The position numbers and the translations under genes were made by a program. Below the pieces are notes generated by a model, which saw nothing but the letters and a program-made list of their open reading frames with translations, did not search any database and was not told where the DNA came from. Positions 1-28,685 of a DNA stretch of 28,685 bases are shown here, piece after piece. The stretch comes from a virus: the IMG/VR virus record IMGVR_UViG_3300027974_000128, positions 1 to 28,685 of that record, one strand, 5' to 3'. How positions within the stretch are numbered: the first letter of the stretch is position 1; the number at the start of each line of letters is the position of its first letter.

Positions 1-1403
1 CTTCCTGTGGAAGTTCCACCCCCGGCTGCTATTGTATCTACTTGTATATTTACATTTGGCTCTAAATCTCTATTATACCCTTCTGTTATTCCCCAATATG
101 TTAATACATTACCATTTGCAAGTTCTTGTGCATTTGCCTTTTCGGGTACTGCGTCAAACAATAAAATACTTTCAGAAATATCAATATTTGGATATACCCC
201 ATCATTGTAAAATGAATAAGGGAAATCTACATTTTCTACAAATACACCACTTGGTTCTACTAATGTAGTAGTGTTATATTCATAAAGTGCAATATCAAAT
301 AATAGGTATAATGTACCTTGTACATTTGTTGCAAGTGATATTCCTAATGCTCCAGCACTTACCGCTAATGCTGTTGCTACTGTATTTGCATTATCTCCCG
401 CTATTGTGGTATAGGTGGCTGCTGTTACTATTGCATTGTCAGATAATCTTTTAAACTTAATTGTTACTACTGTACCTGCTTTTGGTAATCCTCTAAATTC
501 ATAAGCATAAGTAGTTGTTAATGGTAGTTCCGCATATACTGTTGCCTCTACTGTAAATGCAGTATTAATACTTTCTACTAATACAAAATCACTCCAATCA
601 TTACTTTTTTCTACAAAGGACATTCCTAATTCTACTGCCTTTACATTTTTACTGCCACTATTCAATGATAGTCTTACTACGTTATTATTTGTAATTACGC
701 TTGTATAAGTATCAGTTAAGATATTTACAGGCAATGGAACTGCGCTTATTGGACTAAATGTACTTTTTTCAAGGTCATCATATACGTATCTATACTTAAA
801 TCTAAATAGTTTATTTCTTAAATTATTTGCCCTTCTATCTACATCATTACCATAAAGATTACTTGGTGGTGATAGTGGAGGCATTTTTGCTACATCAATA
901 ATATTCCTTTCTACGGGTGTGTACATCCCCGCTTTAAAACTTTGAATATTTAATCCCGTTGGCCTACCTAAGCTATCTAAGAAATAAAGTAAATCACCTT
1001 CTGTTTCTCTTGGTAATACGTTTATGCTTGTTATCTTTTCGTGTTGTGTAAATCCTAAAATATCTACACTTCCTGTATCTGTTAAGTTTTCAAGTATAGG
1101 GGTAATTGTCCTTGTTGTGTTATTGTATTCTAAAATTAAATGCAGATTAGTGCTATTCCATACAAAGTAGATAATAGTATTTCTTAGTGTATTAGGGTAT
1201 GCTCCTATAACTTTATTTGTTCCTGCTGGTAATGTATAATCTACTAACTGATTACCTACTATATTTGTTATTACTAAATCATTAGAACCCTCTACTGCAT
1301 CCTTAGTAATATTAAGTGCATCTATATATGCGTTTGGTTGTACCCTATATGGGCTATCATCCAAATTAAGTCCTGCACTAAAATCACTTTTTATACTTTG
1401 CAT
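1..1403 (-). CDS. Large tail/stem structural protein, stabilization-protein-like (C-terminus cut by window edge)
   Basis: Reading the minus strand from the ATG at 1401-1403 gives an open frame of about 467 codons with no stop before the left edge. The start overlaps the stop of the upstream 90-residue gene in a TAATG arrangement, which fixes it. The N-terminus (FSAGLNLDDSPYRVQPNAYIDALNI... EGSNDLVITNIVGNQ) matches the pattern of large tail proteins in Bacteroidota podoviruses, where a short segment of the form 'DALN...EGS...V.NI.GN' opens a beta-propeller-like protein comparable to the P22 gp10 stabilization protein. The rest is rich in Val, Thr, Asn and short beta-type stretches, as expected for a tail hub or stem. 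It lies downstream of the connector genes, where such a protein is expected. The family name is inferred from pattern and position; the protein is incomplete. Confidence 0.6.
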   Translation of the reverse strand, partial: MQSIKSDFSAGLNLDDSPYRVQPNAYIDALNITKDAVEGSNDLVITNIVGNQLVDYTLPAGTNKVIGAYPNTLRNTIIYFVWNSTNLHLILEYNNTTRTITPILENLTDTGSVDILGFTQHEKITSINVLPRETEGDLLYFLDSLGRPTGLNIQSFKAGMYTPVERNIIDVAKMPPLSPPSNLYGNDVDRRANNLRNKLFRFKYRYVYDDLEKSTFSPISAVPLPVNILTDTYTSVITNNNVVRLSLNSGSKNVKAVELGMSFVEKSNDWSDFVLVESINTAFTVEATVYAELPLTTTYAYEFRGLPKAGTVVTIKFKRLSDNAIVTAATYTTIAGDNANTVATALAVSAGALGISLATNVQGTLYLLFDIALYEYNTTTLVEPSGVFVENVDFPYSFYNDGVYPNIDISESILLFDAVPEKANAQELANGNVLTYWGITEGYNRDLEPNVNIQVDTIAAGGGTSTG

Positions 1404-1675
1404 TATACTGGAGATTGTTCGGGTTCAGTTAATATAATTTTATTTTCATCAAGCAACGAATACTGCACATTTTGTATAATGATAACAGGATTTGTTAAAG
1501 ACTGTGGGTACAATATCCTATCTCCAACACTATACCCCAATGTATTAAAGTTCTTTTCTTCTATATACCCAAAAGTTAATAAATCAGAATTTATAGGTAA
1601 TGATATATTATATACACTTGCAGTTGGTGTAACTACAAGGTATGGCGGCTTTAAGTATATCTGTATTGGTAGCAT
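1403..1675 (-). CDS. Small virion-region protein, unknown
   Basis: A 90-residue protein joined on both sides by TAATG couplings: its ATG overlaps the stop of the connector-type gene upstream, and its own stop overlaps the start of the large tail protein. That tight coupling is the main reason to accept it over the overlapping plus-strand frame (1338-1685). The sequence (MLPIQIYLKPPYLVVTPTAS...) is rich in beta-forming residues with no Cys, no transmembrane stretch and no recognisable motif. Position between a ring/connector protein and the tail stabilization protein suggests a minor tail or neck component. This is inference from neighbours only. Confidence 0.6.
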   Translation of the reverse strand: MLPIQIYLKPPYLVVTPTASVYNISLPINSDLLTFGYIEEKNFNTLGYSVGDRILYPQSLTNPVIIIQNVQYSLLDENKIILTEPEQSPV

Positions 1676-2445
1676 TAAGTTTTAACTGTTAGTCTTGTAC
1701 TTTCTAATGATGATTGATAACCGTCTTGTATTGAAAGTGGCTTATACCTAAGAACTGCCAATCGCCTTTCGTTATAATAATCATGCCTACGATCTCTCTT
1801 ATCCCCTAATGTACCCCTTCTGCTATTCGGTAGGCTTATTATATCTTTCCATCTTAGATAGGCTATAATCGCTTCCCTAAAGTGTATAGGTAGGAAGTAA
1901 GCCTCTCCCTCCTTTGGACTTGAAATGTATTCCAATATAAGATACTCGTACTTAAATGTTTCATTAAGTAATATAACTCCGTTTGCATTATCAATTTTAA
2001 AACTCCCCACGAATGGCGCACCACTTGGTAATCCGTAAAGATTTCCAAAAGTACCATTATCATAGTAGTTATAAAATACTCCGCTTTGTGGGTTATAAAT
2101 ATTAGAAAGGCTATTATCTTGTGTTTTTGCAATTCTATCAGGTAATAAGTCAGCGTATGTTGTTAGTTTATTATTATAGTTAAGTGTTACTACTTCACCT
2201 TTATCATTTAGTACTCCTACTTTTGAATAATTAAGATAATCACCGGGTAGTGTTACTGTAAGGTTTGAATTAATAGGTAGCTTTACAGATTTAACCGAAT
2301 AAAAGAAATCTAATCCTAATTCATCTAATGCTCTAAATGCCAAATTGAAGCACTTAAAATACTTATGCACTCCTTGTTCGGATTCATCAAGATAAAAGTT
2401 TATACATTCATCTAAATCTACCCATTGACGATTTTGTGTTGACAT
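1675..2445 (-). CDS. Connector/ring-type structural protein
   Basis: A 256-residue protein. The N-terminal part is helical and acidic (DLDECINFYLDESEQGVHKYFKCFNLAFRALDEL), followed by a beta segment with NLTVTLPGDYLNYSKVGVL, then a C-terminal helical, Arg-rich segment (HFREAIIAYLRWKDI... DKRDRRHDYYNERRLAVLRYKP). A helical start, a central 'LPxDYxxYxKVGV' strand and a helical C-terminus containing 'REAIxAYxRWK' is the layout I associate with head-tail connector or ring proteins of Bacteroidota podoviruses. It would form a ring under the portal. It ends in a TAATG overlap with the next gene. Family membership is from pattern memory and context, so the exact ring position is unknown. Confidence 0.6.
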   Translation of the reverse strand: MSTQNRQWVDLDECINFYLDESEQGVHKYFKCFNLAFRALDELGLDFFYSVKSVKLPINSNLTVTLPGDYLNYSKVGVLNDKGEVVTLNYNNKLTTYADLLPDRIAKTQDNSLSNIYNPQSGVFYNYYDNGTFGNLYGLPSGAPFVGSFKIDNANGVILLNETFKYEYLILEYISSPKEGEAYFLPIHFREAIIAYLRWKDIISLPNSRRGTLGDKRDRRHDYYNERRLAVLRYKPLSIQDGYQSSLESTRLTVKT

Positions 2446-2460
2446 TTCTCGCTTTTAGTT

Positions 2461-2727
2461 TTAATTAAGTGCTATAATGGCGACATCTTCCATCATATAA
2501 AATAGTTCTCCATCACATTCAATAGGCATACCCCAACCATGTACCCTATAACCAATATCACCTTTCTTTAACTTCATAGGTCTTTTACTTGTTCCGTTAC
2601 CTACTGCCACTACTTCTACTTTATCTCCTTCCTTTACTAAGTTATCAGGAATATACAAACCACTTAATGTTGTATTTGTTCCCATAAACGCTTTTACTAC
2701 TATCTTGTTTCCTATTGGCTTGACCAT
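2461..2727 (-). CDS. GroES-like co-chaperonin
   Basis: An 88-residue protein, close to the usual 95-100 residues of Cpn10/GroES. The order of GroES landmarks is visible: an N-terminal 'PIGNKIVVK' strand (compare PLxDRVxVK), a flexible mobile-loop region (FMGTNTTLSGLYIPDN, equivalent to the loop holding the hydrophobic tripeptide before 'GIVLP'), then 'KVEVVAVGNGT' (GEVxAVGxG), 'LKKGDIGYRVHGWGMPIECDGELF' (VKVGDxVxFxxYxGxExxxxGxEY) and a terminal 'MMEDVAIIAL' (xxExDILAxV). In phages such as T4 (gp31), a virus-coded co-chaperonin pairs with host GroEL to fold the capsid protein. Its place among virion genes, overlapping the HAD gene by 16 bases, fits a role in virion protein folding. The GroES-type fold is well supported; the client is inferred. 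Confidence 0.8.
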   Translation of the reverse strand: MVKPIGNKIVVKAFMGTNTTLSGLYIPDNLVKEGDKVEVVAVGNGTSKRPMKLKKGDIGYRVHGWGMPIECDGELFYMMEDVAIIALN

Positions 2728-3029
2728 AATACAGGTATTGTGTTTGTAAAGTTTTTTATATCCTGAAATTCATCTTCAATATTATCAAAGTAAATATCAG
2801 CATTTAACATTTGTAAAGTTTCTAATTTAGGTTTATGCGAACAATAAAAAACGCTATGCTCACTCATCCTAATTTTATCAAGTACTGGCTTTAATGCTTT
2901 TTTATTAAAATCATTATCTGTTCTTGCCGTTACTATATAAACTTCGTTTCCCTCTCTTATCAGTTTTTTTGCCAATGCTTGTAACCTAATGTCATCAAGC
3001 GTTCCGTCATAATCAAAACATACTATCAT
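2712..3029 (-). CDS. Small HAD-superfamily phosphatase-like protein
   Basis: A 105-residue protein with HAD motif I at the very N-terminus (IVCFDYDGTLDD; nucleophile Asp6, acid/base Asp8), a motif II-type strand ending in Thr (EVYIVTARTD), a Lys in the expected later position (HKPKLETL), and an acidic motif IV (ADIYFDNIEDE). The cap is minimal. Such short HAD proteins in phages include polynucleotide 3'-phosphatase-like and 5'-nucleotidase-like enzymes and proteins of unknown substrate. Its start lies three bases after the upstream connector gene, and its end overlaps the GroES-like gene. It is a possible but unsupported candidate for the heptose-bisphosphate phosphatase step missing from the sugar cassette; it is shorter than usual GmhB and lies far from that cassette. 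Substrate unknown. Confidence 0.75.
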   Translation of the reverse strand: MIVCFDYDGTLDDIRLQALAKKLIREGNEVYIVTARTDNDFNKKALKPVLDKIRMSEHSVFYCSHKPKLETLQMLNADIYFDNIEDEFQDIKNFTNTIPVLWSSQ

Positions 3030-3032
3030 AAA

Positions 3033-3668
3033 TTATGTTGTCTTAATTGCTCCCGAACCATCATTTGCTGAATCCTCTGCCTGATTCCTTTCAAGTATTA
3101 ATAATTTAGAACAATAATCTATAATTACAGGTATATAATCATCGGGTACAATTAATTCACTTGTTAAGTCAGAACTATTGCCACCGCTAATCATTGTAAC
3201 ACTTGCAGTATATTCACTCATTAATATAGGAGTAAGTACTTTTGCATAGTTTCCTTCCACGTAATAAAGAACTTTATTGGGTACTCGCCTCATACCATTT
3301 ACATACCCTGTTTGATTTGTAGATAAAGGTATTGCATCTATTGATACTTTGTTTAGTGTACTCTTAAATCTTATATTAGAAATACCTTCATTCTTCCCTA
3401 CTGCTGTTGGTATTTGTGGGAGTTCAAACTTCCATAAGAAGTTTTCGTCTTGCGTAATGGCTATACTTTTAAATGTAGTATAAAAACTATTGTTTACATA
3501 GCCTACTCCATCTAATTGTATTGCCTCTTTGTAGTTTTGCTTTACTGCTAATGCTAACCCTTGATTTATATAAATATTAATCAGGTTATCAGTTATTTGT
3601 GAATCCTGTGTAGGTTGCCCATTATGGACTAACCTTGATATTTGCTCTATTAAATTTTGACGAACCAT
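3033..3668 (-). CDS. Head-tail connector-type protein
   Basis: A 211-residue protein. The N-terminus is helical (LIEQISRLVHNGQPTQDSQITDNLINIYINQGLALAV). The middle is beta-rich. The C-terminus has 'ELIVPDDYIPVIIDYCSKLLILERNQAEDSANDG', a recurring ending in a family of Bacteroidota phage connector proteins as I recall it (a PDD turn, a helix, then 'ERNQxxDxANDG'). It sits between two other connector-like genes in the same operon, 21 bases from the upstream gene. Role inferred: part of the neck or ring below the portal. No enzymatic motif is visible. Confidence 0.6.
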   Translation of the reverse strand: MVRQNLIEQISRLVHNGQPTQDSQITDNLINIYINQGLALAVKQNYKEAIQLDGVGYVNNSFYTTFKSIAITQDENFLWKFELPQIPTAVGKNEGISNIRFKSTLNKVSIDAIPLSTNQTGYVNGMRRVPNKVLYYVEGNYAKVLTPILMSEYTASVTMISGGNSSDLTSELIVPDDYIPVIIDYCSKLLILERNQAEDSANDGSGAIKTT

Positions 3669-3689
3669 TTTTGTACCTTTAAAGTGTCA

Positions 3690-4358
3690 TTATTGACCTG
3701 TATTTTTAATTTCATTGCTATATGCAATAACCTGATTCATTTGCAAATTTAAGCCAACTAATTGTAATGCCCTAACTATTATTTCTAAAATTGAAACGTC
3801 ATCCCATACAGGGTCAATACTATGTACTGCACTATAAACCCTTCTGCCATTACTATCAAGTACATAACCCCAATATATTGAAGGTGGCGTTTTTACATAA
3901 CTCATTTTAGCTTGTGCTATTGTTGTTGGGGCAAACTCAAAACCTGTATCTTTTAGCATATAGATAGGATTGGTTGCTACGGGGTCTATCTTACTATTGT
4001 ATGCAGAATACCATCTATCTTGGTCAACAAATCTTATTCTACTATACCCATATACACCCCACATACTATCTGTCTGTACATAATCAGCAGGATAAGGGGA
4101 AAATCCAGCACCATTGACGTTTAATGTGTACCCATAAATTACAGGTGTTAAGCGTTGTCTAACTACTGAATTTTGCCCTAATTCTACCCTTGCTACTGGC
4201 CTTCCAGCTTGGTACTGCTGTAAACTACCTAATAAAAATGAAACATAACTGTTTTGGGCTAAGTTTGACACACGATTAAATTCCTCGCTTGTTAAATACC
4301 CATTTTGAGATTTGTTTACGGCAAACTGCATCAACAAATACATATCATTTACAGTCAT
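3690..4358 (-). CDS. Head-tail connector-type protein (adaptor)
   Basis: A 222-residue protein with an N-terminal helix pair (MTVNDMYLLMQFAVNKSQNGYLTSEEFNRVSNLAQNSYVSFLLG), a beta-rich centre containing a 'YPADYVQTDSMWG' segment, and a helical C-terminus (DDVSILEIIVRALQLVGLNLQMNQVIAYSNEIKNTGQ). The centre recalls the 'LPxDY' turn of the neighbouring connector genes, and the C-terminal 'GLNLQMxQVxxYxxEIKNTGQ' pattern is familiar from connector proteins of Bacteroidota phages. Its place just after the capsid gene and before the other connectors fits a neck adaptor. The assignment rests on pattern and position. Confidence 0.6.
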   Translation of the reverse strand: MTVNDMYLLMQFAVNKSQNGYLTSEEFNRVSNLAQNSYVSFLLGSLQQYQAGRPVARVELGQNSVVRQRLTPVIYGYTLNVNGAGFSPYPADYVQTDSMWGVYGYSRIRFVDQDRWYSAYNSKIDPVATNPIYMLKDTGFEFAPTTIAQAKMSYVKTPPSIYWGYVLDSNGRRVYSAVHSIDPVWDDVSILEIIVRALQLVGLNLQMNQVIAYSNEIKNTGQ

Positions 4359-4368
4359 GTTCTTTTTT

Positions 4369-5250
4369 TTATTTAACTACATTATTTAATTGTTCTAAGA
4401 AAACTCTCCCTTCATCACTATTTGTCATTGCAAGTTCTACTAAATATTCTTGTGGTTTTCTTGATGCAGGTATTTTACCGATCATTCCACCATTTGCCCA
4501 TGATACATTTCCGTTTCCACCACCTAAATCAATCTTAGCATCTAATATCGCTTTTTTAACTAAGTACGCTACTTCTACTTCTTTTGAATTTAGATTTTGC
4601 TGAAACTTTTTAGGATCACGTTTTGCAAATAACATCAATTCCCTTCTTATTCCATCGTCTGTTTTAGGCTGTCCTAATTCATCATAGAAAATAATACCAA
4701 AGAAGTTAGCTAATTTTCTTGCCTTACCGATTTCCATTTTACTTGCTTCAATAGCCATATCCATTTCAAGCATTTCTTTATCAAGTGCTACTTGTTGTTG
4801 TTTTGCAGGGTTGTATTCAAAAAACTCATTTTTGCTACCGCCTCTGCGTGAAGGATTGTCTAACAAGTGTCTGCAATTATTAATAAAATCTAAGGTTAAA
4901 GAATCCCAATCTGGTACTCTTAAAACCCCACCTTCAAACTGCAAAGAACGTCTATTATTTCTAACATAGTCTTTATCTTTTAAAGTTTCTACTAAGTCTG
5001 TTGCCCAAATACTATTTGCACCTGAAAGAAGCCATATCCTTTCCATTTTACCTGTTGTGGGATTTATTACATCATCTATCCCATCTATATAAACTCTACC
5101 TTTTCTTTTGGTGTTTACTAATTTATAGATAATCCATTTTGTTTCGTTACTCTTTGAATTTTCTTCTGCTAAACGAGTAATTTCATTTGATATATCTAAT
5201 CCGTTTTGTGTGCCATTCATTGAATTTTGCACATCTTTTATTTTTGCCAT
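4369..5250 (-). CDS. Unknown virion-region protein
   Basis: A 293-residue protein not recognised. The N-terminal half contains 'ETKWIIYKLVNTKRKGRVYIDGIDDVINPTTGKMERIWLLSGANSIW', which reads like a compact mixed beta region. The centre is helical and charged (ALDKEMLEMDMAIEASKMEIGKARKLANFFGI). The C-terminus is Gly/Asn-rich, then helical. It has no signal peptide or membrane segment. The gene starts after the terminator hairpin that follows the capsid gene, with a purine-rich GAAGGAG about 35 bases before the ATG. In the operon it lies between the capsid protein and the first connector, so a virion-associated or head-completion role is possible, but nothing in the sequence proves it. Confidence 0.7.
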   Translation of the reverse strand: MAKIKDVQNSMNGTQNGLDISNEITRLAEENSKSNETKWIIYKLVNTKRKGRVYIDGIDDVINPTTGKMERIWLLSGANSIWATDLVETLKDKDYVRNNRRSLQFEGGVLRVPDWDSLTLDFINNCRHLLDNPSRRGGSKNEFFEYNPAKQQQVALDKEMLEMDMAIEASKMEIGKARKLANFFGIIFYDELGQPKTDDGIRRELMLFAKRDPKKFQQNLNSKEVEVAYLVKKAILDAKIDLGGGNGNVSWANGGMIGKIPASRKPQEYLVELAMTNSDEGRVFLEQLNNVVK

Positions 5251-5281
5251 TTTTATTTATTTACTTTATGAATTTAATTCT

Positions 5282-5336
5282 CCTTCATCCCGAAGGCGTT
5301 TAAAAGAAGCACCCTCACGTTTTAAGCAAGGGTGCT
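5282..5336 (-). terminator. Terminator hairpin after the major capsid gene, with a second small hairpin
   Basis: AGCACCCT (5308-5315) and AGGGTGCT (5329-5336) form a perfect 8-bp stem with a 13-base loop, followed on the minus strand by TCTTTTAA. It starts about 12 bases beyond the capsid gene stop, so it should partly end transcripts there and raise capsid mRNA over downstream genes. A second hairpin follows, CCTTC (5282-5286) with GAAGG (5292-5296). Read-through must occur, because no clear promoter is seen before the next gene. Confidence 0.7.
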
Positions 5337-5347
5337 ATCATATTTAA

Positions 5348-6775
5348 TTATGAACTTGTAACCTGAATAAACTGGTTAGCAGCTACTACTCTAACACCAC
5401 GATAACAAACCATTTCAACATGATCTCTTAAAGTTCCGTCAGTTGGATTCAAAGAACCACCACCCCACTGCCATACACGAATACCATTACCAGTTGTACC
5501 ACCACGTTGAGGTTGTTGATACATAACTGTGATATTTTTGTAAGACTTAGTGCTGTCTTTGCTATCTCTTGAAGAACCTTGTGGGCAGATAATACCATAG
5601 TTACGGAACGCATCAGTTGTTGGTGTTTTACCAGTTGTAACCTCTGTATTGAACTGTGAGTATTTCTTAACTCCGAATCTGTAACCATCAATCATAATGC
5701 TTTGTACACCATAGTTGATATTTGCTTCTTCGGATTTTTCGTTGCTACCCCATACCCATGCACCTGCTGGGAACTCTTTAAAGATACCATCAGAGAAGTT
5801 TTGACGTTGGTAAATATCTTGCAACCAAAGGTTATCTTTAGCGCAACCATTTACGTCCATGATACGAGTAATCTCATGCAATTTTGCAATATCCAAAGTA
5901 CCCGGAGTGTAAGTTACATTTTCTCCACCTGCCTCAATTTGAGAAATGAAACCTTGTGTACCTACTGAATTGCTAAGTCCTGTGTTATTTTGAATATCAC
6001 CACGCATTAATTTTTGCTCAATGTTATTCTTATAACGAGTGTTTGCTTTTACAAGTCCTTTCAAAGTGAAATAACTTGTTCCAGCTTGTCCACCACCTGC
6101 CATTTCAGAACCGCTTACACCACTATTGTAGTAAACTTCGGTCATTTCTGCAAGGTCAGTAGCACTCCATGATTCTCTCATTTCGGTAACTGTACCTGTG
6201 TACTTTTTATCTAAATGAATCAATGGCTCAATAGAACTTGATGCTTCACCTACGTCCATGTTACCACCGAAAATCAATACTTCACTTGCCAATAGATTCA
6301 AAGAACCTGCTGATACAAATGCTTGTGTAGATTGCTTAGGTCTAACTGTGAAAGTAAATGCACTTGGAGTAGTATCATCTACTGCAAGGATAACACCTTC
6401 TACGTTACTTGATGCAACTCTTACTGTTTCACCTGCTCTTAATGGAGATTCAGTTGTAGAGAAATAATCGGCTGCTGCGATAGACAAAGTAACTGTTGCT
6501 CCTGCTGCTGGTGCTACCACCGCAGTAAGGTTAGTTACGGCTACCATCAATTTACCTCTGTTCTCAAACCAAAAGAAATCTCTGTTTTTTACTTCTTCCA
6601 TGCCGCCATATGTCGCAAGCCACATGAAAAATTCTTCACTACCGTACTTTTCAACATATTTGTTGTAGTACTGTGGGGTCAATAACTGTAAGTCAGAGAT
6701 TAACGCCCGATTCACTCCACCTTCTACGCTAATTGCGCCCGGTTGGAGGATGTTACTGGTTGGGATTCCTGCCAT
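5348..6775 (-). CDS. Major capsid protein
   Basis: A 475-residue protein, placed after the scaffold-like gene and before the connectors, where the major capsid protein is expected. The N-terminus (NILQPGAISVEGGVNRALISDLQLLTPQYYNKYVEKYGSEEFFMWLATYGG) and the central 'IHLDKKYTGTVTEMRESWSATDLAEMTEVYYNSG' are typical of the capsid proteins I recall from Bacteroidota podoviruses. About residues 75-165 form a Val/Ala/Thr-rich, beta-type insertion (TAVVAPAAGATVTLSIAAAD... FTFTVRPKQSTQAFV) between helical parts, consistent with an HK97 fold carrying an insertion domain. Codon use favours AAC, GGT, GTT and CGT-type codons more than the neighbours do, a sign of high expression. A terminator hairpin follows directly. 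The fold was not tested by structure prediction. Confidence 0.8.
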   Translation of the reverse strand: MAGIPTSNILQPGAISVEGGVNRALISDLQLLTPQYYNKYVEKYGSEEFFMWLATYGGMEEVKNRDFFWFENRGKLMVAVTNLTAVVAPAAGATVTLSIAAADYFSTTESPLRAGETVRVASSNVEGVILAVDDTTPSAFTFTVRPKQSTQAFVSAGSLNLLASEVLIFGGNMDVGEASSSIEPLIHLDKKYTGTVTEMRESWSATDLAEMTEVYYNSGVSGSEMAGGGQAGTSYFTLKGLVKANTRYKNNIEQKLMRGDIQNNTGLSNSVGTQGFISQIEAGGENVTYTPGTLDIAKLHEITRIMDVNGCAKDNLWLQDIYQRQNFSDGIFKEFPAGAWVWGSNEKSEEANINYGVQSIMIDGYRFGVKKYSQFNTEVTTGKTPTTDAFRNYGIICPQGSSRDSKDSTKSYKNITVMYQQPQRGGTTGNGIRVWQWGGGSLNPTDGTLRDHVEMVCYRGVRVVAANQFIQVTSS

Positions 6776-6820
6776 TTTAATAAATTTAATTTTTTTAAAA
6801 AATAATTGTTGTTTTTACAA

Positions 6821-7966
6821 TTAGTTTGACCAAAAAAAGTCTTGCATCTTTTGGGTATCTGTTTTATCACCCTCTGGACTAAATGCTTTTTGACCATTCC
6901 CTCCACCTACATTAATATTACTTGCTTTTTTACGATACTCTACTAATCTCTTAGCAACACCATCGTTTACAAATTTCTGTGATATTTTATCATCACTTTC
7001 AAGTTTTGCAATATCTCTCACCATCTGATTTACGTTTAATGTATTGTCAGCGTTCACCCATCTTTCGGCAAAAATTGCGTTTACATTAAAATCGTTCTCT
7101 GCAAATGATTTAAGTTTGTCAGTAACATTTTTCTTTTCTTCTTCTGATAAGGTATAGCTTAGGGGTATAGCGACATCTTCGTCTTTATACTCCATATTAA
7201 ACCCTTCAAATGAATTAATAGATGAATCTACACTTTGCAAATAGTTCGCTACAAATTTCTTACCTGCTACCAATTCTTCTTGGGTAGGTTCTACACTTGT
7301 TTCTGCTTTTTGCGATATATTAGGAAGTACTAATTCCGATTTGTATTTATCTAATTCAGGCTTTAATAATTTCGCCTCAATTAATAATTCTTTTTTAGCA
7401 TCACTCAAATCACTTTCCCACTTTGATTTCCTTTCAGCAAACTCATCATCAGTTTCCTCAAATGTTTGACTTGGTTCTGCTGGTAATGCGAATTGCTTAT
7501 TATACTTATAGTCAATTTCTTCGGGAGTTAAGTCCTTATACTTTTGTTGCATACCAAACTTTATAATTTCGGTTGCTGTACTTTCATTAACCTCTGACGT
7601 TGTAAGTCTTTCTACTCTTTTCTTTTCGTTTAAAAAAGTGAATAGTTCATCCTCTTTTCCATCTTTTACGTACTCAAAGAACTTTTTGCTTGTTTCATTA
7701 GCAAATTCCAAATCTTTAGGTGCTGCATCTTTTAATTTACGCAACTCATCTATTTCAGATTTTGCGCTTGCCCAGTCCTTAAACCCTAATTCTTTTTCAA
7801 GATAGGTATTGGCATCTACTATTTCTTCTTCTTGTTTTGTTTCTGCAACCTGTTCGGTTGTTTGCAAGGTAGGAGCATCTTGCCCCGCAGCACTTTCAGT
7901 CCAACTTCCTTCGTCAAAAGGATTGGCTAATTGTTGCTGTTCTTGCGTTTGTGTTGTTTCTTCCAT
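6821..7966 (-). CDS. Capsid scaffold-like protein
   Basis: A 381-residue, very acidic, Glu/Lys/Gln-rich protein with long predicted helices. The N-terminal 60 residues are disordered and Q/E/T-rich (MEETTQTQEQQQLANPFDEG... AETKQEEEIVDANTY). The C-terminal part is Gly/Asn-rich and ends KTDTQKMQDFFWSN. A poorly conserved, acidic, coiled protein directly upstream of the capsid gene is the usual picture of a scaffolding protein that guides capsid assembly and is then removed. No serine protease triad is obvious, so the phage may use an unlinked protease or none. Function is inferred from composition and position. Confidence 0.65.
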   Translation of the reverse strand: MEETTQTQEQQQLANPFDEGSWTESAAGQDAPTLQTTEQVAETKQEEEIVDANTYLEKELGFKDWASAKSEIDELRKLKDAAPKDLEFANETSKKFFEYVKDGKEDELFTFLNEKKRVERLTTSEVNESTATEIIKFGMQQKYKDLTPEEIDYKYNKQFALPAEPSQTFEETDDEFAERKSKWESDLSDAKKELLIEAKLLKPELDKYKSELVLPNISQKAETSVEPTQEELVAGKKFVANYLQSVDSSINSFEGFNMEYKDEDVAIPLSYTLSEEEKKNVTDKLKSFAENDFNVNAIFAERWVNADNTLNVNQMVRDIAKLESDDKISQKFVNDGVAKRLVEYRKKASNINVGGGNGQKAFSPEGDKTDTQKMQDFFWSN

Positions 7967-7982
7967 TTTTGTTTATTTATAT

Positions 7983-8405
7983 TTAAGATAACATAAGCAA
8001 GTAATTAAATTTTGCCCCTGTTCCGCTAAGACTTTGTGCTATGTTTTCAATATCACAATACCCTTTTTCTTCACCAAATTCTTCTAACTTATATGCAAAA
8101 TCCATTATCTCTTTTGCTAATTTCTTAGATACCGAATTTGAATATTCAGGGATAGCTTCAAGTTTTATTTCCCCAATCATTTTCCCTTGATACCCTTGTA
8201 TTTTTTCACTTACCTCATCCTTTACTCCTACCAATTCATTATACAGAAAATCTAATGCTTTATGTTCTGCAAAAGAAGTAGTGCTTAGATGAAACTTGTG
8301 GGCTGCATCGTGAAAATAAAATAATTTACTTTGTATGGATTCAGGGGTAAGCGTTGTCTTTGGTTCTTCTGAATCCTCTTTTTTGGAAACTTTTAAGAGT
8401 GCCAT
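7983..8405 (-). CDS. Small helical-bundle protein, DUF5856-like
   Basis: A 140-residue, almost fully helical protein. After a charged 22-residue lead, it contains 'FHDAAHKFHLSTTSFAEHKALDFLYNELVGVKDEVSEKIQGYQGK', with His, Glu and His residues spaced as in ferritin-like helical bundles, and it ends 'DIENIAQSLSGTGAKFNYLLMLS'. This matches the phage-borne family I recall as DUF5856, which is often annotated only as a small phage protein. Its gene lies one base before the start of the upstream gene's stop, inside the portal-to-capsid segment, so it is probably made with the virion proteins. Whether it is in the particle is unknown. Confidence 0.6.
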   Translation of the reverse strand: MALLKVSKKEDSEEPKTTLTPESIQSKLFYFHDAAHKFHLSTTSFAEHKALDFLYNELVGVKDEVSEKIQGYQGKMIGEIKLEAIPEYSNSVSKKLAKEIMDFAYKLEEFGEEKGYCDIENIAQSLSGTGAKFNYLLMLS

Positions 8406-8406
8406 A

Positions 8407-8748
8407 TTATGATATTTTAGCTAACATTATAATAATTTTACTTGCTGCTGCTGATGTACCACCAAACTTTAAATACCTACCAGCAACATTTATTTTATAC
8501 AACCCTGCTGCATCAACGGCTGTTACTGCTGTATTAGTTGATAGCTTAGTAGCATATACGGCAGTAAAGTTTGCTGCTGTGGTATAGTTACCATCAGTAG
8601 TACCTTGTACATCACCACTATCATTAGTAGATGTAATACTTATTGTTCCTGTTGGTGCAACAAATTGTGCTACTACATAATCATAGTTAGATACATCAAT
8701 AACGAAAGCGTTGCTTACGAAAACTGGTTGGATATATTGTGCTAACAT
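8407..8748 (-). CDS. Small beta-rich protein, possible capsid decoration or head fibre
   Basis: A 113-residue protein rich in Thr, Ala, Val and Asn, with no Cys. It reads as alternating beta strands (AFVIDVSNYDYVVAQFVAPTGTISITSTNDSGDVQGT... AAGLYKINVAGRYLKFGG). The last segments 'GLYKINVAGRYLKF' and 'ASKIIIMLAKIS' look like closing strands of a beta sandwich. Genes of this size and composition between portal and capsid genes in tailed phages often code for decoration or head-fibre proteins. That is inference; no family was recognised. The spacing to its neighbours (about 1 and 23 bases) shows it is part of the structural operon. Confidence 0.6.
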   Translation of the reverse strand: MLAQYIQPVFVSNAFVIDVSNYDYVVAQFVAPTGTISITSTNDSGDVQGTTDGNYTTAANFTAVYATKLSTNTAVTAVDAAGLYKINVAGRYLKFGGTSAAASKIIIMLAKIS

Positions 8749-8771
8749 AGTTTTATTTTTTTATTTAGTGT

Positions 8772-11201
8772 TTACATTACTTGTTGTTGTCCTTGCATTT
8801 GCTCTTGTTCCATTCCTTCTTGTGGTTGTTGCTCTTGCATTTGTTCTTGTCCTTCTTGTTGCCCCTGTTGTTGTTCTTGCTGCATTTGTTGTTGTTGCAT
8901 TTGCTCTAATACTTGCTGTTGTATTTGTTCGTTTTGTATAGATGCTGGCAATGCTACATTCTGAATAACCGCTTGTGCTAATGCTTGTAATTCTACCGGC
9001 ATTGGTAGTCCTTGCTCATATATCTTCATTATAGAAGCTAAAACTGTATTTTTATTTTGGTACTCTCCGGTTGTTTTTGTTTTCTGTAATTCAATATCCC
9101 CTTTTACTGATTCAGTTTCTTGCTTTGATTTTTCTGCTGCTTGTGCCGATGCTATTTGTCCTTCTATTGTAGCTTTTTGATTTTGCGCTGCTGTTTCTTG
9201 TTGGCTTTTTAGCATTTTTCTTTGCCCTTGCCTATACAATGTTTCAGCTAATTTCACATCCTCCTTTGCTACTCTTATTAATTGGAATGGGTCAATAAAT
9301 AAAACAAGTTCAGGTGTTGATACCATTGCTTGATTAAGTAATGCCTCAAATTTCATTATCTCTTGGCCATCAGGTAAAAATCTAACATTGGTGTTAAATA
9401 TTCTACTTGCTACTTCCTCTTGATTTATTAATCTTCTATAAACATCTGCGCCATGAGTTACACTATCCTTTAGTAAACAAGATATTTTCCTTGCAGTATC
9501 TTTCATACATTCAGCATAAGCTAAATACATATAATCGGTTGCATTTGCAGCTACGTCTTGTGATGTGGCTACGTTACCTTGTGTTACTCTTGGTTGTAAT
9601 GCACTTGCCGCTAAATTCGGGTCTTCACCTAATTCATCCCTTAGCACTTGATAATGGAATCTATACAACTCCATTAAGGCTTGCATCTGTGGTAAAAACC
9701 CTGCATTTGCAAGTTCTGTAATTGGTACAGGTACAGGATTTCCTTCTGCATCTGTTCCGTTATAATACAAATCACCTACTTGTTCGTATAGTTGTTTGTA
9801 GTCTATTGTTTTATTCTTATCTCCTAATCCGTAATCTATATTTTGTAATGCAGTTACATTTATTGCAGCACCTACTGGTTTCATCTTAGCTACAAGTTGC
9901 TGTATCTTTAACCTTGCTAAAATCATTTGATCGGCAGGTTCTTCTATCTTTTCAGGCACAGCTATATTTCTCATTTCATAGCTTTGGTACATATAGAATG
10001 AATAAGAAAACTCTGCGTTACCTACTTCTTTAGGGTCTTGTGGTCTAATCATGTTTTGCTTCAATCCCCACTCTAACATATAGTCAGTATCTTTCACATA
10101 CACACCACGATAGATATTCCACATTCTATCTTCTTCCGCTTTTTCATTATCACCCCTTTTTTCTGAAACTCCTTTTTTTACAATAGTGCTTTTATTCTTT
10201 TTTGTTGTTACTACTGTATATGGCTCGCTATCTACTGTTTTAATTTCAAACTCATAAATATCAACATTCCATTCATCATAAGGTCTTGTATAAATAGCTG
10301 CCCATTGGTCAAGCCATGTAATCTTATCGCCTAATTGATATTCTTTTGCAGTTGCAGCTATTCTAAATAAATCTTCTTCTGTTAGTTTACCACCAAATTG
10401 CTTACCATACTTTTTACGTAGTTCGCTTATCTTCATTGCCCTAACTCTACCTCTAAATGTGGTATCTCTAAAATCAGGAAACTCACTATATGAATAAAAA
10501 GCATTTTCAGGTTTAACCCATTCAACATGAATAACTCCATACTCATCCATCCACGTATAAGTACCTACAAATCCTACTTCCGCACTATCATGTAGCATTT
10601 TTTCTTTCATAACAGTAAACCAACTGCATGAATCTAATACTTCATTAGTACCCATTTCATACTTAATTTCTTCTGGTAGTCTTTGGAATTGAGTAACCCA
10701 TAAATTAAGTTCTTCTTTATCGGCAGGAATTGAAGTGTTTTGTGGAATCATTTGCACCCCTGATTCAGCCTGTAATTGTTCTAACATGGCTCTATTATCC
10801 ATGATAAACTCTATGTTCTCGTATTCGTCTTGCTTTTGTTTTACTGAAAGTGAATCGGTAGCATTTACTACTATCTTTTCATTTCGGTTCATCCATCGGC
10901 CTACTAATCCTGATACAATCCTGTTTACTATTCTAATGCTTTGCCAGTTAATATTTGCATAGTTAGTCTTTCCGTTAAATTCCATTAAGTCCTGAAATTT
11001 CTTCATATTAATTTTGCCATTGGCAGAATTTCTATTTTGCTTAAACCTACTGTTTCTTGCAAAATAATACCCTCCAATGCCTCCATTAACTGTACTAACG
11101 ATGTACTTAGCCAAATCTAAGCCCGTATTATCTTCGGATTTCTTAGCAATGCTATTATTTGATAACTGAAATTCTTTTAGTATTTGTTGGTTTTGCTCCA
11201 A
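8772..11201 (-). CDS. Portal protein
   Basis: An 809-residue protein. Size, position after TerL, and sequence features fit a podovirus portal: an N-terminal region with 'FNGKTNYANINWQSIRIVNRIVSGLVGRWM', a beta/alpha wing region (WKPENAFYSYSEFPDFRD-type segments, 'VGFVGTYTWMDEYG'), a long helical region with 'SALQPRVTQGNVATSQDVAANATDYMYLAYAECMKDTARKI', and a helical barrel-like C-terminal part. The last 70 residues are an extreme Gln/Glu/Met-rich tail (repeated QQQ, QEQ, QEG), which probably lies disordered or coiled in the head. The portal forms the dodecameric DNA gate at one capsid vertex and docks the terminase. The opposite strand of the Q-rich tail gives a false Val/Leu-rich frame (8711-8941). 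Confidence 0.85.
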   Translation of the reverse strand: MEQNQQILKEFQLSNNSIAKKSEDNTGLDLAKYIVSTVNGGIGGYYFARNSRFKQNRNSANGKINMKKFQDLMEFNGKTNYANINWQSIRIVNRIVSGLVGRWMNRNEKIVVNATDSLSVKQKQDEYENIEFIMDNRAMLEQLQAESGVQMIPQNTSIPADKEELNLWVTQFQRLPEEIKYEMGTNEVLDSCSWFTVMKEKMLHDSAEVGFVGTYTWMDEYGVIHVEWVKPENAFYSYSEFPDFRDTTFRGRVRAMKISELRKKYGKQFGGKLTEEDLFRIAATAKEYQLGDKITWLDQWAAIYTRPYDEWNVDIYEFEIKTVDSEPYTVVTTKKNKSTIVKKGVSEKRGDNEKAEEDRMWNIYRGVYVKDTDYMLEWGLKQNMIRPQDPKEVGNAEFSYSFYMYQSYEMRNIAVPEKIEEPADQMILARLKIQQLVAKMKPVGAAINVTALQNIDYGLGDKNKTIDYKQLYEQVGDLYYNGTDAEGNPVPVPITELANAGFLPQMQALMELYRFHYQVLRDELGEDPNLAASALQPRVTQGNVATSQDVAANATDYMYLAYAECMKDTARKISCLLKDSVTHGADVYRRLINQEEVASRIFNTNVRFLPDGQEIMKFEALLNQAMVSTPELVLFIDPFQLIRVAKEDVKLAETLYRQGQRKMLKSQQETAAQNQKATIEGQIASAQAAEKSKQETESVKGDIELQKTKTTGEYQNKNTVLASIMKIYEQGLPMPVELQALAQAVIQNVALPASIQNEQIQQQVLEQMQQQQMQQEQQQGQQEGQEQMQEQQPQEGMEQEQMQGQQQVM

Positions 11202-11257
11202 AATTTGTACTTTGAGATAATTTTCATAAAACTACTATTAGTTTTGAATTTTTATCT

Positions 11258-11287
11258 TTGTTACGTTAAAAAGTTATATTAACTTTG
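11258..11287 (+). promoter_or_regulatory. Bacteroidota-type promoter for the small RHH-like gene
   Basis: TTG at 11258-11260 and TAACTTTG at 11280-11287 are separated by 19 bases, matching the Bacteroidota sigma consensus (TTG at -33, TAnnTTTG at -7). The ATG of the small plus-strand gene follows 15 bases after the -7 box. A second TATCTTTG (11253-11260) is present but lacks a properly spaced TTG. Confidence 0.65.
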
Positions 11288-11301
11288 ATAAACTTTTGTC
11301 T

Positions 11302-11469
11302 ATGGCAATAATGCAAATAAAAAGGATGCCCGATGATATATCCCTATATCTCAAACAAATTCAGAAAGAAATAAAAGAAAAAAAAGGGATAAAACAATTC
11401 TCCTTAGAATTAACCGCAATAAGTATAATCAGAGAACACAAAGATGATAAAGAAAAAAAGCAACCTTAA
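11302..11469 (+). CDS. Small ribbon-helix-helix-like protein
   Basis: A 55-residue plus-strand gene between portal and TerL, both on the minus strand. The sequence starts MAIMQIKRMPDDISLYLKQI and continues with a lysine-rich helix and 'KQFSLELTAISIIREHK'. A short strand (MQIKRM) followed by two helices is the Arc/MetJ-type ribbon-helix-helix layout, and 55 residues is a normal length for it. It has its own Bacteroidota-type promoter 15 bases upstream. Its stop codon overlaps the TerL stop tail to tail (TTAA, 11466-11469) inside a hairpin. A DNA-binding role in controlling late genes is plausible from fold and position; the target is unknown. The fold is inferred from a short sequence. Confidence 0.6.
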   Translation: MAIMQIKRMPDDISLYLKQIQKEIKEKKGIKQFSLELTAISIIREHKDDKEKKQP

Positions 11470-11479
11470 TAGTTGCTTT
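11457..11479. terminator. Hairpin terminator at the convergent ends of the RHH-like gene and TerL
   Basis: AAAGCAAC (11457-11464) pairs with GTTGCTTT (11472-11479) across a 7-base loop. On the minus strand it is followed by CTTTTTTTCTTT, a good U-tract, so it should end TerL transcription before the portal gene. On the plus strand the downstream run is weaker (GTATTCC). Both stop codons lie in the loop. Confidence 0.75.
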
Positions 11480-13529
11480 GTATTCCGTTGTTTTCATAAA
11501 GTTTTATAAGTGGTGTGGTCATCGGTGGCGGCACTCTTACTGGTTCAATCAATACTGATATTAACATCAAGAACGAAACTACTGTATCATAACTTGTCCT
11601 ATCGTATGGGTCAAATAATAATGAGTTCCTTAATAGTTCTATGTAGTCAATCATATTACAATGATGCTCAAAATAAGATATACCATTATCAAGTTGCTTA
11701 GTAAGGCTAAATGGCGTTATTGGTGTTCCTCTATATCTTTCCGCTGTACTTCTTTTTGTAGGGTCAATAAGACTTAATGGGTACTTACCTAAGTAACCTC
11801 TTTTACCCCTATCTTTAAAATACCCATCATAATCATCTGCTGTATGCTCATAATAAACTAAATACCCCCAATATTCTGCTGCTAATAATACTTGGTTATG
11901 CAGCATATCTTTTTCCGAAGGTCTGCCATATAAATGCCCTATTGGTCTGCCTGTATTATTTGGGTTATTAATATCAAACCTTCTACCTATCCATGCTGAT
12001 GCTTTTGACCCATATTTTCTACCTCCCTGACTGTTTGAGTAGCTATCTACTGTTATAGCACCATCATTAATATTGGCTGGTATTCTTTGTCCGTTATTTA
12101 TTGTGTATTTATTATCTCTACCCCTTTCAGGCATAGATGTCATTTTCCAATGAAAACTTGTTTCTGATGCGTTAATATCTCTCCACGCTACTACTTGGTC
12201 ATCTTTCCTATAATAAATAATATCTCTTGTTACAATAGGTGAATCTTCTAATTCTTTTATTCTTTTGTTTATATTAAATGAGTTAAAGGCACAACCAGTA
12301 TTGGCTGCTTCAAACATTTCTTGAACTGTGCAAGGGTTCATCCTTATTTCTTCCTCTAATAAATCTCCTGCAAGTCCTTTTCTTCTGCTTTGGATATAAA
12401 CTCTTGCCCCTGCCTTAATATCTTCTTCTGAAATCTCACTTACTGTATCTCCCGATATTGGGTCTTTTACTACCCATTTATCTACTAAATATTTGTATTG
12501 TTCATCGGTTGGTTCATCAATAACACTCATACCATACTTATCAATAAAACCTTCATAGTTATCATATGCAGGTGTAAAGTATGTTACAAGTCTATTTGGT
12601 GTCTTTTTTCCTCCTGTCTTAAATTGGTCTGCGCCATCCCATATCTTTTTAAATTCAGCACCACCACCCTTTGTCATTTCGTTTACAGTAGAGGGCATTT
12701 CTACCCATCCTACTCTCTTAGCACCCTTAACAAGTGTCTTACTTATAATACCCCAAAACTTTGATGCAGGTACGTCAAGAGGTAATTTACCAAACTCATC
12801 CAATAAAATACGGCTCATTCTACCTCTATCATAAGCGTTCAATACTGGCGCACGATAGTTTATCTTAGAACGTAACCCTTTTGCATTAGGGTTATTTTTA
12901 TCAATCTTTGCGGCAAATACCAATTCAGTTACACTACCCTCTCTATTTAATTGTCTTGGCTTTAAAAATACTGGTAACTGATTATAGCCAAATGCAGCCA
13001 TATCGGTAAATGTATCTCTACTATCAATATTTGTTTTTGAAACTAACCCGCAATTACTATTGGTAAAAAATATACACTCATAAATAAGGTTTGCGGTTGC
13101 CTGTGATGACGCACCCTCCCTTCTTTTCTTACCTCTTGCTACTCCTAAACACCACAATACATTTTCCCAAAAATCTAAAAATAAAAAATACCTTCTATCT
13201 GCATCACGATAGTCTGCATAAATATCATCTTCCAATTTCCAGTAAGATAAATAAAAATAATTCTTCCCTGTAATTTTTATTTTTTGACCATTATTCAAAA
13301 ATGTAAATCCTTCTTTACACCTTTTTACTTCTTCAATAGCATATTTAGATTGAATGTCATTTAATAGTGCATTACCATCTACATCTTTATTAATTAAATT
13401 GAAATATTCTGGAAGTTCTTTTCTTCGCCAATACTGCATAGAAGGGGTGTCAGGATAACCCCAATCTTCAATATATTCATCATAATTTATTGGTATTAAC
13501 GAGCCGTAAATTTCTATATTTTTAAGCAT
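11466..13529 (-). CDS. Terminase large subunit (TerL)
   Basis: A 687-residue packaging ATPase-nuclease. The ATPase half has a deviant Walker A region at about residues 131-144 (ARGKKRREGASSQA) and a clear Walker B at 240-248 (RILLDEFGK; Asp244, catalytic Glu245), then a coupling-like segment. The nuclease half shows the RNase H-type acidic residues: Asp495 in 'AITVDSYSN', Glu552 in 'LLAAEYWGY' and Asp648 in 'SYDTVVSFLM'. TerL cuts concatemeric DNA and pumps it through the portal. The start overlaps the stop of the HNH gene by 8 bases. A terminator and an opposite-strand gene separate it from the portal, so portal probably has a separate promoter, which I could not identify. No intron was needed to read the frame through. 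Confidence 0.9.
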   Translation of the reverse strand: MLKNIEIYGSLIPINYDEYIEDWGYPDTPSMQYWRRKELPEYFNLINKDVDGNALLNDIQSKYAIEEVKRCKEGFTFLNNGQKIKITGKNYFYLSYWKLEDDIYADYRDADRRYFLFLDFWENVLWCLGVARGKKRREGASSQATANLIYECIFFTNSNCGLVSKTNIDSRDTFTDMAAFGYNQLPVFLKPRQLNREGSVTELVFAAKIDKNNPNAKGLRSKINYRAPVLNAYDRGRMSRILLDEFGKLPLDVPASKFWGIISKTLVKGAKRVGWVEMPSTVNEMTKGGGAEFKKIWDGADQFKTGGKKTPNRLVTYFTPAYDNYEGFIDKYGMSVIDEPTDEQYKYLVDKWVVKDPISGDTVSEISEEDIKAGARVYIQSRRKGLAGDLLEEEIRMNPCTVQEMFEAANTGCAFNSFNINKRIKELEDSPIVTRDIIYYRKDDQVVAWRDINASETSFHWKMTSMPERGRDNKYTINNGQRIPANINDGAITVDSYSNSQGGRKYGSKASAWIGRRFDINNPNNTGRPIGHLYGRPSEKDMLHNQVLLAAEYWGYLVYYEHTADDYDGYFKDRGKRGYLGKYPLSLIDPTKRSTAERYRGTPITPFSLTKQLDNGISYFEHHCNMIDYIELLRNSLLFDPYDRTSYDTVVSFLMLISVLIEPVRVPPPMTTPLIKLYENNGIQSNY

Positions 13530-14061
13530 ATATCAAATTAGTCCAATTATTATCTCTGCCATTTAACATACCGACAAGTGTCTTGTATTTAATATCATAG
13601 GCTTTAGCGGCATCTTTAACACAATCATAAAAAACACCATTTTCTATATTTAAAACTATTTTAGCTGTTTTGCTTTCTCCACCACATTTCCCATAAGAAT
13701 AGTGATTTTTCCCTTTCGGGATAAGATTATTTATTCTTCTATGGTTTGCATCTTCTTGTGGTGTTGCCCACTCTAAATTTGATAAATTATTATTTATTTT
13801 ATTTGCATCTATATGATTAACTTGTGGCTTATTTTGCGGATTTTCAATAAATGCAATAGCTACAAGTCTATGTATTTTCATACACTTTACTTTACCCCCG
13901 ATAAAAAGGGATACTTCATGGTATCCGTAAGCGTCTATTTTTGGTTTTAATATAAATACATCTGACTTATTACCAGTTTTATTAAACCTCTTAAACGACA
14001 TGACATCCCCATTAATGTTTACCTTATAATGACCTTCGTAACCATTTATATCTTTCCACAT
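13522..14061 (-). CDS. HNH homing endonuclease (NUMOD4-HNH type)
   Basis: A 179-residue protein. It begins with a NUMOD4-type module (MWKDINGYEGHYKVNINGDVMSF), then the HNH_3 nuclease core 'MKIHRLVAIAFIENPQNKPQVNHIDANKINNNLSNLEWATPQEDANH', in which the HRLVA...F, NHID and N.L.NLEW motifs and the later His are visible. A C-terminal region (FYDCVKDAAKAYDIKYKTLVGMLNGR) looks like a NUMOD1/IENR helix-turn-helix that helps recognise DNA. It is a free-standing homing-type endonuclease inserted directly before TerL, with which it overlaps by 8 bases, a favoured spot for such genes in phages. It could spread itself by cutting the TerL region of related phages lacking it. All key residues appear intact. 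Confidence 0.85.
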   Translation of the reverse strand: MWKDINGYEGHYKVNINGDVMSFKRFNKTGNKSDVFILKPKIDAYGYHEVSLFIGGKVKCMKIHRLVAIAFIENPQNKPQVNHIDANKINNNLSNLEWATPQEDANHRRINNLIPKGKNHYSYGKCGGESKTAKIVLNIENGVFYDCVKDAAKAYDIKYKTLVGMLNGRDNNWTNLIYA

Positions 14062-14063
14062 AA

Positions 14064-14375
14064 TTAATCTCTTTTAGTTGCTACCGTTTCAATGAATGGT
14101 CTGCGTTCTACATCTTTCTTTTCATTACCTGTAACTCCTGCAATATCCCCTAATGTTTTTACTGCTGTTGCGATTGATGCTGCATCTTGCCAGATTACTT
14201 TTAGCCTATCAAAAGTTTTATCTTTGGCATCATCTATACTCATAGTACCTAAATTGTTTTTATTCATAATGTCAGCCATTTCATTCATCTTTCTATTAAG
14301 AGAATAATATAACTTGGCTGCGCCATCATTTTCATACATATTTATTGTCGCTTGCAGTTCTTCGTTTGATGCCAT
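14064..14375 (-). CDS. Unknown small protein, possible terminase small subunit
   Basis: A 103-residue, largely helical protein (MASNEELQATINMYENDGAAKLYYSLNRKMNEMADIMNKN... DRLKVIWQDAASIATAVKTLGDIAGV). It ends two bases before the HNH gene and lies just upstream of TerL once that inserted gene is discounted. Small helical proteins in this place are often the terminase small subunit that recognises the packaging site. No helix-turn-helix is clear, so the call rests on position only. Confidence 0.55.
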   Translation of the reverse strand: MASNEELQATINMYENDGAAKLYYSLNRKMNEMADIMNKNNLGTMSIDDAKDKTFDRLKVIWQDAASIATAVKTLGDIAGVTGNEKKDVERRPFIETVATKRD

Positions 14376-14379
14376 AAAT

Positions 14380-14955
14380 TTATTTTTGCTTAATAATTAA
14401 TCCTTGCCCAGTTCCTAAGTCTATACATATTTCAGGCTTATCTGCAAGAAACTCCCATACTGCCTTTGGGCATCCTTGTGTAGTTTCAAACTGAAAGTCA
14501 TCTAAGAGGATAACACCACCAACTACCATTTTATCGTAAAAGTAATTAAGGCAATCCATAGTGGAACTGTAAATATCTACATCTAAATGTACCATGCCAA
14601 ATGTATGCCCATCTAATAAGTGTTTAGCATCATTAAAGTCATTTTTAATAACTTGGCAATTAGAGAACTTAGATAAGAATTGGGAAACATCTTCATAAGA
14701 CGTATCTGCAAAATCACCTTTGTTATGCCAATCTATTGACTTATCTGTTTCAGGCATACCCTCAAAAGTATCTATACAAAATACTAAGTCTTTGGCAATA
14801 CTATTAATTAAATAAGCAGAACCACCTTTATAAACGCCTACTTCTGCGATTGGTAAGTCAGCATACTGTTTTACCAATTCTGATATAATAGATAGCCTTT
14901 GTTTATTAATTAAAGTCCTTCCATCAATTTGTGATATAATATCATCTATACTCAT
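14380..14955 (-). CDS. TylF/MycF-type SAM-dependent O-methyltransferase
   Basis: A 191-residue protein of the macrocin O-methyltransferase (TylF) family. It has the SAM-binding motif 'IAEVGVYKGGSAYLI' at about residues 36-50, an acidic ribose contact in 'VFCIDTFEGMPETD', the metal-binding type 'MVHLDVDIYSSTMDCL' and 'GGVILLDDFQF'. Family members methylate sugar hydroxyls using a divalent metal. Length is a little under the usual 220-250 residues, lacking part of the N-terminal extension. It opens the downstream end of a block of sugar genes, so it may cap or decorate a phage-made glycan. An alternative is methylation of a small molecule or host polysaccharide. The enzyme class is clear; the substrate is not. 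Confidence 0.8.
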   Translation of the reverse strand: MSIDDIISQIDGRTLINKQRLSIISELVKQYADLPIAEVGVYKGGSAYLINSIAKDLVFCIDTFEGMPETDKSIDWHNKGDFADTSYEDVSQFLSKFSNCQVIKNDFNDAKHLLDGHTFGMVHLDVDIYSSTMDCLNYFYDKMVVGGVILLDDFQFETTQGCPKAVWEFLADKPEICIDLGTGQGLIIKQK

Positions 14956-14967
14956 AGTATCTAAAAG

Positions 14968-15522
14968 TTATTTTGATGCAATAACGGGTGCGGCAGATGC
15001 AACCTTTGCTTGATTTTCTGCCGCTTCTGCTGCATATCTATCGTTTAATAGATTAGAAAAAACATTCATAAAATTAGGGTGTATCTCATTAAATTTAGGG
15101 TCATTAAGTCCTGACTTATATTTTCCTCCTGTTAGGTATTCTTTATTAGCCATTATTTCAAGTGGAGTTCTGATACCTTTTGCTCTTGCTTTTGCTAACA
15201 TTTCTTTAATTGCAGCTTGTTTCCACATACCCTGTTGCTTTAGTATATTAGCAGTTTCAGCTTTATTACCCATTTGGTTAGCTAAATTAGGTGATGATGT
15301 TAATGCTGATGATGCAGAAGTAACTAATTGGTCTGCATTAACAAGCCCTCTCCTTGATAGGTCTTTTGCTATGTCTATTGTATTACCTTGTGGAATCCAA
15401 TTAGCAAACCTTTCTAATTGTTCTGTTGTTAGTGGGGTAGAATTACTAACTGGTGTTCCTGCTGTTGGAGTACCTTTAACTTCTAATTTCTTTTTTGCTG
15501 CTAATAGTTTATTTTCAGGCAT
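14968..15522 (-). CDS. Unknown protein in the sugar/packaging block
   Basis: A 184-residue protein not recognised. The first 35 residues are low-complexity and basic (MPENKLLAAKKKLEVKGTPTAGTPVSNSTPL). The rest is helical with many Ala, Asn and Lys (TEQLERFANWIPQGNTIDIAKDLSRRGLVNADQLVTSASSALTS... MWKQAAIKEMLAKARAKGIRTPLEIMANKEYLTGGKY), ending in an Ala-rich helix. No catalytic motif, signal peptide or membrane segment is visible. Its start overlaps the stop of the upstream gene by 8 bases. It may be a virion-internal or assembly protein rather than a sugar enzyme, since it lies at the border between the two blocks. Confidence 0.65.
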   Translation of the reverse strand: MPENKLLAAKKKLEVKGTPTAGTPVSNSTPLTTEQLERFANWIPQGNTIDIAKDLSRRGLVNADQLVTSASSALTSSPNLANQMGNKAETANILKQQGMWKQAAIKEMLAKARAKGIRTPLEIMANKEYLTGGKYKSGLNDPKFNEIHPNFMNVFSNLLNDRYAAEAAENQAKVASAAPVIASK

Positions 15523-16177
15523 AATCGTTTATTTTTTTTGCATTATTTAATGAAAGTCCTACCAAAAGTACGGAATTTTTTACTTTTTTGGTTAAATACC
15601 CATCAACCGCTATAATTTCTTCTCTTTCATTTTCTTCATCACCAAAATGCCTTACTCTTATTTTTCTTTCCTCCTTGCCACTATCTCCTTGATATATTAT
15701 TTCATAATCACTTGCTTTTAATGTGTGAACAACCTTACCTTTCAACTTGCCGCTTGTAATATACAATACGTCTTTTATCGGACTTGGCTGCACTCCTTCA
15801 AGCGTTCCTGTATATGGTTCATATACTCTTAACGCAGTTTCAAATCCCTTTATTGGTTTCCACTCTTTGCCGTTCCCTTCCCTCCATAAATAACATTCTA
15901 AGTAAGGTATGCTATAATAAGTTTCAGACGTTTCACGTGAAAAATCACTTAAAAACACTTTATTACTATCATGTATTGAGTTATGATGTATTAGAACTTG
16001 TGAGCCTTTTGGCAGTCCATCTGCCGATACTACTTCTGCATTTACTGGCATAGTTTCCCTTTGGTTTAAGTTCTCTATGTTCCTTTCTAATATTATCTTA
16101 GTTCCATTGTCAAAGGTATGACTGTTCTTTAAGTTTAAGTCTATCTTAATCAATACCCTGTTTTCTGTATGTTTCAT
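15515..16177 (-). CDS. Unknown protein with a possible GroES-like N-terminal barrel
   Basis: About 220 residues from the ATG at 16175-16177, which overlaps the stop of the upstream glycosyltransferase as ATGA. A start seven codons earlier (16198) is possible but would add a 25-base overlap. The N-terminal half (NRVLIKIDLNL... GTKIILERNIENLNQRETMPVNAEVVSADGLPKGSQVLIHHNS) has the strand order of a Cpn10 barrel: 'RVLIKID', 'GTKIxLE', 'NAEVVSA', 'KGSQVLIHHN', which parallels 'DRVxVK', 'GIxLP', 'GEVxAV', 'VGDxVxF'. The C-terminal half (YEPYTGTLEGVQPSPIKDVLYITSGKLKGKVVHTLKASDYEIIYQ) is also beta-rich and not recognised. If correct this is a second GroES-like protein besides the 88-residue one. That reading is tentative. 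Confidence 0.6.
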   Translation of the reverse strand: MKHTENRVLIKIDLNLKNSHTFDNGTKIILERNIENLNQRETMPVNAEVVSADGLPKGSQVLIHHNSIHDSNKVFLSDFSRETSETYYSIPYLECYLWREGNGKEWKPIKGFETALRVYEPYTGTLEGVQPSPIKDVLYITSGKLKGKVVHTLKASDYEIIYQGDSGKEERKIRVRHFGDEENEREEIIAVDGYLTKKVKNSVLLVGLSLNNAKKINDYA

Positions 16178-16929
16178 TTGTTTAATTTTGATACCCAATC
16201 TTTTAAATAAATAGGTAATGGTTTATGAATTTTTACCAAATCCGCTTCCGTAAATCCCCAATCTTTCCAATCAAATTCTTCTTTTAAATCGGCACGTTTA
16301 TCATACTCTATTTGAAATATATTACCTTGTATTTCTTTTATCTTGGCAATATGCTTTTTACTATCCCTGATAAAGCCACAATGCCAAATTTCAATTTTAT
16401 TGATAAAGTTTAAATTAGAATTACTTAGTATAGATTCACCATCATTGTATGACCTATAACAAGTTTTAGTAAGTCTATTTACTATTGTACTGACAGGCGA
16501 TCTATCTTGTCTTACATTCAACATATGGTTTTCATCTGCCCATAAATTATGCCTTGTTACACAATATCCTTCTTCTCCTAATTCAACTGCTTGTCTTATA
16601 TGCGGTATGCTATCTTCATGGATTGATTCGTCAGATTGGCAAAGAAAACAATACTCATATCCATCAATTTGTGCTTGATTAATTGCTATGTTTTGGAAAT
16701 AAGACAACTTCTCTCTACCTTGTATTTTACCCCACTCGTCTTTATTGCAAACTATTAAAGTTATACCTCCAATAGCTTTTAGTAATTCTAATGTTTCATC
16801 TTCCCCCTCAACATAACATACATAAACAACATCACAAAATGCCTTCATTGAATTAATAGATGCTTCTATACAATAATCAAACAAAATTGCATTGCGAACA
16901 AAACACACTCCAGCTAACTTTTTACTCAT
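16174..16929 (-). CDS. Glycosyltransferase-like protein (GT-A type)
   Basis: A 251-residue protein. The N-terminus (KKLAGVCFVRNAILFDYCIEASINSMKAFCDVVYVCYVEGEDETLELLK) looks like the nucleotide-sugar-binding alpha/beta start of a GT2-type enzyme, and 'GYEYCFLCQSDESIHEDSI' is where the metal-binding DxD would lie (here Q-S-D-E). Further on, 'IWHCGFIRDSKKHIAKIKEIQG' resembles a conserved late segment of this group of phage and bacterial glycosyltransferases. It has no membrane helix, so it should act in the cytoplasm. It lies in the sugar cassette, overlapping its neighbour by 4 bases. The donor sugar and acceptor are unknown. Confidence 0.65.
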   Translation of the reverse strand: MSKKLAGVCFVRNAILFDYCIEASINSMKAFCDVVYVCYVEGEDETLELLKAIGGITLIVCNKDEWGKIQGREKLSYFQNIAINQAQIDGYEYCFLCQSDESIHEDSIPHIRQAVELGEEGYCVTRHNLWADENHMLNVRQDRSPVSTIVNRLTKTCYRSYNDGESILSNSNLNFINKIEIWHCGFIRDSKKHIAKIKEIQGNIFQIEYDKRADLKEEFDWKDWGFTEADLVKIHKPLPIYLKDWVSKLNK

Positions 16930-16935
16930 ACCTTT

Positions 16936-17448
16936 TTAAGTTTTTTGCGCAACGATGTAAAAAGAATATTTGTCATCCCCTATGTGTTCTCCATATTCTA
17001 CTAATTCAAATAATTTTGGTAAATTTTGACCTTTGTAATCTTTCCCTTCACCGCAAAATGCTTGTTTAAAATAAAACATAAAGTCTGCAAAATTATAATC
17101 TCTCATGTGTTCTGTGTTTTCTTTATTCATATAAAATCTACCATCAGGTAAATATAAAATAAGTAACCCTCCCTCAATAAGTAATTCACGCCAACTTTCT
17201 AATGCTTCTGTGTCGTTTCTTAAATGCTCTAAAACATGGCTTGAATATACCACATTAAACGGAAGCAAATTACTTAATTTATCTACTAAATGAACAAGTC
17301 CATCTACCTCTATATCAGCACCAATAGAACCTCTGCCGTCTATACCTATTGCTTGTGGGCATACTTTATCATTACCGCAACCGATGTCTAATATTTTACC
17401 TTGTAAATATTTTGTAAGTATAGGTCTTATTTTTTCAGTTTCACTCAT
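16936..17448 (-). CDS. Class I SAM-dependent methyltransferase (Methyltransf_11-like)
   Basis: A 170-residue protein with motif I 'GKILDIGCGNDKVCPQAIGIDGRG' at about residues 17-40, the post-I acidic residue in 'GADIEVDGLV', motif III-like 'FNVVYSSHVLEHLRND' and 'EGGLLILYLPDGRF'. It is shorter than most (200-250 residues), keeping the SAM-binding core with little cap. It overlaps the start of the DUF5672-GT9 gene's stop by 4 bases, so it is made with it. Small methyltransferases of this kind often methylate sugars in surface-glycan clusters. The substrate cannot be read from the sequence. Confidence 0.75.
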   Translation of the reverse strand: MSETEKIRPILTKYLQGKILDIGCGNDKVCPQAIGIDGRGSIGADIEVDGLVHLVDKLSNLLPFNVVYSSHVLEHLRNDTEALESWRELLIEGGLLILYLPDGRFYMNKENTEHMRDYNFADFMFYFKQAFCGEGKDYKGQNLPKLFELVEYGEHIGDDKYSFYIVAQKT

Positions 17449-18857
17449 ATTTTTAATAGTTTATTTGATTTTTCTATAATAAAAAATTCACCATGAGAGC
17501 AGCAAGGAGGTCTTTCTTTATCATAAATACACTCTACCCCCGTAGTTCCACAGACTGAATGATAACAATTTTTATACTCTTGGCTTGGACACTCCCCTTG
17601 TACTACTCCTATTTTTTCAAAGTTACTATATCTCAATGTTAAATCAACACTTCCTGATAATATTACTGTTGGTGTACCTAATGCTACTGATATTTGAGCA
17701 ACTCCCGAATCTAAAGCTATTACTAAGTCAGCACCTTTACACATATACATAAGTAAATCTTTAGTAGGGCAGTTATAGTGTGGTGCTATATGTTCTATTG
17801 GGTTATTGCCTACTTGAAATACAAGGTAGCCTATTTTTTGGTAGTAAGCAACTATTAATGCCCAATTAACTCCATAGCTATTTCGGTGGGGCATATTTAA
17901 ATTATCGTAATGAATTAGTATATACTTTTGGAATATCTTTTGATGTGGTTCTTGGTGCATATAAAGCCTTGAATTACGTAGTTCTCCATCACTTATCCCT
18001 GCCATTTCGTAATAAGACTTTAATACAAGTTGTTTAGGCTTTATTTCGTAAGCCATATCAAGATTGATAACCTTAATTGGTTTTATCTTAGGATTCATTT
18101 GAGATATGTGCTTCAAAAAATATGGATATTGCAAAAACAACTTCATATCATCTAAAGGTATATCTAATACTACTTGGTAATTATTTTTTGCAAAATATTC
18201 TACTACTGGCTCTGCCATAATAATATCGCCTGTTGCACCCAACCTCTTTATAACTATATGCTCTCTGAATGGCTGCCAAAAAAATGAGTGAAATCCCAAC
18301 GTCCGTTGATATGGCTCTCTTAATTCAAATGAAAATCTTTCTGCAACTTCAATAGGCGCAAACACTATGTTGTGTTTCTTTTCAAGATATGCTCCATATA
18401 ATCGGCAAATTGCATCATCTTCTTGTTCTGTTACATCTATAAAATCATCAGTACCTAACGCTTCTAATAACTTTTTTGACCTAATAGAAAATCCTCCATT
18501 ACCTACTGCTCTTTCGCTATCAGGATAGTTCCATGCTCCCCCAATATAGTCAAATTCTAAAAACTCTTTTCCCCACATTTCTTCACAAATAGGGTAGCCA
18601 TCGTGTTGTATTACTAAGCAATAGTCTGTGGTTATATACTTCCACAATTCCTTTATCATAAAATAGCTATACTCATTCTTGCTTTTTATCTTTTGTATAA
18701 CTATTGTTTCTGCTTCATCAATATTAATATCTACATCGGTAAAAAATATTGTCCTTGCTGGATTTAGTATTTTTAATGTTTTATTAATAGCTAAAACCGC
18801 TTTTCCTTGATTTACGCAATCAACTATAACTACTGTTACATTATTTAGATTTACCAT
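17445..18857 (-). CDS. DUF5672 - GT9 (heptosyltransferase-like) fusion protein
   Basis: A 470-residue two-domain protein. Residues 1-190 are DUF5672, a glycosyltransferase-like domain recognisable by 'DYCLVIQHDGYPICEEMW', 'EFDYIGGAWN' and 'AVGNGGFSIRSKKLLEAL'. Residues about 207-450 are GT9-type: 'VIKRLGATGDIIMAEPVVEYFAK' near the start of the domain (the GDxxxxxP loop of heptosyltransferases) and 'ADLVIALDSGVAQISVALGTPTVILSG' near the end (compare the D-S/T-G-xxHxAxAxGxPxVxLxG motif of WaaC/WaaF). The usual His is replaced by Gln (GVAQIS). The C-terminus has a Cys cluster (CPSQEYKNC...CGTTGVEC...PPCC). Cytoplasmic. The fusion suggests two successive sugar transfers. It overlaps the nucleotidyltransferase gene by 17 bases. 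Confidence 0.8.
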   Translation of the reverse strand: MVNLNNVTVVIVDCVNQGKAVLAINKTLKILNPARTIFFTDVDINIDEAETIVIQKIKSKNEYSYFMIKELWKYITTDYCLVIQHDGYPICEEMWGKEFLEFDYIGGAWNYPDSERAVGNGGFSIRSKKLLEALGTDDFIDVTEQEDDAICRLYGAYLEKKHNIVFAPIEVAERFSFELREPYQRTLGFHSFFWQPFREHIVIKRLGATGDIIMAEPVVEYFAKNNYQVVLDIPLDDMKLFLQYPYFLKHISQMNPKIKPIKVINLDMAYEIKPKQLVLKSYYEMAGISDGELRNSRLYMHQEPHQKIFQKYILIHYDNLNMPHRNSYGVNWALIVAYYQKIGYLVFQVGNNPIEHIAPHYNCPTKDLLMYMCKGADLVIALDSGVAQISVALGTPTVILSGSVDLTLRYSNFEKIGVVQGECPSQEYKNCYHSVCGTTGVECIYDKERPPCCSHGEFFIIEKSNKLLKI

Positions 18858-19242
18858 TGGTTAAAATTTTCGTTGTAGAAAACCCTTTTATTCTTTTAAA
18901 GTATTTTATTTCTTTTGCGTATTCGCCACCTATTATTTTTTTACCTTCCCAATCACTACCTACTACCATTACATCAGGAGAGTATTTTTTTATCATTTCT
19001 GCCAGTTCTTCATCAGAGTTAAATACTTGTACCATACCTACCCCTTTTATGCTCATAAGGTTTGATACCCTTTGTTCTTGTGTATGGAATGGCCTATCTA
19101 CTCCTTTCATTTCTTTTACTCTTTCATCTGAATCTACTGCCATAGATAAAAACCCTCCTAATGTTCTTGCATACTTTATTAACTCAAAATGTGCATGAGT
19201 TAGTACGTCAAATGTTCCGTTTACCCAAACTGTTTTTATCAT
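18841..19242 (-). CDS. HldC/RfaE-domain-II-like nucleotidyltransferase
   Basis: A 133-residue protein with the cytidylyltransferase-family signature 'VWVNGTFDVLTHAHFELIKYAR' (GxFDxxHxGH form with Ala for the usual Gly before the second His), 'MAVDSDERVKEMKG', 'YSPDVMVVGSDWEGKKIIGGEYA' and the closing 'FSTTKIL'. The match is to the C-terminal domain of HldE/RfaE and to free-standing HldC, which join a nucleotide to heptose-1-phosphate; glycerol-3-phosphate cytidylyltransferase is the main alternative. It lies two bases from a cupin gene and one gene from a kinase that matches the other half of HldE, which favours the heptose reading. Length is normal for the stand-alone domain. Confidence 0.8.
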   Translation of the reverse strand: MIKTVWVNGTFDVLTHAHFELIKYARTLGGFLSMAVDSDERVKEMKGVDRPFHTQEQRVSNLMSIKGVGMVQVFNSDEELAEMIKKYSPDVMVVGSDWEGKKIIGGEYAKEIKYFKRIKGFSTTKILTNGKSK

Positions 19243-19243
19243 A

Positions 19244-19597
19244 TTAATCTCCTTTTATTATTCTGTAACTGTCAGATTCAAAATGTTGTGTACTAAACTC
19301 ATACAATTCAGAATCTTCTATTGCTTCCATTTGGTGAATAAGTCCAACTGGAATGTGGAATATATCACCTTCTTGTAGTATGAAAAAATTAGCTTTTTCT
19401 ACATTTTCATCATATCCACATCTTAGTATCATTTTACCTTTTGATAGTCTAAATGTTTCGTCTTTTATTTTGTGCTTATGAAAACTGCATTTTTTACCTT
19501 TATCAAAGTAAAGTATCTTTCCGCAATATTTATCATTGTTTACTATCCATTCTTCTTTTCCCCAACCTTTGATATGTATTTCTGCTTCTTTTCTCAT
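19244..19597 (-). CDS. Cupin-domain protein, sugar-phosphate-isomerase-like
   Basis: A 117-residue single cupin. Metal-binding cupin motif 1 is visible as 'KCSFHKHKIKDETFRLSKGKMIL' (His, His, Glu in the G(X)5HXH(X)3-4E(X)6G pattern) and motif 2 as 'EGDIFHIPVGLIHQMEAIED' (PxG, His). The end 'YEFSTQHFESDSYRI' resembles the C-terminus of mannose-6-phosphate-isomerase-type cupins. It overlaps the kinase gene by 4 bases and precedes the nucleotidyltransferase by two bases, so it belongs to the same pathway. It could isomerise or epimerise the sugar phosphate that the kinase and nucleotidyltransferase act on, standing in for GmhA or HldD. That role is inference. Confidence 0.75.
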   Translation of the reverse strand: MRKEAEIHIKGWGKEEWIVNNDKYCGKILYFDKGKKCSFHKHKIKDETFRLSKGKMILRCGYDENVEKANFFILQEGDIFHIPVGLIHQMEAIEDSELYEFSTQHFESDSYRIIKGD

Positions 19598-20337
19598 ATC
19601 GTTGTTACTCCTTTTTTTGCAACTACTTGGGCTGCAATTTTGTTTGCAAATATAATTGAGTTTTTAATATCCTTAGTTTTCAAATACTTAGTTACTAATG
19701 CAGCTAAGAATGTATCTCCTGCACCTGAAAGGTCTTGTATCTTTACTTCTACTCCTTTAAAGTTTTCCCCATTGTAGTCGCATCCGTCTTTCCCTTTTGT
19801 TATTATTAATTGATCTCGCCAGTTTATTTCGGATGCCCCATTTAGTTCAGACTTACTCCATTCGTGTTCATTTATTTTTACAAAAGTAAACCCTTGCGCC
19901 CATTCCCCTAATGGTGTTTTTGTATCTAAGAATGATAGTTTTGAATCATCAGCAATGCGTTCCATATCCCACTTAGTTAGAAATCCTTTTGCATAATCAC
20001 TTACCACTACTGCATCAAAGTCATTGTAATCATGGTCATTAAACATAAACTTACCATTGCCGTCTATTGGTTCATCTACTCTTAGTAATGTATAGTTAGA
20101 CTTTTCATCTACAAATCTTGCTTTTTGTGGTTTTGCTTTATTGGTATCGTATGTTATTTTTATGGTTTTATCTAATGCCTTAATATTAGCAACTACATTA
20201 CCAGCCATCCCTTCATTTTCACTAAAATATTCAACATCTAATATAGCAGTAGGACATTCGGGGGATATTCTATTAACCTTGCCATAATAAAATCTATCAA
20301 TACATGAATCACCTATTACAAGTATTTTATAAGACAT
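19594..20337 (-). CDS. PfkB-family sugar kinase, HldA/HldE-N-like
   Basis: A 247-residue protein that follows the kinase domain of HldE closely in motif order: 'VIGDSCIDRFYYGKVNRISPECP' at the N-terminus (compare [23 protein letters not shown]), 'NEGMAGNVVANIKAL' (PGGAANVAxNIAxLG), 'KARFVDEKSNYTLLRVDE', 'FDAVVVSDYAKGFL', 'FVKINEHEW', and the catalytic 'DLSGAGDTFLAALV' with the base Asp in GAGD, then 'AQVVAKKGVTTI'. The usual domain is about 310-320 residues; this one is about 65 shorter, mainly through loss of the lid/middle segments, but ATP and catalytic motifs remain. It should phosphorylate a heptose-7-phosphate or similar sugar at C1. It overlaps its neighbours by 4 and 11 bases. Confidence 0.85.
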   Translation of the reverse strand: MSYKILVIGDSCIDRFYYGKVNRISPECPTAILDVEYFSENEGMAGNVVANIKALDKTIKITYDTNKAKPQKARFVDEKSNYTLLRVDEPIDGNGKFMFNDHDYNDFDAVVVSDYAKGFLTKWDMERIADDSKLSFLDTKTPLGEWAQGFTFVKINEHEWSKSELNGASEINWRDQLIITKGKDGCDYNGENFKGVEVKIQDLSGAGDTFLAALVTKYLKTKDIKNSIIFANKIAAQVVAKKGVTTI

Positions 20338-21136
20338 ATTTTTCTTTTAATTGGTTAAAATATAATGTTAGAGCATCTTGATAAATAAAAGCATATCCAT
20401 TAAATCCATTTGGCATAGTATTCGGGAACTGTGAACAAACTTCTAATACTCTTGGAACTTTCAGGGCATTTGATAAATGGAAACATAAACTTTGATTACC
20501 TAAAAAGAAAGCGCAATTATCTATAATTTTAGCTAATTCTAAAAAATCTTTTATTGGATAATATTCAATGTTTAAATCCCATTTTTTGTTAAATAACTTA
20601 TGTTCCTCTGGCGTTCCCACAAATATAATATCTTTTTCACTATCTTTCAAAAAATAATATTGTATGTACGGGTTTCTGTATCTATCGGTAAAATTTATGA
20701 CTATTTTATTATTAAAATGACCATATTCAGATTCATAAATGGATAGCCATTCTTCTGATAAATCACAAGCTAATTGTGGAAACACAAACCAACTCCAACT
20801 AAATATATCTCCATAAGGCATTGGTATATACTTTCTATCTCTTGTTATTTGAAAATCTAAATCTACCGCTTCCCCTTTCCATACCCTAAATGATTCTATA
20901 TAATTTTGTGATTCTATTAGTGGCTTCATTAAGTCAAATGTTTCCTGATTGAAACATACTTGTTGTCCTTCATGTTTTATTGGATGATCTGCACCTTCAT
21001 AATAAAAAGCGGGAAAGTTAATGTATTGGTATATAGTAGTCTTAATTCTTGTTTCTCTATATAATTTTTTAAGTCCGGGCAGTATTGTAATTAAATCCCC
21101 TGAATTATAATGATGTAATATTTTATAACTATTCAT
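20327..21136 (-). CDS. GT9-like glycosyltransferase (heptosyltransferase-like)
   Basis: A 269-residue protein. The N-terminus 'YKILHHYNSGDLITILPGLKKLYRE' carries the GDxxxxLPxLxxL loop of ADP-heptose:LPS heptosyltransferases. The C-terminal Rossmann half has 'IIFVGTPEEHKLF' and 'LAKIIDNCAFFLGNQSLCFHLSNALKVPRVLEV', matching the GT9 'xxxxDxGxxHxAxAxxxPxVxLF' donor site with Asn-Gln in place of the Asp-Ser/Thr pair and with the His kept. Shorter than bacterial WaaC/WaaF (about 320-350). It is the first gene of the sugar block and overlaps the kinase gene by 11 bases. With the fusion at 17445-18857 this makes two GT9-type enzymes in the same cassette as HldE-like enzymes. No clear promoter for it was seen in the AT-rich gap to the divergent 82-residue gene. 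Confidence 0.75.
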   Translation of the reverse strand: MNSYKILHHYNSGDLITILPGLKKLYRETRIKTTIYQYINFPAFYYEGADHPIKHEGQQVCFNQETFDLMKPLIESQNYIESFRVWKGEAVDLDFQITRDRKYIPMPYGDIFSWSWFVFPQLACDLSEEWLSIYESEYGHFNNKIVINFTDRYRNPYIQYYFLKDSEKDIIFVGTPEEHKLFNKKWDLNIEYYPIKDFLELAKIIDNCAFFLGNQSLCFHLSNALKVPRVLEVCSQFPNTMPNGFNGYAFIYQDALTLYFNQLKEKYVL

Positions 21137-21199
21137 TAAATTTATTTTGTTTTTATATAATTTTACTCTATTATTTTTTAAAAACTAAACTTTCTTACT

Positions 21200-21448
21200 A
21201 TGGCACAAATTTTTGCAGCATCCATTTACGGAGCAAACAAAAACGATTGGAACACACCGCAAGGTACTCAAATGGGTTTTTCTACCCAAAATGTAATCAT
21301 TAGGCAAATTGACGGAGGCACTACCGCTTATTCAGGAGTTAACTGTGTAAGTCAAATTCAGTTGTTACCAACTGCTCCATCACCAATTCAGCCTGTTTAT
21401 TACAGTCCTTTGACTGTTGCAGCTTTAATTGTTTTGGCTAACGCTTAA
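21200..21448 (+). CDS. Small, probably highly expressed protein; possible virion protein
   Basis: An 82-residue protein (MAQIFAASIYGANKNDWNTP... IIRQIDGGTTAYSGVNCVSQIQLLPTAPSP... YYSPLTVAALIVLANA). It is transcribed away from the minus-strand block and ends just before a strong bidirectional terminator. The frame uses AAC, GGA, GTT and ATT-type codons in the style of the capsid gene and unlike the early genes, which suggests strong expression. The 'IIRQIDGGTTAYxGVNCVxQIxLLPT... YYSPLTVAxLI' pattern is one I associate with small unnamed proteins near virion genes in Bacteroidota phages. A decoration or tail-associated role is possible. No good TAnnTTTG promoter was found in the 63 bases upstream. 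Confidence 0.7.
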   Translation: MAQIFAASIYGANKNDWNTPQGTQMGFSTQNVIIRQIDGGTTAYSGVNCVSQIQLLPTAPSPIQPVYYSPLTVAALIVLANA

Positions 21449-21466
21449 TTATTAAATTTTGTTTTC

Positions 21467-21498
21467 AAAAAAGCCTCTATTTATTTAGGGGCTTTTTT
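21467..21498. terminator. Strong bidirectional terminator
   Basis: AAAAAAGCCTCT (21467-21478) pairs with AGGGGCTTTTTT (21487-21498) around an 8-base loop: 12 base pairs including one G-U. The A-run and T-run give a U-tract in both directions, so it serves both the plus-strand 82-residue gene and the minus-strand NinG-like gene, whose stop codon lies in it. Confidence 0.85.
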
Positions 21499-22091
21499 AG
21501 TTTCTGTTCAATTATTTTTAGTCTTGCCCTGTAATCTATTAAAAGTTGCTTTAGTTCATCAGTTCCTATTTTCTCTACTTCTCTGCTTCTTTCTTTTAAT
21601 TGCTCTACTATTCCTGTGTGTTCTTTTTCAAGTTGTTCTGCATATTTTTGTAGGTTTCCATCAAGGTACTGGTTGCATTTTTTACAGCCGGCACGTAAAT
21701 TAAATCTTATATCAAACCTTACCCCCATGTGCTTTCTTGATATAAAGTGCATATTGTCTGCCATCGTAAAGTGTACCTTAGTGCCACATATATAACAGTT
21801 TAAATAGCCTTTATCATCTGATGCCATTATACGTACTATGCGACTTGTGATAGTATCAAGTTCTTCTATTAAGTTATTGCGATTTTCTGCTAACTCTTTT
21901 TGATTATCTGATACATGAGGTAATGTTCTTATTCTATTCCTTTCCGATGCTCTGTCTATCTGTTGCTTTATCTTATTGTTCTTATGGCAGTTGTATAAAC
22001 AAAATAAATCTTTACCCACTTTAACACAAGCTACATTCTTATCTCCACATTGAGAACAATTACCAATTTTATGTTTAGGAAGTAGGCTCAT
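21477..22091 (-). CDS. NinG-like recombination protein (Zn-binding, HNH-related)
   Basis: A 204-residue protein of the lambda NinG/Rap type. An N-terminal Cys pair (GNCSQCGDKNVACVK... FCLYNC) forms a possible zinc finger, followed by a long coiled region (residues about 40-90). The family core is 'LNCYICGTKVHFTMADNMHFISRKHMGVRFDIRFNLRAGCKKCNQYLDGNLQKY', with CxxC, His, the RF(N) element and the second CxxC, close to the NinG pattern 'CxxCG..H..GH...R....LRFNE.N.xxQCxxCNxxLSGN'. NinG (Rap) is a Holliday-junction endonuclease in lambdoid phages. It reads against the adjacent early genes from its own promoter and converges on the 82-residue gene. Confidence 0.8.
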   Translation of the reverse strand: MSLLPKHKIGNCSQCGDKNVACVKVGKDLFCLYNCHKNNKIKQQIDRASERNRIRTLPHVSDNQKELAENRNNLIEELDTITSRIVRIMASDDKGYLNCYICGTKVHFTMADNMHFISRKHMGVRFDIRFNLRAGCKKCNQYLDGNLQKYAEQLEKEHTGIVEQLKERSREVEKIGTDELKQLLIDYRARLKIIEQKLKKPLNK

Positions 22092-22105
22092 GTATTATGT
22101 TTTAT

Positions 22106-22136
22106 CAAAAATATAAATAGTTAATGTAATTACCAA
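22106..22136 (-). promoter_or_regulatory. Bacteroidota-type promoter for the NinG-like gene
   Basis: On the minus strand TTG (22134-22136) is followed after 20 bases by TATTTTTG (22106-22113), matching TTG-N19-21-TAnnTTTG. The NinG ATG starts 15 bases further, giving a short leader of about 10 bases. Confidence 0.65.
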
Positions 22137-22183
22137 ATTAATTTTACTACATTAAAAATATTTTTTTAGTTCAATTAAAGTTA

Positions 22184-22191
22184 TATATTTG
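22184..22191 (+). promoter_or_regulatory. Possible -7 box for the early gene cluster
   Basis: TATATTTG matches TAnnTTTG. No TTG occurs 19-21 bases upstream, so this is a weaker promoter or one needing an activator. The ATG of the 47-residue gene starts only five bases after the box, so the transcript could be nearly leaderless. Confidence 0.45.
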
Positions 22192-22195
22192 TGTC

Positions 22196-22339
22196 ATGAC
22201 AGAAAAAAGCACAAAGGGTAGAAAGCCATTACCCGATAAAGAAAAGAAAGTACCTGTTACTGTATGGGTAAAATCAAAAAATGCACTAATTATTACAATA
22301 GAGTGTATTAAAATAGCTAATCAGTATGATAAAGATTAA
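22196..22339 (+). CDS. Small basic protein, RHH-like start
   Basis: A 47-residue protein: a basic lead with 'KGRKPLPDKEKKVPVTVWVK', then a short helix (ALIITIECIKIANQY). The 'GRKPLPxxEKxxPVTVxV' opening is common in small phage and plasmid ribbon-helix-helix regulators, where the strand 'VPVTVWV' contacts DNA; here only one helix remains, so it may be a shortened form. Its 3' end overlaps the start of the next gene by 14 bases, and it is the first gene after the divergent intergenic region, as expected of an early regulator. It is short, so the call is cautious. Confidence 0.5.
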   Translation: MTEKSTKGRKPLPDKEKKVPVTVWVKSKNALIITIECIKIANQYDKD

Positions 22340-22565
22340 AGTAGAAAAACCAGATAACCATTGCTTACCTCTGCCTACAAGAATACATAGGTTATCGGAT
22401 AGTGTAGAGTTGGTATTAGTTGCTAAAAAGCCTAAATCTATAAAACAACAAGTTGACCTATATACCTACAAGTACCTTAATGGAATATTAAAAGATAGTA
22501 CAGTAGATTATACAGAAGATGAAATAGTAAAGCAGTTAAAGAACTATTGGAGAGAAAGTATTTAA
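22326..22565 (+). CDS. Unknown small protein
   Basis: A 79-residue protein, not recognised: a basic strand-rich N-terminus (MIKIKVEKPDNHCLPLPTRIHRLSDSVELVLVAKKPKSIKQQVDLYTYKYL) and a helical acidic end (YTEDEIVKQLKNYWRESI). It overlaps the preceding 47-residue gene by 14 bases, supporting co-translation. No motif indicates a function; early-gene context suggests host takeover or regulation. Confidence 0.6.
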   Translation: MIKIKVEKPDNHCLPLPTRIHRLSDSVELVLVAKKPKSIKQQVDLYTYKYLNGILKDSTVDYTEDEIVKQLKNYWRESI

Positions 22566-22585
22566 TCATTTAAAACCATAAAAAC

Positions 22586-22726
22586 ATGAAAAAATTATTC
22601 AGAAAAATTATTGCAATATACAATCGTTGTAGATACTGCGGAAGAACAATAGAAGATACTGGTGCTGGTTCTGAACCAAGACCTAATATGTGTGAAAGAT
22701 GTTTTGAAAACGGAGGGGATGAATAA
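22586..22726 (+). CDS. 46-residue zinc-ribbon protein
   Basis: MKKLFRKIIAIYNRCRYCGRT..., with two CxxC pairs: 'CRYCG' and, 20 residues on, 'CERCF'. That is a minimal zinc ribbon, preceded by a basic amphipathic helix. The frame starts 20 bases after the previous gene in the same direction. Its TAA stop lies in GAATAAC, the left end of the attC-like hairpin, as is often so for integron cassette genes. Such peptides may bind nucleic acid or a host protein; the partner is unknown. Confidence 0.55.
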   Translation: MKKLFRKIIAIYNRCRYCGRTIEDTGAGSEPRPNMCERCFENGGDE

Positions 22727-22816
22727 CGAATGGTGCTATGAGCAGGTTTGCCTTGCAGAAATGTTCAAATTTAGCACAAATTTTATTGGCAAACTTGCTT
22801 ATAGCACGTGTTATAC
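22721..22816. repeat. attC-like hairpin between the zinc-ribbon and methyltransferase genes
   Basis: Arms of 20 bases, 22733-22752 (GTGCTATGAGCAGGTTTGCC) and 22788-22807 (GGCAAACTTGCTTATAGCAC), pair completely if two G-T wobbles are allowed, with a 35-base loop. Outside them lie GAATAAC (22721-22727) and GTTATAC (22810-22816), which are inverse at 6 of 7 positions. This is the plan of an integron attC site: R'' (RYYYAAC), stem, loop, stem, R' (GTTRRRY). The core boxes deviate from the consensus and no bulged bases occur in the long arms, so a plain hairpin remains possible. Confidence 0.45.
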
Positions 22817-23759
22817 GCTGGCACGGGTGATTTAGAAGAATGTTTAATTGGAATACGGTAAAAAAGAAAATAAATGCGAAGCGAGGGGAAAATAGAATTG
22901 TTTAATGAGGACTGTATGCTAACTATGAAACGGATAGCATCAGGGACGGTTGATTTGATATTGACTGACCCGCCATATAACACAACGCAATGTGAATGGG
23001 AATATGATATTGATTTAACGGCTTTATGGGCTGAATGGCAAAGGATATTGAAGCCCAATGGAGTAATATGTGTTTTTGCAGATGAACCATTTACAAGCCG
23101 TTTAATCGTTTCAAAATTGGATTGGTTTAAAATTAGGATTACTTGGGATAAAATGACTGGCTCAAACTTTTTGAATGCTAAAAAAATGCCGTTAAAACAA
23201 ACTGAAGATGTAGTAATTTTTTCAGGCGTTAAAAATGGGCAATACACTTACAACCCGATTTTAACTGATAAACCTAAACACAATATAAGACCCGTTGGAA
23301 ATAGAAAGCCAAGTGTAAATAATACTACATACGGACAACACAGCGGACAATATTCAGCGGATTACGACCCAACAAAGAACTATCCGACAAACTTACTTTC
23401 AATAATGGCAAAGCAAGATGAATGTAATAGCGTGAACCGATGGCATCCAACTCAAAAACCTACAGAGATTATGCAATGGCTTGTAAAGACATTTAGCAAC
23501 CAACACGAAATTGTTTTTGATGGATATAGTGGAAGCGGAGTAACTGCCATTGCTTGTGAAATTGAAAATAGAAACTTTATAGGAAGTGAATTGAATGAGG
23601 AATATTACAAAAAAGCATTACAACGAATTAAAGATGAAACAGCACAACTTAAAATATTTTAATGGTTTTGAAAAAACCAACAGAAGCGTGGGGCATTTAT
23701 TTTCTTTTTTACTTCCACAAAAGTTCAATTGGAACACGGATGTAGTGCTTGCGTATAAC
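22810..23759. mobile_element. Inverted-repeat-flanked methyltransferase unit (about 950 bp)
   Basis: The methyltransferase gene is bounded by matching inverted ends. GTTATACGC (22810-22818) is repeated inverted as GCGTATAAC (23751-23759). After 39 and 38 bases respectively, a perfect 20-base inverted repeat follows: 22858-22877 and its complement at 23693-23712. The left 20-base copy includes the ATG of the gene. The two ends thus form about 67-68 base terminal repeats with divergent middles. No transposase is inside and no target duplication is obvious. The unit may be a mobilised gene cassette or a non-autonomous element. Confidence 0.55.
22874..23662 (+). CDS. DNA (adenine- or cytosine-N4) methyltransferase
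   Basis: A 262-residue N4/N6 DNA methyltransferase of the PF01555 type. The catalytic motif TDPPYN lies at residues 31-36, followed by the target-recognition middle (TWDKMTGSNFLNAKKMPLKQTEDVVIF) and 'HPTQKPTEIMQWLVKTFSN' and then the SAM-binding 'EIVFDGYSGSGVTAIACE' near the C-terminus. Catalytic motif before the SAM motif is the beta arrangement. Free-standing phage methyltransferases protect viral DNA from host restriction or alter gene control. No restriction gene is next to it. It sits between inverted repeats, with its ATG inside the left repeat, and after an attC-like hairpin, so it appears to have been inserted as a unit. The target sequence cannot be deduced. Confidence 0.85.
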   Translation: MRSEGKIELFNEDCMLTMKRIASGTVDLILTDPPYNTTQCEWEYDIDLTALWAEWQRILKPNGVICVFADEPFTSRLIVSKLDWFKIRITWDKMTGSNFLNAKKMPLKQTEDVVIFSGVKNGQYTYNPILTDKPKHNIRPVGNRKPSVNNTTYGQHSGQYSADYDPTKNYPTNLLSIMAKQDECNSVNRWHPTQKPTEIMQWLVKTFSNQHEIVFDGYSGSGVTAIACEIENRNFIGSELNEEYYKKALQRIKDETAQLKIF

Positions 23760-23857
23760 ATAAAATATGTACGTTTCCTTTGTAATTAATTAATTTAAAG
23801 CTACTTATGATATGTTTCCTGAACGTATCGGTAGTCTTATTCAGTAAACTATAAACT

Positions 23858-24130
23858 ATGACACAAATTTCAGCAATCGCATTATCACTATTAAATGGTG
23901 AAACATTAAGTATTATGGATGGGTACAGAAAGTTTGCCTGTTCTAATTTACCAAGAGAAATATCAAGAGGTATAGAGCAAAAGTTTGGGGTAAGAGTAGA
24001 AAGAACTCCCACTAAATTTATTTCAAGATACGGGCAGTCTGGCTCTTATCATAAATACCACCTACTTAATTCAGATCAAAATAAAGACGGAATAAAAAAA
24101 ATGAAAGAATATATAAAAGAAAATATTTGA
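23858..24130 (+). CDS. Winged-helix/HTH-type protein
   Basis: A 90-residue protein, MTQISAIALSLLNGETLSIMDGYRKFACSNLPREISRGIEQKFGV... followed by 'RVERTPTKFISRYGQSGSYHKYHL'. The pattern of a first helix with 'LLNGExLSIxDGxxxFxxxxLPREISRxIExxFGVxVERTxxxxxSRYGxxxxYxxYxL' is the helix-turn-helix plus beta-hairpin wing found in small proteins of Bacteroidota phages and mobile elements. It likely binds DNA, either as an early regulator or in replication. The 98 bases between the right end of the methyltransferase unit and this gene hold no gene that I can see. Confidence 0.65.
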   Translation: MTQISAIALSLLNGETLSIMDGYRKFACSNLPREISRGIEQKFGVRVERTPTKFISRYGQSGSYHKYHLLNSDQNKDGIKKMKEYIKENI

Positions 24131-24157
24131 TTGTATTGTTTTTTCCCTTTATCTTTG
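24127..24157 (+). promoter_or_regulatory. Bacteroidota-type promoter for the replication genes
   Basis: TTG (24127-24129, overlapping the end of the winged-helix gene) and TATCTTTG (24150-24157) with 20 bases between them match TTG-N19-21-TAnnTTTG. Transcription should begin at about 24162, exactly where the structured leader starts. Confidence 0.7.
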
Positions 24158-24161
24158 ATTT

Positions 24162-24284
24162 GCGAAAACCTAAAAATGAAATTATACAAATACATAACAT
24201 TTTTTATACACAGCTAATCCGCTGCGGTTAATCTTTCTTACGCCTTCTTGCGTACGGGGTTTTCGCAGCCGCAGCGGATAGGCT
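24162..24284 (+). promoter_or_regulatory. Structured leader RNA with terminator-like stem (attenuator candidate)
   Basis: In an AT-rich genome this 123-base leader is locally GC-rich and strongly paired. ATCCGCTGCGG (24217-24227) pairs perfectly with CCGCAGCGGAT (24269-24279), extended by AGC (24212-24214) with GCT (24282-24284). TACGC (24239-24243) pairs with GCGTA (24250-24254) inside. GCGAAAACC (24162-24170), at the predicted transcript start, pairs perfectly with GGTTTTCGC (24258-24266), which lies in the loop of the large stem, so both together would be a pseudoknot. TTATTTTTATTATT follows, U-rich as in a terminator. A 13-codon leader peptide ends at the base where the large stem begins. 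This is the layout of a translation-coupled attenuator. Confidence 0.6.
24176..24217 (+). CDS. Putative leader peptide (13 residues)
   Basis: ATG at 24176 opens MKLYKYITFFIHS and a TAA stop (24215-24217). The stop's last base is the first base of the main stem (24217). The peptide has two Tyr and two adjacent Phe codons, and a ribosome paused or ending here would cover the left arm of the stem and prevent it from forming. This is the arrangement of amino-acid or antibiotic-responsive leader peptides. The coding status is an inference from position, not from conservation. Confidence 0.45.
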   Translation: MKLYKYITFFIHS

Positions 24285-24297
24285 TATTTTTATTATT

Positions 24298-24825
24298 ATG
24301 GCTAAACGACTTACCGATTCGGAAAAATGGAATGACGATTGGTTTATATCATTAGATAATGATTACCGAATCATTTGGATATGGTTACTTGATAATTGCA
24401 GCCATGCTGGTATCTGTAAAAGGAGCATGAAATTGTTAAATATGATGTGTAATACCAATATTACGGAGGAAGAATTATTAAAGCAAATGGAAGAAAGGGT
24501 TGTTTTAGTAGATAATAACTGGTTCATTCCCAAGTTTTTAAAATTTCAATACGCAAATTTGCATAGCGATAGACCTGTAATTGTTTCGGTAGTAAAAGAG
24601 TTAGTTAAATTAGGTTATGATAAATTAATTCCTGAATCATTTGGTAATGATTACTTAATGATTAAGGATAAAAGTAAGGATAAGGATATTAGTATTGTTA
24701 AACATAAAAAAAACGAAAATGGAAAATTTAGCGGAAACTTTAAATCACAGGGGGAAGAATTTTTCTTTGGCAGAATTGAAAAAGGATTTGAAAAATTTAG
24801 GGAAAGTAGAGTGTCTGGTGATTGA
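24298..24825 (+). CDS. Phage replication protein, DnaD/replisome-organiser-like
   Basis: A 175-residue protein. The N-terminal 110 residues (MAKRLTDSEKWNDDWFISLDNDYRIIWIWLLDNCSHAGICKRSM... WFIPKFLKFQYANLHSDRPVIVSVVKELVKLGY) are the winged-helix start seen in phage replisome-organiser proteins of the O/DnaD type: 'DxxWFxxLxxxYRxxWxWLLDxCxHAGI' and 'FIPKFLKFQYxxL'. The rest is a lysine-rich linker and tail. Such proteins bind the origin and load the helicase. It lies one gene before the primase-helicase, which suits that job. A strong promoter and structured leader precede it. Its last 107 bases overlap the next gene in another frame, so its C-terminus is shared coding DNA. Confidence 0.75.
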   Translation: MAKRLTDSEKWNDDWFISLDNDYRIIWIWLLDNCSHAGICKRSMKLLNMMCNTNITEEELLKQMEERVVLVDNNWFIPKFLKFQYANLHSDRPVIVSVVKELVKLGYDKLIPESFGNDYLMIKDKSKDKDISIVKHKKNENGKFSGNFKSQGEEFFFGRIEKGFEKFRESRVSGD

Positions 24826-25213
24826 TGCAAGATTAGAAGGAAAAACATTTTCCCAAATGTCGGAGGAAGAATTAGTAGTAGCAGTAGATCAAATAATTTT
24901 AAGGAGTAGTGCAGAAATTGGGTGCGACCTTCCTTTTACAGAAATGTTTTCAAATGTACTTTCAGAACAAATAATATTATTTATTAATAATTGCGGGTAC
25001 GAAAATTATACTTTAAGGGAAGTGTTATTATCTTTTCAGATTAACCTAATACACCCATTACCAAAATATTTAGCAGTAGAATTACATGAAGTTATTTTTT
25101 CAGGTCGTTGTGTAAACGTAAGTTTTATATCCAAGACTTTGAGTAATTATAAGGAGATAAGGCATCAACTTGACAGGAAATTACAAAACTTTATAGACGG
25201 CTATCAGCAATAA
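24719..25213 (+). CDS. Unknown helical protein, overlapping the replication gene
   Basis: About 164 residues from the ATG at 24719 (a TTG eight codons earlier is the other option). MENLAETLNHRGKNFSLAELKKDLKNLG..., then long helices (SFQINLIHPLPKYLAVELHEVIFSGRCVNVSFISKTLSNYKEIRHQLDRKLQNF). The frame is displaced from the upstream gene and overlaps it by 107 bases, unusually long for this genome. Its 3' end leaves 22 bases before the primase-helicase. A helical protein between a DnaD-like initiator and a helicase could be a helicase loader or a C-terminal partner of the initiator, but no AAA+ motif is present. Function unknown. Confidence 0.65.
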   Translation: MENLAETLNHRGKNFSLAELKKDLKNLGKVECLVIDARLEGKTFSQMSEEELVVAVDQIILRSSAEIGCDLPFTEMFSNVLSEQIILFINNCGYENYTLREVLLSFQINLIHPLPKYLAVELHEVIFSGRCVNVSFISKTLSNYKEIRHQLDRKLQNFIDGYQQ

Positions 25214-25235
25214 TGTACCATTAAAACATTAAAAG

Positions 25236-27302
25236 ATGAATTGTGAAAATTTATTAGAATTTGATGGCCTACAATTTATGCCAGTAAAAAACAATAAGCA
25301 ACCTATTGTAAAAGGGTGGCAAACGTATAATGGCAAACACAATTTAAGTAATTGCGATGCAGTAGGGATTGTATGTGGTTCATTAAGTGGAGGGTTAGAG
25401 GTTATTGACGTAGATAGCAAATATGATTTAGTTGGTAATTTGTTTGAAAACTATAAAAGATTAATTCATTCTACTAACCCAGATTTATTAGCTAAACTTG
25501 TTGTACAGAAAACAAAGGGTGGTGGGTATCATTTAATTTACCGATGTAGTCAAATTTCGGGAAACCTAAAATTAGCAAACAGGCAAACTACCGAAGAAGA
25601 AAAACAAGATACTTACAACAAAACATATCAAGCTGAAATACTAAATGGCGATGACGCTGCCGCAGTAACAAGGGCTAAGAAAGCGTCTGTAAACGACAAG
25701 GTAAGGGTATTGTTAGAAACAAGGGGGCAGGGAGGATTTATAATGTGCTACCCGTCTAAGGGGTATGAAATAATACATGGTGATTATTATTCTATAAGTG
25801 AAATTAGTCCTGATGAAAGAGAAACATTACATAGTATAGCAAGGCAGTTTAATACGGTTGTAGATGAAGTAGTAATACCAAAAACTGCACAAATTAAAAC
25901 TAAAGGGGTATCATCATTTGAAGATTATAATAATCGTGGGGATGTGGTTCAATTACTTCAAAACAACGGATGGAAAGTAGTATCTCAAAAAGGAAGAAAA
26001 ACTATATTCATAAGACCCGGCCAAACTACTGCGCAAACTTCGGGTAATTACGATCACGATAGAAAATGGTTTAGTGTGTTTACTACAAGCACCGAATTTG
26101 AACCAGAAAAAGCATATTTACCTTACGCTGTTTTTGCAATTTTAGAATGTAATAAAGATTTTTCAGTAGCAAGTAAAAAATTATACGAATTAGGATTTGG
26201 CGAAAGGGAAGAATCGGCTATAAAAGAAAAAGCACAAAGTACAAGACAAATATCTTCAAGAGTAAATTCTGATGATGAAGATTATTCATTTTTAGCAAAA
26301 CCCGAAGATTACGATGACTACCTACAATCTGTAAGGGATGGAACATTGGTACAAGGATTAACAACAGGCATACCTTCTCTTGATAATTATTTTGTATTTA
26401 AAGAGGGTAATATGGTTATGACTAATGGTCATGATAACGCAGGTAAGAGTGTAGTGGTGTGGTACTTAGCTTTACTTTCTGCAATGTATCATAATTGGAA
26501 TTGGATAATTTTTGCAAGTGAAAATACGATTGGAGGCTTTATGCGAAAGATGATTCAGTTCTATGTAGGTAAGCCATTAAACGGAAAGTTTGCAATGAGT
26601 GATAGTGAATACCATACTGCAAAAAAGTTTATTGAGAGCCACTTTTCATCAATAAAGGCAGAGGAAGATATGTATAACTATAAAGATATTATCAATATGG
26701 TTAAAAAGGCATCTAAGGTAAAAAAGTATCATTCTGTAATGATAGACCCCTACAATGGTTTAAAGATTGATTTAAGCGGTTTTAGTAAGTTAAGTACACA
26801 TGAGTACCATTATGAAGCATTAAGCGATTTAAAGCTATACGGAAAGAAGAATAACATAGGTATTTGGGTAAACCACCATGCGGTAACGGCTGCATTAAGG
26901 CAAAAGGATGGAGAAAAAAAATATCCAGTAGCACCACAAAAAGCAGATACAGAGGGTGGAGGTAAGGTAGGTAATAAAACAGATGACTTTCTAACTATTC
27001 ACAGGGTTACGCAGCACCCTACCGAATGGATGGTTACAGAATTACACGTTAGAAAAATAAAAGATACAGATACAGGAGGCAGGGTTACTCCAATAGATTC
27101 ACCTGTAAAGTTAGAAATGTATAAAAATGGGTGTGCTTTTTTAGAAAGATTAGAAATGGGTGGAAATCCGATTGACCCAATTCATTCGTGGCACATGAGT
27201 AAAGAATTAAAACAGACTGAATTACCGGCAATAAAGGAAGAACCAAGCGTAACTAATTGGATGCCTATGGCTGATGCTAATGGCGAAGCAATAAACTTTT
27301 AA
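25236..27302 (+). CDS. Primase-polymerase / DnaB-type helicase fusion
   Basis: A 688-residue bifunctional replication protein. Residues 1-200 form a bifunctional primase-polymerase (Prim-Pol) domain: 'VGIVCGSLSGGLEVIDVDSKYD' with the metal ligands Asp58 and Asp60, 'QKTKGGGYHLIYR' with the catalytic His99, and 'LLETRGQGGFIMCYPS'. A linker region of about residues 220-350 resembles a primase C-terminal extension. Residues about 385-640 are a RecA-like helicase: Walker A 'GHDNAGKS' at 398-405, Walker B 'HSVMIDPYNG' with Asp504, and 'IGIWVNHHAV' near 545. Such proteins make primers and unwind DNA at the phage fork, as T7 gp4 does with a different primase fold. It lies downstream of the DnaD-like initiator, on the same strand. 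Confidence 0.9.
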   Translation: MNCENLLEFDGLQFMPVKNNKQPIVKGWQTYNGKHNLSNCDAVGIVCGSLSGGLEVIDVDSKYDLVGNLFENYKRLIHSTNPDLLAKLVVQKTKGGGYHLIYRCSQISGNLKLANRQTTEEEKQDTYNKTYQAEILNGDDAAAVTRAKKASVNDKVRVLLETRGQGGFIMCYPSKGYEIIHGDYYSISEISPDERETLHSIARQFNTVVDEVVIPKTAQIKTKGVSSFEDYNNRGDVVQLLQNNGWKVVSQKGRKTIFIRPGQTTAQTSGNYDHDRKWFSVFTTSTEFEPEKAYLPYAVFAILECNKDFSVASKKLYELGFGEREESAIKEKAQSTRQISSRVNSDDEDYSFLAKPEDYDDYLQSVRDGTLVQGLTTGIPSLDNYFVFKEGNMVMTNGHDNAGKSVVVWYLALLSAMYHNWNWIIFASENTIGGFMRKMIQFYVGKPLNGKFAMSDSEYHTAKKFIESHFSSIKAEEDMYNYKDIINMVKKASKVKKYHSVMIDPYNGLKIDLSGFSKLSTHEYHYEALSDLKLYGKKNNIGIWVNHHAVTAALRQKDGEKKYPVAPQKADTEGGGKVGNKTDDFLTIHRVTQHPTEWMVTELHVRKIKDTDTGGRVTPIDSPVKLEMYKNGCAFLERLEMGGNPIDPIHSWHMSKELKQTELPAIKEEPSVTNWMPMADANGEAINF

Positions 27303-27305
27303 CTT

Positions 27306-27509
27306 ATGGAATGGTTAGCTATAAAACACTATGAGTATGATTTAATCTTTGTTCAAAGTAGAGAAGGTAGGGATATAGTTTTAAATTATTATGTAGAAAA
27401 TGGGATAACTATAAATACAGTAGTTTTAAGAGTTTTTAATAGCGAAGAAGAAGCAACAAAATACTGCAACAATATTAACCAAATAACAAACCTAATCAAG
27501 AATTTATGA
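27306..27509 (+). CDS. Unknown small protein
   Basis: A 67-residue protein (MEWLAIKHYEYDLIFVQSREGRDIVLNYYVEN...) three bases after the primase-helicase and overlapping the next gene by 4 bases, so it is part of the same operon. It alternates short strands and a C-terminal helix (NSEEEATKYCNNINQITNLIKNL). No family recognised; the ending 'EEEATKYCNxIN' is common in small unnamed phage proteins. Confidence 0.65.
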   Translation: MEWLAIKHYEYDLIFVQSREGRDIVLNYYVENGITINTVVLRVFNSEEEATKYCNNINQITNLIKNL

Positions 27510-27862
27510 GTAATCACAAAAACATTACAGAACAAGAAAGCATCCATTGTTTAAACGCATTATTAGTAGGATGTGAGTTTTTAGAACTATTGGATAAGGT
27601 AAAAGAGTTTACTATTTTTAGGCATGGACTGAAACAAAAAGTAAACAATTTATTACCTGAATTAGAAAAACATTGCGACCAATTAGAACTAATTACAGGC
27701 ACAGACGATACTATTATGTTTACCTTAATGGATAGAAAAGAACTTATGAAAAGTATTAGTTGTTTAAGACCTGAATACAAACTAGGTTTGGCTGAACTAC
27801 TAAATCAATTTAATAATGCTCCAGAACTTGTATTGCACAGAAACGGAGTTAAAATAGCATAA
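27506..27862 (+). CDS. Unknown helical protein
   Basis: A 118-residue, mostly helical, acidic protein (MSNHKNITEQESIHCLNALLVGCEFLELLDKVKEFTIFRHGLKQKVNNLLPELEKHCDQLELITGTDDTIMFTLMDRKELMKSI). It overlaps the previous gene by 4 bases, in an early operon. No motif was recognised. The overlapping minus-strand frame (27514-27780) is a shadow. Confidence 0.65.
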   Translation: MSNHKNITEQESIHCLNALLVGCEFLELLDKVKEFTIFRHGLKQKVNNLLPELEKHCDQLELITGTDDTIMFTLMDRKELMKSISCLRPEYKLGLAELLNQFNNAPELVLHRNGVKIA

Positions 27863-27865
27863 ATT

Positions 27866-28054
27866 ATGGAAAAGTTATTCCCTGATGATGGAAAGGTATT
27901 AGTAGATACATGGTACAAAGAAAAAATGGAAAATTTAAGATATAAATGGAATCCACCAATTCTATTAAAAAAAATATGGGAAGAAATGGATAAAAGTATT
28001 GTTAACCCTAAAGGCGAAATAAAAGATAAAAACAATGGAAACACTAACAGATAA
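27866..28054 (+). CDS. Unknown small charged protein
   Basis: A 62-residue, Lys/Glu/Trp-rich protein (MEKLFPDDGKVLVDTWYKEKMENLRYKWNPPILLKKIWEEMDKSIVNPKGEIKDKNNGNTNR). It starts three bases after the preceding stop and its last 20 bases overlap the next gene. No family recognised. Codon use is AT-rich like its neighbours. Confidence 0.55.
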   Translation: MEKLFPDDGKVLVDTWYKEKMENLRYKWNPPILLKKIWEEMDKSIVNPKGEIKDKNNGNTNR

Positions 28055-28403
28055 GATAATACTGGATATTAAAAAGAACAGACGTAAGTACCATGTAGTA
28101 CTTCACAATGGAAAAACATACGACTATTGCACTATGGATAAAGAAAGGGAGCAATGTATAAAAGATTTATTTGAATTATTCCATGACCAGCCAACTATGA
28201 CTATATTTGAAAATGGTGAAATAGTATTTGAGATAAAAAAGAAACTTACTGTAATGAAAATATTAAATCGTGAAAATAAGGACATATACGAAACCTTAGA
28301 AGAAGCTATGGAGGCAACAGGTAAAACACGAAATATGGTTATATCCCATATACGAAATCATCCTCGTAGTTGGAGTAAATTAGAAAGAATTATTTGTGAA
28401 TAA
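28035..28403 (+). CDS. Unknown protein with HTH-like C-terminus
   Basis: A 122-residue protein. The first 70 residues (MEKL-like METLTDKIILDIKKNRRKYHVVLHNGKTYDYCTMDKEREQCIKDLFELFHDQP) are not recognised. The last 45 (ILNRENKDIYETLEEAMEATGKTRNMVISHIRNHPRSWSKLERI) read like a NUMOD1/IENR-type helix-turn-helix, 'xVYxSxxEAAxxxGxxxxxIxxxxxx... W', the DNA-binding unit that accompanies homing endonucleases, although no nuclease motif is present here. It could be a relic of such a fusion or an independent DNA-binding protein. Downstream lies a short gap with no recognised promoter. Confidence 0.6.
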   Translation: METLTDKIILDIKKNRRKYHVVLHNGKTYDYCTMDKEREQCIKDLFELFHDQPTMTIFENGEIVFEIKKKLTVMKILNRENKDIYETLEEAMEATGKTRNMVISHIRNHPRSWSKLERIICE

Positions 28404-28442
28404 AAGTTATTACCTTAGCACTATGAAAAAATAAAAAATATT

Positions 28443-28685
28443 ATGACAGTAGCACAAATGCGCCAATTATGCAATAAGAAACCTACCGATATGTCATGGA
28501 ACGATTTTGACAATTTAGAATTAGTAGCACTTACAGATATAGCAATAGAGTTCATAAGTGAATTTAAAGATAAGCATGGAGTAATGAACATAGAGTGTGA
28601 TTGTGGTGAATGTGATGGCAATAAAAAGGTATTTGCACTATTAACAGAAGATGCCTTTGAAGAACTTTACCCACCAGAAGAAATA
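28443..28685 (+). CDS. Unknown protein, C-terminus cut by window edge
   Basis: An open frame from ATG 28443 to the right edge, 81 codons so far: MTVAQMRQLCNKKPTDMSWNDFDNLELVALTDIAIEFISEF... with 'NIECDCGECDGNKKVF' (three Cys in a CxCxxC pattern, possibly metal-binding) and an acidic end. Codon use and orientation match the upstream genes. The protein is partial, with no family recognised. A four-codon MKK* reading just upstream (28422-28433) has no support. Confidence 0.5.
   Translation, partial: MTVAQMRQLCNKKPTDMSWNDFDNLELVALTDIAIEFISEFKDKHGVMNIECDCGECDGNKKVFALLTEDAFEELYPPEEI

Follow-up and report, generated by a model that had tools for sequence, protein, structure and literature searches.

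A phage-encoded cupin that probably takes the place of the heptose isomerase GmhA

A compact gene cassette (17445-21136) of an uncultivated phage looks able to produce an activated seven-carbon sugar, and its new element is a cupin, relatives of its kinase having been known in cyanophages beforehand. We think it likely that the cassette encodes the early part of a nucleotide-heptose pathway, with the cupin performing the GmhA step; this small protein probably replaces GmhA as the sedoheptulose-7-phosphate isomerase. The window, a stretch of 28,685 bases, is an entire IMG/VR virus record and corresponds to positions 32011-60695 of a 62,942-base IMG/VR contig (100% identity). Its five cassette ORFs are all on the minus strand and begin with ATG; neighbouring ones overlap or are very close together. 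The coordinates, strand layout and HldE-type motifs given in an earlier note on this DNA are borne out by the ORF list and translations, and its proposal of an HldA/HldC-like pair and probable sugar-transfer genes in a phage is supported; GmhA, HldD and GmhB, which it did not see in the window, did not turn up in the whole 62.9-kb contig either, where a scan found no HldD, cassette-type HAD, GmhA or GmhB-like gene. The idea that the cassette is a novel type of cargo does not survive: relatives of the kinase and the cupin occur in 34 and 35 phage records, respectively, mostly from cyanophages, and heptose genes of a cyanophage are already in print (PMC7378029).

What would such a cassette do? 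In the route that we infer (catalytic steps, substrate, nucleotide and acceptor alike), the cupin would convert sedoheptulose-7-phosphate into D-glycero-D-manno-heptose-7-phosphate via a cis-enediol, using a divalent metal bound by H40, H42, E47 and H88, with E47 as the base and K45 in a stabilising role. The mini kinase would then phosphorylate C1; a phosphatase, for which many related phages have a mini-HAD gene and which here probably comes from the host, would remove the 7-phosphate; the nucleotidyltransferase would make an NDP-heptose, most likely with ADP; and the GT9-like proteins would transfer the heptose to the host surface or to a phage glycan, where methyltransferases may decorate it.

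The cupin (19244..19597, minus strand, 117 aa; phrog_7851, E=6e-49) is predicted to be a metal-dependent aldose-ketose isomerase and most resembles enzymes such as D-lyxose isomerase. With its AlphaFold model (pLDDT 97.4) as query, Foldseek places D-lyxose isomerase at ranks 1-5 (E ~1e-8); when matches are ranked by Z-score, D-lyxose isomerase (14.7) is level with CapF, Pac13, KdgF and phosphomannose isomerase. Searched against the PDB, the cupin profile matches the D-lyxose isomerases 2y0o (32.7 bits, E=5.9e-7) and 7nzo (E=3.2e-6) over almost the full length; quercetinase (1y3t and 2h0v, 34.1 bits) and MncA (2vqa, 33.8) score slightly above 2y0o, through the core motif only. Family profiles stay under their cut-offs: PF07385 (D-lyxose isomerase) reaches 13.3 bits with the window's cupin and 20.3 with the cupin of locus L003 (gathering score 20.8), and PF01050 reaches 19.9 (cut-off 23.6). 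The SIS fold (PF13580/TIGR00441), the hallmark of GmhA, is not that of this protein, which is a cupin.

In the Thermofilum D-lyxose isomerase, the Mn ligands are H75, H77, E88 and H143, and K62, K86, E156 and D163 additionally contact the sugar (PMC8378251). Alignment to 2y0o and residue spacing suggest K27, H40, H42, K45, E47, H88 and E100 as the counterparts of this site, and we propose them as the putative active site of the cupin. All seven are invariant across 68 cupin sequences and kept in at least 136 of 138 viral cupins, and they include both the H,H,E,H metal-ligand set and the sugar-binding K,K,E of D-lyxose isomerase. The two proteins have the cupin fold in common and, in an aligned pattern YC.K ... 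H.H ... K.ETF, the same metal ligands and catalytic lysines; they differ in length (117 aa against ~175), in the sub-cut-off PF07385 score and in the expected substrate of the cupin, a seven-carbon sugar phosphate. The cupin phosphomannose isomerases (7zvm, 7zvy; PF01050; structural Z 14.8-14.9) carry out the same chemistry on a substrate one carbon shorter, and differ in that the PF01050 match of the phage protein is under the cut-off. Public names tell another story: phage records label the family “cysteine dioxygenase” or “nucleotidyltransferase”, and the PHROG and RefSeq label, together with a bacterial cysteine dioxygenase (4qm9) at rank 16 of the structural matches, would make it a cysteine dioxygenase or another oxygenase. 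This is very unlikely, given the retained sugar-isomerase Glu metal ligand and two lysines, the five top-ranking D-lyxose isomerase matches and, in the loci inspected, gene surroundings devoted to sugar activation.

If the cupin is an isomerase, is it the one that stands in for GmhA? In cellular genomes, relatives of the window's cupin fill the isomerase slot beside HldE-type kinases. Two surveys covered 192 and 236 genomes, each including a centre genome picked for having the fusion described below; at score thresholds of 100 and 150 bits, chosen after the scores were seen, the 68 genomes with an HldE-type kinase divide into 19 with the cupin, 39 with GmhA, 10 with neither and none with both. 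In the first survey, of one phylum, the kinase is present in 14 of 192 genomes, four with the cupin and no GmhA and 10 with GmhA, their cupin scores not exceeding 53 bits. In the second, it is present in 54 of 236 (cupin 15, GmhA 29, both 0, neither 10), and within 5 kb of the kinase the counts are 12, 25 and 0 for cupin, GmhA and both; Fisher's p is 3.8e-7, or 8e-7 without the centre genome, kinship being ignored. These absences are soft because the completeness of the surveyed genomes is not given. With an 80-bit threshold for both proteins, three archaeal genomes (G046, G291, G455) have cupin and GmhA together; the cupin lies far from the kinase in G291, G336 and G361.

The kinase tree contains at least eight exchanges between cupin and GmhA, forced by well-supported branches, a replacement seen again and again among archaea and bacteria with small genomes. 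Ten genomes, archaeal and bacterial, encode the cupin and the HldE kinase as one fused protein, with either domain first, and four encode a fusion of GmhA with the same kinase; SIS_2 and GmhA matches in the five fusion genomes of the first scan do not exceed 24 bits. The cupin and GmhA would share the proposed reaction and a genomic slot adjoining or fused to the HldE kinase, and differ in that one is a metal-dependent cupin, unrelated in family and fold to SIS proteins. Displacement of GmhA, the fusions and the isomerase-type site all support the earlier suggestion that the cupin could supply the missing step. It seems fairly likely that these proteins are a second class of sedoheptulose-7-phosphate isomerase, metal-dependent and unrelated to GmhA, repeatedly exchanged with it among archaea and bacteria with small genomes, often fused to the kinase, and opening the compact ADP- or GDP-heptose pathways encoded by hundreds of phage contigs. 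If so, heptose biosynthesis has a missing enzyme whose gene goes under wrong names in public phage records; pathway scoring by the rule “no GmhA, no ADP-heptose” is wrong for part of the surveyed archaea and small-genome bacteria; phage heptose can be made from a pentose-phosphate intermediate, sedoheptulose-7-phosphate, with no need for host GmhA; and there is a handle on how phages use heptose, be it for surface masking, superinfection exclusion or phage glycans.

In viruses, 67 of 80 cupin-anchored loci contain a heptose-7-phosphate-type kinase (mini HldE in 56, HddA in 11); 13 have neither, three of which are truncated next to the cupin, and 29 of 80 kinase-anchored loci are without a cupin. 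The cupin family is common to this contig and to cyanophages P-SSM2, P-TIM68, Sf-CH8, Bellamy and SynMITS9220M01; the first three also have the mini kinase and nucleotidyltransferase families, while in the last two the kinases beside the cupin are HddA-type. Unlike this contig, where none were found, the clusters of these cyanophages carry extra HAD and epimerase-type genes. In Synechococcus phage Bellamy the cupin is flanked by HddA (NF049969 E=7e-83) and an HddC-like gene, so that the step it would catalyse is one common to the ADP and GDP routes, the isomerase; no GmhA was found in the complete Bellamy genome. The “phosphoheptose isomerase” of three cyanophages is a misannotated HAD phosphatase.

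Cupins of other classes tailor NDP-sugars, and the phage cupin could likewise act later, for example by epimerising or tailoring an activated heptose, with host GmhA providing the isomerase. It does coexist with an SIS-type GmhA-like gene in three phage-type loci, SynMITS9220M01, L188 and L166, and with GmhA in a proteobacterial genome where it lies next to an HldE gene. GmhA matches of at least 96 bits occur in eight of 24 cupin-bearing records searched; besides L188, two of these eight, L179 (149 bits) and L207 (117 bits), have the cupin adjoining heptose genes, in L179 immediately after one of HldE-like type. The record of L077 has a weak GmhA match (30-31 bits), and epimerase-type SDR genes are close by in 73 of 80 cupin loci. 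We nevertheless regard a later role as unlikely: it fits poorly with the lack of co-occurrence in the 68 kinase genomes at the thresholds used, with the repeated swaps and with a fusion partner that acts immediately after the isomerase, and the cupin keeps its metal site and isomerase lysines, in contrast to RmlC-type epimerases, which are not known to use a metal. Where both isomerases occur, each may belong to a module of its own, or the cupin may have another substrate.

The heptose assignment also depends on the two activating enzymes. The mini PfkB kinase (19594..20337, minus strand, 247 aa) carries GDSCIDRFYYGKVNRISPECP, SDYAKG and GAGDT and matches phrog_8133 (E=9e-75) and TIGR02198 rfaE_dom_I (E=2.1e-32; 112.5 bits, far under the curated cut-off of 345). 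As the earlier note had remarked, it is shorter than the HldE domain: 247 aa stand against 315 profile positions, and a stretch of ~30 residues and shorter segments of full-length kinases are missing. Its AlphaFold model (pLDDT 93.6) retrieves HldA at Foldseek ranks 1-7 against the PDB; G205-D208, P26, P29, D114, Y115 and G118 are invariant in the alignment; and the tree separates it, together with HldE kinases, from E. coli ribokinase and PfkB (support 96/97). Between HldE and the two outcomes that would have counted against it, another sugar family or loss of the active site, the tree, HldA fold, GAGD and HldE-type motifs favour HldE, and heptose phosphorylation is predicted for this HldA/HldE-domain-I-like protein.

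The nucleotidyltransferase (18841..19242, minus strand, 133 aa) is HldE-domain-II/HldC-like, with the motifs NGTFDVLTHAH and PDVMVVGSDW and a phrog_7878 match (E=1.6e-38). It scores 88.2 bits with TIGR02199 rfaE_dom_II (E=4.5e-25; curated cut-off 181.5) against 60 with the glycerol-3-phosphate type TIGR01518, in keeping with the ADP part of its earlier assignment; trees, in which HldE and TagD sequences lie on either side of the phage group, leave that part less secure. The nucleotide used would be ATP or CTP and the product an NDP-heptose, most likely ADP-heptose. The tree position, and TagD (2b7l, 60 bits) as the top PDB match, could also mean that a CDP- and not an ADP-sugar is made, the cupin isomerising a different ketose phosphate, as the lost kinase segments and the double modules of some phages might suggest. 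This combination seems improbable: profile, fold and tree all tie the kinase to HldA, all seven further phage-type nucleotidyltransferases scanned score higher with HldE domain II than with TagD, P-SSM2 has an HldD-like gene (TIGR02197 4.9e-62, sub-cut-off), and the same cupin family accompanies HddA and HddC in Bellamy.

Compared with HldE or the HldA and HldC pair, the phage enzymes share the motif order, kinase fold, catalytic GAGD and the RISPExP and SDYxKG motifs, and differ in being two separate short genes, both under curated cut-offs. Such scores, far below the family thresholds, might mark degraded or inactive remnants, an idea that is hard to credit when the frames are open, the gene ends overlap, catalytic residues are conserved in 58 kinases and 138 viral cupins, and at least 566 and at least 573 related viral stretches were found.

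On either side of these genes lie those proposed to use the sugar. The 269-aa product of 20327..21136 (minus strand) is tentatively a distant GT9-type glycosyltransferase (PF01075 E=0.11, 12.3 bits; hhalign E=1e-4 over 70 columns). The 470-aa product of 17445..18857 (minus strand) has two domains, an N-terminal DUF5672 (PF18922 E=7.7e-16, above cut-off) and a tentative GT9-like C-terminal part (LVIALDSGVAQISVALGTP; PF01075 E=0.0036, 17.1 bits; hhalign E=8e-5 over 38 columns). Both hhalign comparisons, against a GT9 set of E. coli WaaF/WaaC and two cellular GT9-like proteins, have probabilities within 58-60%, and neither protein reaches the PF01075 cut-off of 22 bits; the two earlier “GT9-type” calls are weak. 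Overlapping the 17445..18857 gene is one for a 170-aa SAM methyltransferase (16936..17448, minus strand; PF13489 3.1e-9), possibly acting on sugars or glycans. The next gene in this tightly packed run (16174..16929, minus strand, 251 aa) has no Pfam or NCBIfam match, a phrog_4724 match at E=0.0085 and an 86% relative in locus L002. Further downstream of the cassette, 14380..14955 (minus strand) encodes a 191-aa TylF-type methyltransferase of the macrocin O-methyltransferase family (PF05711 1.2e-18).

The cassette is a run of five minus-strand ORFs whose ends overlap or almost touch: a kinase (19594-20337; 247 aa), a cupin (19244-19597; 117 aa), a nucleotidyltransferase (18841-19242; 133 aa) and two GT9-like ORFs (20327-21136 and 17445-18857, the latter 470 aa), with boundaries exactly as the earlier note had them. 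The kinase and nucleotidyltransferase had been assigned to the two halves of HldE; the relatedness holds up but is distant, the kinase scoring 112.5 bits (cut-off 345) and the nucleotidyltransferase 88.2 bits (cut-off 181.5). The GT9 label of the remaining two genes is weakly backed (Pfam E=0.0036 and 0.11; hhalign E=8e-5 and 1e-4); the N-terminal part of the 470-aa ORF is a DUF5672 domain, a PDB search with this ORF returned no match, and viral scans for each GT9-like ORF turned up, beyond the contig itself, a single relative. At its end the run overlaps a methyltransferase gene (16936-17448); farther along is a gene for a TylF-type methyltransferase (14380-14955). The window, which is the entire virus record and matches positions 32011-60695 of a 62,942-base IMG/VR contig at 100% identity, also carries portal, terminase and primase-polymerase genes. 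GmhA and HldD, noted earlier as not seen, were likewise not found in the 62.9-kb contig, nor was a cassette-type HAD. The phage would supply the isomerase, the kinase and the nucleotidyltransferase; the 7-phosphatase and any epimerase would come from the host or from an unrecognised phage gene. Elsewhere in the window, a 105-aa HAD-like ORF (2712-3029, minus strand) with DYDGTL and TAR motifs spotted by eye sits among virion genes; its only Pfam match is PF06189 (E=5e-4), and the cassette HAD model does not match it. An N4/N6 DNA methyltransferase (22874-23662, plus strand; PF01555, E=8.6e-33) and a 227-aa ORF with a GroES-like N terminus by eye and no significant family match (15515-16198, minus strand) are also present.

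The AlphaFold model of the kinase (pLDDT 93.6) finds Burkholderia cenocepacia HldA in all seven of its best PDB matches (E 5e-20 to 2e-18), with ribokinase behind (1e-13). The heptose-kinase assignment also came through the tree that the earlier note proposed as its check: with 10 full-length HldE kinases included, a branch supported at 96/97 separates the phage and HldE kinases from E. coli ribokinase and PfkB. One very divergent PfkB, from L003, groups with the phage kinases; its branch length is 10, and the placement is probably a long-branch effect. Across 54 short and four full-length kinases, 24 aligned positions are invariant, GAGD among them; by alignment, the main loss in the window kinase is of some 30 residues that would fall between its residues 55 and 72, and shorter segments are missing as well. 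For the nucleotidyltransferase, profile scores rank HldE domain II above TagD, as they do for all seven further phage-type enzymes in the scan (its remaining entry is an archaeal HldC); the phage group falls between the Hld and TagD clades in both of two trees, the second built with more references. Because the profiles favour HldE domain II even though the trees place the phage group in between, ADP-heptose is, on sequence grounds, the likely product of the cassette; the nucleotidyltransferase may make CDP-heptose instead.

Other phages have such cassettes too, and the kind is known: heptose genes have been described in cyanophage SynMITS9220M01 (PMC7378029) and rfaE in pelagimyophages (PMC7029224). 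Among 50,697 phage records, kinase relatives occur in 34 and cupin relatives in 35, mostly cyanophages; IMG/VR holds the cupin in at least 573 stretches and the kinase in at least 566, of which the best 80 of each were examined. The cupin-anchored loci include the short, HldA-like "mini kinase" in 56 cases, the nucleotidyltransferase in 53, a mini-HAD in 60, an epimerase-type SDR in 73, HddA in 11 and GmhA in none; the kinase-anchored loci include the cupin in 51, the nucleotidyltransferase in 51, a HAD in 39, an SDR in 57 and GmhA in one (the SDR model also picks up generic epimerases; with an improved GmhA model, L077 matches as well, weakly, at 31 bits). What, then, are the 112-116-aa proteins named "phosphoheptose isomerase" in P-SSM2 (L005:9716-10060), P-TIM68 (L004:11281-11619) and Sf-CH8 (L007:11591-11941)? 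They are HAD phosphatases rather than GmhA: the P-SSM2 protein matches the capsule phosphatase family TIGR01689 (E=1e-8), and a single HAD model made for this analysis matches all three (E 2e-46 to 2e-48), which carry DIDGT and TAR motifs. The name is a propagated misannotation, and searches of the three complete genomes with PF13580 and phage GmhA sequences found no GmhA; the SynMITS9220M01 gene of the same name encodes a true SIS-type protein. In P-TIM68, genes annotated as transketolase-like and alcohol-dehydrogenase-like lie upstream of the kinase. The same two GmhA searches were negative for the complete genome of Bellamy, whose cupin is 62% identical to that of the window and is flanked by HddA (E=7e-83) and an HddC-like gene of the GDP-heptose route. 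The occurrence of one cupin family in both the ADP and the GDP route suggests a role in the first step, which the two have in common.

The predicted structure of the cupin (AlphaFold, pLDDT 97.4) is compatible with a sugar isomerase. Its five top Foldseek matches are all Thermofilum D-lyxose isomerase, which in VIA-align (Z 14.7) ties with CapF, Pac13, KdgF and phosphomannose isomerase. A cupin profile aligns to B. subtilis D-lyxose isomerase across positions 20-110 of 119; quercetinases and MncA outscore it by one or two bits, matching the core only, and in a PDB search with the window cupin as a single sequence, a weaker support than the profile, core matches to oxalate decarboxylase rank higher. 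The Thermofilum enzyme is described as holding Mn through H75, H77, E88 and H143, with further sugar contacts by K62, K86, E156 and D163; E88 is the proposed proton acceptor and K86 the proposed enediol stabiliser (PMC8378251). Judging from the 2y0o alignment and residue spacing, the window cupin would have counterparts of all except D163 (H40, H42, E47, H88, K27, K45 and E100). These seven residues are invariant in 68 sequences, and each is present in at least 136 of 138 viral cupins; K45 is also kept in 25 of 26 weaker cellular cupins (<100 bits), so it neither sets the group apart nor proves the substrate. A cysteine dioxygenase label was rejected on active-site residues and context, and an RmlC-type epimerase is disfavoured, the metal site being conserved.

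Does the cupin displace GmhA in cells? An even sample of 192 genomes from the phylum to which a Ca. Levyibacteriota genome belongs contains 14 with an HldE-type kinase (E<=1e-40). Of these, four carry the cupin (at least 128 bits, fused or adjacent) and no GmhA, and the other 10 all carry GmhA (183-214 bits), adjacent to or fused with the kinase in eight, with the cupin never above 53 bits. The second sample, 236 genomes from the phylum that includes a Woesearchaeota genome, has 54 with the kinase: the cupin (at least 100 bits) is in 15 of them, GmhA (at least 150 bits) in 29, both in none and neither in 10. Counting only genes within 5 kb of the kinase, 12 genomes have the cupin, 25 GmhA and none both. 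These thresholds were chosen after the scores had been seen; if 80 bits is used for each isomerase, the two occur together in three genomes. Each sample includes its centre genome, picked for having the fusion; with both centre genomes left out, Fisher's test gives p=0.0035 and 8e-7, respectively, kinship ignored. A tree was built from 60 kinases of 58 surveyed genomes, four of its rows having long branches. It requires at least 14 changes of isomerase type, eight of them forced by well-supported branches, and close kinases go with different isomerases (G073 vs G145, G046 vs G449); the pair of G336 and G414 is less telling, the cupin of G336 lying far from the kinase. An independent-pairs test gives p=0.0078, a value that follows in part from the design: genomes lacking both isomerases (10) had been left out, and no genome had both. 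Comparative genomics in two phyla thus gives good support to the view that the cupin would be a replacement for GmhA, with exceptions; our search of the open-licence literature did not find it proposed as a sedoheptulose-7-phosphate or phosphoheptose isomerase.

Gene fusions join the same partners. A genome scan for the cupin (42 relatives) found it fused to full-length HldE kinases in L198, L200, L201, L202 and L206; the surveys raise the number of genomes to 10. The cupin is C-terminal in eight (these five, G285, G274 and G432, which ends at a contig edge) and N-terminal in two (G229, G251). Four genomes (G187, G343, G322 and G473) have GmhA fused to this kinase type, each time in one open frame. 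In L198, the kinase-cupin gene stands together with HldC, an HldD-like gene and, by eye, a HAD and a GT9-like gene (26% identity to E. coli WaaF), and the genome has no GmhA match above 18 bits. G401 was rejected as a kinase fusion and is excluded from the ten: its 475-aa ORF (L270:952-2379) joins the cupin (residues 188-293) to an HldC domain (306-471), behind a further 187 residues at the N terminus. Archaeal proteins combine this or a related cupin with an NTP-transferase-like domain, at the N terminus in L192 (7968-9005) and at the C terminus in L211-L213, L215, L216 and L218 (a model match in L192, L216 and L218, by eye in the others), an arrangement like that of mannose isomerase/guanylyltransferase fusions. 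The cupin adjoins an HldE-II-like nucleotidyltransferase, with no recognised kinase nearby, in a Campylobacterales MAG and two Poseidonibacter strains (L196:7968-8799, L205, L208); an isolate would offer a handle for genetics.

The exceptions are loci with both isomerases or with one partner missing. SynMITS9220M01 (L293:6958-15021) carries an HddA-cupin-HddC module as well as a second one in which HddA and GmhA stand with an epimerase, and L188 and L166 also carry both isomerases (the L166 GmhA-like gene is missed by an absence test with PF13580, which was redone with TIGR00441 and phage GmhA sequences). Each of these phage-type clusters has two heptose-type kinases, one beside the cupin and the other beside a true GmhA, possibly serving two different heptoses. 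Of 24 cupin-bearing records searched, eight have a GmhA match of at least 96 bits. For five of these (L203, L204, L197, L195 and L199) no HldE kinase was seen next to the cupin. In L179, the cupin comes immediately after an HldE-like gene, and in L207 and L188 its neighbours are heptose genes. Among the best 80 IMG/VR loci of each kind, 13 cupin loci are without a recognised kinase (three end right beside the cupin) and 29 kinase loci are without the cupin. Either two isomerases feed different modules, or the substrate of the cupin is not always sedoheptulose-7-phosphate. Some phages carry the mini kinase with neither cupin nor nucleotidyltransferase, and a 396-aa gene (L125:1069-2259, L143:6811-8001) recurs near the kinase in eight of the 25 such loci looked at among the 29.
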